Assembly: GCA_902531765.1 (NCBI GenBank)
Contig: CACAFC010000008.1
Coordinates: forward strand, 1-52,933
DNA: 52,933 nt
From: an uncultured Pelagibacteraceae bacterium
GTDB taxonomy: Bacteria > Pseudomonadota > Alphaproteobacteria > Pelagibacterales > Pelagibacteraceae
Reading direction: 5' to 3'
In this document: in pieces, positions 1 through 52,933 of the stretch
How positions within the stretch are numbered: the stretch's first letter is position 1
Layout: each line of letters begins with the position of its first letter
Made by a program: the position numbers and the translations under genes
Notes under the pieces: model-generated
Databases searched by the model: none
Seen by the model: only the letters and a program-made list of their open reading frames with translations
Told to the model about the DNA's origin: nothing

Positions 1-245
1 TTAAATTTAATTTTTTTATTGAATGGAAAAGATAATATATCAGTAGATTTATTTTTATTTCTAAAATGTTTATTTAATTTTTTAATATTTTTATTATTAG
101 AAAGTGACAGACTGAATGAAACTTTTTTGTTTGGGAATTGATATTTTTTTGGAAAAGATTTACATATTTTTTTAAAAAAAAGATCTGTATTTTTAAGTCT
201 TCTTGACCAAGCCTTCTCTTCAGAGAAGACACTAATTTTAATCAT
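1..245 (-). CDS. ybeY: Endoribonuclease YbeY, N-terminal part (cut by window edge)
   Basis: YbeY is a metal-dependent RNase that matures 16S rRNA and acts in ribosome quality control. Only about the first 81 residues are present, because the gene runs off the left edge. The translation starts MIKISVFSEEK and contains NKHFRNKNKSTDILSFPF, which matches the family signature of a conserved Asn, an Arg, then S/P-T-D-V/I-L-S-F-P. The metal-binding histidine motif would lie outside the window. The ATG at 245 overlaps the end of phoH by 8 bases, so the two are probably translationally coupled. The phoH-ybeY order is conserved across proteobacteria, which supports the call. Confidence 0.88.
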   Translation of the reverse strand, partial: MIKISVFSEEKAWSRRLKNTDLFFKKICKSFPKKYQFPNKKVSFSLSLSNNKNIKKLNKHFRNKNKSTDILSFPFNKKIKF

Positions 246-1233
246 TATTTGAGTATGCTTTTACTATTTTTGAAACAAGTGGATGTCTAACTACATCTGA
301 GTGATCAAAATCAATAATTGATATCTCTTTTAAATGCCCAAGTAATTCTTTTGATCGAACTAATCCTGACATATTTTTGTTAGGTAGATCAATTTGAGTT
401 GGATCTCCGTTAACTACAATTTTTGAATTTTCACCAATACGAGTAAGAAACATTTTGATTTGAGTATCTGTTGCATTTTGTGCTTCATCTAAAATTGCAA
501 AGGAATTTTTAAGAGTTCGACCTCTCATAAAAGCCAGCGGTGCAATTTCTATATCTCCGATTTCAATCATTCTTTGAATTTTTTCGAAATCAAAAAGGTC
601 GTATAAAGAATCATATAAAGGTCTTAAATAAGGATCTACTTTCTCTTTCATATCACCAGGTAAGAATCCTAGACGTTCTCCAGCTTCAACAGCAGGTCGT
701 GATAAGATTATTCTCTCAATTTTTTTCTCCAAAAGCATAGTCAAACCAACTGCGACTGCCAAAAAAGTCTTACCCGTTCCTGCCGGTCCAGCAGAAATTA
801 CAATATGACTTTGTCTTAAAGCTCTAACATAATTTTTTTGTTTCTCAGATCTGGGGATTATTGATTTTTTAGGAGTTTTAATTATGTCAGTTATATTATT
901 TTTTTTTATTTTTTCATTAATCATAAATTTGTCTACAGAAGAAAATATATCTTTATTTTCGATATTTCCATTATTAATAAATTGATTTACTAAAAATTGG
1001 ATCGCATTCTTTACTTTTTCATTTGTTTCTGGATCTGATTTTATAAGAATAGAATTTCCCCTTGAATATAAACTGCAACTTGTAATTTTTTCAAGTTCCT
1101 GTAAATTTTTATTAAATTCACCAACAACTCCCATTAACAAATCGTTATCATGAAATATTACACTTAAAGAGTTATTATCTGAGTAAACAAACTTTAATGC
1201 TTGATCGATATTCTTTTTTGTTATCCCACCCAA
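238..1233 (-). CDS. phoH: PhoH-like ATPase (YbeZ type)
   Basis: Cytoplasmic P-loop ATPase of the PhoH/YbeZ family, thought to work with YbeY in RNA metabolism. The protein has 331 residues. A KH-like N-terminal part (about 20-100) is followed by the ATPase domain with Walker A GPAGTGKT at about 149-156, the family block SRPAVEAGERLGFLPGD, and a Walker B-like ILDEAQNA near 247-254. The start is a TTG at 1233, only 2 bases after the miaB stop. The next in-frame Met is inside the conserved N-terminal domain, so the TTG is preferred. It lies in the run fur-miaB-phoH-ybeY, probably one transcript. Confidence 0.93.
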   Translation of the reverse strand: MGGITKKNIDQALKFVYSDNNSLSVIFHDNDLLMGVVGEFNKNLQELEKITSCSLYSRGNSILIKSDPETNEKVKNAIQFLVNQFINNGNIENKDIFSSVDKFMINEKIKKNNITDIIKTPKKSIIPRSEKQKNYVRALRQSHIVISAGPAGTGKTFLAVAVGLTMLLEKKIERIILSRPAVEAGERLGFLPGDMKEKVDPYLRPLYDSLYDLFDFEKIQRMIEIGDIEIAPLAFMRGRTLKNSFAILDEAQNATDTQIKMFLTRIGENSKIVVNGDPTQIDLPNKNMSGLVRSKELLGHLKEISIIDFDHSDVVRHPLVSKIVKAYSNND

Positions 1234-1235
1234 AT

Positions 1236-2564
1236 TTATGCTACTTTCTGATTTGAATTATCTACAATTTTACCAAATAAAGTACTTCTATTACTTTTAT
1301 GAATTTTTACTTTCATAATTTTTCCAATGTCACTTTTCTTACCATCACAAATTACAGATGTCATGTGCTCAGATCTGCCGAAAATTTTAGTTTTATCTTC
1401 TGTAAAGTTTTCAACTAATACTTCTACAATAGTGTTTTCTAAAGATTTATTCTTTTTAATCTGATTTTCAAACAGCTCATTTTGAATTCTCTCTAATCTT
1501 TCAAATGAAGTTTTTTTATCAATTAAATCTAAATTTTCAGAGACAGTTCCAGGTCTAGGGCTAAAAATATACGAGTAAGAATTTATAAACTTTACTTTTT
1601 TTATTAAATTTAAAGTATCTTCAAAGTCCTGATTTTCCTCACCAGGGTAAGCTATTATAAAATCACTTGAAAATTCTATTTTTGAATTAATTTCTTTTAA
1701 TTTGTAAAATGTTTCAAGGTATTTCTCAATAGAGTGATTTCTATTCATCAATTTTAATATTCTATTCGATCCACTTTGCACTGGTAAATGCACAAGCGGC
1801 ATAAGTTTATTTGAACTTTTATAAACTTCAATCAAGTCATTGGTCATATCTTTTGGATGAGATGTTGTGTATCTTACTCTTTTAATATCATTTAGTTTTT
1901 CAATACCTAGAATTAAATCTGATAAACGAAAACCATTACTTTCATAAGCATTAACATTTTGACCTAACAAAGTTATTTCCCTTACGCCATTGTCTGCTAA
2001 ATATTTTGCTTCATCCAAAACTTGACTAGGTGGTCTCGAGTACTCTGGACCTCTAGTATAGGGAACTACACAAAAATGACAAAACTTATCACATCCCTCT
2101 TGAATTGTTAAAAAAGATGAAACCTTTGCTACTTTAGTTTTTATTTTACTAAAATATTTAAATTTTGTAACTGCATCAAAATCTGTTTCTTCAAGTTTCC
2201 TTTTTTTTTCTTCATAATTTAAAATTGTATGATTAATTTTATGGTAAGCTTGAGGACCAATTACCAAATCTATAAAAGGCTCTCTTTTAAGCATTTCTTG
2301 ATTTTCTGCTTGAGCAACACAGCCTGCAATAATAACTAATGGTTTTTTTTTAAATCTAAAAATTTTTTTTACTCTGCCTATTTCAGAATAAACTTTTTCT
2401 TTAGCTTTATCCCTTATATGACATGTGTTTAACAAATAACAATTAGCATTCTCGTATTTTTCTGTCTTCTCATAACCAATTTTTTTAACAGTATCTAATA
2501 TTCTATTTGAGTCATACTCATTCATTTGACATCCAAAAGTTTTAATGAAAATTTTTTGACTCAT
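1236..2564 (-). CDS. miaB: tRNA-2-methylthio-N6-dimethylallyladenosine synthase MiaB
   Basis: Radical-SAM methylthiotransferase that converts i6A37 to ms2i6A37 in tRNAs reading UNN codons. It has 442 residues, the usual family length. The N-terminal UPF0004 domain begins KIFIKTFGCQMNEYDS, with cluster cysteines at C12, C48 and near residue 82. The radical-SAM CxxxCxxC is EGCDKFCHFCVVPYTRG near residues 155-172. A C-terminal TRAM-like segment follows, with RSEHMTSV and a terminal GKIVDN stretch. The start ATG directly abuts the fur stop and its own stop is 2 bases from phoH. Confidence 0.97.
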   Translation of the reverse strand: MSQKIFIKTFGCQMNEYDSNRILDTVKKIGYEKTEKYENANCYLLNTCHIRDKAKEKVYSEIGRVKKIFRFKKKPLVIIAGCVAQAENQEMLKREPFIDLVIGPQAYHKINHTILNYEEKKRKLEETDFDAVTKFKYFSKIKTKVAKVSSFLTIQEGCDKFCHFCVVPYTRGPEYSRPPSQVLDEAKYLADNGVREITLLGQNVNAYESNGFRLSDLILGIEKLNDIKRVRYTTSHPKDMTNDLIEVYKSSNKLMPLVHLPVQSGSNRILKLMNRNHSIEKYLETFYKLKEINSKIEFSSDFIIAYPGEENQDFEDTLNLIKKVKFINSYSYIFSPRPGTVSENLDLIDKKTSFERLERIQNELFENQIKKNKSLENTIVEVLVENFTEDKTKIFGRSEHMTSVICDGKKSDIGKIMKVKIHKSNRSTLFGKIVDNSNQKVA

Positions 2565-3005
2565 TTATTGAGGCTTTTTTTTAACCCCATATAATTCCAA
2601 TTTATGATCTACTAATTTATAACCGTATTTTTCAGCAACTTTTTTTTGAAGTTTCTCTATCTCATCATCAACAAATTCTATGATCTCACCTGTTTTGATA
2701 TCTATCAAATGATCATGATGGCTCTCGATCATTGCTTCATATCTTGCCTTTCCACCTTTAAAATCGTGTTTTGTTAAGATCCCAGCCTCCTCGAATAGTT
2801 TTACTGTTCTATAAACTGTAGCAATACTAATTTTTGGATCAACTTTCGAAACACGATTATAAAGTTCATCAACGTCAGGGTGATCTGACTCTCCATACTC
2901 TGACTTTGACTCCGAAATTATTTTTGCAATAATTTTTCTTTGTTCTGTAAGTTTAACACCTTTAGCTAAACATTTTTGTTCAATTGTATCTGCTGCATCT
3001 GACAT
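2565..3005 (-). CDS. fur: Fur-family metalloregulator (Fur/Mur type)
   Basis: DNA-binding metal-responsive repressor of the Fur superfamily with 146 residues. The winged-helix part holds the recognition segment ISIATVYRTVKLFEEAG (about 59-75). The dimerisation/metal domain holds HHDH at 96-99 followed by LIDIKTGEIIEF. It lacks the CxxC pair that E. coli Fur has just after this His cluster, and the only Cys is C12. Alphaproteobacterial Fur/Mur proteins also usually lack that pair, so this is not a defect. Whether it senses Fe or Mn cannot be told from sequence. It lies between tsaB and miaB, a conserved alphaproteobacterial position. Confidence 0.93.
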   Translation of the reverse strand: MSDAADTIEQKCLAKGVKLTEQRKIIAKIISESKSEYGESDHPDVDELYNRVSKVDPKISIATVYRTVKLFEEAGILTKHDFKGGKARYEAMIESHHDHLIDIKTGEIIEFVDDEIEKLQKKVAEKYGYKLVDHKLELYGVKKKPQ

Positions 3006-3013
3006 ACCTAATT

Positions 3014-3397
3014 CTAACTTATATAATAAGGTTTAATCAAATTTTTTTTGAGGTTAAATTTACTGCAAAGATGCGGTATATTTTCGTACTTTACATTCGT
3101 TTCATTCTCAAAGTCTTCAAAACTAAAGCAATAATAATCAATTTTTTTAATCATATGAATTGCTTTAATTGTTGATAAAGAATTTCTGATACCTGCAAAA
3201 CTACCAGGACCTCTATTAATATAAATTGATTCGATATCACTAATCTCTAAATTATTATTTTTTAAAAAATCATTAAGTAAAATAATTAGTTTTTCATAAT
3301 TATTTTTGCTATTTTCATGGGTAACACTATAAGTATTATTATTAATGATCATAAAAAAAATATTATCTTTTACAGCATCTATAATTAATTTATTCAT
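3014..3397 (-). CDS. tsaB: Shortened TsaB-like protein (tRNA t6A37 synthesis)
   Basis: TsaB is the non-catalytic partner of TsaD in N6-threonylcarbamoyladenosine tRNA modification. From the ATG at 3397 the protein is only about 127 residues, against roughly 220-230 for typical TsaB. The N-terminal ASKHA-fold start (MNKLIIDAVKDN) and the hallmark YINRGPGSFAGIRNSLSTIKAIH are present. The second lobe is missing, yet the end KPYYIS resembles the usual TsaB C-terminal P-x-Y-L-R. Only 8 bases separate its stop from the fur start, so there is no room for the rest. rimI, often found between tsaB and fur, is absent. An upstream extension to 3544 would run through the divergent deacetylase gene and is not believed. 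Confidence 0.78.
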   Translation of the reverse strand: MNKLIIDAVKDNIFFMIINNNTYSVTHENSKNNYEKLIILLNDFLKNNNLEISDIESIYINRGPGSFAGIRNSLSTIKAIHMIKKIDYYCFSFEDFENETNVKYENIPHLCSKFNLKKNLIKPYYIS

Positions 3398-4400
3398 TTT
3401 TATAATTATATTGACTTTTAACTCAAACGCACAAGAAAATAACGCTAAATATTTTTCTAATGATGAAGGTGTACTGTCTATTATGTACCATCGATTTAAC
3501 GAATTTAAATATCCACCAACGAATATATCAATGGATGTTTTCAAGAAACATGTTGAACTTATTTTAGATGCTAACTTAAACTTTTATCATCCAAAAGATT
3601 TTGTAAATGAGTTTGATATTCCAAAAAAGGAAAAAAAAATTCTTCTTACTGTTGATGATGCCTTTCTGTCCTTTTATGATAATGCCTGGCCTTACTTAGA
3701 AAAAAAACAAATTCCATTTGTGTTATTTGTTTCAACTGAACCCGTTGGTAACAAAGGATACATGAACTGGGAACAAATTAAAGAAATTGAACGAAGTGCA
3801 TTCGGGGTTATTGGGCATCACTCACACTCCCATGATTATTTAATTGATAAATCAGAAGAAGTTTTTTTAGATGACATAAAATCATCAAATCGAATTTTTA
3901 AAGAAAAGTTAGGATATGTACCTACTTTATTTTCTTACCCATTTGGAGAATATTCAGGATTTATGAGAGATTATATATCTCGAAATTTCAAAATTGCATT
4001 TGGACAACACTCTGGAATTATTGACGTAAATAAAAATAAATTTGAACTTCCAAGATTTCCAATAAATGAAAAGTATGGGGAAATTAAAAGATTTAAATCA
4101 ATAATAAACTATTTTCCCCTTGAATATAAAAACTTAGAACCCAAGGAAAAAAAATTATCAAAAGAAAATAATCCACCTAAATTTAAAGTAAGATTTTTTG
4201 ATGAACAAAAAAATATTGAAAATATTAACTGCTATTCAAATGAAGGAGATAAATGGAAGAAATCAAAAATTAAACTTGTTGAGAAAGAACTCACAATAGA
4301 ATTTAGGGAACCTTTCTTGCCTAGAAGAGGTCGAATTAATTGTTCTGTAAATGATAATGGTAAATGGAGATGGTTCGGTACACAATTTATTATTAGATAA
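3345..4400 (+). CDS. Secreted polysaccharide deacetylase (NodB-like, CE4)
   Basis: Predicted exported carbohydrate esterase of the NodB/CE4 family, which removes N- or O-acetyl groups from polysaccharide or peptidoglycan. It has 351 residues. The N-terminus is a signal peptide (MIIKKILSF, a hydrophobic run to about residue 26, then NSNAQ). The catalytic Asp pair is in LLTVDDAF (D104, D105), the metal-binding histidines in GHHSHSH (about 157-163), and a later motif is FSYPFGEYS. A C-terminal extension (about 260-351) with two Cys and many charged residues has no identified domain. Its 5' end overlaps the start of divergent tsaB by 53 bases, and it converges on the Bax-like gene with a 6-base gap. 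The substrate is unknown. Confidence 0.87.
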   Translation: MIIKKILSFTASIINLFIFIIILTFNSNAQENNAKYFSNDEGVLSIMYHRFNEFKYPPTNISMDVFKKHVELILDANLNFYHPKDFVNEFDIPKKEKKILLTVDDAFLSFYDNAWPYLEKKQIPFVLFVSTEPVGNKGYMNWEQIKEIERSAFGVIGHHSHSHDYLIDKSEEVFLDDIKSSNRIFKEKLGYVPTLFSYPFGEYSGFMRDYISRNFKIAFGQHSGIIDVNKNKFELPRFPINEKYGEIKRFKSIINYFPLEYKNLEPKEKKLSKENNPPKFKVRFFDEQKNIENINCYSNEGDKWKKSKIKLVEKELTIEFREPFLPRRGRINCSVNDNGKWRWFGTQFIIR

Positions 4401-4406
4401 TAACTT

Positions 4407-5489
4407 TTAAATTAAACTTTCTAACTCAATACTTGAGGGTAACAGTTTTGCATCATCAAAATCTTTTAAATTATTTTGTTGAATAATCTTTTGTAAAACT
4501 TTCACATACTCATTTCCTGTTTCAGCATATTTATGTAAATATGCTGATAAAATCATACTGTCTAATGGTTCACCCAGATCTCTTAATTTTGCTCTAGCTA
4601 ATCTAAATTCTTCGTAACTTGAATGTGTATTTATATTTCTTTGGTAGGCTCTTACAGACGCCTGCAAAACATTAAACTTCATAACTTTATGGCCTTCACT
4701 TTTCTCAGCATCTTTTGGTTTTAATCCCTCACCAGACCAAGTCCATTGTCCAAATAATGCATTCCCTTGTTGAGCAAATCTTGAAGTTCCCCATCCTGTT
4801 TCCTTCGCAGCTTGAGCAAGTGCTAATGAAACTGGAACTATATCCATTCTTCTCTTTAGTGTTGATAAATCTCTTGAAGGTATACCGTATTGTTTATATT
4901 TTTTTTCTAACCATCTTTTCTCCGAGCTCGAGTTATTATTCTTATTAATTATACTAAATAATCTTTTTCTATCTAATTTAATATTTTTATTTTCCTCTAA
5001 AATTAGTGGTAATACTATTTGTATAAAAAACTCTTTCCTCTTTTTAACACTTTCGATCATTTTTATTTCAGCAGGAAGTAAGGTTAAAGCTATAGGCTTG
5101 ACTAATTTTTTTTTTCTTACATCATCAAGCTTATAATCTGTATCTTCAAAAAGCTGTTTAATCGTTGAAGCATCTAATCTTACTGTATCTGTTTCTTGAT
5201 CATTTAAACTATAAATATCGATTAATAGATCATCCTCATTAAGTGTTTGGGAATTCGATGAATTTGAGGATTTTTTATTAAGAGTGTATGCAAGTATTGC
5301 TTTTGAATTATTTTGAATTCCAGCCGAACTTTCGATTTTATTGCTGGTAAAATTAACAATAATCGGCAAAGAATAAAAAAATAAGATAACAAGCACACTA
5401 CTCAGAATAATTCTTGGAAGTGAACTTAAGTTATTTTCATCGAAAACTTTAAATGGTTTTATTCTATTTTTTTTAAAAATTTTTCTCAT
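4407..5489 (-). CDS. Bax-like N-acetylglucosaminidase (GH73 type), membrane anchored
   Basis: Predicted peptidoglycan hydrolase of the Bax/glucosaminidase family. It has 360 residues. A basic cytoplasmic N-terminus is followed by one membrane segment at about 25-47 and a polar Ser/Asn-rich linker at about 50-100. The C-terminal glucosaminidase domain has SLALAQAAKETGWGTSRFAQQGNALFGQWTW, with the probable catalytic Glu at E230. The stop lies 6 bases from the end of the convergent deacetylase gene. The start is 3 bases after the nfuA-like stop, so it may be cotranscribed with it. The two neighbouring wall-active enzymes suggest a small peptidoglycan remodelling group, which is inference from position only. 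Confidence 0.88.
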   Translation of the reverse strand: MRKIFKKNRIKPFKVFDENNLSSLPRIILSSVLVILFFYSLPIIVNFTSNKIESSAGIQNNSKAILAYTLNKKSSNSSNSQTLNEDDLLIDIYSLNDQETDTVRLDASTIKQLFEDTDYKLDDVRKKKLVKPIALTLLPAEIKMIESVKKRKEFFIQIVLPLILEENKNIKLDRKRLFSIINKNNNSSSEKRWLEKKYKQYGIPSRDLSTLKRRMDIVPVSLALAQAAKETGWGTSRFAQQGNALFGQWTWSGEGLKPKDAEKSEGHKVMKFNVLQASVRAYQRNINTHSSYEEFRLARAKLRDLGEPLDSMILSAYLHKYAETGNEYVKVLQKIIQQNNLKDFDDAKLLPSSIELESLI

Positions 5490-5492
5490 TTA

Positions 5493-6032
5493 TCAAATAG
5501 CCTCAACCGATTTTACTTCTGGCAAGTAATGACATAAAAGGTTTTGAACTCCTTGCTTTAAAGTCATTGTGGAACTAGGACATCCAGAACAGCTCCCTTG
5601 TAGTTGAACTTTGACAACTCCATCTTTAAACTCCTTGAATTTAATGTCCCCTCCATCTCTCGCTATCGCTGGACGGATTTTATCCTCAAGTAATTGAATT
5701 ATTCGTCTCTCAATTTCATCAAAACTCTCACTTTGTTCGTTTAGATCTTTATTAATGACAAATTCTTTTCCTGATGCATAAAATTCATTAATATGTGAAA
5801 TCACAATATGCTTTATTTCATCCCAAGAATTCTCTTCATATTTGTTAACTGAAATGAAATCTTTACTTAAAAAAATTCCCTCAACACCATTCACTGAAAG
5901 AATATTTCTTATTAACTCATTATTTACATTATCATTTTTAGTTACTTCAAATGATCCTGCGCTAGAAACAACCTTGCCTGGTATAAATTTTAACGAATTA
6001 GGATTTGGTGTTATCTCAGTCTGAACGAACAT
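5493..6032 (-). CDS. nfuA: NifU-type Fe-S cluster scaffold/carrier (Nfu)
   Basis: Fe-S carrier with the alphaproteobacterial/mitochondrial Nfu1 layout. The N-terminal Nfu_N domain (MFVQTEITPNPNSLKFIPG, about 1-90) precedes a C-terminal NifU domain (about 105-175). The latter has DGGDIKF and the cluster-binding CSGCPSS with C148 and C151. Length is 179 residues, normal for this layout. E. coli NfuA has a different, degenerate A-type N-terminal domain, so the symbol is used loosely. Neighbours trpS and murJ on the same strand, with tsaB a little further on, match common alphaproteobacterial order. Confidence 0.93.
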   Translation of the reverse strand: MFVQTEITPNPNSLKFIPGKVVSSAGSFEVTKNDNVNNELIRNILSVNGVEGIFLSKDFISVNKYEENSWDEIKHIVISHINEFYASGKEFVINKDLNEQSESFDEIERRIIQLLEDKIRPAIARDGGDIKFKEFKDGVVKVQLQGSCSGCPSSTMTLKQGVQNLLCHYLPEVKSVEAI

Positions 6033-6085
6033 AAATTATATATAAGCAATATTTGAAAAAATGGTACTGCTTTATGAAAATATCT

Positions 6086-7087
6086 TTAAAAACCAACAAT
6101 TTCGTGAATTTTCTTAATTTTTTTTGAAGCAATTTCATTAGCTTTCTCGTATCCATCTTTAAGTATTTTTTCTAAAAAAACTTTATCATCTAATAGCTCT
6201 TTAATTTTTAATGAGATCGGATTGATTTCATTAACAACTATTTCTGATAATTTTTCTTTAAATTCTGAAAAATTCTTTCCAGCAAATTCATCTATCGTTT
6301 TTTGAAGTGTATTATTCATCAAACTTGAATAAATACCGATTAAATTTTTAGCCTCAGGTCTATTTTCTAACTCTTCAATTTTGCTAGGTAAAGGCAAAGT
6401 GTCAGTTTTTGCTTTTTTAATTTTATTTATTATTTGATCTTTATCATCAGTTAAGTTTATTCTACTCAAATCTGATACCTCTGATTTACTCATTTTTTTA
6501 AGACCATCCTTTAAACTCATAATCCTAGAAAATTCTTTTTTAATTAAAGGTTCGGGAACTATAAAAAAATTTTCTATTTTATAATCATTGTTAAATTTTT
6601 GAGCTATATCACGACATAACTCCAAGTGTTGTTTTTGGTCATCTCCAACTGGTACATGAGTTGAGTCATATAATAAAATATCAGCTGCCATTAAAACAGG
6701 ATACGAATAAAGACCGATACTTGCTTTTTCTTTGTCCTTGCCAGCTTTTTCTTTAAATTGAGTCATCCTATTTAGCCACCCCATTCTAGCAACACAGCTT
6801 AAAATCCACGCTGCCTCTGAGTGAGCACTCACTTGAGATTGATTAAAAATTATACTTTTTTTAGGATCTATTCCACTAGCAACAAAAGTAGCTACTGTCT
6901 CATGTATATTTGATTTTAAATCTTTTGGATTTTGGCTTACTGTTATTGCATGGAGATCAACTACACAAAAGATACACTTATTTTGAATATCATTATTTAA
7001 ATCAACAAAGTTTTTTATGGCTCCTAAATAATTTCCTAAATGAAGATTTCCCGTAGGTTGAACACCGGAGAAAATTTTTTTTTTCAT
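6086..7087 (-). CDS. trpS: Tryptophanyl-tRNA synthetase
   Basis: Class I aminoacyl-tRNA synthetase charging tRNA-Trp. It has 333 residues, the standard bacterial size. The HIGH-like element is in FSGVQPTGNLHLGNYLGAI (about 5-23). The family block LMAADILLYDSTHVPVGDDQKQHLE is near 130-160, and the KMSKS loop reads KKMSKSE near 198-204. The stop is 53 bases upstream of the nfuA-like start, and the start is 3 bases after the murJ stop, so murJ-trpS are probably cotranscribed. Confidence 0.97.
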   Translation of the reverse strand: MKKKIFSGVQPTGNLHLGNYLGAIKNFVDLNNDIQNKCIFCVVDLHAITVSQNPKDLKSNIHETVATFVASGIDPKKSIIFNQSQVSAHSEAAWILSCVARMGWLNRMTQFKEKAGKDKEKASIGLYSYPVLMAADILLYDSTHVPVGDDQKQHLELCRDIAQKFNNDYKIENFFIVPEPLIKKEFSRIMSLKDGLKKMSKSEVSDLSRINLTDDKDQIINKIKKAKTDTLPLPSKIEELENRPEAKNLIGIYSSLMNNTLQKTIDEFAGKNFSEFKEKLSEIVVNEINPISLKIKELLDDKVFLEKILKDGYEKANEIASKKIKKIHEIVGF

Positions 7088-7090
7088 ATT

Positions 7091-8620
7091 CTAATACTTT
7101 AATTTAATATCTTGATAATTAAAAGCTTTGATAAAATATGACACTGCGAAATAAAAAATTATTGTGAACAAAACACATAATAATAAATAAGCAGACTTGA
7201 AGAAATAGGCATAACTTAATTGATTTTCAAATGATAAGATCAAGTATTGAAAGAAAGTACCCATTATAATTGATGCAAAAATTATCTTAACAAATTGTTT
7301 AAAAAAAGTTTTGTTAAATTCGAATAAGTTATTATTTTTTAAATAAATAAATAATATTAAGGAATTAAACCATGAAGATATGGTCGTTGCTATAGGAATT
7401 ATTATAAAACCAATATCTTTAAAAAAGTAAACACTTATTAAAATATTTAGCAAAACAGAAACTAAGGAAATATAAAATGGAGTTTTAGTATCTTGATTTG
7501 CAAAAAAAAATGTCGAAAAAACTTTTATTAATGCAAATGCTGGAAGTCCTAGACCAAAATAATAAAGTGCTTTTGATGAATTGAGAACAGAGTCCATTGT
7601 AAATGAACCATATCCAAATAGAGCTGAGATAATTTGCTCAGATCCTATAACCAACGCTACAGATGCAGGTATGCTTAAAAACATACTTAGCTCTAATGCT
7701 TTATTTTGAATTAATAATATTTTTTTCTTTTTTTTTTGATAAACATGCTTTGAAAGCTGAGGTAAAACAACAATACCAATGGCTATACCAGCTATTGCTA
7801 AATTAATTTGATATATCCTATCTGCATAATATAAGTATGAAACGGCACTTGCCTGAAATGAAGCAATAATTGTTCCAACTAATATATTAATTTGCGTAAC
7901 TCCTGAAGAAAAAATACTAGGTAATAATTTTTTAAAAAAAATTTTTACTTTATTAGTAATTTTAAATTTAAGATCAAAATCTATAACATAATATTTTTTT
8001 ACAAATCTATATAAAAAAATTAACTGTAATAATCCTGCCAAAGAAATTCCATAAGAAAGATAGTAAATTAATTCATCACCTAAATATCTTCCAAATAATA
8101 AAATGATGATTAAAACTATATTTAATACAATTGGCGCTGCTGAAGCAGCAGCAAATTTGTTATGTGAATTCAAAATTGCACCAAAAAAAGAGGATAAACT
8201 TACGAATAATAAAAAAGGGAAGGTTATTCTTGTTAAAGTAGTTGCTAATTCAAATTTTATAATATCTTCAACGAAGCCTGGGGCTATTAATCCCACAAAA
8301 ATTGGCATGAAAATTTCAATTATGAGAACTAAAAAAAATAAAACTAAGAATAATAAATTAAAGACATCGTTAGCAAATTTATTTGATCTTGATTTATTTT
8401 TAACTAGTTCAGACATGTAACTAGGCACAAAAGCTGAATTGAAAGTTCCCTCAGCAAAAAGTCTTCTAAAAGTGTTCGGTATTCTAAATGCTACAAAAAA
8501 AGCATCCGCCAAAAAACTTGTTCCAAGAAAAATTGCTATTAAAACATCTCTCAAATACCCAAGTAATCTGCTGATAATAGTAAAGAAACCAAAAGTCCCT
8601 GTTGACTTAACTAAATTCAT
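7091..8620 (-). CDS. murJ: Lipid II flippase MurJ (MviN)
   Basis: Inner-membrane MOP-superfamily flippase that moves lipid II to the periplasm for peptidoglycan synthesis. It has 509 residues with about 13-14 hydrophobic segments over the full length. The N-terminus shows family hallmarks: FTIISRLLGYLRDVLIA, then ADAFFVAFRIPNTFRRLFAEG with the conserved Arg residues, and later SSGVTQINILVGT and the segment with LYYADRIYQ. It is divergent from maeB with 50 bases between the start codons. Read on the plus strand, this gene produces long open frames that are only shadows of the hydrophobic coding strand. Confidence 0.96.
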   Translation of the reverse strand: MNLVKSTGTFGFFTIISRLLGYLRDVLIAIFLGTSFLADAFFVAFRIPNTFRRLFAEGTFNSAFVPSYMSELVKNKSRSNKFANDVFNLLFLVLFFLVLIIEIFMPIFVGLIAPGFVEDIIKFELATTLTRITFPFLLFVSLSSFFGAILNSHNKFAAASAAPIVLNIVLIIILLFGRYLGDELIYYLSYGISLAGLLQLIFLYRFVKKYYVIDFDLKFKITNKVKIFFKKLLPSIFSSGVTQINILVGTIIASFQASAVSYLYYADRIYQINLAIAGIAIGIVVLPQLSKHVYQKKKKKILLIQNKALELSMFLSIPASVALVIGSEQIISALFGYGSFTMDSVLNSSKALYYFGLGLPAFALIKVFSTFFFANQDTKTPFYISLVSVLLNILISVYFFKDIGFIIIPIATTISSWFNSLILFIYLKNNNLFEFNKTFFKQFVKIIFASIIMGTFFQYLILSFENQLSYAYFFKSAYLLLCVLFTIIFYFAVSYFIKAFNYQDIKLKY

Positions 8621-8670
8621 AAATCATATTAGTCTTAAATTTACCTCATTTGTACACCTAATTAAGCTAA

Positions 8671-10956
8671 ATGAAAAAAACTAAAATTGATCATTATACA
8701 GATAAAGAAGCTTTAGATTATCACCGTCATAATAAACCAGGGAAGATTGAAATCTCATCCTCAAAAAATATGACTACAAAAAGAGACCTCGCTTTAGCTT
8801 ATTCGCCAGGGGTAGCGGCACCAGTAAAAGCCATAAGTGAAAACCCAGAAACTGCGTTTGATTATACAAGTAAAGGAAACCTTGTTGCAGTAATAAGTAA
8901 TGGTACCGCAATTTTAGGTATGGGTAACTTAGGAGCTTTAGCCTCAAAACCTGTTATGGAAGGAAAAGCAGTATTGTTTAAAAGGTTTGCTGATATCGAC
9001 TCAATTGATCTTGAAATTGACTCACAAGATCATAATGAGATTATTAATAGTATTAAAAATTTTGCTCCAAGTTTTGGAGGCATTAACTTAGAGGACATTG
9101 CAGCTCCCGATTGTTTTGTTATTGAGGAAAAACTTAAAGAAATTTTAGATATCCCTGTCTTTCATGATGATCAACATGGAACAGCAATTATAACTACAGC
9201 TGCATTAATCAATGCACTTGATATTACCAAAAAAAAAATTGACGAAGTAAAAATAGTTGTAAACGGCGCAGGAGCATCTGCAATGGCATGTGCAAATTTA
9301 TTTAAAAAAAGTGGCGTTCCACAAAATAATATTACAATGGTTGATAGAACGGGAGTGATTTACAGTGGACGAGAAAATTTAAATCAGTGGAAATCAGCTC
9401 ATGCTATTGAAACCAAACATCGAACTTTAAAAGATGCAATAAATAATGCAGATGTTTTTTTAGGTTTATCAGCAAAAGGTGCTTTGACAAAAGATATGGT
9501 TAAATCAATGGCGAAAAATCCTATCATATTTGCATGTGCAAATCCCGATCCAGAAATCAAACCAGAGGAAGTTGCAGAGGTAAGAAATGATGCCATCATG
9601 GCTACTGGAAGATCAGACTATCCAAACCAAGTAAATAATTTGATTGGCTTTCCTTACATTTTTAGAGGTGCATTAGATGTAAGATCCAAAACTATAAATG
9701 AAGAGATGAAAATTGCTGCAGCTCACGCGATCGCCAACCTTGCAAAAGAAGAGGTTCCAGATGAAGTTGTTGCTGCGATGGGAGGAGAAAGACCACATTA
9801 TGGAAAAGATTATATAATTCCCTCAACATTTGACCCAAGACTAATAAGCGTAATTCCAGCTGCTGTAGCTAAAGCAGCGATAGATACTGGTGTTGCTAGA
9901 ATTAATATAAAAAATTTTGATGACTACAAAGATCAATTAAGACAAAGATTAGACCCAACAGTTACGATCATGCAGGGTATAAATAATTATATAAAGAAAA
10001 AACCTAAAAAAGTAATCTTTGCAGATGGTGAGGATGAAAATATGCTTAAAGCAGCGATAGCATTTAAAAACTCAAACTTAGGAATACCAATTTTAGTCGG
10101 CAAAGAAGATTTGATTAAAGATCAAATAAAAAAGATAGGTTACAGCGAAAATTTTGACATAGAAATTATTAATTCAAAAGATGATAAGAAAAGAGAAAAG
10201 TATACAAAATATCTTTTTGAAAAACTTCAAAGAAACAAGGGTATGCTAGAGCGTGATTGTGATCGTTTAGTAAGAAATGATAGAGTTATTTGGGCATCTT
10301 GTATGGTAGCATGTAAGGATGCTGATGCGATGGTGACTGGAAATACTAGGAGATATTCTTCATCACTAGAAAAGATAACTCAAGTTGTAGATCCTAGAGC
10401 TGGGGAAATTATGTTCGGTCTTAACTTGATAGTAAATAGAGGAAAAACAATTTTTATATGTGATACCTCTGTCATTGAATATCCTGATGCAAATCAATTA
10501 GCAGAAATGGCGAAATCAGCAGCTAGAGTAGTTAGATTATTTGGATTTGATCCCAAAGTCGCTTTCTTATCTCATTCTACTTTTGGAGAGCCGGCTACTG
10601 ACAGAACAAAAAGACTAAGCGATGCGGTTGAAATTTTAAAAAAAGATAAAGTTGATTTTAAGTTTGATGGAGAAATGCAGCCAGACGTTGCGTTAGAAGA
10701 ATTATATAAAGAACTTTACCCTTTTTCAGAAATTGTAGGAAATTCAAATGTCTTGATAATGCCTAGCCAACATAGTGCAGCTATTTCATATAAAATGATA
10801 AAATCAATGAGTAGAGCAAAGGTTATTGGACCTTTGTTAATTGGTTTAGGCCTTCCAATAGAGATTGCTCCTTTAAGAACTTCTACATCAGAAATTATTA
10901 ATCTTGCATCTATTGCAGCATACTCTTCTGATGTAATTGATTATAAAAATGATTAA
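8671..10956 (+). CDS. maeB: NADP-dependent malic enzyme with phosphotransacetylase-like domain
   Basis: Two-domain MaeB: oxidative decarboxylation of malate to pyruvate with NADPH formation. It has 761 residues, the usual length. The malic enzyme part (about 1-430) shows [40 protein letters not shown] and the nucleotide-binding [13 protein letters not shown]. The C-terminal part (about 435-761) is the phosphate acetyltransferase-like domain, usually regulatory (acetyl-CoA sensing) in this family, with a typical [13 protein letters not shown] and a terminal [22 protein letters not shown]. It stands alone on its strand and converges on the BON lipoprotein gene, sharing a TTAA stop overlap. Confidence 0.96.
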
Positions 10957-11546
10957 TTTTTTTGAATTCTTAAATCATCAACAATTAAAATACTTGCTAT
11001 AACATCCTCAACATCTAGGATTTCTTTAGCTTCATTTACTACTAATTCTTTTTCATCTGGTGTTAAAGCTATACCATAAACATAAATTTTCTTTTTATAA
11101 GTATCTATCTTATAGTTAGTAGCTTTTATTTCTTTATTCAAAATTAAAGCTGTTCTTAATTGTGAGGTAATTAAAATATCTTTTGCGGACTGTTGAAAAT
11201 TAAATTTCTCTTTAATCTTAATATCATTTCTCACAGATCTTACTCCCTCTGTTTCCCAAGCTAGTTTTGTTATTTTTAGTTTTTCTTCTGGGTTATCAAC
11301 TTTTCCGGTTAAGAAAATCCTTCCATCTAAAACTTTTGATTTAATGGATAAAAAATATTTTTTATCCATTATTACTAATCTTGCTGATAAATTTTTCTGC
11401 ATTATAGAATCATCAATTTGAGTTCCTAAAGATCTTGGATCTAAAGCAACAGTCACTCCAGTACCAAAAATTCCCTTTGAGGAAACACCCACACATCCTG
11501 ACAAAAATAATAGAGCAAATAATAATGTTAAAATTCTAAACTTCAT
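10953..11546 (-). CDS. BON-domain outer-membrane lipoprotein (DolP/OsmY-like)
   Basis: Predicted lipoprotein of 197 residues. The signal peptide has a lipobox LSGC with lipidated C18. Two BON-type phospholipid-binding repeats follow, about 45-115 (GRIFLTGKVDNPEEKLKI, TEGVRSVRND) and about 120-190 (KKIYVYGIALTPDEKELVV, VEDVIASI). The layout matches DolP (YraP), which supports outer-membrane integrity. Its start overlaps the end of rsmI by 11 bases. In E. coli rsmI (yraL), lpoA (yraM) and dolP (yraP) are also close neighbours, so the grouping is conserved and supports an envelope role. Orthology to DolP rather than another BON protein is an inference. Confidence 0.87.
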   Translation of the reverse strand: MKFRILTLLFALLFLSGCVGVSSKGIFGTGVTVALDPRSLGTQIDDSIMQKNLSARLVIMDKKYFLSIKSKVLDGRIFLTGKVDNPEEKLKITKLAWETEGVRSVRNDIKIKEKFNFQQSAKDILITSQLRTALILNKEIKATNYKIDTYKKKIYVYGIALTPDEKELVVNEAKEILDVEDVIASILIVDDLRIQKN

Positions 11547-12399
11547 TTTTTATCTTTAAACAAAAATCATAAATCTTTTTTTTTGGTATGCTATTATTTT
11601 GAGAAATTAAATTTACAATTTCTTTAATACTTAATTTTTTAATCATTTTTCTTATATTGCTTTTATCTGATTCACTTAATAAAAGAGAATCTTTTTTTAT
11701 TTTTTTTTTTTCAGATATTACAATAGTTAACTCACCTTTTAAGTTTTCATTAAAGAGTTTTAAATCATCAACTGTGTATCTTAAATATTCCTCATAAAAT
11801 TTTGTCATTTCTCTACAAATCAAAATATCTCTTTCAGAAAAATTATTTTTAATAAATGGAATAGCTTTATTTATTTTTTTTGGAGAAATAAAAAAAACAA
11901 TAGATGAGTCTAATTGAGTTAGAAATTTTAAATCGTTTTTAATATCTTTTAGTTTTGATGGAAAGAAACCATAAAAAAAATATCTTTCGGAAAAACCGCT
12001 TATTGATACAGCAGCGCTGACTGCAGATGCTCCGGGTAATGGAAAAATATTTATTTTTTCTTCAACACACTCTCTTACCAAAATAGCTCCAGGGTCTGAT
12101 ATCCCTGGCGTGCCAGCATCTGATATAAGTGATATAATTTTATCGTTCCTCAAATGATTCATGATTAGAGATAAATTTTTCTTCTCATTAAATTTGTGAT
12201 TGGGTAATAATTTTGATTTAACCTCAAATTTTTCCATCAATTTTCTCGAAATTCGAGTGTCCTCACACAAAATAAAATCTGATTTTTTTAAAATTTCTAT
12301 TGCTCGATAAGTAATATCACCTAAATTTCCTATGGGAGTAGGTATTATATATAAACCTTTTTTAATTTCTTTATTTTGAAATTTAGGGTTTACAGACAT
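11536..12399 (-). CDS. rsmI: 16S rRNA 2'-O-ribose C1402 methyltransferase RsmI
   Basis: SAM-dependent tetrapyrrole-methylase-fold enzyme that methylates the ribose of C1402 in 16S rRNA. It has 287 residues. The N-terminal glycine loop is LYIIPTPIGNLGDITYRAIEIL, followed by CEDTRISRKLMEKF, PNHKFNE and LISDAGTPGISDPG, all RsmI signatures. The C-terminal tail is Lys-rich and helical. It is divergent from the LpoA-like gene (34 bases between starts) and overlaps the BON lipoprotein gene downstream. Confidence 0.96.
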   Translation of the reverse strand: MSVNPKFQNKEIKKGLYIIPTPIGNLGDITYRAIEILKKSDFILCEDTRISRKLMEKFEVKSKLLPNHKFNEKKNLSLIMNHLRNDKIISLISDAGTPGISDPGAILVRECVEEKINIFPLPGASAVSAAVSISGFSERYFFYGFFPSKLKDIKNDLKFLTQLDSSIVFFISPKKINKAIPFIKNNFSERDILICREMTKFYEEYLRYTVDDLKLFNENLKGELTIVISEKKKIKKDSLLLSESDKSNIRKMIKKLSIKEIVNLISQNNSIPKKKIYDFCLKIKNEV

Positions 12400-12433
12400 A
12401 ATTATACAATACTAAAATTATATAAATCATTAA

Positions 12434-13588
12434 ATGAATAAATTTTTTAAAATTCTGTTTTCAATATTTTTGGTTTTATTATTTGAAACATCTATTTCCT
12501 ATTCAGAGGTAACAAAAATTAAAATTGGAGTATTAGTACCACTATCAGGAGAAAACGCATCATTAGGAAAACAAATACTTAATTCAATAAGAATGGCCTT
12601 AATTGATATAAAGAATAATGACTTAGAAATATATCCCAAGGACACTAGGTCAGATCCTGATGTAACTTTACGTTCAGCTTTAGAATTTGAGAAAATGGGA
12701 ATATCACTGGTAATAGGTCCAGTATTTTATGAAAACTTATTATTTTTAGATAAGGTAAATAGTATTACTTTTTTATCTTTAACAAACAAAACTTTAGATC
12801 TTCATAAAAATATCATTAGCAGCGGTATTAACTCCTCTTCACAATTAAATACAATTAAAAAATTTTTGGAAAAGAACGATATTAAAAAAACGATTTTTTT
12901 AATTCCAAATTCTAATTATGACTTAGAGGTTAAAAAAGGAATTAAAATATCAAAGATCGAACTTTTTAAACAATATAACTATGATATTGACCCTACTAAA
13001 TTAACAAAACAAATAGAAAAAATCACAAACTACGGAATAAGAAAACAAAACTTATTAGATGAAATATCGCGGGTTGAAAAATCTGATGATCCAAATAAAG
13101 AAAAAATTATAGAAAACCTTGAAAAAAAATACACACTTGGAAAAGTAAAGTTTGATTCTATTGTAATTGCAGATTTTGATGAAAGTTTAAAAAGTGTTGT
13201 CACTTCATTGCTATATACTGACGTGTCACCAAAAAATAAATTAATAATTACTTTGAATCAATGGTTTGATGAAAGTTTATTAAAAGAAAAAAATTTACAA
13301 CCAATTTATTATCCCTCAATTAACAAACAAAATTTAGATGATTTTACCAATAAATTTTTTCAAAAATTTAATTATAAACCAAATTATCTATCTTTATTAA
13401 GCTATGATTTAATAGGATTAATATATTACCTATCACTAAAAAATGAAACTTTAGAAATAAGCAAATCATTTAAAACTCAAAATACATTTAAAGGAAAAAT
13501 AGGAGTTTTCGAAATAAAAGATAATAAGATTAACCATCAATTAAATTTTTATGAAATTAATGACGGTAAACTTAAAGAAATTTTTTAA
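12434..13588 (+). CDS. LpoA-like periplasmic binding-fold protein (penicillin-binding protein activator type)
   Basis: Predicted periplasmic protein of 384 residues. A signal peptide (about 1-25, ending ISYSE) is followed by a type 1 periplasmic-binding fold beginning IKIGVLVPLSGENASLGKQI. The segment NYGIRKQNLLDEISRVEKS and the later YTLGKVKFDSIVIADF are typical of alphaproteobacterial PBP-activator proteins, which equal the C-terminal domain of E. coli LpoA without its N-terminal helical domain. No Cys follows the signal peptide, so unlike LpoA it is not a lipoprotein. Head-to-head placement with rsmI mirrors rsmI-lpoA in E. coli. A solute-binding role for amino acids is the alternative, but no transporter genes are near. 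Confidence 0.78.
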   Translation: MNKFFKILFSIFLVLLFETSISYSEVTKIKIGVLVPLSGENASLGKQILNSIRMALIDIKNNDLEIYPKDTRSDPDVTLRSALEFEKMGISLVIGPVFYENLLFLDKVNSITFLSLTNKTLDLHKNIISSGINSSSQLNTIKKFLEKNDIKKTIFLIPNSNYDLEVKKGIKISKIELFKQYNYDIDPTKLTKQIEKITNYGIRKQNLLDEISRVEKSDDPNKEKIIENLEKKYTLGKVKFDSIVIADFDESLKSVVTSLLYTDVSPKNKLIITLNQWFDESLLKEKNLQPIYYPSINKQNLDDFTNKFFQKFNYKPNYLSLLSYDLIGLIYYLSLKNETLEISKSFKTQNTFKGKIGVFEIKDNKINHQLNFYEINDGKLKEIF

Positions 13589-14174
13589 TTTTTTTAAATG
13601 CAATTGATCTATGATCAATTTTATATTTACTAGATAATTTCATTTCACCAAAAGTTTGTTTCTTTTTTTTTGGAATAAAAATTGGATCATATCCAAAACC
13701 ATTTTTTCCTCTAATTTTGTTTGAAATATAACCTTCAATTTTTCCAACTACACTTGCAATTGTTTTATCTAAATAACAAATCGACAATGCACACACAAAT
13801 CTCGCTTTAATCTTTTTATCTTTCCAATTTTTATCTTTTTTATTTAATTCTCTATACACTCTTTTTATAGCTTTACTAAAATCTCCTTTAGATCCCGCCC
13901 ATCTGGCTGAAAAAATTCCAGGTTTTTTATCCAAACAATCTATTTCAAGACCAGAGTCATCAGCAATACAAACTAAATTAGATTTTTTTGAGAAATACTT
14001 CGATTTAATTATTGAGTTTTCTTTAAATGTTTTTCCATTTTCAGCTGGGCTTTTAAGCTTAAAGTCTGATGTACAAAAAATCTTAATTGATTTTGGCAAT
14101 AAACCCTTAATTTCTCTAAGTTTTCCTTTGTTATTTGTGCCAATTAATATTTTTGATATTTTTTTTTTTAACAT
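13572..14174 (-). CDS. rdgB: Non-canonical purine NTP pyrophosphatase (RdgB/HAM1)
   Basis: House-cleaning enzyme hydrolysing dITP, ITP and XTP to monophosphates so that they are not built into DNA or RNA. It has 200 residues. The N-terminus LIGTNNKGKLREIKGLL carries the substrate-binding S/T-x-N-x-x-K motif. CIADDSGLEIDCLDKKPGIFSARWAG has the catalytic/metal acidic residues, and GFGYDPIF plus the end DHRSIAFKKI are family motifs. The 3' end overlaps the LpoA-like gene tail-to-tail by 17 bases. The start is 36 bases from divergent grpE, next to which rdgB lies in many Alphaproteobacteria (with rph and hrcA, both absent here). Confidence 0.96.
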   Translation of the reverse strand: MLKKKISKILIGTNNKGKLREIKGLLPKSIKIFCTSDFKLKSPAENGKTFKENSIIKSKYFSKKSNLVCIADDSGLEIDCLDKKPGIFSARWAGSKGDFSKAIKRVYRELNKKDKNWKDKKIKARFVCALSICYLDKTIASVVGKIEGYISNKIRGKNGFGYDPIFIPKKKKQTFGEMKLSSKYKIDHRSIAFKKIKKFL

Positions 14175-14203
14175 CTAGAAATTCCTAAATTTCTTACCAT
14201 ATA
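14175..14203 (+). promoter_or_regulatory. Possible heat-shock (RpoH-type) promoter of grpE
   Basis: In the 36-base gap between rdgB and grpE, CTAGAA (14175-14180) is followed after 16 bases by CCATATA (14197-14203). The enterobacterial sigma-32 consensus is CTTGAA and CCCCATnTA, so the -35 has one mismatch. The spacing equals that of the candidate hslV promoter in this window. Transcription would begin about 7 bases on, almost at the grpE ATG. There is no visible Shine-Dalgarno sequence. It is found by eye and may be chance in AT-rich DNA. Confidence 0.35.
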
Positions 14204-14210
14204 TGCTTCT

Positions 14211-14849
14211 ATGGAAAAAGACCAAAAAGAAAATATTCAAAACGAAAATTTGGCTAAGGAAGAAAATAATCAATCTCCTGAAACTCAGGAGCAAACGGAT
14301 GATCACAATAAAAGAGAGGAAAAAGAAAAAAAAGAATTAACACCAGAAGAAAAACTTTTAGAGCTTGAAGATAAACTAGCTAGGACATTTGCTGAAATGG
14401 AAAATCAAAGAAGAAGGTTTGAGAAAGAGAAGGAAGATGCTTTTGAATACGGTGGTTTTTCATTTGCTAAAGAATCGCTTAGCCTTATAGACAATTTTGA
14501 AAGATCCAAAAATATTTTAGAGAGCGATGAGAGGTTGAAAGACTCTGAGGCACTTAAAAAAACTTTAGAGCATTTTGATATAATTCATAAAGATTTAATA
14601 TCTATATTTAACAAAAATAATATTAAACAGATTGATAGTTTAAATAAAAAATTAGATCCAAACTTTCACCAAGCAATGATGGAAATCGAGGATGATACAA
14701 AAGAGCCAGGAACTATAATTCAGGAAATTCAAAAAGGTTTCACGATTAAAGATCGATTACTAAGGCCTTCTTTAGTTGGCGTAGCTAAGAAAACTCAAAA
14801 AAAAACAGCCAAAACAGAGGAAACTAAAGAGAATTTGGAGACCAAATAA
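14211..14849 (+). CDS. grpE: Nucleotide exchange factor GrpE
   Basis: GrpE releases ADP from DnaK in the heat-shock chaperone cycle. It has 212 residues. An acidic, Lys/Glu/Gln-rich N-terminal tail (about 1-45) is followed by a long coiled coil with FAEMENQRRRFEKEKEDAFEYG and the C-terminal beta domain ending KGFTIKDRLLRPSLVGVAKK, the GrpE signature. The N-terminal tail is not conserved, so the exact start is less sure than the gene. The ATG at 14211 is used because it lies directly after a promoter-like element and no earlier Met fits. It is followed by dnaK and dnaJ. Confidence 0.95.
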   Translation: MEKDQKENIQNENLAKEENNQSPETQEQTDDHNKREEKEKKELTPEEKLLELEDKLARTFAEMENQRRRFEKEKEDAFEYGGFSFAKESLSLIDNFERSKNILESDERLKDSEALKKTLEHFDIIHKDLISIFNKNNIKQIDSLNKKLDPNFHQAMMEIEDDTKEPGTIIQEIQKGFTIKDRLLRPSLVGVAKKTQKKTAKTEETKENLETK

Positions 14850-14861
14850 TGATTAGAACAA

Positions 14862-14889
14862 CTTGTAGAATTAAAAATAACACTTATAT
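14862..14889 (+). promoter_or_regulatory. Alphaproteobacterial heat-shock promoter motif before dnaK
   Basis: CTTG at 14862-14865 and CTTATAT at 14883-14889 are separated by exactly 17 bases. This matches the alphaproteobacterial RpoH consensus as I recall it, CTTG-N17/18-CYTATnT. It lies in the 60-base grpE-dnaK gap, so dnaK-dnaJ may have its own heat-inducible start besides read-through from grpE. The predicted transcription start falls close to or inside the GAGGAG element at about 14893-14898, which is a weakness of the call. Confidence 0.5.
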
Positions 14890-14892
14890 GAC

Positions 14893-14898
14893 GAGGAG
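14893..14898 (+). promoter_or_regulatory. Shine-Dalgarno sequence of dnaK
   Basis: GAGGAG, 11 bases before the dnaK ATG at 14910. It is one of the clearest ribosome binding sites in this AT-rich window and fits a highly translated chaperone. It also fixes the start that gives the conserved N-terminus [14 protein letters not shown]. Confidence 0.7.
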
Positions 14899-14909
14899 AA
14901 TTAATAATT

Positions 14910-16835
14910 ATGAGTAAAATTATTGGAATAGATTTGGGAACTACTAACTCTTGTGTGGCTATAATGGAAGGTAGCCAAGCAAAAGTTTTAGAAAATGCAG
15001 AAGGTGCTAGAACAACACCCTCTGTTGTTGCCTTTACTGAGGAAAAAGAAAAATTGATAGGACAACCAGCTAAAAGACAAGCTGTAACAAATCCTGAAAA
15101 TACCATTTTTGCAGTTAAAAGATTAATAGGAAGAAACTTTGATGACCCAACTGTTAAAAAAGATATAGAAGCAGCTCCATTCAAGATTGTTAATTCAGAA
15201 AAAGGAGATGCGTGGATAGAATCTAAGGGAGAAAAATACTCTCCTTCTCAAATTTCAGCTTTTATTTTACAAAAAATGAAAGAAACAGCAGAAAAATATT
15301 TAGGCCAAGCTGTTACGAAAGCTGTGATTACTGTGCCTGCCTACTTTAATGATGCTCAAAGACAAGCAACAAAAGATGCTGGTAAAATTGCAGGTCTAGA
15401 AGTTTTAAGAATTATAAATGAACCTACTGCTGCATCATTAGCTTATGGTTTAGATAAAAAACAAAATAAGAAAATTGCAGTTTATGACTTAGGTGGTGGA
15501 ACATTTGATGTTTCAATACTTGAGCTTGGTGATGGAGTTTTTGAAGTTAAATCAACTAATGGAGATACATTTTTAGGTGGTGAAGATTTTGATAATTCTG
15601 TAGTGGAATATTTAATTGCTGAGTTTAAAAAAGATAATGGAATAGATTTAAAATCAGATAAGCTTGCTCTTCAAAGATTAAAAGAAGCAGCTGAGAAAGC
15701 TAAAATTGAATTATCTTCAGCTGAACAAACTGATATAAATTTGCCATTTATCACAGCTGACAAAACAGGTCCAAAACATATCAATTTAAAACTTACAAGA
15801 GCAAAACTAGAAGCATTAGTTGAAGATCTTATAGCAAGAACAATGCCACCTTGTAAAACGGCATTGAAAGATGCTGGTATCACAGCAAATGAAATTGATG
15901 AAGTTGTTATGGTTGGTGGAATGACAAGAATGCCAAAAGTAATTGAAGAAGTTAAAAATTTCTTTGGAAAAGAACCTAATAAAAGTGTTAACCCTGACGA
16001 AGTTGTTGCAATGGGTGCTGCTATTCAAGCAGGTGTTCTTCAAGGAGATGTGAAAGATGTATTATTATTAGATGTAACACCTCTCTCTCTTGGAATTGAA
16101 ACTTTAGGTGGAGTGTCTACAAAATTAATTGAAAAAAATACAACAATACCTACAAAAAAAAGCCAAGTATTTTCAACTGCTGAAGATAATCAACCTGCTG
16201 TTTCTATTAGGGTATTACAAGGTGAAAGAGAAATGGCAGCTGATAACAAAATTTTAGGAAACTTTGAGCTTGTTGGAATTGCGCCAGCTCCTAGAGGTGT
16301 TCCTCAAATTGAAGTTACATTTGATATAGATGCAAATGGTATCGTTAATGTTTCAGCAAAAGACAAGGGTACCGGTAAAGAACAGAAAATTCAAATTCAA
16401 GCTTCAGGTGGTTTAAGTGATGAAGAAATTGAAAAAATGGTTAAAGATGCTGAAGCTAATAAAGAATCTGATAAAAAGAAAAGAGAGTCAGTAGATGTAA
16501 GAAATCAAGCGGACACCTTAATACACTCTACAGACAAAAATCTTAAAGAACACGGTTCTAAAGTATCTGAAGCTGACAAAAAAGCTATTGAAGATGCTTC
16601 AAGTCAACTGAAAGAATCTCTTAAAGGTGAAAATACAGATGATATCAAGAAAAAAACTGAAGCGTTAGTTCAGACTTCAATGAAACTTGGAGAAGCAATA
16701 TATAAATCACAACAAAATACAAAACCAGATTCTAATAAAGATAATGGTAAAGATGATAAAGGAAAAAAAGATGATAATGTTGTTGATGCTGATTTTGAGG
16801 AAGTAAAAGACGAGAATAAAGAAAAGAGCGCTTAA
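14910..16835 (+). CDS. dnaK: Molecular chaperone DnaK (Hsp70)
   Basis: ATP-driven Hsp70 chaperone with 641 residues, full family length. The nucleotide-binding domain has [13 protein letters not shown] (about 5-17), the [21 protein letters not shown] block, [14 protein letters not shown] and [13 protein letters not shown]. The interdomain linker is [19 protein letters not shown] (about 385-403). A substrate-binding domain and a helical lid follow, and the C-terminal tail is very acidic and basic, ending [16 protein letters not shown]. It is followed 27 bases later by dnaJ. Confidence 0.99.
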
Positions 16836-16862
16836 CATACATTTATCTGTCCGGGGTATTAA

Positions 16863-17999
16863 ATGGCAAAAAGAGATTATTATGACGTCCTCGGCGTAAA
16901 TAAAAGCGCATCCCCTGAAGAGTTAAAATCTGCATATAGAAAATTAGCTGTAAAATATCATCCAGATAAAAATCCAGGCGATAAAGGAGCTGAGGAAAAA
17001 TTTAAGGAAGCAAGTGAAGCTTACGGCATTCTTTCTGATAAATCTAAAAAAGAAAATTATGATAATTTTGGTCATGCTGCCTTTGAAAATGGTGGTGGTG
17101 GACAAGATGGATTTGGAGGATTTGGGGGTTTTAGTGGTGCAGATTTTTCAGACATATTTGAGGATTTTTTTGGCGACTTCGGCGGTGGAAGAAGAAGTTC
17201 TAGAGGAAGAAGCTCAAATAATAGAGGCTCAGATCTAAGATATGATTTATCAATTACTTTAGAAGAAGCCTACGCGGGTAAAAAGCAAAATATACAATTT
17301 TCAACATCAGAAAAATGTAACACATGTAAGGGAAATGGATCTAAGCCAGGGTCTAGCCCTGATAGATGTAGCTACTGCGGAGGAAACGGTAGAGTAAGAT
17401 CTAATCAAGGTTTTTTTACAGTTCAACAAACATGTCCTCAATGTGCAGGAAGTGGGGAAGAAATAACAAATCCTTGCTCGGACTGTAATGGACAAGGAAA
17501 CACTCAAACTTCAAAAAAAGTATCTGTCACAATACCAAAGGGGGTCGATGACGGGACAAGAATTAGACTTGCTGGAAAGGGTGAGGCGGGAACAAGAGGT
17601 GGTGCTAGTGGTGATTTATATTTATTTATAAATGTAAAATCTCACGAGTTATTTAAAAGATCAGATGTAAATTTATTCTTTGAGTTTCCAATTTCAATAG
17701 CAGATGCAGCACTCGGTACAACAATAGAAATACCAACAATAGATGGTAAAAAAGCAAAAATAAAAATACCTGATGGAACTCAAGATGGTAAACAATTTAG
17801 ACTAAAAGGAAAAGGTATGCCTTTTATGCGTAGAGGAGATTTTGGAGATTTGTATGTACAAATTAAAACTGAAGTTCCAGTATATTTAAACAAAGAGCAA
17901 AGAAGCCTTTTAGAAAAATTCAGGGAAATAGAAAACGATAAATCTAATCCGAGTATCAAAAAATTTTTTCAAAAAGCAAAAGATTTTTGGAAAAGTTGA
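16863..17999 (+). CDS. dnaJ: Chaperone DnaJ (Hsp40)
   Basis: Type I Hsp40 co-chaperone that stimulates DnaK ATPase and delivers clients. It has 378 residues. The J domain (1-70) has the essential HPD in [10 protein letters not shown] Gly/Phe-rich region (about 75-110) with GGFGGFSG follows. The zinc domain carries four CxxCxGxG-type repeats: [24 protein letters not shown] and CSDCNGQG. The C-terminal client-binding domains follow. It is cotranscribed with dnaK and is the last heat-shock gene of the operon, followed by a sulfotransferase rather than directly by dapB. Confidence 0.98.
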
Positions 18000-18002
18000 T
18001 AA

Positions 18003-18040
18003 ATTCAACTTAAGTTCATCAAAAATAATATTTAAGTTGA
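18003..18040. repeat. AT-rich inverted repeat after dnaJ
   Basis: TTCAACTTAA (18003-18012) and its exact reverse complement TTAAGTTGAA (18031-18040) flank an 18-base loop, just after the dnaJ stop and before the sulfotransferase gene. It could form a weak mRNA 3'-end hairpin, but it has few G-C pairs and no following T-run, so it is not a standard terminator. Chance occurrence is possible. Confidence 0.35.
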
Positions 18041-18070
18041 AATAATTAATACCTAGTTTAATAAATAAAT

Positions 18071-18913
18071 ATGATTATCTGGATTGCCTCATATCCAAAA
18101 AGTGGAAATACTTGGATCAGGTCTTTTCTAACCGCTTACTATTTTTGCGAAAACGGAATTTTCGATATTAACAAATTAAATTTAATAGAAGATTATCCAA
18201 ATAAACAATTTTTTAAAGAAAAGGTCAGACAAGGTGAAATTCATAAACACTGGGAAACTTCACAAAAAGATATTCGTGACCAAAAAAAAGTTAAGTTTTT
18301 AAAAACACACAATTCTTTAATTACTGCTTTTGGAAACGACTTTACAAAACCCGAATACACCCTGGGAGTTATTTATGTCATCAGAGATCCAAGAAATGTA
18401 ATCACTTCAGTTAAAAATCATAATGATTTAGATACTTATGATGAGGCATTAAAATTTATGCAAGATGAAAATAAAGTTTTAGAAGACTATCCACACCTGA
18501 AAAACTATGCAAAAACAAATATTGTAAACTCTTGGAGAATTAATTACCGATCTTGGTTAAGTAATAAGTCTTTTAGAAGAGTTACAATTAGATACGAGGA
18601 TATGGTTAAAAATCCAACGCAAACTTTTGAAAAGCTAGTGGTTTTTGTTAATACCTTAATGAGATTTGACAATAAAATTGATAAAAAAAAGCTCAATAAT
18701 GCAATTGATACTACTAACTTTAAAAGTCTACAAGATATAGAAAATGAAGGTAAGTTTGGTGAAAACGTATATTCTTTAAAAGACAATAGAAAAATTAAAT
18801 TTTTTTATCAAGGTCCAGAAAACGACTGGAAAAAAAATCTTGATGAGAACATGATTAAAAAAATGAACGAATATTACCAAGATGATTTAAAATTCTTTCA
18901 ATATGAAAACTAA
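18071..18913 (+). CDS. PAPS-dependent sulfotransferase-fold protein (copy 1)
   Basis: Predicted cytosolic sulfotransferase of 280 residues with the eukaryote-like SULT layout. The 5'-phosphosulfate loop is MIIWIASYPKSGNTWIRS (P-loop at about 8-17). The 3'-phosphate-binding element is VIYVIRDPRNVITSVKNH, near 100-117. The C-terminal GPENDWKK matches the G-x-x-x-D/N-W-K loop of the family. HKHWETS and FLKTHNS are further shared blocks. No signal peptide or membrane segment is seen. A clear paralog lies at 34958-35800 with the same length and motifs. The gene sits between dnaJ and dapB and overlaps dapB by 11 bases. The substrate is unknown, and a Stf0 or carbohydrate sulfotransferase role cannot be separated by eye. 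Confidence 0.85.
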   Translation: MIIWIASYPKSGNTWIRSFLTAYYFCENGIFDINKLNLIEDYPNKQFFKEKVRQGEIHKHWETSQKDIRDQKKVKFLKTHNSLITAFGNDFTKPEYTLGVIYVIRDPRNVITSVKNHNDLDTYDEALKFMQDENKVLEDYPHLKNYAKTNIVNSWRINYRSWLSNKSFRRVTIRYEDMVKNPTQTFEKLVVFVNTLMRFDNKIDKKKLNNAIDTTNFKSLQDIENEGKFGENVYSLKDNRKIKFFYQGPENDWKKNLDENMIKKMNEYYQDDLKFFQYEN

Positions 18914-19685
18914 AAAAATAAATCTAACAATTACAGGATGTCTGGGTAGAATGGGACAGCAATTGATCAAATCTGCAAGTAAAGATAAAAGATTTAAAAT
19001 TAACAGTCTCACGGAAAATAAGTTACAAAGAAAAAAAATCATCGGTATTTTACCAAAATTAAATAGTTCTGAAGCCTTTAAGAAAAGTGACGTTATAATA
19101 GATTTTACAGTTCCAAAATGTACACTTGAAGTTCTTAATTTTGCTGCCAAACAAAAAAAAAGAGTGATAATTGGGACTACAGGTTTCACATTAAAAGAGG
19201 AAAATATAATAAAAAAAATTTCAAAAAAAATTCCAATTCTCAAAGCTGGAAATATGAGTCTTGGAATTAATCTTTTGATGTATTTAACTGAGATTGCATC
19301 AAAATCTCTAGGTAATAATTTTCTAAGTAAAATTTTTGAAGCTCATCATAAATTTAAAAAAGATCATCCTTCTGGTACGGCACTAATGTTAGGCCAGGGT
19401 ATTGCGGTAGGAAAAAATAAAAGTTTTTACAGAATTATGGGTAAGAAATATCTTAATAAAAAAAAATTTCCTTATGGAAAAAGAATAAATTTTAACTCAA
19501 TTAGAAAAGGTAAGATTATTGGTGAACATGAGGTTTTATTTTCCAGTGGGAAAGAGATAATAAGACTTAATCATGAAGCATTTGATAGAGCACTCTATTC
19601 TGAGGGTGCGCTTGCAGCTGCTAGTTGGTTAATAAAGAAAAAACCTGGTTTATATTCAATGAGAGACTTAATGAATTTCAAATAA
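18903..19685 (+). CDS. dapB: 4-hydroxy-tetrahydrodipicolinate reductase
   Basis: DapB reduces 4-hydroxy-tetrahydrodipicolinate in the lysine/diaminopimelate pathway, supplying peptidoglycan and protein synthesis. It has 260 residues. The Rossmann loop is TITGCLGRMGQQL (about 9-21), the family motif VIIGTTGF is in the middle, and the signature EAHHKFKKDHPSGTAL holds the catalytic His and Lys. The start overlaps the sulfotransferase gene by 11 bases. The stop overlaps the nth start by one base (TAATG), implying translational coupling. Confidence 0.97.
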   Translation: MKTKKINLTITGCLGRMGQQLIKSASKDKRFKINSLTENKLQRKKIIGILPKLNSSEAFKKSDVIIDFTVPKCTLEVLNFAAKQKKRVIIGTTGFTLKEENIIKKISKKIPILKAGNMSLGINLLMYLTEIASKSLGNNFLSKIFEAHHKFKKDHPSGTALMLGQGIAVGKNKSFYRIMGKKYLNKKKFPYGKRINFNSIRKGKIIGEHEVLFSSGKEIIRLNHEAFDRALYSEGALAAASWLIKKKPGLYSMRDLMNFK

Positions 19686-20338
19686 TGAATGAAATTCAAA
19701 GAGCAAAAATAATACTAAAGATACTAAATAAAACATATCCAAGTATCAAAGTTCCACTTAAAAGTCGAAATGTATTTACTCTGTTAATATCTGTTCTTCT
19801 ATCTGCCCAATGTACAGATGTAAATGTGAATAATGTAACTAAAAATATTTATCCAAAATATCACAAACCAGAGCACTTTGTTAAATTAGGAAGAAAAAAA
19901 ATAGAAACTTTAATTAAAAAAATTGGTATTTTCAGAATAAAAGCAAAGAGTATTTATAATTTATCAAAAATACTAGTCAAAGATTATAAGGGCAAAGTAC
20001 CCAAGACTTTTGAAGAACTTGAAAAATTACCAGGCGTAGGCCATAAAACTGCCAGTGTAGTTATGTCCCAAGGTTTTGGTCATCCTGCTTTTCCGATTGA
20101 TACTCATATCCATAGGTTAGCTCAGAGATGGGGTTTAACAAATGGAAAAAACGTTGTTCAAACAGAGAATGACCTTAAAAGATTGTTTCCTAGAAAATAT
20201 TGGAACAAATTACATTTACAAATAATCTATTATGGTAGGGAATATTGTAAAGCAAGAGATTGTTATGGATTGAGTTGTAAAATTTGTACTTCTTGTTATC
20301 CTAATCGAAAAAAACCATTAATTGCAAAAAAACCTTAA
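19685..20338 (+). CDS. nth: Endonuclease III (base excision DNA glycosylase)
   Basis: DNA glycosylase/AP lyase removing oxidised pyrimidines. It has 217 residues from the ATG at 19685 (TAATG overlap with dapB); an upstream in-frame start at 19625 would lie within dapB. The helix-hairpin-helix LEKLPGVGHKTASVV gives catalytic K121, and PIDTHIHRLAQRWG gives D139. The C-terminal Fe-S region has Cys at 188, 193, 198, 201 and 204. The first, third and last align with the E. coli C-x6-C-x2-C-x5-C set, whose total span is also 17 residues. The second expected Cys is displaced, so cluster ligation may differ. Confidence 0.94.
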   Translation: MNEIQRAKIILKILNKTYPSIKVPLKSRNVFTLLISVLLSAQCTDVNVNNVTKNIYPKYHKPEHFVKLGRKKIETLIKKIGIFRIKAKSIYNLSKILVKDYKGKVPKTFEELEKLPGVGHKTASVVMSQGFGHPAFPIDTHIHRLAQRWGLTNGKNVVQTENDLKRLFPRKYWNKLHLQIIYYGREYCKARDCYGLSCKICTSCYPNRKKPLIAKKP

Positions 20339-21264
20339 TGAAAATATTAGGTATTGGGAACGCTATTGTTGATGTGCTTTGTAAAGTATCAGATGAATTT
20401 TTAATACAACATTCATTAACCAAGAGCACTATGAAATTAATCGATGAAGTAGAATTTAAAAATTTACTTGCATCGCTAAAAATTGAGGAAACCATTTCAG
20501 GTGGATCTGTTGCTAATTCAATAGTTGGCTTATCTCAATTAGGAAACGAAGTGGGATTTATTGGAAAAGTTAGCAATGACGAACTTGGTCAAAAATATGA
20601 GTATGGTTTAAAAAAAGAAAAAGTAAAATACTTATATAAAAAAAAACAAGAAGAAATGCCAACTGGATCTTGTTTAATTTTAATAACACCTGACTCTGAA
20701 AGAACAATGTGCACATTTCTTGGAACTGCTGGAAAGATTAATGATAATGATATTAAAGAAGAAGATATAAAAAATGCAGAGATGGTTTTTTTGGAGGGTT
20801 ATCTGTGGGATGAAGGTGATCCAAAGAGAGCTTTTGATAAAGCAATCGCGCACTCAAAAAAAGTTGCTATGTCATTATCAGATCTTTTTTGTGTAGAAAG
20901 ACATAAGCCACATTTTTTGGAATTAGTTAGAAATAAATTGGATATTATTTTTGCAAACGAACAAGAAATATTATCTTTAATTGACGCAAAAACATTTAAA
21001 GAAGCAGTATCATTCTCAAAAGAAATCGAAAAAAATATGATAATTACTAGGGGTGAAAAAGGTGCAGTTTCAATAGACGAGGATAAAGTTGTGGAGGTCA
21101 ATGCTCAATCTAATTTAAAAATAAAAGATTTAACGGGAGCCGGGGATTTATTCGCTGCAGGATATCTTCATGGTGTGATTAACCAATTAAATGTTAAAGA
21201 ATGTTTAATCAAAGGAACAGAATTATCTTCGAAAATTATTCAAAAAATAGGTGCAAGGATTTAA
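20338..21264 (+). CDS. PfkB-family sugar/nucleoside kinase (adenosine kinase-like)
   Basis: Ribokinase-fold kinase of 308 residues. The N-terminus MKILGIGNAIVDVLCKV, the motif SGGSVANSIVGLSQLG (about 56-71) and the C-terminal signature DLTGAGDLFAAGYLHG with the catalytic Asp (near 262-275) are typical. The GNAIVDV start and the GSVANS motif look closest to bacterial adenosine kinase-like members. The phosphate acceptor is inferred only. Its start overlaps the nth stop by one base (TAATG), so dapB-nth-kinase form a coupled run. It ends 3 bases from the convergent regulator gene. Confidence 0.9.
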   Translation: MKILGIGNAIVDVLCKVSDEFLIQHSLTKSTMKLIDEVEFKNLLASLKIEETISGGSVANSIVGLSQLGNEVGFIGKVSNDELGQKYEYGLKKEKVKYLYKKKQEEMPTGSCLILITPDSERTMCTFLGTAGKINDNDIKEEDIKNAEMVFLEGYLWDEGDPKRAFDKAIAHSKKVAMSLSDLFCVERHKPHFLELVRNKLDIIFANEQEILSLIDAKTFKEAVSFSKEIEKNMIITRGEKGAVSIDEDKVVEVNAQSNLKIKDLTGAGDLFAAGYLHGVINQLNVKECLIKGTELSSKIIQKIGARI

Positions 21265-21267
21265 TCA

Positions 21268-21828
21268 CTAAACTATCGTATAACCATTACTAGTGTTTAA
21301 TATAAAATTTTCATCTCCAAAAGTTTCTTTTATTTTCTTCCTTAATCTATAAATGTGTGTTTCAACAGTATGTGTTTCTAAATCTGGTGAATAATCCCAT
21401 ACCATTTTTTGCAATTGTTTAATAGTTACATTTTTTTCATCTTTGATAAAAATTATTAAATTTATTTCTCTTTCAGTTAAATTTAAACCTTTATCTCCAA
21501 GTGAAATTTTTCTCGAATTCAAATCTAAATCATATTCTCCTATCTTTATGTTTGATTGATCTAAAAATTTGTTTTTTAAAAACTTTATATTTATAATTTC
21601 AATAAGCTTTTCAAATTTAATTGGCATATTTTCCAAGATCAAACTATTTTTAATTCCTTCAATTTTTTTTTTTGAAACGATCAAGCAGTTATTTTTAGGA
21701 TCATGCTTTAATTCTTTTAAATTCTTGCTGTTAGATTGGGTAATCTCAAAATTTAAACCTTCGCTTATTTCATTTAATATTTGGTATAAAATTTGATATT
21801 CATATATTATTAAAATTCGAGAGTTCAT
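21268..21828 (-). CDS. OmpR-type winged-helix regulator with degenerate receiver domain
   Basis: 186 residues. The C-terminal half (about 95-186) is a clear OmpR/PhoB DNA-binding domain: LNLTEREINLIIFIKD, then DLETHTVETHIYRLRKKIKE and the wing ending TSNGYTIV. The N-terminal half (about 1-90) has the length of a receiver domain, but the strand expected to end in the phospho-acceptor Asp reads NCLIVSKKK, and the paired acidic residues near the N-terminus are replaced (ILIIYEYQ). It is therefore probably not controlled by a sensor kinase. No kinase gene is adjacent. Its start is 11 bases from the divergent L,D-transpeptidase gene, a plausible target. Confidence 0.82.
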   Translation of the reverse strand: MNSRILIIYEYQILYQILNEISEGLNFEITQSNSKNLKELKHDPKNNCLIVSKKKIEGIKNSLILENMPIKFEKLIEIINIKFLKNKFLDQSNIKIGEYDLDLNSRKISLGDKGLNLTEREINLIIFIKDEKNVTIKQLQKMVWDYSPDLETHTVETHIYRLRKKIKETFGDENFILNTSNGYTIV

Positions 21829-21839
21829 TAATTTAAAAT

Positions 21840-22337
21840 ATGATAATTATTGTTAAAAATAAAGATACACTTTTAATTGATGATTTTAAATTCAAGTGTT
21901 CTATTGGAAAAAAGGGAGTTTGTAATAAAAAGGTTGAAGGTGATTTAACAACTCCAAAAGGGATATTCAATTTAGGAAATATTTTTTACAGATCAGATAG
22001 GGTTCAAAAACCTTTTTCAAAACTAAAATCAATATCTATTAAAAAAAATATGGGATGGTGCGATGACCCAAACAGCAAATTTTATAACAAATTAATAAAG
22101 ATAAAAAAAAATCTTAAAATAAGTCACGAAAAATTATACCGTAAAGATCACAAATATGATTTTTTTATTTTAATAAAATATAATTATAAAAATCCAATTA
22201 AATTAAAAGGAAGTGCTATTTTTTTACATTTAACAAAAAATTACTTGCCAACAAAAGGATGTGTTGCATTGTGTGAAAAAGATTTTTTAATTCTAGCTAA
22301 GTTGATAAATAAAAAGACAAAAATTAAAATTAATTAG
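21840..22337 (+). CDS. YkuD-type L,D-transpeptidase family protein
   Basis: 165-residue protein with the YkuD fold: TTPKGIFNLGNIFYR near 40-54 (substrate T-P-x-G motif) and the catalytic segment IFLHLTKNYLPTKGCVAL, carrying the conserved His and Cys (H-x-n-T-x-G-C-V). L,D-transpeptidases make 3-3 peptidoglycan crosslinks or attach proteins. Signal peptides are typical of periplasmic members, but none is visible here, so its location is uncertain. This short unsignalled subfamily is common in Alphaproteobacteria. It is divergent from the pseudo-receiver regulator (11 bases) and overlaps yggS tail-to-tail by 8 bases. Confidence 0.88.
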   Translation: MIIIVKNKDTLLIDDFKFKCSIGKKGVCNKKVEGDLTTPKGIFNLGNIFYRSDRVQKPFSKLKSISIKKNMGWCDDPNSKFYNKLIKIKKNLKISHEKLYRKDHKYDFFILIKYNYKNPIKLKGSAIFLHLTKNYLPTKGCVALCEKDFLILAKLINKKTKIKIN

Positions 22338-22995
22338 CTCTCCTTCCAAATATACCTGTGCCAATTCTTAAATATGTTGACCCATACTCTAAAGCATCCA
22401 AATAATCATTGGTCATACCCATACTAATTTCAGGGAGTTTGATTTTATTGTTTAAATTAAGTAACTCTTTAAAAAATAACTTTGGATCTTGATCGTCTGG
22501 TGGAATACACATGGTCCCTACAATGTCTAATTTCAACGATAAACAATTTTTATAAAACACTTCTAAATCATTGGGCTCTATTCCAGATTTTTGTTTTTCT
22601 CCACCTAAATTAATCTGAATAAACATCTTAACTTTTTTATTTTTTTTATGAATTTCACTTGCTAATTTATTGGCAAGCTTGAGATTGTCCAAAGAATGAA
22701 TATAATCGAAGATATCAACTGCAAACTTAACTTTGTTTGTTTGCAGCTTTCCCAGCATATGTAATTTTACGTTTTTATATTTTTCTTTAAGTTTGGGCCA
22801 CTTTAATAAAGCCTCTTGAACTTTATTTTCACCAAAATCAAGATGGCCATAATCTAATAAAGGCAAAATATCTTGCTCTTTAAAAGTTTTTGATACAGCA
22901 ATCACTTTTGGATTATATTGATCTAAGGATAATGAATTAATTTTACTCTTAATTTTATTATTAATTTCAATTAAATTGCTTTCAGTATGATGCAT
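22330..22995 (-). CDS. yggS: Pyridoxal phosphate homeostasis protein (YggS/PROSC family)
   Basis: PLP-binding protein with an alanine racemase-type TIM barrel and no known catalytic activity, needed for vitamin B6 balance. It has 221 residues. KVIAVSKTFKEQDI carries the PLP lysine (about residue 36). Further motifs are DFGENKVQEALLKW, HMLGKLQTNKV, KMFIQINLGGEKQKSGI and the C-terminal ISMGMTNDYLDALEYGSTYLRIGTGIFG. Its start overlaps the start of the divergent ThiE/TenI-like gene by 6-9 bases. Confidence 0.95.
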   Translation of the reverse strand: MHHTESNLIEINNKIKSKINSLSLDQYNPKVIAVSKTFKEQDILPLLDYGHLDFGENKVQEALLKWPKLKEKYKNVKLHMLGKLQTNKVKFAVDIFDYIHSLDNLKLANKLASEIHKKNKKVKMFIQINLGGEKQKSGIEPNDLEVFYKNCLSLKLDIVGTMCIPPDDQDPKLFFKELLNLNNKIKLPEISMGMTNDYLDALEYGSTYLRIGTGIFGRRAN

Positions 22996-23520
22996 ATAAA
23001 TAACTTAAAAAAATACTACTTTATAAATGAGTTTAATTACACTCACTTAATTAATTTAAACAAAAATATATCTTTTATATGGAGAAATAAAGATAAAGAA
23101 ACCTCAATAAAGACTTTAACTGAATTACGTGATTTCTGTAAAAAAAATCAAAGGTGTTTTTATATCAGTAATGATATCAAATTAGCTAAAAAATTGAATG
23201 CAGATGGAGTTTATATCTCGTCTGCTAACAAAAATTTAAACCTAAAAACTACCAATTTAAAAAAAAGATTTAGGATTCTAGGATCAGCGCATAATCTTAA
23301 AGAAATAAAAATAAAAGAATTACAAAAAACTGAGGAAATTTTTTTATCTCCTTTATTTAAAAAAAAAACAAATCAACAATTAAATATTTTTAGATATCTA
23401 AAACTAAGAGCGACTACAAAAATGAATGATATTTCTTTGGGTGGTATTAACAGTAAAAATTTAAAAAAGCTTAATATGATTAAACCTTTTGGTTTTGCAG
23501 GGATTTCTTATTTTGAATAA
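22987..23520 (+). CDS. Reduced ThiE/TenI-like protein
   Basis: 177-residue protein resembling the thiamine-phosphate synthase/TenI superfamily. DGVYISSANK corresponds to the D-G-V-H-L-G block, ILGSAHNLKEIK to the G-x-S-x-H block, EEIFLSPLFKKKTNQ to the phosphate-binding P-x-F-x-T region, and SLGGINSKNLKKL with GFAGISYFE to the C-terminal G-G-I / G-x-A-x-x-x motif. It is shorter than ThiE (about 210) and several phosphate-binding positions are altered, so catalysis is doubtful. A TenI-like or thiamine-phosphate-synthase paralog role is the best guess. Two start codons in tandem (22987, 22990) cannot be distinguished. It ends just before the porin terminator. Confidence 0.72.
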   Translation: MMHINNLKKYYFINEFNYTHLINLNKNISFIWRNKDKETSIKTLTELRDFCKKNQRCFYISNDIKLAKKLNADGVYISSANKNLNLKTTNLKKRFRILGSAHNLKEIKIKELQKTEEIFLSPLFKKKTNQQLNIFRYLKLRATTKMNDISLGGINSKNLKKLNMIKPFGFAGISYFE

Positions 23521-23549
23521 AAAAAAGGCCCCTATTTCTAGGGGCCTTT
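23519..23549 (-). terminator. Rho-independent terminator of the porin gene
   Basis: An 11-bp perfect stem, AAAGGCCCCTA / TAGGGGCCTTT, encloses a 4-base loop that reads GAAA on the minus strand (stem 23524-23549). On the minus strand it is followed by an uninterrupted T-run made of the stem's last T bases plus about five more, ideal for termination of the porin transcript. On the plus strand the T-run is only three bases, so it would be a weaker stop for the ThiE-like gene. It is the strongest hairpin in the window. Confidence 0.92.
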
Positions 23550-23571
23550 ATAAAATTAACTAATCAAATGA

Positions 23572-24504
23572 TTAGAACGCAAATGAGATATTAAAGATAG
23601 AAGCTTCAACATCTTTTGCTGAACTTGATCCACCTTTGTTCTCAAGTTTGTTGAAACCACCATACATTGAGATTGATCCCATTGTGTATGAAGCACCAAT
23701 ACCTGAGTTTTTCTCATCTTCTGCAGTACCATCGAACTCAATGTTTTGTTGAGCAGCTGATACAGATAAAGCATCGTTAACAGCTATAGATACACCATAA
23801 TGTGTTGCATCTTGGTCAGTTGATCCAGTTGCAGCGTAGTCTATTTTTGTCATTTGGTAAGCAGCAGTAACGTTACCCATAGCGTATTTAACACCTAAAG
23901 TGTCGTTTTCTGCTTCATCACCATCATCGAAGTAACCAGCACTTAATTCTAAACCATCCATTAAGCCACTGTAAACAATAGCAAAACCAGTTTCTGCTGT
24001 TTTACCAGCTGCTGGCTCTGGGTTGTAAGATGCAGATAAGTCAACACTACCTACAGTAATGTCATAACCCCACTGACCCGCTTGATTGTTTCCTGAAGCA
24101 TCAATTAAACCACTGTCTGTAGAGTCTGTTGCTTCATAGATTGGTGTATAAGCGTTAGGTACGATGTCTTTTAATTTATCAACACCGCTTCCACTTTTTG
24201 AGTTACCTGAGAATGATAATGAACCCATATCACCCATACCAAGAACTAAATTGTAGTCGTCATAAGCTGCACCACCACTATCTAATTCATAGTAGACTTT
24301 TACAGTCATACCATTGTCTAAGTCTCCACCACCATTAAACTTAATGCTGTCACCTTGAGCCCAAGGGTTAACATCTGAGTTGGTGCTAAGACCTGTGTAA
24401 GATAAAGCTGCACTACCTGAGACGCTTAGTTCACCAGCAACTGAAGCTGTTGAAACAAGAGTAGTAGCTAAAGCAGTTAATCCTACTTTTTTTAAGTTGT
24501 TCAT
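23572..24504 (-). CDS. Major outer-membrane porin (general Gram-negative type)
   Basis: Predicted beta-barrel porin of 310 residues. A classical signal peptide MNNLKKVGLTALATTLVSTASVA is cut after A23. The mature protein is rich in Gly, Ser, Asp and aromatic residues in alternating strand patterns (TVKVYYELDSGG, GVKYAMGNVTAAYQM, SMYGGFNKLENKG), is acidic, and ends FNISFAF with the C-terminal Phe needed for BAM insertion. Codon use is visibly less AT-rich than its neighbours. With the strong AGGAGT ribosome site and strong terminator, this implies very high expression. It is a single-gene transcript, with 188 bases of upstream DNA, the longest gap after the oriC gap. Confidence 0.88.
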   Translation of the reverse strand: MNNLKKVGLTALATTLVSTASVAGELSVSGSAALSYTGLSTNSDVNPWAQGDSIKFNGGGDLDNGMTVKVYYELDSGGAAYDDYNLVLGMGDMGSLSFSGNSKSGSGVDKLKDIVPNAYTPIYEATDSTDSGLIDASGNNQAGQWGYDITVGSVDLSASYNPEPAAGKTAETGFAIVYSGLMDGLELSAGYFDDGDEAENDTLGVKYAMGNVTAAYQMTKIDYAATGSTDQDATHYGVSIAVNDALSVSAAQQNIEFDGTAEDEKNSGIGASYTMGSISMYGGFNKLENKGGSSSAKDVEASIFNISFAF

Positions 24505-24510
24505 AAATAT

Positions 24511-24516
24511 ACTCCT
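24511..24516 (-). promoter_or_regulatory. Strong Shine-Dalgarno sequence of the porin gene
   Basis: Reading on the minus strand, AGGAGT (within AAAAAAGGAGTATATTT before the ATG at 24504) is an almost ideal ribosome binding site at good spacing, rare in this window and consistent with an abundant protein. Confidence 0.75.
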
Positions 24517-24567
24517 TTTTTATAATTAATTATAAACAGGGTATTTCTAACAAAAAACGCTGTATTC

Positions 24568-24573
24568 ATTATA
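24568..24573 (-). promoter_or_regulatory. Candidate -10 element of the porin promoter
   Basis: A perfect TATAAT on the minus strand about 64 bases before the porin ATG, which would give a leader of roughly 55-60 bases. The -35 region is weak. A second TATAAT at 24529-24534 is closer to the gene and cannot be excluded. In DNA this AT-rich such hexamers arise by chance, so this is tentative. Confidence 0.3.
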
Positions 24574-24692
24574 AAAATTTGCATTAAATATTAATAATTC
24601 CAATTTATGTTGTATTTTTGCATCACTTTTGGCATGTATTTTAGCGCTTTTAAATTAAAGTAAAGATAATCTAATTTTAAACAGAGGATTAT

Positions 24693-25301
24693 GTGTTAAT
24701 AAGGATTATGCACGAAATAATAGCTCTAAAGAAAAGTATACTAATTTTATTATCAATATTGATACTTTTTACACAAACTGGTTGTGAAGCTTTAAAACCC
24801 AAGAAAGTAAGTGCTAAAGATTTTCCTCCTGATCCAAGAAAAAGGGTCGAAAAAAATATTAATGAAGGAAAAGGTTTTAGATTAATGGGAAATTCTGCAA
24901 AAGGAACGAACTATGAGTTTGCTAGCGCAAATCCTTTGTGGCGTGCAACACTTGATACTTTAGATTTTATGCCTTTAGCTTCTGCAAATTATAGTGGTGG
25001 TATAGTAATCACTGATTGGTACAGTGAAAATAATTCACCTAATGAATCTGTTAAAATTTCTGTAAGATTTTTAACAAATGAAATCAGATCAGATGCTCTT
25101 GATATAAATGTTTATTTGAAAAAATGTTCTGATAATTCATCGAATTGTTCAATTAGTAAAAATAATAATGATTTAGTTGCAGATCTTAACTTGAGTATTC
25201 TTAAAAGAGCTACAAAATATCAAAAAGAAATCATTGATAAAAATAAAAAAGAGAACCCTTATACAATTGGAGATCCCAAACAAGGTGATAGTAGGCAATA
25301 A
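24693..25301 (+). CDS. DUF3576-like predicted lipoprotein
   Basis: Predicted exported lipoprotein of 202 residues, or 197 from the later start. A Lys-containing N-terminus and a hydrophobic stretch end in the lipobox-like TQTGC (C31). The mature part has NPLWRATLDTLDFMPLASANYSGGIVITDWY, the block I associate with the alphaproteobacterial DUF3576 family of unknown function. The C-terminal end is charged. Starts are GTG 24693 (preceded at good distance by GAGGA at 24684-24688) or ATG 24708. It is divergent from the porin and precedes leuS, as DUF3576 often does upstream of leuS-lptE-holA in Alphaproteobacteria. An envelope role is an inference. Confidence 0.8.
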   Translation: MLIRIMHEIIALKKSILILLSILILFTQTGCEALKPKKVSAKDFPPDPRKRVEKNINEGKGFRLMGNSAKGTNYEFASANPLWRATLDTLDFMPLASANYSGGIVITDWYSENNSPNESVKISVRFLTNEIRSDALDINVYLKKCSDNSSNCSISKNNNDLVADLNLSILKRATKYQKEIIDKNKKENPYTIGDPKQGDSRQ

Positions 25302-25337
25302 AAAGATTAAATAAAAGAGTTAAATTATTCATAAATT

Positions 25338-27878
25338 GTGGAAAGATATAATTTCAAGATAGTCGAAGATAAATGGCAAAAATTTTGGGACAAAAATAAA
25401 TCTTTTAAATCTGAAATAAACAGGAATAAAAAAAAATTTTATTGTTTGGAAATGTTCCCATATCCATCAGGAAAAATCCACATGGGTCATGTCAGAAATT
25501 ATACTATCGGAGATGTGCTCTCTAGATACAAAACTCTAAAAGGATTTAATGTTCTACACCCAATGGGATGGGACTCTTTTGGAATGCCAGCTGAAAATGC
25601 AGCAAAACAGAATAATTTAAACCCTAAAACTTGGACAGAAACAAACATCAAAATTATGAAATCCCAATTGAAAATGTTAGGTCTATCTATTGATTGGGAT
25701 AGAGAAATTTCAACATGTTCACCAGAATACTTCAAACATCAACAAAAGATATTTTTAGACCTTTATGATAAAGGTTTGGTTTATAGAAAGGAAAGCTATG
25801 TCAACTGGGATCCGGTTGATAAAACTGTGCTTGCTAATGAGCAAGTTATAGACGGAAAAGGTTGGAGATCCGGTGCGATAGTTGAAAGAAAAAAATTAAA
25901 TCAATGGTTTTTTAAAATTTCTCATTTTTCTGAAGAACTATTAAATAGTTTGGAAACTTTAAATGATTGGCCAGATAAAGTTAAAACAATGCAAAAAAAT
26001 TGGATTGGTAAATCATATGGGTGTGAAATTGACTTTAAAATTGAAGGTTCAGAAAACATAAAGTCAATAAAATGCTACACAACAAGACCAGATACTCTTT
26101 TTGGATTTTCCTTTTTAGCATTATCAGTTGATCATCCTCTTTCTAAATATTATGAGGATAATAAAGATTTCCAAAAATTTAAGAAGGAATGCTCAAAATC
26201 AGGGACAACAGAGGAGTCCATTGCTCAAGCAACAAAAATAGGATTTAAAACTGAGCTCACTGCCATAAATCCTCTTGAGAACAATTCAAAAGTCCCAGTT
26301 TTTTTCGCTAATTTTGTTTTAATGGACTATGGTTTTGGTGCAGTATTTGGCTGTCCAGCTCACGACCAACGAGACTTTGATTTTGCAAAAAAATATAATC
26401 TTCAAATAAAAACAGTTGTTAGACCTATTGATAAAGATGACACTTATAAAGTTGGGGATGAGGCTTATGCTGGTCCTGGCATAATCATAAATTCTAAATT
26501 TTTAAATAATTTAAATGCTCCAAATGAATCAATAAATGAAACAATAAAAATTTTAGAAGATAAAAAATTAGGTAAAAGAAAAACTAATTTTAGATTAAAA
26601 GATTGGGGAATATCAAGACAAAGATATTGGGGATGTCCTATTCCAATAGCATACGATGAAAATAACAATGTAGTAAAAATTCCAGAGGAGCTCTTACCAG
26701 TTAAACTTCCAGACGATATAGATCTTAACACTAACGGCAATCCACTTGATAGCCAGCAAAAGTGGAAGGAAGTCAAGATAAATGGAAAAAAATGTATACG
26801 TGAAACAGATACTCTAGATACATTTGTTGACTCCTCTTGGTATTACTTAAGATTTTGTTCTGCACAAAATATTAAAGAGCCATTTGATAAAAACGAATTA
26901 GATTACTGGATGCCTGTTGATCAATATATTGGGGGTGTTGAACACGCAATATTACATCTTCTTTATTCACGTTTTTTTATGAGAGCTATAAGTTTAGATA
27001 ATTCAGATATGACTTTAGAAGAACCGTTTGAAGGTTTATTCACCCAAGGTATGGTTTGTCATGAAACTTATAAAGATAAAGATAATAATTGGATTTATCC
27101 AGAGGATGTTTTCAGCAAAGACGGCAAAAGCTATTTCCTAAATAATAGCCCAACTGAAAAAGTCATTGTTGGCCCATCAGAATCGATGTCAAAATCAAAA
27201 AAAAATACTATTGATCCTGAAAAAATTATTAAAATGTATGGAGCTGATGCGGTAAGATTATTCATTTTGTCTGATAGCCCTCCAGAAAAAGACATACAAT
27301 GGTCTGATACAGGTATAAGTGCATCTTTCAAATTTCTTCAAAAATTATGGTCATTAAACGAAAAAATTATTAATAATAAAAAGAAATTCTCAAACTTTGA
27401 TAATGAACTGGAAAAATTTACAAACCAAATAATTAAAAAACTAAGTGACGACTTAGACAGATTTGGTTTTAATGTTACTATCGCTTCAATTCATAAAATT
27501 CACTCTTTTTTAAATCAACACACAAATAAAGAAGACTGGGGAAGTAATTTTCACAAAAATTATATTAATATTTTAAAGGTTATTAATCCGATAATTCCAC
27601 ATTTTTCAAATGAATGTCTTGAGAAACTAAAAATATCAACAGAAGTTATAGAATGGCCTAAAGTAGATCAAAAATATCTAGAGCAGGAAATATTCAATAT
27701 CGTTACTCAAATAAATGGTAAAAAAAGAAAAGTTTTTTCGATCAGTAAATCACTTGATAAAAAAACATTAATTGAAAATATCAAAAATGACGAGCAAATT
27801 AAAAAATACCTTGATAATAAACAAATTATAAAAACAATATATATAGAAAATAAATTAATTAACTTTATTATCAACTAA
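25338..27878 (+). CDS. leuS: Leucyl-tRNA synthetase
   Basis: Class I synthetase charging tRNA-Leu. It has 846 residues, the normal bacterial length. The HIGH motif is in [21 protein letters not shown] (about 40-60). The CP1 editing domain holds the Thr-rich [11 protein letters not shown]. The KMSKS loop reads [15 protein letters not shown] near 614-628. The gene starts with GTG at 25338, giving [17 protein letters not shown] as expected for the family. The stop overlaps the lptE start by one base (TAATG). Confidence 0.98.
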
Positions 27879-28348
27879 TGACAAAAAAATTTAAATATTT
27901 TTTTATTTTTTTATTTTTAATGAGCTGTGGATACACTCCAGTTTATCAAATTAAGAAAGATTCAAATTTTAAAATAGACACCATAAACTTTTCAGGAGAT
28001 AAAAATATTGGGAGGGAAATAATTAGAGGTTTAGAAAATTTTGAAGGAAATGATGCAAAAAACTTATTTGATCTTGATCTTAATACTTCAAAACAAGAAA
28101 GTATTGTTAGTAAAGATAAAAAAGGTAACGCAACTAGTTATAAATTAGTTTTAACTGTTGATGCTTTTTTCACTAACAAAACTAACAACAAAAATTATCA
28201 AAAAAAATTTACAAAAGAGACAACTTTTAATTCCAAGAATAACAAATTTGAACTTGATCAATTGAAAATTAATCTTGAGAAAAATATGATTTCTCAAATT
28301 TTACAAGATATAAATATCTTTTTAGGTATCGTCGGGAATGATATCTAA
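27878..28348 (+). CDS. lptE: LPS-assembly lipoprotein LptE
   Basis: LptE plugs the LptD barrel that inserts lipopolysaccharide into the outer membrane. It has 156 residues. The signal peptide has a lipobox LMSC with lipidated C17, followed by GYTPVYQ, the conserved start of alphaproteobacterial LptE. The rest is divergent beta-sandwich sequence. Identification rests on the leuS-lptE-holA order, conserved across proteobacteria, plus the lipobox and size. It overlaps holA by 11 bases. Confidence 0.88.
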   Translation: MTKKFKYFFIFLFLMSCGYTPVYQIKKDSNFKIDTINFSGDKNIGREIIRGLENFEGNDAKNLFDLDLNTSKQESIVSKDKKGNATSYKLVLTVDAFFTNKTNNKNYQKKFTKETTFNSKNNKFELDQLKINLEKNMISQILQDINIFLGIVGNDI

Positions 28349-29336
28349 ATATTACGAGATAGAAAAATTAAAGAATAAAACTAATTATTTTTTGTTTTAT
28401 GGCGAGAATGAAGGCCAAAAACAGGATGTAATTCAAGCTAATTTTAGTCAATTTACAAAAGATAACACCTATAAATATAATGAAAAAGATATAATTGAGA
28501 ATAAACAAGTATTTTTTGAAAATATTTATTCCAAGTCCTTTTTTGAGAATGAAAAGTTAATTTTGATATCTGATGTCTCTGACAAAATATTAAACTTAAT
28601 AGAAGAAATAATTGGATCAGACATAAATGATGTTGTTATTATTTTAATCGCAAAAAGATTGGATAAAAAATCCAAACTTAGGAATTATTTTGAAAAAGAA
28701 AGGATGGCACTAATTGTTCCTTTTTACGAAGATACTCCACAAACTCTTTTATCTATCGCAAAGAAAATTTTGTTAGAAAATAAGATTAATTTATCTTCTG
28801 AAAACATAAATTTAATCATTGAAAGATCACAAGGAGATAGAATTAGTCTTAAAAATGAACTACAAAAAATTATTAATTTAAGTCAAAACAATAAAAAATT
28901 AGAATTAGAAGATATTTTAAAATTAACAAACCTAAGCGAAAATTACAGTGCTGGAGAGCTAGTAGATAATTGTCTAAGCAAAAATAAAAAAAGAACTCTC
29001 AATATTCTTAATGAAAATATCCCATCTAGCGAGGATAATATTTTAATTTTAAGAACTTTTTTAATTAAGTTAAAAAGACTAAGAAAGTTAAGATTAAATT
29101 TGAATGAAAATAATAATATTGATCAAGTAATAAACTCATTTAAACCTCCAATATTCTGGAAGGATAAAAATATAATTAAGCAACAAATCAAAATATGGGG
29201 ATTAAATGATATTGAAACATTTATTGTAGATCTAAACAATACTGAGAGTTTAATTAAAAGAAATCCTCAAATTTCTAATCAAATCATAAACAATATGATT
29301 TTAGATAAAGTTGAAAATACTAATATCCGGATTTAA
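28338..29336 (+). CDS. holA: DNA polymerase III delta subunit
   Basis: Clamp-loader delta subunit that opens the beta sliding clamp. It has 332 residues, the standard size. The N-terminal KTNYFLFYGENEGQKQDVI resembles the degenerate P-loop region of HolA. The middle has VVIILIAKRLDKKSKLRNYFEKE, followed by the helical lid and collar domain with SQGDRISLKNELQKI. It overlaps lptE by 11 bases at its start and parB tail-to-tail by 17 bases. Confidence 0.93.
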   Translation: MISKYYEIEKLKNKTNYFLFYGENEGQKQDVIQANFSQFTKDNTYKYNEKDIIENKQVFFENIYSKSFFENEKLILISDVSDKILNLIEEIIGSDINDVVIILIAKRLDKKSKLRNYFEKERMALIVPFYEDTPQTLLSIAKKILLENKINLSSENINLIIERSQGDRISLKNELQKIINLSQNNKKLELEDILKLTNLSENYSAGELVDNCLSKNKKRTLNILNENIPSSEDNILILRTFLIKLKRLRKLRLNLNENNNIDQVINSFKPPIFWKDKNIIKQQIKIWGLNDIETFIVDLNNTESLIKRNPQISNQIINNMILDKVENTNIRI

Positions 29337-30162
29337 TTATATCAATTATCTTGTTTAATTGATCAAGCTCTTTGTAATAAAATGATATTGTGCCTTTATT
29401 GTTTTTATTGTTTTTAATAGAAACACTAAGCCCAATTTTTTCGGATATAGAGTTTTCTAGATCTCGAATATTTGAGTCTACTTTACTAGAGGTATTTCTT
29501 TTAGTTTTTCTGAATATTTTAACTAAATTTTCTGCTTGTCTAACAGATAATTTTTTTTCAATAAATTTATTTGCTAAAAATGTAGCATTATCTAGTCCTA
29601 CTAATATCTTTGCATGACCAGCTGTAATTTTTTTTTGCTCTACAAAATCAAGAACTTCTTTGGGTAAATTAAGTAATCTTAATGAGTTAGAAATATAACT
29701 TCTGCTCTTGCCTATAAATTTTGATACTTTATCTTGATCATATGCAAACTCATCTATCAATCTTTTATAGCCTTGTGCTTCCTCTAAAGGATTTAGATCG
29801 TGTCTTTGAACGTTTTCAACAATTGCAAATTCTAAAGATTTAAGATCATCAGCATCTGTAACAACTACAGGAATTTCATGAAGTCCTGCTTTTTGTGCCG
29901 CCAACCATCTTCTTTCTCCAGCTATAATCTCATATTTAGAATTGCTCGTATTAGATTTTCTAACTATAATTGGCTGAATAACACCCCGTTCTTTTATTGA
30001 ATTAACTAAATCATTTAAGTTTTCTTCATCAAAATTTTTTCTTGGTTGATATTTATTTGGGACTATCTCGACTAAACTTAGATTATTTGTTTTATTCTCA
30101 ACTTTAGTTTCACCTATTAAAGAAGATAAACCTCTACCCAACCCTTTTTTAATTTTATTCAT
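29320..30162 (-). CDS. parB: Chromosome partitioning protein ParB
   Basis: CTP-dependent DNA clamp that loads at parS and spreads to organise the origin region. It has 280 residues. The N-terminal ParA-stimulating start is KKGLGRGLSSLIGE. The CTPase/ParB domain has PNKYQPRKNFDEENLNDLV, IIAGERRWLAAQKAG (C motif with Arg pair) and VENVQRHDLNPLEEAQGY. The helix-turn-helix is VSKFIGKSRSYISNSLRLLNLP, and a C-terminal dimerisation segment follows. The start overlaps the parA stop by one base. A parS site lies about 1.4 kb upstream, in rsmG. Confidence 0.98.
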   Translation of the reverse strand: MNKIKKGLGRGLSSLIGETKVENKTNNLSLVEIVPNKYQPRKNFDEENLNDLVNSIKERGVIQPIIVRKSNTSNSKYEIIAGERRWLAAQKAGLHEIPVVVTDADDLKSLEFAIVENVQRHDLNPLEEAQGYKRLIDEFAYDQDKVSKFIGKSRSYISNSLRLLNLPKEVLDFVEQKKITAGHAKILVGLDNATFLANKFIEKKLSVRQAENLVKIFRKTKRNTSSKVDSNIRDLENSISEKIGLSVSIKNNKNNKGTISFYYKELDQLNKIIDIIKSGY

Positions 30163-30956
30163 TATGCTGCACTCCCAATTTTATTTTCCTGTGCCATAAA
30201 CTCATCGGTAAAACTATAATATGACTTACTTCCTGGACAATTCTTGTCATAAATCAATACTGGAATACCATGAGATGGCGCTTCTGATAATCTTACATTT
30301 CGAGGTATCACTGTTTGGTAAACTTTATCTTTAAAATAATCTCTCGCTTCTTGTTCTACCTGTGATGAAAGTTTATTTCTTCGATCATACATAGTTAAAA
30401 GTATGCCTTGAATCTCTAATTCAGGATTTAAATTAGTTTTGATCCTCTCAATAGTCTTCATAAGCTGTGTAAGTCCCTCTAAAGCAAAAAATTCTGTTTG
30501 TAGTGGCACAAGCAATGAATTAGATGATACTAAGGCCATTACTGTTAAAAGACTCAAAGAAGGAGGACAATCTATAAGAATATAATCATATAATCCACTA
30601 GAATCATTTAAATACGCGGTTAATTTAGCCTTAAGTATAAAGGCTCTATCACTATCACCAGCGGTCTCAACCTCCAATCCAGACAGATCTACATTCGATG
30701 ATATTAAATCAAGATTTTGAAAGTTAGTTTTTTTAATAACGTTCGAAATCGACATTGTACCATTAAGAATTCCATAAATTGTTTGATCGGATTGAGAAGT
30801 GTTGGATAATCCCAGTCCAGTGGTAGCATTCCCTTGAGGGTCTAGATCAATTACTAAAATTTTTTTACCAAGTTGTGATAATGCTGATGCTAAATTAATA
30901 ACAGTTGTTGTTTTTCCAACCCCACCCTTTTGATTAATAATTGAAATTATTTTCAT
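30162..30956 (-). CDS. parA: Chromosome partitioning ATPase ParA
   Basis: Walker-type ATPase that binds nucleoid DNA and pulls ParB-parS complexes. It has 264 residues. The deviant Walker A is INQKGGVGKTTTVINLA (about 6-22) with the signature Lys. LVIDLDPQGNATTGLG, DYILIDCPPSLSLLT and PLQTEFFALEGLTQL are ParA/Soj motifs. Its 5' end overlaps rsmG by 23 bases and its stop overlaps parB by one base, so rsmG-parA-parB are translationally linked. Confidence 0.98.
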   Translation of the reverse strand: MKIISIINQKGGVGKTTTVINLASALSQLGKKILVIDLDPQGNATTGLGLSNTSQSDQTIYGILNGTMSISNVIKKTNFQNLDLISSNVDLSGLEVETAGDSDRAFILKAKLTAYLNDSSGLYDYILIDCPPSLSLLTVMALVSSNSLLVPLQTEFFALEGLTQLMKTIERIKTNLNPELEIQGILLTMYDRRNKLSSQVEQEARDYFKDKVYQTVIPRNVRLSEAPSHGIPVLIYDKNCPGSKSYYSFTDEFMAQENKIGSAA

Positions 30957-31599
30957 GAAATTTTTTTTTTAATTTTTTGATGTTTAATATAAACGAGTCG
31001 TTACTCGTTAAACTTTTTTTTTCTTCATAATCTAAATCCCACTCCTGAAGAGTTTCATTGAGAATTTTTCTTCCACTACTTCCCATAAAAAAAATAATAT
31101 TTTTGTATTTTTTAAAATTTTCATTAACAAAGTTTAAAATGACTGGCATTGGCTTAAAAGCCCTGGACATTATTGTTCCAGTTTCAATATTTTTAAGAGA
31201 AAAAATATCTTTTTGAATTATTTCTGTATTTAGATTTAATTTTTTTGAAACTTCTCTTAGGAAAACACATTTATGATAACTTTTTTCATAAAGGTTTACT
31301 TTCATGTCATTTTTAATTTTTTTCATCACTATAGCCACTATTAATCCGGGCATTCCACCCCCTGTACCTAAATCTGAAGTTGTATTGCAATTTAAATCAA
31401 CAAAATCAATAATTTGCGCAGAATCTATAATATGACGCTCTCTTATAGCCTCTTTTTCATACATTTTTTTACTTATAATGTTAATTTTCTGATTTTTTTC
31501 CTGTATCATCGTAATTAAGCTCTCAAGCTCATTACAAGTTTCACGTGAAACATTCAAATTGGAAATTTTAGAATAAGAATTTAAAATTAAGTTATCCAT
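30934..31599 (-). CDS. rsmG: 16S rRNA (guanine-527-N7) methyltransferase RsmG
   Basis: SAM-dependent methylase of G527 in 16S rRNA. It has 221 residues. The N-terminal NVSRETCNELESLITMIQEKN is followed by the SAM loop SDLGTGGGMPGLIVAIV (about 78-94), and GTIMSRAFKPMP carries the conserved RA motif. The codons for NVSRE form the parS palindrome (see the parS feature), so this part of the gene has a double function. It overlaps mnmG by one base and parA by 23. Confidence 0.97.
   Translation of the reverse strand: MDNLILNSYSKISNLNVSRETCNELESLITMIQEKNQKINIISKKMYEKEAIRERHIIDSAQIIDFVDLNCNTTSDLGTGGGMPGLIVAIVMKKIKNDMKVNLYEKSYHKCVFLREVSKKLNLNTEIIQKDIFSLKNIETGTIMSRAFKPMPVILNFVNENFKKYKNIIFFMGSSGRKILNETLQEWDLDYEEKKSLTSNDSFILNIKKLKKKFHENNFNY
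31537..31552. other. parS centromere site inside rsmG
   Basis: AGTTTCACGTGAAACA. The inner 14 bases GTTTCACGTGAAAC (31538-31551) form a perfect palindrome. The widely conserved ParB-binding consensus is TGTTTCACGTGAAACA, so 15 of 16 positions match. It lies about 1.4 kb from parB and about 8 kb from the probable oriC, close to the parS-origin distance I recall for Caulobacter. Found by reading; I saw no second full copy in the window. Confidence 0.93.
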
Positions 31600-33470
31600 T
31601 AAGCTATATGCTTAATAGACTTTCTTTTGACGTGTGACAACAAAATATATACAGCTGCAGGAGTTATTCCATCGATTCTTAAGGCCTGACCCATGGTTTT
31701 GGGCCTTATTTCCTTGAATTTAGCTTTTACCTCATTAGAAAGGCCTGAAAATTGATCATAATCAATATTATTTGGTATTGTTAAATTCTCATCTCGTTTA
31801 AATGCTAAAATATCTGCCTTTTGTTTCTTTAAATATCCTCTGTAATGAGAGTTAATCTCAATCTGCTCATCAATTTCATTCCCATAATCAGGGATTTCAG
31901 GCCAAATAACCCTTATTTTTGTCATATCAACACTTTTTTGGGTAAGAATTTCCTCTGCTGATCTAAAAACACCGTCTTTTGCTATTTTTATTCCAAATTT
32001 ATCTGCCTTAGAGGGTGAAATGTTTAAATTAGACATTTGAAGAGATATTTTACTTAATTTATTAAATTTGTCCTCAAATAATTGTTTTCTATTATCTGTT
32101 ATTAAACCAATTTTAATTCCTTTATGAGTAAGCCTTAAGTCTGCATTATCTGACCTAAGACTTAGTCTATATTCTGCTCGAGATGTAAACATTCTATAAG
32201 GCTCAGCAACACCTTTGGTAACTAAGTCATCTATCATAACGCCAATGTATGCGTCTGATCTATCTAAAATAAAAGGTTCCATATTCTTTAAAGATAGAGC
32301 AGCATTAATTCCCGCTATGAGACCTTGAGCAGCTGCTTCCTCATAACCTGTAGTTCCATTTATTTGACCAGCAAGATAAAGATTTTTTATTTTTTTTGTC
32401 TCGAGTGTTAGAAACAGCTCTCTAGGATCAATATAATCATATTCGATAGCATATCCTGGTCTAATTACTTTTACATTCTCTAAACCCATGATATTATTGA
32501 GTATCTCATGTTGTACAACCTCAGGTAGAGATGTAGAAATGCCATTAGGGTAAATAGTATGATCATTTAGACCCTCAGGCTCTAGAAATATCTGATGTCT
32601 TGTCTTATCAGTGAATTTTACTACTTTATCCTCAATAGAGGGACAATATCTAGGACCAACACCTTGTATGCTTCCGGAATAGATTGCACTTTTAGATAAA
32701 TTCTTTGCAATTATTTTGTGAACTCTCTCGTTAGTATAAGTCATAGAACAAGAGACTTGTTTATTTAAATTTTTTTTGGTCAGAAAAGAAAAAAAATATG
32801 GGACATCATCGGCAAACTGTTTTTCCAAATTTTCAAAATTAATTGTTCTAGAATCTAACCTAGGAGGAGTCCCTGTTTTTAATCTTCCAATTTTGAAATT
32901 ATATTTTTCTAACTGTTCACTTAAGCCTGTACTCGGTTTTTCATTAAATCGTCCAGCAGGAGTTCTTTCATCACCTATATGTATCAAACCATTCAAAAAA
33001 GTGCCTGTTGTTAGGATTAACTTATTACAACTTACTTTGTTACCTTTGAGTGTTATAAATCCACTTATTTGATTTTTTTTAAAAATAAATTTTATTACAG
33101 GATCAGAAAAAATGCTTAAATTACAGTAGTTTACAAGTTTTTCTTGCATAAATTTACGATATAGTGATCTATCAGATTGTGTTCGGGGTCCTCTAACTGC
33201 AGGTCCTCTACTTCTATTTAATAATCTAAATTGTATTCCAGACTTGTCTGCTGCCTCTCCCATAACACCATCTAAAGCGTCAATTTCTCTAACCAAGTGA
33301 CCTTTACCTAAACCACCTATAGCTGGATTGCATGACATTTCCCCAATTGTATTTTTGTTATGTGTAAACAAAGCGGTATTTACACCAAGCCTTGCTGAAG
33401 CTGCAGCAGCTTCACAACCGGCATGACCGCCGCCAATAACAACTACATCAAATTGCAAATCTTTTTTCAT
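31599..33470 (-). CDS. mnmG: tRNA uridine-5-carboxymethylaminomethyl modification enzyme MnmG (GidA)
   Basis: FAD enzyme that, with MnmE, adds carboxymethylaminomethyl to wobble uridine 34. It has 623 residues. The FAD-binding loop is [21 protein letters not shown] (about 9-29). [42 protein letters not shown] and [19 protein letters not shown] are invariant family blocks. The C-terminal helical domain ends [21 protein letters not shown]. About 117 bases separate its start from the mnmE stop. This stretch contains a short AT-rich palindrome (33482-33498) but no convincing terminator. Confidence 0.98.
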
Positions 33471-33587
33471 GGGCTAAATTTATATTCGATTAGAATATTT
33501 ACAAGATTTCTGTTTTTTTTCTAAAAAAAGTGTTATTTATCAACGAAAATCAGTAAAAAACTTCAGAAAAACCCCATAAAACAGCTA

Positions 33588-34919
33588 TTACTTTCCAATA
33601 CAAAAATCGTTGAAAATACTGCCTAATATCTCTTCTACATCGACTTTACCAACAATCATACCTAATTGTCTTGTCGCTAACCTTAGATCCTCAGCTCCTT
33701 TGTCGAAATCCTTTTTATCATTTTTATTTGAGAAATTATTCAAGTGATCAACACACTGCAGCAAATGTTGTCTGTGCCTTTCTCTTGTAATTAAGATATC
33801 TTCTTCAGATATAAATTTATTTTCTAAATTACTTTTTATTTTAAAAATTAGTTTATCTATATTTAGATTGTCTTTGAGTGAAATTAAAACATGATTAAAT
33901 TTTGAGATTTCAGGATCTAATTTTTCTTTCAACAGATCAGATTTGTTAATTACTAAAATCGCGTTTTTTTTTAATAAATCATTCAAAAATCCGCTTAAAT
34001 CAATACTTTTAGCATCCACCACCACTAGCTTTAAATCAGCGCTTTCTGCTTTTTTTAATGATAATTTTATCCCTTTTTTTTCAATTTCATCCTTAGAGTC
34101 TCTTATGCCTGCTGTGTCTGAAATTATAACTGGATAACCATCTATGTTTAAATGTGTCTCTACAACATCTCTTGTGGTACCAGCCATTTCAGAGACTATA
34201 GCAACTTCTCTGTTTGATAAATTATTCAATAGGCTAGACTTACCAGCATTGGTTGGTCCTACGATTGCAATTTTAAAACCTTCACGGATTATTTCTCCAA
34301 CTTTTTGATCATTCAAAATTTTCTTAATCTCATTTAAGACATTTGATGAATCCTCTTTTATCTTTTTCAAATTTTCTTCCGGTAAATCCTCCTCGGGAAA
34401 ATCTATTTTAGCTTCAACGAATGATAAAATTCTTAACAATTTCTCTCTCAACTCATTAAATTTATCTGAGGATTTTCCCTTCATCATTTTTACAGCTTGC
34501 GATCTCTGAATTTCAGTTTCTGCTGAAATCAAATCAGCTATACTTTCTGCTTTTAGTAAATTTATCTTACCGTTTTGAAAAGCGAGTTTTGTAAACTCAC
34601 CAGGGTCTGCTAGTCGACACTCTTTAATATTTGAAAGAGTATTTAAAAGCGCCTCTACTACTGCTTTACCACCATGAATGTGAATTTCGACCATATCTTC
34701 ACCTGTGTAGCTCTGTGGCCCAGGAAACCATAAAACTAGACCCTCATCTATAAGCTCAGAAGTGTTGATATTGTTTATTCTTCGAAGGGTAGCCACTCTC
34801 GGAACTGGCAGTTCATGCTTAGTCAGTAATTTTAACACTTTTGAGGAATCTAGACCTGAAATTCTCACAACAGCTACACCAGAAATGCCTGGTCCGCTAG
34901 ATAATGCATAAATTGTCAT
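33588..34919 (-). CDS. mnmE: tRNA modification GTPase MnmE (TrmE)
   Basis: Potassium-activated GTPase partner of MnmG. It has 443 residues. The N-terminal tetrahydrofolate-binding domain begins TIYALSSGPGISGVAVVRISG and continues with GEFTKLAFQNGKINL. The inserted G domain has IVGPTNAGKSSLLNNL (G1, about 212-227), MAGTTRDVV (G2), SDTAGIRDS (G3) and INKSD (G4). The C-terminus ends FNDFCIGK with the catalytic C-I/L-G-K. It is divergent from the second sulfotransferase (38 bases). Confidence 0.98.
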   Translation of the reverse strand: MTIYALSSGPGISGVAVVRISGLDSSKVLKLLTKHELPVPRVATLRRINNINTSELIDEGLVLWFPGPQSYTGEDMVEIHIHGGKAVVEALLNTLSNIKECRLADPGEFTKLAFQNGKINLLKAESIADLISAETEIQRSQAVKMMKGKSSDKFNELREKLLRILSFVEAKIDFPEEDLPEENLKKIKEDSSNVLNEIKKILNDQKVGEIIREGFKIAIVGPTNAGKSSLLNNLSNREVAIVSEMAGTTRDVVETHLNIDGYPVIISDTAGIRDSKDEIEKKGIKLSLKKAESADLKLVVVDAKSIDLSGFLNDLLKKNAILVINKSDLLKEKLDPEISKFNHVLISLKDNLNIDKLIFKIKSNLENKFISEEDILITRERHRQHLLQCVDHLNNFSNKNDKKDFDKGAEDLRLATRQLGMIVGKVDVEEILGSIFNDFCIGK

Positions 34920-34957
34920 ATAATTTGGTTTTTTATTTTATATAATTATAAACTTTT

Positions 34958-35800
34958 ATGATTATTTGGGTAGCATCATATCCGAAGAGTGGAAATACAT
35001 GGGTCAGGTCCATGATTTCTGCTTTAGTATATACAAAAAATGGAATATTTGATTTTCCTTGTATAAAAAAAATTGACCAATATCCACAAAGACGGTTTTT
35101 AGAATATTTCACGCAAGATTATAATAATATTCACGAAATCAAAAAACATTGGATTACATCTCAAGAGAGAATTAATTTAGACACTAAAATAAAATTTTTC
35201 AAGACACATCATTTAAACTGCAAAGTTGACAATTATCCTTTTACTAATAAAGAATGCACACGAGCTACGATTTATATTGTTAGAGATCCTAGAAATCTTA
35301 TTGATTCCATATCAAATCACTTCAGTAAATCTGTTGAAGAGTCCAAAAATTTTCTTCTCACATCTAAAATTCTTTCTCCTGGTAAAGAAATTGAGTTGAG
35401 AGGTGGAAACGTAGCTACATATATTGGCTCGTGGAAAGAACACTATAAGTTTTGGACAAAAGATAATGAAAATTTGTTAATTATTAAATACGAGGACTTA
35501 GTAAAAAATATACATCAAGAAATTGATAAAATTATTGCATTTCTAAGAAATTTCATTGATTTCGAGGTGTCTGATACCAAAAAAGAAAATATTATAAAAT
35601 CAACTTCCTTCGAAGCATTAAAAAAAATTGAAGATAATGGTAATTTTACAGAAAACGTTTTCGTTAAAGGAAGAAGTGAAAAAGTAAGATTCTTTAACAA
35701 AGGACCTAGCAATAATTGGCAAAAGACACTGCCAAAAGACATTCGAAAAGAGTTGGAAACTGAGCTTGATAATGAATTAAAAGAACTTGGCTATCTGTAA
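34958..35800 (+). CDS. PAPS-dependent sulfotransferase-fold protein (copy 2)
   Basis: Second sulfotransferase, also 280 residues. The P-loop is MIIWVASYPKSGNTWVRS, nearly identical to copy 1 at 18071-18913. The 3'-phosphate site is IYIVRDPRNLIDSISNH, and the C-terminal loop is GPSNNWQK. KKHWITSQE, FFKTHH, IIKYEDLVKN and FEALKKIEDNGNFTENVF align block by block with copy 1, while the intervening parts differ (HEIKKHW and ELRGGNVATYIGSWKEHY are specific). The two are divergent paralogs rather than a recent duplication. The gene is a single insert between mnmE and rho, genes that often lie close together in Alphaproteobacteria, and stands against the local strand. Substrate unknown. Confidence 0.85.
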   Translation: MIIWVASYPKSGNTWVRSMISALVYTKNGIFDFPCIKKIDQYPQRRFLEYFTQDYNNIHEIKKHWITSQERINLDTKIKFFKTHHLNCKVDNYPFTNKECTRATIYIVRDPRNLIDSISNHFSKSVEESKNFLLTSKILSPGKEIELRGGNVATYIGSWKEHYKFWTKDNENLLIIKYEDLVKNIHQEIDKIIAFLRNFIDFEVSDTKKENIIKSTSFEALKKIEDNGNFTENVFVKGRSEKVRFFNKGPSNNWQKTLPKDIRKELETELDNELKELGYL

Positions 35801-35801
35801 A

Positions 35802-37070
35802 TTAGCTAGGTTTGTTCATTGAATTGAAGAAATCAGAATTATTTTTAGTATCTTTTAACTTAGAACTGATAAACTCGATTGCATCCATTGTCCCCATCGG
35901 TGCAATTATTCTTCTTAAAACATTCATCTTTTGAAGATCATTTTTATCAAATAATAATTCTTCTCTTCTAGTTCCTGATTTTGTGATATCAATAGCAGGG
36001 TAAATCCTTTTATCTGCAATTTTTCTATCTAACACGGTTTCACTATTTCCAGTTCCTTTAAATTCCTCAAAAATTACTTCATCCATCCTACTTCCAGTGT
36101 CTATCAAAGCCGTAGATATGATAGTTAAAGATCCACCTTCCTCTATGTTTCTTGCGGCACCAAAAAATCTTTTGGGTCTTTGGAGTGCGTTAGCATCTAC
36201 ACCACCAGTTAAAACCTTGCCCGAGCTTGGTATAACAGCGTTATAAGCTCGACCAAGTCTGGTTATTGAGTCTAGCAGTATCACTACATCTTTCTTATGT
36301 TCAGTAAGCCTTTTTGCCTTTTCTATTACCATCTCAGCCACTGCAACGTGTCTCTGTGCAGGTTCATCAAAAGTTGAACTAATAACCTCACCTTTAACAG
36401 TTCTTTGCATATCCGTTACTTCTTCTGGACGTTCATCAATCAATAATACGATCAAATAACACTCTGGATAATTTTTAGCAATTGAGTTTGCAATACTTTG
36501 TAAAATCATAGTCTTTCCAGCTTTAGGCGGAGAAATAATTATCGATCTTTGACCTTTTCCGATTGGGCTAACAAGATCTATTAATCTTGGTGTTAAATCT
36601 TGTTTTTTGTCTGGCTTTGTTGCCTCAACTTCCATAACTAATTGTTTATCTGGATATAAAGGAGTTAAATTATCAAATGCTATTTTGTGTCTAGATTTAT
36701 CAGGTTCTTCAAAATTTATTTTACTAACTTGTAGTAAAGCAAAATATCTTTCGCCTTCTTTAGGGGCTCTAACAGGACCCTCAACAGTATCTCCGGTTCT
36801 TAAGCCAAATTTTCTTATTTGGCTTGGGCTGACATAAATATCGTCAGGGCCAGGCAGATAGTTTGATTCCATTGCTCTTAAAAAACCAAATCCATCCTGA
36901 AGCAATTGTAAAACGCCAGCCCCTGTAATTTCTTCTTTTTCAGCAACTTTTTTAAGAATTGCAAAGAGAATTTCTTGTTTTCTTAATGTGCTTGCGTTCT
37001 CAATACCAAGCTCCTCTGCTTGTGTAATAAGTTGTTCAGATGATTTTAGTTTTAGTTCTTGTATGTTCAT
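35802..37070 (-). CDS. rho: Transcription termination factor Rho
   Basis: Hexameric RNA helicase ending transcripts. It has 422 residues, the normal size. The N-terminal Rho helical domain ([23 protein letters not shown]) and the RNA-binding CSD ([23 protein letters not shown]) precede the ATPase domain. That has Walker [16 protein letters not shown] (about 180-194), [16 protein letters not shown] and the secondary RNA site [19 protein letters not shown]. Few intrinsic terminators are visible in the window, so Rho may carry much of termination. It ends one base from the convergent sulfotransferase gene. Confidence 0.98.
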
Positions 37071-37135
37071 GATTAAAAATTATTAAGGACTTAATAATAA
37101 ATTGAAATATATATGCTATTTATAAATATTCAACC

Positions 37136-37570
37136 CTAGATAGGCTTAAAAATCACAACAAATATGATTAAAATAAGCAATAATGTCGGTATTTCATTTA
37201 TAAATCGATAAAATTTATGTGAATGTGTATTAAGGTCTAATTTAAACTGTCCTAAAATTCGACCAAGATAAAAATGATAAATTGTTAATATAAACACAAA
37301 TATCAATTTCAAAATCATCCAGGTTTGTCCAAGTTGTTGAAATCCTATTTCATGGATAAGTAACAAGCCAAATAACCAAGATAATATCATCGCTGGTGTC
37401 ATGATATAAAAAAATAGTTTTCTTTCCATAACCTTAAATACATCTGATATAATTGGCTGAGTATTGTTTTGAGAATGGTAAACGAAAATTCTTGGAAGAT
37501 ATAACAATCCAGCCATCCAAGAAATAACAGATATTAAATGTAACGATTTAAAAAGTAAGTAAGTATTCAT
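37136..37570 (-). CDS. hemJ: Protoporphyrinogen IX oxidase HemJ (CopD-like membrane protein)
   Basis: Inner-membrane enzyme oxidising protoporphyrinogen IX to protoporphyrin IX. It has 144 residues with four hydrophobic segments. The N-terminal YLLFKSLHLISVISWMAGLLYLPRIFVYH matches the HemJ signature with its conserved His, Trp, Arg and Pro. The middle TWMILKLIFVFILTIYHFYLGRI holds the conserved Lys. Its place directly after hemH in hemE-hemH-hemJ supports the role, since no other protoporphyrinogen oxidase gene is seen here. Confidence 0.93.
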   Translation of the reverse strand: MNTYLLFKSLHLISVISWMAGLLYLPRIFVYHSQNNTQPIISDVFKVMERKLFFYIMTPAMILSWLFGLLLIHEIGFQQLGQTWMILKLIFVFILTIYHFYLGRILGQFKLDLNTHSHKFYRFINEIPTLLLILIIFVVIFKPI

Positions 37571-37573
37571 TAA

Positions 37574-38572
37574 TCAGATATTTTTTTGAATTAAAGATTT
37601 TAATAAAATTATGTGATCGTCATTATCATTCAAACATGGCACCATATCAAAGTTTTCTCCACCGGATTCTATAAAGCTCTCTTTTCCTTGAATTTGTATT
37701 TCTTCTAAAGTTTCTACACAATCTGAGGAAAATCCTGGGCATATAGCTAAAACATTTTTTTTACCCTCTTTAGGTAAACTCTCTAAAGTTTTGTCTGTGT
37801 AAGGTTGAAGCCACTTCTCAGGGCCAAATCTAGATTGAAATGTTGTCTTAATCTCTACTGAAGTAAATTTTTCTGATATCAGTCTAGTTGTTTTATGACA
37901 ATAACAATGATAAGGATCGCCCTTATCAAAATATTTTTGTGGTATTCCATGATAAGAAGCTAATATCAAATCCGGCTTCCAATTTATTTCTTTAATTTTC
38001 TTATTCAAAGAATTTACAAGTGCTTCTATATATAAAGGGTTAGATTCATAATGTGGCACTATTTTTAATGAAGGTTGCCATCTCATTTTCATAAGAGTTC
38101 TGTATACCTCATCACAGACGGTTGCGGTAGTTGCTGCTGCATATTGAGGATAAAGCGGTAGAATTATTAAATTTTCACAACCCATTTCATGAAGGGTTGC
38201 AATTTTACTTCTTATGCTTGGATTCCCATATCTCATTGCGTAATCTACTATCAGGTTTTCTTCTGACATTATGCTTGAAAGCTTCTCCGCTTGTTTTTGG
38301 GTATAATGCAAAAGTGGTGAGATGTTTTTATCTTTCATCCAAATTTCTTTGTAAGCTTTGGCTGTTTTAGAAGGTCGAAAAGTTAATATAAAAACATTTA
38401 AGATAAACTGCCAAATTATCGGGTTAACTTCAATTACTCTTCTGTCCGATAAAAATTCTTTAAGATATTTTCTTATATCTAGCCAACTTGTCGAGTCGGG
38501 CGTTCCCAAATTTATTATTAAAACTCCAGTTTTGCCAAAATTTACTGGTGGGTGTTCGTTTTTGTTTTCCAT
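37574..38572 (-). CDS. hemH: Ferrochelatase
   Basis: Inserts Fe(II) into protoporphyrin IX, the last step of haem b synthesis. It has 332 residues. The N-terminal KTGVLIINLGTPDSTSWLDIRKYLKEFLSDRRVIE is a family hallmark. ASYHGIPQKYFDKGDPYHCYCHKT contains the metal-binding His, and FQSRFGPEKWLQPYTDKTLE and VETLEEI the conserved Glu side. The start overlaps the hemE stop by one base, and hemJ follows after 3 bases. Confidence 0.97.
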   Translation of the reverse strand: MENKNEHPPVNFGKTGVLIINLGTPDSTSWLDIRKYLKEFLSDRRVIEVNPIIWQFILNVFILTFRPSKTAKAYKEIWMKDKNISPLLHYTQKQAEKLSSIMSEENLIVDYAMRYGNPSIRSKIATLHEMGCENLIILPLYPQYAAATTATVCDEVYRTLMKMRWQPSLKIVPHYESNPLYIEALVNSLNKKIKEINWKPDLILASYHGIPQKYFDKGDPYHCYCHKTTRLISEKFTSVEIKTTFQSRFGPEKWLQPYTDKTLESLPKEGKKNVLAICPGFSSDCVETLEEIQIQGKESFIESGGENFDMVPCLNDNDDHIILLKSLIQKNI

Positions 38573-39573
38573 TAATAATCTTTCACAGTTTTCACTAAAT
38601 AATCCATCATATTTGGATCTGTTTCTGGCAAAATTCCATGTCCCAAATTAAATATATATGGGTGATCTTTAAATATATCTAAATATTTTGTTGCCTCTTT
38701 TTTTATATTTTCTTTATCAGAAAGTAAAACCTTTGGATCCATCCCGCCTTGCACAGGAATTTTAATGTCTTTGTTAATTTTTATTGGATCGACCTCATAA
38801 TCAATACAAATTGTATCTGGTTTAACAATTTCACAATAATCTTTATAATTTTTTATTCCTCGTGGGAAACAAATAACAGGCACGCTTAAAGATTTAACAT
38901 AATTAACCAAACTTGATGTAGGATTATATATATAATAAGATAAATCTTTTTCTTTTAATAACCCGGCCCAACTATCAAAAATCTGAATTATTTGAGCTCC
39001 ACTATCAATTTGATTTTTAATATGTATTTTTAAAAATTTGTCTAAAATTTTAAGAACCTTATCAATTAAATATTTATCTTGGTAAAAATTATCATTTAGG
39101 CTTAATTTTGGTGATTTTTTATTCAACATGTAAACCAATAAAGTCCATGGTGCTCCTGTGAAGCCTATGGTAGTTTTGTTTTTAGTGAGTTGAGAGTTAG
39201 TAACTAATTTAATTAATTTATAAACAGGCGAAAGTTTTTCAACAAAATCAACTTCTTCAATATTGGAGATTTTTTCTAAATCAAGATTACCAAGCAATGG
39301 ACCTATATTTTTTTTAAATTCAATATTTTGATTTAAACCGTATGGTAACATTAAAATATCAGAAAAAATTATTGCTGCATCTAAATTAAATCTTTTTAAG
39401 GGTTGCAAAGTAATCTCACTAGATAATTTTTCATTGAGACAAAGTTTGATAAAATCTGGATTTTGTTTTCTTATTTCTCTAAACTCTGGTAAATACCTTC
39501 CCGCTTGTCTCATAATCCAAATCGGATTAATATCACTTTTTTTATTTATTATTACTTCCTCGATTGGAGACAT
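38572..39573 (-). CDS. hemE: Uroporphyrinogen decarboxylase
   Basis: Decarboxylates uroporphyrinogen III to coproporphyrinogen III. It has 333 residues. PIWIMRQAGRYLPEFREIR (about 17-35) is the signature with the substrate-binding Arg pair. IFSDILMLPYGLNQ carries the essential Asp, GAPWTLLVYML the middle motif, and FNLGHGILPETDP the terminal His motif. It is the last minus-strand gene before the putative replication origin, a position conserved in Caulobacter and Rickettsia. Confidence 0.98.
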   Translation of the reverse strand: MSPIEEVIINKKSDINPIWIMRQAGRYLPEFREIRKQNPDFIKLCLNEKLSSEITLQPLKRFNLDAAIIFSDILMLPYGLNQNIEFKKNIGPLLGNLDLEKISNIEEVDFVEKLSPVYKLIKLVTNSQLTKNKTTIGFTGAPWTLLVYMLNKKSPKLSLNDNFYQDKYLIDKVLKILDKFLKIHIKNQIDSGAQIIQIFDSWAGLLKEKDLSYYIYNPTSSLVNYVKSLSVPVICFPRGIKNYKDYCEIVKPDTICIDYEVDPIKINKDIKIPVQGGMDPKVLLSDKENIKKEATKYLDIFKDHPYIFNLGHGILPETDPNMMDYLVKTVKDY

Positions 39574-39726
39574 ATTAATAATTAAATATAATTAGTAGTA
39601 ATGTTAGTATAGTCTGTGAATATTGATGATTAAATTTAGTGAACATTTTATAAACAATTTATTAACATTTAAGGCTTAAATTTTATTAAATATATACGCA
39701 AAATTGAAGCTTATTAACTAAATACA

Positions 39727-39741
39727 TTAAATGACTATTAA
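39727..39741. promoter_or_regulatory. CtrA-type TTAA-N7-TTAA element in the putative origin
   Basis: TTAA at 39727-39730 and TTAA at 39738-39741, exactly 7 bases apart, match the CtrA half-site arrangement. CtrA blocks initiation by binding such sites in the Caulobacter origin. In DNA this AT-rich the pattern is expected to turn up often, so it is only suggestive. Confidence 0.3.
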
Positions 39742-39838
39742 AGATTTTAACATGTTTAATATTGTTAATAAAAGTATTGTTTTACAACGTAAATTTAAAA
39801 TTATGAAAAATGACCAATATGATAAATATAATACAAAT

Positions 39839-39847
39839 TTATACACA
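39839..39847 (+). promoter_or_regulatory. Perfect DnaA box
   Basis: TTATACACA fits the DnaA-box consensus TTATnCACA at all positions. It ends 8 bases before the ppsR ATG, so DnaA bound here could also affect ppsR transcription. A degenerate second copy, TTATACATG, overlaps the ATG itself (39850-39858). Confidence 0.75.
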
Positions 39848-39855
39848 TTTTATAC

Positions 39856-40680
39856 ATGAGTAATTTATACCAAATTTATTTAATATCAGATGCAACTGGT
39901 GAAACTTTAGATCGTATCTTTATAGCTATTAAAGCTCAATTTAAAAATATAAATTACAAAGTACACACTTATTCCTTTACTAGAACAGAGAATCAAATTC
40001 TAAGAATTCTAGAAAACGCAGAGCAAGAAAAAAACTCAATAATTTTATATTCTATCGTCGACAGTAATTTAGCAAAATATCTTGCTAAAAATAGTGATAT
40101 GAAAAAAATTCCATGTTTTGGAGTGTTGGGTGATCTAATATTAAGTTTTTCTAAACTTTTAAACCAAAAAGCCTCACACCAACCAAGTGGTCAATATGCT
40201 CTAGATGAAGACTACTATAAAAGAATTGAAGCGATTCAATTTACAATGAATCATGATGATGGCAATCTTGTAAAAGAAATAAAACAATCTGATGTCATCT
40301 TGTTAGGGGTTAGTAGAACAAGCAAAACCCCTACAGCTATTTTTTTAGCAAACAAAGGTCTTAAAACATCTAACATTCCACTAATAACAGAAGACTCTAT
40401 TCCAGAGATTTTAAAAAAAAATCCAAAAACTTCATGTGTTGTGGGATTAAACACCGAGCCAGAAAGGTTAGTAGAAATAAGAAAAAACAGAATGAGCTCT
40501 CTTAAGGAAAATTCAAATAAATTATACACTGATTTGGAACAGATAAAAAAGGAGGTGGACATGGCAAAAAATACCTTTAAAAAATATAAATGGCCATCAA
40601 TTGATGTAACTAGAAAATCTGTAGAAGAAACGGCAGCCTCAATAATTAAAATATACGAAATTTTTAAAGAAAATGCTTAA
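39856..40680 (+). CDS. ppsR: PEP synthase/PPDK regulatory kinase-phosphorylase (DUF299, PpsR)
   Basis: Bifunctional serine/threonine kinase and pyrophosphorylase that switches PEP synthase or pyruvate phosphate dikinase off and on by ADP-dependent phosphorylation. It has 274 residues. The N-terminal YLISDATGETLDRIFIAIKAQF (about 6-27) and the P-loop ILLGVSRTSKTPTAIFLANKG (about 150-170) define the family, with LNTEPERLVEIRKNRM following. It is the homologue of Rickettsia RP001, the gene next to the origin. It overlaps maf by 8 bases and leads the plus-strand run maf-aroE-coaE-dnaQ. Confidence 0.95.
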   Translation: MSNLYQIYLISDATGETLDRIFIAIKAQFKNINYKVHTYSFTRTENQILRILENAEQEKNSIILYSIVDSNLAKYLAKNSDMKKIPCFGVLGDLILSFSKLLNQKASHQPSGQYALDEDYYKRIEAIQFTMNHDDGNLVKEIKQSDVILLGVSRTSKTPTAIFLANKGLKTSNIPLITEDSIPEILKKNPKTSCVVGLNTEPERLVEIRKNRMSSLKENSNKLYTDLEQIKKEVDMAKNTFKKYKWPSIDVTRKSVEETAASIIKIYEIFKENA

Positions 40681-41257
40681 AATTATTCTTGCTTCTCAAA
40701 GCAAAGTTAGAAAGAAAATTCTTGATGAACACAATATTTTGAATCAGGTTAGACCATCAAATGTTGATGAAGATGTTGTTAAATTAAGTTTATTAAAAGA
40801 AAAAGCTTCACCAGAAATAATATCTAAAAATTTAGCTGAATTAAAAGCCAACAAGATAAGCAGGAAATATGTTGATAATTTAGTTTTAGGCGCTGATAGT
40901 GTCATCGATTTAAATGGAGAACTAATATCAAAACCGGACAATAGAGAAGAAGCTTTAGAAATTTTAAGAAAACTTAATGGCAAAAAACATTATTTAATTA
41001 GTTCAGTATGTATCTCTAAAAATGGATCTATGGTATGGAATCATACAGATAAGGCAACTTTGACAATGAAAAAAATGAATGATGATGAGCTTAAAAATTA
41101 CTTAACCAAAATTTCTGATGAGGCTTTATATGCTTATAATGTTTATCAAATAGAAGGTGAGGGAAGAGATTTATTCTCAAGTATCGATGGAAACGAAAAT
41201 ACAATAATGGGACTCCCGATTGAAAAAATTAAAAAATATTTAGATAATTATAAATGA
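40673..41257 (+). CDS. maf: Maf-family nucleotide pyrophosphatase
   Basis: Septum-associated house-cleaning enzyme that hydrolyses non-canonical nucleoside triphosphates. It has 194 residues. The N-terminal IILASQSKVRKKILDEHNI carries the S-x-x-R substrate motif (more often S-P-R-R). VLGADSVIDLNGELISKPDNREEA holds the catalytic Asp and Lys, and YNVYQIEGEGRDLFSSIDGNENTIMGLPI is the C-terminal family block. Its stop overlaps the aroE start by four bases (ATGA). Confidence 0.93.
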   Translation: MLKIILASQSKVRKKILDEHNILNQVRPSNVDEDVVKLSLLKEKASPEIISKNLAELKANKISRKYVDNLVLGADSVIDLNGELISKPDNREEALEILRKLNGKKHYLISSVCISKNGSMVWNHTDKATLTMKKMNDDELKNYLTKISDEALYAYNVYQIEGEGRDLFSSIDGNENTIMGLPIEKIKKYLDNYK

Positions 41258-42048
41258 AAAAATATCTTGTAATTGGAAATCCTATCGAACATTCACTTTC
41301 ACCTAAATTACATAACTATTGGTTTGAAAAAAATAATATTGATGCAAATTATGAAAGAAGAAAAATAGATAAGAGCGAAATTAAAGGAATTATTAATGAA
41401 ATTAAGGATAATAAATTAGATGGAATAAACGTTACTGTTCCTTTTAAAACCGATGTCATTCCTTTTTTAGATACGCTTAGTGAAGAAGCTCAGATTACTC
41501 AATCTGTTAATACCATTTATATGCATGATAAAAAACTAGTAGGTCACAACACTGATATTAAAGGTTTTGAATTAAGTCTAAAAGATACTCAATTTGATTT
41601 AAATAATAAATCAACGTTTATTTTAGGAGCTGGAGGTGTGGTGCCTTCTATAATTTATGCTTTAGAAAAATTGGGTGTTTCTAAAATATCAGTAAGCAAT
41701 AGAACAAAGGAAAAAGCTGAAGATTTAAAGAAAAATTTTCCAAACATCAGTTTAGTTGACTGGGGAGATCAAGCAGAATTTGATATGATTATTAATGCTA
41801 CCAGTTTGGGTCTAAGCAAAGAAGATGAAATAGGTTTAGATTTTAAAAATATAAATAAAGAAAAGCTATTTTATGATGTTATTTATAATCCAAAAGAGAC
41901 TAATTTTTTAAAAACTGGAAAAAGCTTAGGCTGTCAGGTTTCTAATGGTAAAATGATGTTTATTTATCAGGCTTTTGAGGCGTTTAAACTATGGCATAAA
42001 GTTAAACCAAAAATTGATGATGAATTAAAGAATTTTTTAGATTTATGA
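41254..42048 (+). CDS. aroE: Shikimate dehydrogenase
   Basis: NADPH-dependent reduction of 3-dehydroshikimate in aromatic amino acid synthesis. It has 264 residues. The N-terminal VIGNPIEHSLSPKLHNYWF is the shikimate-binding S-L-S-P motif, and GINVTVPFKTDVIPFLD holds the catalytic Lys. The nucleotide-binding loop is FILGAGGVVPSIIYAL, followed by SNRTKEKAEDL. The C-terminal GKMMFIYQAFEAFKLW is typical. ATGA overlaps occur at both ends (with maf and coaE). Confidence 0.97.
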   Translation: MKKYLVIGNPIEHSLSPKLHNYWFEKNNIDANYERRKIDKSEIKGIINEIKDNKLDGINVTVPFKTDVIPFLDTLSEEAQITQSVNTIYMHDKKLVGHNTDIKGFELSLKDTQFDLNNKSTFILGAGGVVPSIIYALEKLGVSKISVSNRTKEKAEDLKKNFPNISLVDWGDQAEFDMIINATSLGLSKEDEIGLDFKNINKEKLFYDVIYNPKETNFLKTGKSLGCQVSNGKMMFIYQAFEAFKLWHKVKPKIDDELKNFLDL

Positions 42049-42614
42049 AAAGAATAGGTATTTTAGGAGATATAGGATCTGGTAAATCTTATATAGCTAA
42101 ATGTTTTGGTTTTCCTGTATTTAACGCTGATTTAGAAGTTGCAAAAATCTATAAAGAAAACAAAAAAGTTTTTCAAAAATTAAAAAAAGAACTTCCGCTT
42201 TATTTTGATTCTTTTCCGATTAAAAAAGAAGAAATTATTGATGCAATTCTCTCCAACAAGAGAAATTTAAAAAAAATTATTAAAATTGTTCATTATGAAG
42301 TTAGAAAAAAAATGAATAATTTTTTAAAAAAAAACAAAAATAAGAAAATTGTAGTTCTAGATATTCCTCTTTTATTGGAGAATAAGATTAATAAAAAAAA
42401 CGATGTATTGATCTTTGTTGAGTCTAAGAAATCAGAAACTTTAAGAAGACTAAAGAAAAGGAAAAATTTTAACATGAAAATACTAAATAATTTTAAAAAG
42501 ATTCAACTTTCACTTGATTTAAAAAGAAAGAAGTCTCAATTTATAATAAAGAACAATTTTAAGAAAAATTCTGTTAAAATAAGAGTAAAAGAGATTATAG
42601 AAAATTTAATATGA
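42045..42614 (+). CDS. coaE: Dephospho-CoA kinase
   Basis: Final step of coenzyme A synthesis. It has 189 residues. The N-terminal P-loop is KRIGILGDIGSGKSYIAKCF (about 2-21), followed by VFNADLEVAKIY with the conserved Asp. VVLDIPLLLENKINKKND is the D-x-P-L-L-x-E motif, and RRLKKRKNF the lid region. It is very Lys-rich (several KKNKNKK runs), reflecting the AT bias. It is coupled by four-base overlaps to aroE and dnaQ. The maf-aroE-coaE-dnaQ order is the classic alphaproteobacterial origin-side operon. Confidence 0.96.
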   Translation: MKRIGILGDIGSGKSYIAKCFGFPVFNADLEVAKIYKENKKVFQKLKKELPLYFDSFPIKKEEIIDAILSNKRNLKKIIKIVHYEVRKKMNNFLKKNKNKKIVVLDIPLLLENKINKKNDVLIFVESKKSETLRRLKKRKNFNMKILNNFKKIQLSLDLKRKKSQFIIKNNFKKNSVKIRVKEIIENLI

Positions 42615-43273
42615 AGGAGATTGTTTTAGACACAGAAACAACTGGTATTTCAGTAAAAGAGGGACACAGGATTGTAGAAATCGGATGTATTGAATTAGAT
42701 AATTTAATACCAACAAAAAATAAGTTTCACTGCTACTTAAATCCAGAAAGAAAAGTTTCTGAAAAAGCTTTTGAAGTACATGGATACTCAGATAGTTTTT
42801 TATCTGATAAAATGAAATTTGGAGAAGTAGCTGATGATTTTCTCAAATTTATTAAAAATAAAAGATTGATAATCCATAACGCAGAATTTGATTTATCTCA
42901 TTTAAATAATGAACTTAAAATCCTTGGAAAAGAAAAAATTGATAATGAGATAGTAGACACTTTATCATTAGCTAGAAATAAATTTCCAGGCTCCCAAATT
43001 AGTTTGGATGCTTTATGTAAAAGATATAGGATAGATAATTCCAAAAGGGTTCAACATACTGCGCTTATTGACTGTGATTTGCTAGCTAAAGTTTATATAA
43101 ATTTGATAGACCAAAAAGAACCAACTTTAAATTTTAAAAATAAAGAGGAAGATGTTTCAAAATTAAATACTGGAAAAGTTATCTATTCTACAAAGGTTAT
43201 CAAACCGTCTCCTGAAGAGCTAAAAAATCATCAAATTTACCTTAAGACTTCTCTAAAAAAAAACTTTTATTAA
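42611..43273 (+). CDS. dnaQ: DNA polymerase III epsilon subunit (3'-5' proofreading exonuclease)
   Basis: DEDDh exonuclease that proofreads for DNA polymerase III. It has 220 residues. Exo I is EIVLDTETTGISVKEGHRIVEIGC with the D-x-E metal ligands (about 3-26). Exo II is LIIHNAEFDLSHLNNEL, and Exo III is HTALIDCDLLAKVY with the catalytic His and Asp. A C-terminal tail (about 180-220) would bind the alpha subunit. It overlaps coaE by four bases and shares a TTAA stop overlap with convergent secB. Confidence 0.97.
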   Translation: MKEIVLDTETTGISVKEGHRIVEIGCIELDNLIPTKNKFHCYLNPERKVSEKAFEVHGYSDSFLSDKMKFGEVADDFLKFIKNKRLIIHNAEFDLSHLNNELKILGKEKIDNEIVDTLSLARNKFPGSQISLDALCKRYRIDNSKRVQHTALIDCDLLAKVYINLIDQKEPTLNFKNKEEDVSKLNTGKVIYSTKVIKPSPEELKNHQIYLKTSLKKNFY

Positions 43274-43698
43274 TTAAATCTTTCTAAATAAAGTTTTGTA
43301 AAATCAATTTTTTTTTCTAATTTCATGTTAGGATATCCAGAATTATGCATCATATCTAAAAATGATTTTTCCAAATCTGGATAAACTGAATTAGGAACAT
43401 CACATAAAACAATTTTTTCTAGATCTTTTTTTTCTTTAATGGTTTCATCAATTTTTACTGCTGCTGCGTAAACAATCTCAAAATGAGATTTTTTAACTTG
43501 AGTATCTTTGTGTTGAAATTTTAATGTTATATTTACCTCGATCATTTTATTTTTAAGGGCTATTGATTTGATATCGATATCTAATTGATATTTACCCATG
43601 TTATTTCCTGTAGATATGTAAGTTTCAACATCCGGTGTCTCACTAGACATATCTTTTATATATTTTGCTAAAATTTTAAATTTTTCTGTCATTGTCAT
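43270..43698 (-). CDS. secB: Protein-export chaperone SecB
   Basis: Tetrameric cytosolic chaperone holding preproteins unfolded for SecA. It has 142 residues. FKILAKYIKDMSSETPDVETY corresponds to the alphaproteobacterial SecB start (Y-x-K-D-x-S-x-E-x-P). The middle DIDIKSIALKNKMIEVNITLKF and FEIVYAAAVKID match family strands, and the conserved LCDVPNSVYPDLE fits the L-x-P-x-x-x-x-x-P block. The C-terminal part is short. Convergent with dnaQ, its start lies 23 bases inside the end of the fxsA-like gene. Confidence 0.93.
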   Translation of the reverse strand: MTMTEKFKILAKYIKDMSSETPDVETYISTGNNMGKYQLDIDIKSIALKNKMIEVNITLKFQHKDTQVKKSHFEIVYAAAVKIDETIKEKKDLEKIVLCDVPNSVYPDLEKSFLDMMHNSGYPNMKLEKKIDFTKLYLERFN

Positions 43699-44101
43699 CT
43701 TCTATATCTTCAAATTCTCCCTCAATAAAATTACTTTTTTTCGCCTCTTTATTTTCAAATTTTTTGTTTAATCTTCCTAATATTAACCTTCGTGTTATAG
43801 GGATGATTAAAAGGAAACCAATCAAGTCAGTTGCAAATCCCGGTATGATTAACAGAACAGCTGCAAATGCTATCGCTGCACCAGAAATTAATTCGTGGGC
43901 TGGAATTTGATTTTTAATTATTTGTGTTATTCCAGACCTTAAAGTGTTAATCCCCTCGTATTTGGCATAGTACACTCCCACAATCGCAGTAAAAAATACC
44001 AGGAATATAGTGGTGAAAGCACCTATTTGAGACCCGATCTTAATAAAAAGGTAAATCTCTACAATTGGGATTAAAATAACAGCTAAAAGTACTGTGTTCA
44101 T
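43676..44101 (-). CDS. fxsA: FxsA-family membrane protein
   Basis: Small inner-membrane protein of 141 residues, named after the E. coli F-exclusion suppressor. It begins with the family motif LLAVILIPIVEIYLFIKIGSQIGAF. Three to four hydrophobic segments follow, including FAAVLLIIPGFATDLIGFLLIIP, which carries the P-G-F/L-x-T-D signature. The C-terminal tail is charged and acidic (EGEFEDIEDDND). Function is not known in detail. It overlaps secB by 23 bases and is divergent from the Tim44-like gene by 57 bases, the usual alphaproteobacterial arrangement. Confidence 0.92.
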   Translation of the reverse strand: MNTVLLAVILIPIVEIYLFIKIGSQIGAFTTIFLVFFTAIVGVYYAKYEGINTLRSGITQIIKNQIPAHELISGAAIAFAAVLLIIPGFATDLIGFLLIIPITRRLILGRLNKKFENKEAKKSNFIEGEFEDIEDDNDRKI

Positions 44102-44158
44102 TTGTCTTTAATGTAATTGTTAGTTGAAATTAATCAACATAGTAATTAAATTTAAATT

Positions 44159-44755
44159 ATGAATTATAGTTTTGAATATATTGATATTATTTTATTGGCA
44201 ATGATTGCTGGTTTCATCTTTTTAAGACTGAGAGGAATCCTTGGGAAAAGAACTGGTTTTGAGGGAAAAGTCTCACCTCAGTTTGAGGAAATTATGAAAA
44301 ATATAAATCCTGAAACAAAGATAAACAAAAAAAATGATTTCGATGAAAATGCCAAAAAAGACTTCTTAAACGGTGCTAAAATAGCATACGAAACGATCAT
44401 TACAGATTTTGGTGATAGTGACAATAAATTGACTACAAGTAAACCTTTGTTAAGCAACAAAATTTATGATCAATTTAACACTGCGCTTAAAGAAAGAGGT
44501 AAAAGGGGTCATCTTGCAGAAATTACTTTTATTGGAGTAAATTCCGCAAACATTAAAGAGCATAAGTTTTTAGGAAAAATTTTACAGGTAACCGTCGAAT
44601 TTGTAGGTGAAGTAATAACTTGTATCAGGGATAAAGATAAAAAAATAGTTTCTGGAGACCCAGAAAAAATTAAGAAGATTTATGATACCTGGGTATTTTC
44701 AAGAGATACAAGTACTAATAATCCAAATTGGCAGTTAGTAGACACTCTTTCCTAA
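44159..44755 (+). CDS. Tim44-like domain membrane-anchored protein
   Basis: 198 residues. The N-terminal segment FEYIDIILLAMIAGFIFLRLRGILGKRTGFEG is a single membrane anchor followed by the conserved L-R-x-x-L-G-x-R-T-G. The C-terminal half (about 60-195) is a Tim44-like domain with AKKDFLNGAKIAYETII, ITFIGVNSANI and DTWVFSRDTSTNNPNWQLVDT, which closely matches the W-x-F-x-R-x-x-x-S-x-x-P-x-W-x-L end of the family. Alphaproteobacterial homologues (TimA) are tied to the mitochondrial import protein by descent, and their bacterial role is little known. mltA, often next in this cluster, is absent. Confidence 0.9.
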   Translation: MNYSFEYIDIILLAMIAGFIFLRLRGILGKRTGFEGKVSPQFEEIMKNINPETKINKKNDFDENAKKDFLNGAKIAYETIITDFGDSDNKLTTSKPLLSNKIYDQFNTALKERGKRGHLAEITFIGVNSANIKEHKFLGKILQVTVEFVGEVITCIRDKDKKIVSGDPEKIKKIYDTWVFSRDTSTNNPNWQLVDTLS

Positions 44756-45169
44756 TTGAACAATAATATTTCAGATAAAGACAAAAAAGATTGGAAAGAC
44801 TTTTTAGAAAAGAAAGAAAGATTACCAATTAAAGATTTAGAAAAGAAAGAGAATAAATTTCATATTACTAAGTCATTAGATCTTCATGGCTACACACTTG
44901 ATGAAGCAAACAAAAAAGTTGAAAGTTTTATAACCGATTGTTTTGATCAAAAGGTCTCCAAAGTTATAATAGTTACCGGTAAAGGACTTCATTCTCAAAA
45001 TGATAAAGACCCATATATTTCAAAGAAATTTGGTATTTTAAAAAATTCTGTTCCTGATTTTATTAAAAATAATTCCAGTTTAATGAAAAAAATAAAAACT
45101 ATAACTGATGCCGAAATTGAAGATGGTGGCAGTGGGGCTTTTTATATTTTTTTAAAAAAAAAATTATAA
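44756..45169 (+). CDS. smr: Smr-domain protein
   Basis: 137 residues with a C-terminal Smr domain, a putative nicking endonuclease or nucleic-acid-binding fold. [24 protein letters not shown] has the conserved L-D-L-H-G, and [13 protein letters not shown] the T-G-K-G motif. The C-terminal [12 protein letters not shown] matches the G-G-x-G-A-x-x-V-x-L end. The start is a TTG immediately after the TAA of the Tim44-like gene with no spacing. It gives the usual [13 protein letters not shown] beginning, and no ATG lies before the domain. It overlaps hslU tail-to-tail by 6 bases. Confidence 0.92.
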
Positions 45170-46537
45170 AATAAATTTTGATAGATCTGTATCTTTGACA
45201 AGATTATCAAGATTTTTGTTTATATATTCTTTATTTATTGAAATTTTTTCACCAGATCTGTCAGTTGCAGTGAAACTAATTTCATCAAGGATTTTCTCTA
45301 TTATTGTGTGTAATCTTCTAGCACCTATATTCTCAACAGTTGCATTCACCTCAGAAGCAATATTAGCGATTGCATTAATCCCATCTTCAGTAAACTCAAG
45401 CTCAACATTCTCAGTCTTTAACAAAGCCACATACTGTTTGATTAAACTAAAATCAGGTTCTTTAAGAATTCTTTTAAAATCCTCACTTGATAAAGCCTCT
45501 AGCTCAACTCTGATTGGTAGTCTTCCTTGTAACTCGGGAAGTAAATCAGAGGGTTTGGCTAATTGGAAAGCACCAGATGCAATAAATAATATATGATCAG
45601 TTTTTATAGGTCCATATTTTGTATTAACTGTTGTTCCTTCAATTAAAGGTAATAAATCTCTCTGTACACCTTCTCTAGATACATCTCCACCAACCCTGTC
45701 TGTTCTTCCAGAAATTTTGTCTATTTCATCTAAGAAAACTATTCCATTATTCTCCGTAGAGATTTTTGCTGATTTAATTATTTTATCTTGTTCAATTAAT
45801 TTGTCTGACTCGTCATTTATCAAAATTTCGTGAGATTCTTTTACTGTCATTTTTTTCTTTTTTTCCTGCTTGCCCATAGATTTTCCAAGCATCTCGCCAA
45901 TATTAATCATTCCTACATTAGCACCTGGCATTCCAGGAATTTCAAATGATGAACTATTGCCACCACTTTCGCTGACAGCTATTTCTATCTCATTATTATC
46001 TAAATCGCCGTCTCTAAGTCTTTTTCTAAAGCTTTCTCTTGTAGCGGTGCTTGCTTTTTTTCCAACTAAAGCGTCTAATACTTTTTCTTCAGCTAATTTT
46101 TGAGCTTTTGCGTAGACCTCTTTTCTTTTTTTAACTTTTTCCATTGCAATTGCTATTTCAATCAAATCTCTAACAATTTGTTCCACATCTCTTCCAACAT
46201 AACCCACTTCAGTAAATCTAGTTGCTTCAACTTTTACAAAAGGAGCTTCTGCTAATTTAGAAAGTCTTCTTGAAATTTCAGTTTTTCCAACACCTGTTGG
46301 CCCAATCATTAAAATATTTTTTGGCAAAACTTCATTTCTCATTTCACCTTTTAAAGCTTGCCTTCTCCATCTGTTTCTTAGGGCAACAGCAACTGCTCTT
46401 TTGGCTTTATTTTGACCAACAACAAACCTGTCTAATTCAGAAACAATTTCTCTTGGTGATAAAGAGCTCACTAATGAAGCCTCTTCTTTTTGATTATCAC
46501 CTTTAGGATGCAATTGAGTTACGTTTGATTTATCCAT
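45164..46537 (-). CDS. hslU: ATP-dependent protease ATPase subunit HslU
   Basis: AAA+ unfoldase of the HslUV protease. It has 457 residues. [31 protein letters not shown] is the N-terminal signature. Walker A is [17 protein letters not shown] (about 72-88), the pore motif [13 protein letters not shown], Walker [12 protein letters not shown], and sensor/Arg elements lie near [11 protein letters not shown]. The C-terminus ends DLSKFIL, the tail that docks into HslV. Its start overlaps the hslV stop by one base. Confidence 0.98.
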
Positions 46538-47052
46538 TATATTTTTTCGACTTTGACATTTTCATTTGTAAATACGCAGATATCAGCTGCAACTTTTATA
46601 GCTTTTTTTGCAACTTCTTCTGCGGATATATTGCTTTCAATCAAGACTTTTCCAGCAGCTAAAGCATAATTACCACCAGAACCAATGCCAATAACATCTC
46701 CCTCAGGTTCTAGAACGTCACCAGTACCTGAAATTATATAACTATTGTTTTTGTCACCGACTGCCATTAGCGCTTCTAATCTTCTTAGATATTTATCAGT
46801 TCTCCAATCTTTAGCTAACTCCACAGCAGCTCTAGATAAGTTACCTGCATGTTTTTCTAATTTTCCCTCTAATCTTTCAAATAAAGTTAATGCATCAGCT
46901 GTTGATCCAGCAAAACCAGCTACAACATCTCTCTTTTCAATTTTTCTGACTTTTGAGGCAGTGCTTTTAACGACAGTATTACCCATACTTACTTGGCCAT
47001 CACCAGCTACTACCACTTCATTGTTTTTTCTAACTAACACAATCGTTGTCAT
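46537..47052 (-). CDS. hslV: ATP-dependent protease subunit HslV
   Basis: Proteasome-like peptidase of the HslUV complex. It has 171 residues. After removal of Met the N-terminal catalytic threonine is exposed: [31 protein letters not shown] matches the family, including the G-D-G-Q-V motif. [17 protein letters not shown] and [15 protein letters not shown] are further signatures. hslV precedes hslU and is divergent from hisB (91 bases), a conserved alphaproteobacterial pair. A heat-shock-type promoter lies immediately before the ATG with no ribosome site. Confidence 0.98.
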
Positions 47053-47058
47053 AGCTTA

Positions 47059-47087
47059 TAAATGGATACTAAATTTGATACTTCAAG
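47059..47087 (-). promoter_or_regulatory. Candidate heat-shock promoter of hslVU
   Basis: On the minus strand CTTGAA (47087-47082) is followed after 16 bases by CCATTTA (47065-47059), close to the sigma-32 consensus CTTGAA ... CCCCATnTA. Only 6 bases lie between the -10 element and the hslV ATG at 47052, so transcription would begin at or near the start codon. hslVU is a heat-shock operon in many proteobacteria, which fits. The same spacing and geometry appear before grpE in this window. Confidence 0.5.
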
Positions 47088-47104
47088 CCTAGGTTTAGTA
47101 TTAT
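47075..47104 (+). promoter_or_regulatory. Candidate housekeeping promoter of the his operon
   Basis: TTGATA (47075-47080) and TATTAT (47099-47104) with an 18-base spacer, in the hslV-hisB gap, would start transcription about 33 bases before the hisB ATG. It overlaps the opposing hslV promoter candidate. No histidine leader peptide or attenuator is seen. It is tentative, given the base composition. Confidence 0.32.
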
Positions 47105-47143
47105 TGCCATAATTGAATAATATATGTATACCTGTTTTTAATT

Positions 47144-47734
47144 ATGAAGCGTAAAGGCAAAATAAGCAGGAAAACAAAAGAAACAAGCATTAGCGTTGAT
47201 TTAAATATTGACGGTAAAGGTAAATACAAAATTGACACAGGAATAGGTTTTTTAAACCATATGCTTGAACAACTATCTAAGCATTCTTCAATAGACATGA
47301 GTATAAAAGCTAAAGGAGATACTCATATTGATCTACACCACACAACTGAAGATACAGGAATTGCTATTGGTGAAGCTTTAAAAAAAGCTTTGAAAAAATC
47401 TGTTGGAATCAGAAGGTATGCTCATGCGATGATCCCAATGGATGAAACTCTATCACGTGTTGCAATTGATATTTCAAATAGACCTTATTTAATTTGGAAA
47501 GTAAATTTAAAAGTAGAAAAACTTGGCGAGATGGATACAGAACTTTTTAAAGAATGGTTTCAAGCATTTTCTCAAGCTGCTGGAATTACGCTACACGTTG
47601 AAAATATTTATGGTGATAATAGTCATCACATTATCGAGTCTTGCTACAAAGGATTGGCAAGGTCGCTAAGAACTGCATTAGAAATAGATCCGAGGAATAA
47701 AAAAACTATTCCTTCTACAAAAGGTTCTTTATAA
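47144..47734 (+). CDS. hisB: Imidazoleglycerol-phosphate dehydratase
   Basis: Sixth step of histidine synthesis. It has 196 residues, the single-domain form without the phosphatase domain fused in enterobacteria. The metal-binding His motifs are [37 protein letters not shown] and [20 protein letters not shown]. The early [16 protein letters not shown] and SIDGKG-type strand fit the family. It is the first gene of hisB-hisH-hisA-hisF-hisE. hisG, hisD and hisI are not in the window. Confidence 0.97.
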
Positions 47735-47739
47735 GTTTA

Positions 47740-48366
47740 ATGAAAGTCACAATTGTTGATTATAAATCGGGCAACATAAGCTCGGTAATAAACTCTTTTA
47801 AAGAAGTAGCAAAAGATAAAGTAACTATCGCGGTTACCTCAGATTTAAATAAGATAAAATCAAGTGACAAAATAGTTTTACCAGGGCAGGGCTCATTTAA
47901 AAGTTGCGTGGATGCCTTGAATAAAATTAAAGGTCTCACTGATTCTTTAAATGAATTTGCAATAACTAGTAAAAAACCTTTACTTGGAATTTGTGTTGGT
48001 TTGCAGATGTTTGCTGATGTTGGTTATGAAGAAACCAAAACTAAAGGCTTAGGATGGATTTCAGGAAAAGTTTCTAAAATAGATAATCAGAACGGTAAGT
48101 ATAAACTTCCACATATCGGTTGGAATCAAATCAATATTGTCAAAGATAGTAAAATTTTCAAAGATATAGAAAATAACTCTCATATGTATTTTGTTCATAG
48201 TTATGAATTTGTTCCAAATGATAAAAAAGTGATTTCAGCAACAACAGACTATTCATCAAATATTGTTTGCTCTGTTGAAAAAGAAAATATTTTTGGAACT
48301 CAATTTCATCCAGAGAAGAGTGAAAGGATTGGGCTAAAAATAATTGATAATTTTATAAATTTGTAA
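47740..48366 (+). CDS. hisH: Imidazole glycerol phosphate synthase, glutaminase subunit HisH
   Basis: Class I glutamine amidotransferase that feeds ammonia to HisF. It has 208 residues. VTIVDYKSGNISSVINSFKEV and KIVLPGQGSFKSCVDAL are family starts. The nucleophile motif is LLGICVGLQMFADVGYEE with the catalytic Cys near residue 86, and the catalytic His/Glu are in GTQFHPEKSE. It lies 5 bases after hisB and 1 base before hisA. Confidence 0.97.
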   Translation: MKVTIVDYKSGNISSVINSFKEVAKDKVTIAVTSDLNKIKSSDKIVLPGQGSFKSCVDALNKIKGLTDSLNEFAITSKKPLLGICVGLQMFADVGYEETKTKGLGWISGKVSKIDNQNGKYKLPHIGWNQINIVKDSKIFKDIENNSHMYFVHSYEFVPNDKKVISATTDYSSNIVCSVEKENIFGTQFHPEKSERIGLKIIDNFINL

Positions 48367-48367
48367 A

Positions 48368-49084
48368 ATGAAAATATTTCCTGCAATAGATATTAAAGAT
48401 AAAAAGTGTGTAAGGTTAGTTAAAGGAGATTTCGATAAAAAGACTGAGTATGAATTGTCTCCAATTGAACAAGCAGGAAAATTTAAAGATCATGGATTTA
48501 AAAATTTACACATAGTTGATTTAGATGGTGCTTTAACCGGTGAAATAGTAAATTTAGATATTATTCAGGATATAGTTGGTAAATTTAGTTTAAAAGTTGA
48601 GGTAGGTGGTGGTATTAGAAACTCCAATAGTATTCAAAAATACATTGATGCAGGTGTAGAGAAAGTAATTCTGGGAAGTGCTGCTATTAAAGACAAAAAT
48701 TTCTTAAAAGAATCATGTGAAAAATTTCAAAATCACATTGCTCTAGGCTTAGATGCTAAAGATGGGTATTTGTCAGTATCTGGATGGAAAGAAAGCTCTA
48801 ATAAATTAACTTTAGATTATTTAAAAGAAATTAACGACTACGGTGTTAGTAGATTAATTTATACAGATATTAATAGAGACGGCATGAAACAAAGTCCAAA
48901 TTTTAATGAAACTATGAAAGTTGCCGAGATGTCAAAGTGCCCCGTAATTATATCAGGTGGTGTTTCATCAATAGAAGATATTAAAAAAGCCAAGAATTTA
49001 AAAAATGTTGAGGGTATAATAGTTGGTAAAGCTATTTATGATGGAGATATAAAATTAGAGGAATTAGTAAAAGAAGATGCTTAA
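48368..49084 (+). CDS. hisA: ProFAR isomerase HisA
   Basis: TIM-barrel isomerase of phosphoribosylformimino-AICAR phosphate. It has 238 residues. [22 protein letters not shown] holds the catalytic Asp, followed by [23 protein letters not shown] and the second catalytic Asp in [16 protein letters not shown]. The phosphate site is [17 protein letters not shown]. The 3' end overlaps hisF by 8 bases. Confidence 0.97.
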
Positions 49085-49832
49085 AAATAGAATAATACCT
49101 TGTTTAGATGTAAAAAACGGTCGCGTTGTTAAAGGAATAAATTTTGTTGATCTAAAAGATGCGGGAGACCCCGTGGAACAAGCCAAAATTTATAGCGATG
49201 GTGGAGCAGACGAAATTTGCTTTTTAGATATTACTGCGTCTAATGAAAATAGAGATACTATTTATGATGTTGTGGAGAAAACTTCAAAAAAGTGTTTTGT
49301 GCCATTAACTGTAGGAGGTGGTGTTAGAAGTGTTGAAGATATTAACAAATTACTTAATTGTGGCGCTGATAAAGTATCTATAAACACTGCAGCAGTTGAA
49401 AATTCAAAAGTTGTTTTAGATAGTTCAAAAAAATTTGGGTCTCAGTGTATTGTAGTTGCAATCGATGCTAAAAAAAATGGAGATAAGTGGGAAGTGTTTA
49501 CTCACGGAGGAAGAAATAATAGTGGTATTGACGCTTTAGAGTATGCTGAACAAATGGAAAAAAACGGTGCAGGTGAGTTATTAGTAACCTCTATGGATAG
49601 AGATGGAACACAAGTAGGTTATGATATTGATCTCATGTCAAAAATTTCATCAAAAGTAAATATTCCAGTTATTGCATCTGGTGGGGTGGGTAATTTAGAT
49701 CACCTAGTGGATGGTATTAAATTAGGAAAAGCTAGTGCAGTCTTGGCAGCTTCTATATTTCATTATGGAAAACACTCGGTTAAAGAAGCCAAGGATTATT
49801 TGGACTCAAAAGGAATACCTGTTAGAATTTAA
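49077..49832 (+). CDS. hisF: Imidazole glycerol phosphate synthase, cyclase subunit HisF
   Basis: TIM-barrel cyclase forming imidazole glycerol phosphate and AICAR from PRFAR with ammonia from HisH. It has 251 residues. [36 protein letters not shown] contains the first catalytic Asp (D11). [41 protein letters not shown] with the second Asp, and [12 protein letters not shown] follow. It overlaps hisA by 8 bases, with hisE one base after the stop. Confidence 0.98.
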
Positions 49833-49833
49833 T

Positions 49834-50106
49834 ATGCTCAATACTTTAGAAAGCTTATTTAATCTTGCAAGAGAACGAAAAAAAACTCCAGTAGATGGTT
49901 CTTACACTAATAAATTACTTAGTGATAAATCTTTGAGTAAGGAAAAGATCCTAGAAGAAATTAATGAACTTATTGAGGCAGTAGAAAAAAACTCAAATAA
50001 AATTCATGAAGCAGCTGATGTTTTTTATCATTTGATAATGTATCTAGAAGCAAATGATGTGAAAATTGAGGATGTAATGGAAGAACTCAATAAAAGAAAA
50101 AAATGA
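49834..50106 (+). CDS. hisE: Phosphoribosyl-ATP pyrophosphatase
   Basis: Second step of histidine synthesis (MazG-like all-alpha fold), hydrolysing phosphoribosyl-ATP. It has 90 residues from the ATG at 49834, one base after the hisF stop. An earlier in-frame start lies inside hisF and gives non-family sequence. LESLFNLARERKKTPVDGSYTNKLL, EKILEEINELIEAV with the metal-binding E-x-x-E and HEAADVFYHLIMYLEANDV are typical. It is separate from hisI. It overlaps the HIT gene by four bases (ATGA). Confidence 0.95.
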   Translation: MLNTLESLFNLARERKKTPVDGSYTNKLLSDKSLSKEKILEEINELIEAVEKNSNKIHEAADVFYHLIMYLEANDVKIEDVMEELNKRKK

Positions 50107-50468
50107 GTTACGATGATAATAATATTTTTGCTAAAATCTTAAGAGGGGAAATTCCTTGCAAAAAGATTTACGAGGATGATCACGTTTTGTCATTTCATGA
50201 TATTAATCCACAAAAAAAAATTCATGCGCTGGTAATACCGAAAGGAAAATATATTGACCTTGATGATTTTAGTCAAAACGCCTCCCCGGAGGAAATGGTG
50301 GGTTTATTAAAGGGTATTAATCTTGTTGCAAAAAAACTTGGTATATCAGTAGACGGCGGTAAAGGTTATCGTGCTTTAGCTAATATATCTGAACACGGTG
50401 GTCAAGAAGTACCTCATTTACATTTTCACTTATTTGGAGGTGAAAAAGTTGGAAAGATGGTGGAGTGA
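50103..50468 (+). CDS. HIT-family nucleotide hydrolase (HinT type)
   Basis: Histidine-triad protein of 121 residues, likely a purine nucleoside phosphoramidase. NIFAKILRGEIPCKKIYEDDHVLSFHDINPQKKIHALVIPK is the usual HinT N-terminal half. The catalytic triad region is VPHLHFHLFGG (H-x-H-x-H-x-x near 108-114). It is the sixth gene of the his run, a common alphaproteobacterial arrangement (hisE-hinT). The overlap with the next gene is four bases (GTGA). Confidence 0.95.
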   Translation: MSYDDNNIFAKILRGEIPCKKIYEDDHVLSFHDINPQKKIHALVIPKGKYIDLDDFSQNASPEEMVGLLKGINLVAKKLGISVDGGKGYRALANISEHGGQEVPHLHFHLFGGEKVGKMVE

Positions 50469-50968
50469 GCACTAAAGTTGAAAGAAATTACTTAGAAATC
50501 AATTCACTTAAAGACTTAAAAAAATCTAAATTTTCTCCAGATGATTGCTTGATTGATCTTAGTGATCCAGCAGATTTTCAAATAAATAAGTTTTTTTATA
50601 AAAGTATCGGTAAAGAGCATCGATGGACGGATCGATTAGTTTGGACCGATAAACAATGGATCGAATATATTTCTGATCAAAAGGTAAAAACGTATATCCT
50701 TAAAAAAGCTAACGATATGGCTGGATATTTTGAACTTATTTTCCATCAGGAAAAAAAGGAGACAGAAATTGCTTATCTTGGATTACTCAAAGAGTATCAA
50801 AATAAAAAATTAGGCTCTTTCCTTTTAACATCAGCTATAAAAAATTCTTTTTCTGAAAATACTAATAGAGTTTGGGTGCACACTTGCTCTTTAGACCATA
50901 AAAATGCATTAAATAATTATATCTCAAGGGGCATGAGAATTTATAAAACGGAGTCTGTCTCAATTTAA
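50465..50968 (+). CDS. GNAT-family acetyltransferase
   Basis: Predicted N-acetyltransferase of 167 residues. The acetyl-CoA-binding core is YLGLLKEYQNKKLGSFLLTSAIKNSF (about 109-134), a relaxed Q/R-x-x-G-x-G/A motif reading Q-N-K-K-L-G. It is followed by VWVHTCSLDHKNALNNYISRGMRIYKTE, the usual GNAT end. The start is GTG at 50465, overlapping the HIT stop. The acceptor is unknown. It shares a TTAA stop overlap with convergent lolA. Confidence 0.85.
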   Translation: MSTKVERNYLEINSLKDLKKSKFSPDDCLIDLSDPADFQINKFFYKSIGKEHRWTDRLVWTDKQWIEYISDQKVKTYILKKANDMAGYFELIFHQEKKETEIAYLGLLKEYQNKKLGSFLLTSAIKNSFSENTNRVWVHTCSLDHKNALNNYISRGMRIYKTESVSI

Positions 50969-51513
50969 TTTTGTTGGGGTAAAATAAACAAATTACTATC
51001 TAATTTTTGATTTTTTTTAACCGAGTCTAAAAAAGTGATGCTCAAATTCTGATAAATATCTGTAGTTTGCCAACCTATCAGATCAAGAGTATTGTAATCA
51101 AAGAAAATATTTATCTCAAAATCTTTTTCAAAAAATTTAAAATTAACAAATTTATTATCCAAAATCCTTTCATTTAAATTTCCAATTTTATTAATTAAAA
51201 ATTTTTTATTTAATATTAAATTTAATGGTGTTCGTTTAAGGGGATATAGGTAATAGCTACTATTAGTTTTTATGACTATAGATTTTCCATTGGAAACTAA
51301 AATTTTTTTATTTTTTAAATTATATTTGCAAAATATTTTTTGTGGGTATGAAAGAGCACAATGTCCATTTTCAGTTTTACCATTAACGTTTTGTTCAAAG
51401 TTAAAAGTCAAGTTATGAGTAGTTTCTAAATTTTGAATAATTTTTTCTTTAACATTTGCTGAAGCCTCAACAATCGAAAGTAAAAGAAATAAAAAAATTA
51501 ATTTATTAATCAT
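50965..51513 (-). CDS. lolA: LolA-like periplasmic lipoprotein carrier
   Basis: Predicted periplasmic protein of 182 residues. It has a signal peptide (MINKLIFLFLLLSIVEASAN, cut after ASA) and a LolA/LolB-type half-barrel. NLTFNFEQNVNGKTENGHCALSYPQKIFCKY is the characteristic early strand pattern, then ILVSNGKSIVIKTNSSYYLYPLKRTPLNLIL and FDYNTLDLIGWQTTDIY. It carries lipoproteins from LolCDE to the outer membrane. The ATG at 51513 overlaps the ftsK TGA by one base (TGATG), and a TTG one codon earlier is less likely. The ftsK-lolA order supports the call. Confidence 0.88.
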   Translation of the reverse strand: MINKLIFLFLLLSIVEASANVKEKIIQNLETTHNLTFNFEQNVNGKTENGHCALSYPQKIFCKYNLKNKKILVSNGKSIVIKTNSSYYLYPLKRTPLNLILNKKFLINKIGNLNERILDNKFVNFKFFEKDFEINIFFDYNTLDLIGWQTTDIYQNLSITFLDSVKKNQKLDSNLFILPQQN

Positions 51514-52933
51514 CAAAGAACATCACGTTTTCCTACATGATTGGCCTTACTCACAATTCCCTCTTCTTCCATCATATCAATTATTCTTGCTGCTCGATTA
51601 TATCCAATTTGTAGTTTTCTTTGTAAAAAAGACGTTGATGCTTTCCCTTCAGATTTTATTATCTCTACAGCTGTTTGATAAAGTTCATCTTTATCACCCA
51701 TATTTTTAGATCCGTCACCCATTTCTTTTTCATCTGCAAAATTTAAAATTTCGTCCACATAATCTGGTTCTGCTTGGGATCTTAAAGAATTGTTAATATT
51801 TTCAATCTCATTGTCAGATACAAATGGTGCATGTATTCTTATAACTCTATTAGCAGATGACATATACAACATATCACCTTTACCTAATAATTGTTCAGCA
51901 CCTTGCTCCCCTAATATGGTTCTACTATCTATTTTAGATGTCACTTGGAAAGATATTCGTGTAGGAAAGTTGGCTTTAATTGTTCCTGTAATAACGTCAA
52001 CACTCGGTCTTTGAGTAGCCATAATAATGTGTATTCCAGCTGCCCTTGCCATTTGAGATAATTTTTGAATATAGTTTTCAATTTCTTTTCCTGCAACCAA
52101 CATCAAATCTGACATTTCATCTACCACTACGACTATATAGGGCATTGGAAGTTTATGTTTTGAGTTGTAACCATCTATATTTCTAACTCCTTCTTTAGTC
52201 ATAAGTCTGTATCTACTTTCCATCTCTTTAACCACCCAGCCTAAAACTGAGGCAGCTTTTTTTGCTTCAGTTATCACTGGACACAAAAGATGAGGCACAC
52301 CTTCATATGTTGAGAGCTCAAGCATTTTAGGATCGATTAAAATAAATTTACATCTCTCAGGAGTATGACGGTAAAGCAGAGATAATATTATTGTGTTAAT
52401 GCAAACTGATTTTCCAGACCCAGTTGTTCCAGCTATTAATAAATGAGGCATTGAAGATAAATCGCCAACTATTGGGTTTCCAGATATACTTTTACCTAAA
52501 GCAATCGGTAATTTAATTTCTTTTTTCTTGAAGTCAGGGTTATTTAAAATCTCACTCAAGTAAACATTTTCTCTTGATGAATTAGGTAATTCAATTCCAA
52601 CAGTGTTACTTCCTGGAATAGTCGAAATTCTAGCTGACTCAGAACTAGTATTTCTCGCGATATCATCAGATAGATTTATAATCTTCGAAACCTTTACACC
52701 CGCAGCAGGTTCAAATTCATTCAATGTAACAACTGGTCCGTGACTTATTTTTTTGATTTTTCCATTAACACCAAAGTCTAATAATATTTTTTCTAAAAAT
52801 TTAGAATCACTTGATTGGTTTTTTTCAGAATTCTCTCTTTCCTTTTTAGATGGAATTTTAAGTAAATCTAGGCCAGGTAGCTTAAATTTTTGTATTTCAG
52901 CCTTCTTAATTTCGTCAGCTTTTATAAAAGGTA
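51513..52933 (-). CDS. ftsK: DNA translocase FtsK, C-terminal part (cut by window edge)
   Basis: Septal DNA pump that clears and unlinks chromosome termini during division. The gene runs off the right edge, and about 473 C-terminal residues are present. Upstream of residues MNEFEPAAG (a TTG that is not the true start) the frame stays open to the edge with typical FtsK sequence (KLPGLDLLKIPS, DFGVNGKIKKISHGPVVTLNEFEPA). Walker A is LIAGTTGSGKSVCINT, Walker B YIVVVVDEMSDLM, followed by ATQRPSVDVITGTIKANFPTRISFQV. The C-terminal gamma winged-helix domain has ASTSFLQRKLQIGYNRAARIIDMMEEEGIV, which reads KOPS-type sites. The N-terminal membrane domain is outside the window. Confidence 0.97.
   Translation of the reverse strand, partial: PFIKADEIKKAEIQKFKLPGLDLLKIPSKKERENSEKNQSSDSKFLEKILLDFGVNGKIKKISHGPVVTLNEFEPAAGVKVSKIINLSDDIARNTSSESARISTIPGSNTVGIELPNSSRENVYLSEILNNPDFKKKEIKLPIALGKSISGNPIVGDLSSMPHLLIAGTTGSGKSVCINTIILSLLYRHTPERCKFILIDPKMLELSTYEGVPHLLCPVITEAKKAASVLGWVVKEMESRYRLMTKEGVRNIDGYNSKHKLPMPYIVVVVDEMSDLMLVAGKEIENYIQKLSQMARAAGIHIIMATQRPSVDVITGTIKANFPTRISFQVTSKIDSRTILGEQGAEQLLGKGDMLYMSSANRVIRIHAPFVSDNEIENINNSLRSQAEPDYVDEILNFADEKEMGDGSKNMGDKDELYQTAVEIIKSEGKASTSFLQRKLQIGYNRAARIIDMMEEEGIVSKANHVGKRDVL

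Follow-up and report, generated by a model that had tools for sequence, protein, structure and literature searches.

A conserved head-to-head coding overlap of tsaB and a polysaccharide deacetylase gene in SAR11 bacteria

Two divergently oriented genes of a SAR11 bacterium, a member of a marine group with small genomes, begin inside one another: tsaB, a tRNA-modification gene, and a polysaccharide deacetylase gene overlap and share the DNA of their first codons. Comparison with relatives leads us to a reading, held with a probability of roughly 0.77, in which this is a real, old and frame-locked divergent overlap: a gap between the genes closed, the deacetylase grew into tsaB, and each promoter came to lie inside the neighbor's coding sequence. 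Throughout, "the window" is the whole stretch of DNA analyzed, 52,933 nucleotides forming one contig of a 1.05-Mb, 25-contig SAR11 genome. An earlier note on this DNA had proposed that a tsaB start at 3397 on the minus strand and a deacetylase start at 3345 on the plus strand overlap by 53 bases in opposite directions, and these coordinates proved exact (Table 1). The deacetylase frame is open from 3333 through to its stop.

Table 1. Coordinates of the overlap, its neighbors and the candidate regulatory elements in the window.
Feature	Position	Strand	Remarks
tsaB	3014..3397	-	ATG 3397-3395, stop ends at 3014; 127 aa; first codons shared
Polysaccharide deacetylase (PF01522)	3345..4400	+	ATG 3345-3347; 351 aa; signal-peptide-like N-terminus
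Head-to-head coding overlap	3345..3397	both strands	53 bp, phase (123:213), third codon position opposite third
Deacetylase codon 17 (TTC)	3393..3395	+	third base C completes tsaB ATG
tsaB codon 17 (ATC)	3347..3349	-	third base C completes deacetylase ATG
Presumed deacetylase promoter zone	3290..3343	+	inside tsaB codons 19-36
Candidate hexamers, deacetylase zone	TTTGCT 3305-3310, TATAAG 3328-3333	+	17-bp spacer
Presumed tsaB promoter zone	3420..3455	-	inside deacetylase codons 26-37
Alternative -10-like TATAAT	3405..3410	-	8-13 bases before tsaB ATG; sequence match only
Fur-family gene	2565..3005	-	next after tsaB; PF01475 E 1.7e-40
miaB-like gene	1236-2564	-	after Fur-family gene; UPF0004, Radical_SAM, TRAM
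phoH-like gene	238-1233	-	after miaB-like gene; PhoH

Conservation of the two starts and the proteins they encode

A search of the genus matched the deacetylase in 49 of 61 genomes. Two of these matches were fragments without the N-terminus and were dropped, and all 47 remaining loci, the window's own included, carry an ATG/ATG overlap of 47-68 bp. The overlap also withstood an alignment of both N-termini in further relatives, a check that the earlier note had put forward: in an enlarged genus set that includes the 47, both ATGs and the overlap were found in 74 of 75 distinct loci, with a length of 53 bp in 59 loci, 47 bp in five, 50 bp in four, 68 bp in four and 56 bp in two. The sole miss (L059) is without the tsaB ATG and was dropped, along with 12 duplicate loci, before later counts. 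A second set, partly from the same genomes as the first, comprised 80 named deacetylase records among the matches listed (of 578), titled Pelagibacteraceae, Pelagibacterales or Candidatus Pelagibacter ubique. Both ATGs and the overlap are present in 79 of the 80 (53 bp in 73, 47 bp in five, 56 bp in one), the exception being L216, where ATA stands in place of the deacetylase start codon and is closely preceded by an in-frame GTG. Removal of L216, of ten repeated sequences and of a locus with a short TsaB (L203) left 142 non-redundant genus loci. The overlap is exactly 53 bp in 122 of them and the relative frame of the two genes is identical in all 142, with the qualifications that the loci are related by descent, so that their counts are not independent, and that the search for ATGs was confined to the homologous positions and their surroundings, so that a count records a start present there rather than a free start prediction. 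In L203, a Pelagibacteraceae record, the tsaB frame runs for just 48 aa from the usual start, and the locus represents either a broken gene or an assembly error.

In phase (123:213), one wobble base of each gene is dictated by the start codon of the other, and this leaves a fingerprint on the codons involved. The G of the deacetylase ATG occupies a fixed alignment column in 65 of 74 loci, as does the C completing the tsaB ATG (65 of 74), and where a locus is without the start base in the fixed column, the start has moved by whole codons. An unguided scan, in which every codon column of the 142 loci was scored for its surprise given the amino acid, returned codon 17 as the top outlier in both genes: z 9.4 among 343 columns in the deacetylase (TTC 110, GTC 13, CTC 6, ATC 5) and z 6.8 among 126 columns in tsaB (ATC 84, CTC 38). 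A parsimony tree built from deacetylase codons beyond column 60 agrees: deacetylase codon 17 changed in 5 steps, where the 35 other Phe columns have a median of 13 and a single one changed as little, and tsaB codon 17 changed in 7, where the 51 other Ile columns have a median of 29 and two changed as little. The 142 loci comprise a GPGS-type subset of 116 and a remaining 26. In these 26, where power is lower, the wobble base of deacetylase codon 17 does not stand out (a fraction of 0.261 of the columns is equally low). The window's own group of 12 loci, again with lower power, gives the same picture for codon 17 of both genes (0.241 and 0.134 of columns). Further deacetylase outliers were codon 2 (z 5.0), which lies opposite TsaB Met16, and codon 34 (z 4.3), in the zone upstream of tsaB. 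The scan also returned an unexplained outlier, the deacetylase Arg50 column (3492-3494, plus strand; z 6.1; AGA 56 and CGT 55 of 142), which sits ~95 bp upstream of the tsaB ATG.

Beyond the overlap, deacetylase codons 18-40 show coding-type change, with mean parsimony steps of 12.5, 9.5 and 19.3 at positions 1, 2 and 3, which makes a deacetylase start further downstream unlikely. On this pattern and the fingerprint of the ATG, we rejected M47 as the deacetylase start. We also rejected TsaB M16 (ATG at 3352, inside the palindrome ATGATCAT) as the tsaB start: it is missing in relatives, L014, L019 and L022-L031 among these, and strand 1 of the protein would go. The 68-bp overlaps occur in four relatives, and in L037 and L041 the tsaB frame holds no ATG, GTG or TTG between the tsaB ATG and the deacetylase start. 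On the comparative evidence of codon fingerprints, conservation and the TsaB fold, both starts are genuine.

The earlier note had also claimed that the same DNA encodes the first strand of TsaB and, antisense, an export signal, and both parts of this claim gain support from the two proteins. In the predicted structure of TsaB (mean pLDDT 84.1), which has the N-terminal lobe fold of TsaB/YeaZ, strand 1 spans residues 2-7 and strand 2 residues 12-18. The model's best Foldseek matches are solved YeaZ/TsaB structures (E 2.8e-8), and the TsaB profile aligns residue 1 with residue 1 of the solved TsaB 6nak. Against PF00814 the protein scores 29.4 bits (cut-off 24.8), while against TIGR03725 it scores 53.5 bits (E 3e-14), below the equivalog cut-off of 69.3, with the best stretch covering profile positions 2-92 of 212. 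The deacetylase falls within PF01522 (E 2.6e-20; 73.1 bits against a gathering threshold of 23.1), and the plus strand of the overlap encodes its N-terminus, MIIKKILSFTASIINLF. The first eight residues carry a net charge of at least 1 in 141 of 142 relatives and are followed by a hydrophobic core, a charge and core pattern that is signal-peptide-like, and the protein is probably exported. Residues A11, S12, I13 and I14 each reach 90% conservation or more across 21 sequences and, because of the overlap phase, lie opposite TsaB L-I-I-D-A.

The genus has a mini-form of TsaB, 121-143 aa long in the 74 loci, in which the N-terminal lobe is kept and the distal part is missing; its tail, LI(K/N)PxY, is present in 139 of 142 loci. 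TsaB measures 208-211 aa in four sister-family loci, and in other genera of the family its length is mixed, with 125-127 aa in g2, g4, g6 and g14 and mostly ~171-206 aa elsewhere. This distribution suggests that the distal part was lost repeatedly in the family.

Silent-site constraint upstream of both starts

We modeled the expected third-position steps in the 142 loci from amino-acid composition together with non-silent change, and scored the residuals. Upstream of each gene, a stretch of the neighbor shows suppressed silent change: tsaB codons 19-36 average z -2.19 and deacetylase codons 26-37 average z -2.05. No equal-length window in deacetylase codons 60-351 is as low as these two zones, with the reservation that these null windows come from codons also used to train the model. 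Flanking stretches are normal (z -0.05 in tsaB codons 37-60 and -0.10 in deacetylase codons 38-50), and the overlap itself is mildly suppressed (z -1.21 in deacetylase codons 2-16 and -0.57 in tsaB codons 2-16). The GPGS-type subset gives -2.17 for the tsaB zone and -2.12 for the deacetylase zone, with 0.000 of null windows as low; the remaining 26 loci give -0.75 and -0.65, again with 0.000 as low, and in the window's group of 12 the values are -0.73 (0.000 of null windows as low) and -0.54 (0.011).

The promoter-like sequences within these zones are of varied quality. The genus consensus before tsaB reads TTGATA-N16-TAGAAT, and at the conserved hexamer places the window is degenerate, its TTTAGC and TTGAGT being poor matches; the alternative TATAAT listed in Table 1 is found in the window and its near relatives. 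On the deacetylase side, 113 of 142 loci carry TATAA between -24 and -9 relative to the ATG. A synonymous-shuffle promoter score, based on sigma-70 matrices, was not significant on the deacetylase side across the 142 loci (mean z 0.45; 6% with p<0.05) and moderate on the tsaB side (mean z 1.46; 44% with p<0.05), where the best-scoring site lies at -29 in 87 of 142 loci. A generic promoter scan of positions 2950-3700, which are AT-rich, returned 15 matches against 6.1 expected (sd 2.3). Two 9-of-12 matches were set aside as carrying little meaning in AT-rich DNA, namely TTTTCA-N16-TATTAT at 3312-3339 (plus strand), in the deacetylase zone, and TAGACA-N18-AAAAAT at 3480-3451 (minus strand), which touches the edge of the tsaB zone.

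The earlier note had placed each promoter, by deduction, within the opposite gene. The suppressed silent change is the main support for that placement; the null shuffle score for the deacetylase, the weak tsaB hexamers of the window and the suppression found elsewhere, in the overlap and at the 3' end of tsaB, weigh against it. Promoter function is the likeliest but not the only meaning of the constraint upstream of the two starts, and it is from this constraint that we infer promoters and transcript starts.

The strongest suppression of the tested zones lies outside the divergent region, in tsaB codons 113-127 (3017-3061, minus strand; mean z -2.48), where Leu120 is TTG in 141 of 142 loci. 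The 3' end of tsaB may hold the promoter of the adjoining Fur-family gene, with TTGATT-N18-TAGAAT at 3040-3011 as the candidate.

Origin of the overlap and competing explanations

Outside the genus, 53 of 59 matches were examined, those left out (G090, G117, G120, G122, G125 and G132) being mostly fragmentary, broken or at a contig edge. tsaB lies opposite the deacetylase in 45 of these 53 family loci, from 11 genera, and every one of these pairs overlaps, with the relative frame seen in the genus. With starts set by rule (ATG preferred to GTG) and overlaps given by the shortest start choice, the lengths are graded: 2-20 bp in g12, 2-14 bp in g5, 17 bp in g6, g11, g13 and g14, 29-35 bp in g3 and g10, 32 bp in g2 and g4, and 38 bp in g8. 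In the eight loci of g7 and g9, no tsaB match was found in the ~1.4-1.5 kb upstream of the deacetylase, and tsaB is located elsewhere in two g9 genomes. In the four sister-family loci fetched, 41-64 bp separate the two head-to-head genes, which stand in three different relative frames. In 141 of 142 genus loci the conserved MYHR motif of the deacetylase starts at residue 45-48; the corresponding position is 35-45 in other overlapping genera, 35-38 in the sister family and 28-29 in g7 and g9, whose short signal peptides are without ASII. The distance from start to MYHR thus rises with the overlap, which fits growth of the deacetylase at its N-terminus.

These gradations suggest a single origin of the overlap, given the sister-family gaps, and the simplest reading is one gap closure followed by frame lock and by growth of the deacetylase N-terminus in threes; we infer from the comparison both that the origin was single and which way the start shifted. 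A short gap between two head-to-head genes would have closed in an ancestor of the SAR11 family, after which the deacetylase N-terminus would have extended upstream into tsaB. Part of the signal peptide would then be the antisense of the first TsaB strand, with LIIDA reading ASII(K/N/S). Because an indel in the shared stretch breaks both genes, the relative frame would be frozen and only steps of three tolerated. The deacetylase promoter would lie inside tsaB codons 19-36 and the tsaB promoter inside deacetylase codons 26-37, facing each other. Judged from the hexamer places, the two transcripts would be complementary over very roughly 60-80 nt, and their 5' ends are complementary in this way only if the promoters sit where the constraint is. 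Any transcriptional interference between them we take to be a tolerated side effect.

The strongest of the competing accounts invokes compaction only: genome streamlining removed the spacer, promoters and overlap have no joint role, and the frame lock by itself explains why the overlap persists. We give this somewhat better than even odds, and it is compatible with the gap-closure reading set out above. The sister-family gap and the graded overlaps within the family speak for it, as does the count of divergent pairs in the window's ORF list, where two of 11 pairs picked by hand overlap, the other by 9 bp. It leaves unexplained, however, why the overlap is longest, and so often exactly 53 bp (122/142), in the genus. 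The 9-bp overlap, at 22987-22995, joins an Ala_racemase_N protein (minus strand) and a TMP-TENI protein (plus strand), with mechanical ORF starts.

A second account makes the overlap an active regulatory switch, in which face-to-face polymerases collide or occlude one another, the 5' ends of the transcripts pair, and tsaB, with the Fur-family, miaB-like and phoH-like genes behind it, is expressed reciprocally to the deacetylase. The constraint upstream of both starts speaks for such a switch, and there are precedents in the available text of two studies: in phage 186, pR inhibits pL in the same geometry (PMC7498355), and scbA-scbR has been modeled as a switch (PMC3134472). Against it, tsaB and the deacetylase are not neighbors in the eight g7/g9 loci, the phage 186 pL does not, in the same text, interfere with pR (PMC7498355), and geometry alone predicts some interference without selection. 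Mutual regulation of the two genes is plausible, yet we consider a selected switch unlikely, and doubt slightly more a genus-wide reciprocal switch in which each coding sequence provides the other with its promoter and a 5' antisense. If it were true, the row of tsaB, Fur-family and miaB-like genes would be tuned against an envelope-side deacetylase without a dedicated regulator or intergenic DNA, through polymerases colliding across the shared stretch and promoters written into the other gene's silent sites. Compaction with frame lock is the favored and safer cause over mutual regulation.

That one gene simply begins later, leaving no coding overlap, is very improbable: although all 75 divergent overlaps longer than 60 bp in one survey, in the part of its text available, were judged start errors (PMC2478687), the codon fingerprints, the conservation of the ATGs, TsaB strand 1, the coding-type change in deacetylase codons 18-40 and the positive n-region with a hydrophobic core in relatives all weigh against it. 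The 68-bp overlaps in four relatives themselves run against that survey's verdict, as far as its available text gives it (PMC2478687).

Significance and relation to known systems

Long divergent coding overlaps are readily dismissed as start errors, and the tsaB/deacetylase pair has codon evidence at both starts. Overlaps of intermediate length in sister genera make it possible to trace, step by step, how such an overlap arises. The pair suggests how a streamlined genome might accommodate both promoters and both starts within coding sequence, and the codon-surprise and silent-site scans could be used genome-wide to look for gene-internal promoters in organisms that are hard to grow. Among the papers listed by our literature searches, we judged none to describe the tsaB/deacetylase pair; the "TSAB" that appears in the available text of PMC10592609 is an agar, not the gene.

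Several known systems resemble this one in part. scbA-scbR of Streptomyces coelicolor, as described in the available portion of PMC3134472, consists of divergent genes with face-to-face promoters, as the present pair would, and has an overlap of 53 bp. There, however, the 53 bp are counted from transcription start sites, whereas here they are coding overlap, and the tsaB/deacetylase pair has no known repressor or signal. The pR-pL pair of coliphage 186 also has face-to-face promoters, 40-60 bp apart in P2-like phages, but it forms a lytic/lysogenic switch with bound regulators, and the accessible text describes no coding overlap (PMC7498355). If the two transcripts overlap, the arrangement would be akin to an excludon, in which neighboring mRNAs are antisense to each other; the excludon is defined, in the part of the source at hand, by a long mRNA and exclusive expression (PMC7154746).

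Also similar in form are the divergent overlaps of a survey of 58 species, which, in the text available, make up an under-represented class of 331 cases, with phase (123:213) the commonest at 59% of the 331 and 50% of the 274 that are at least 5 nt long (PMC2174442). Like tsaB and the deacetylase, the genes of these pairs lie on opposite strands, overlap at their 5' ends and can have third positions facing. Unlike that survey, as far as its available text shows, the present analysis traces one pair through a genus and its family, supports both starts at the codon level and finds suppressed silent change ahead of each (PMC2174442).
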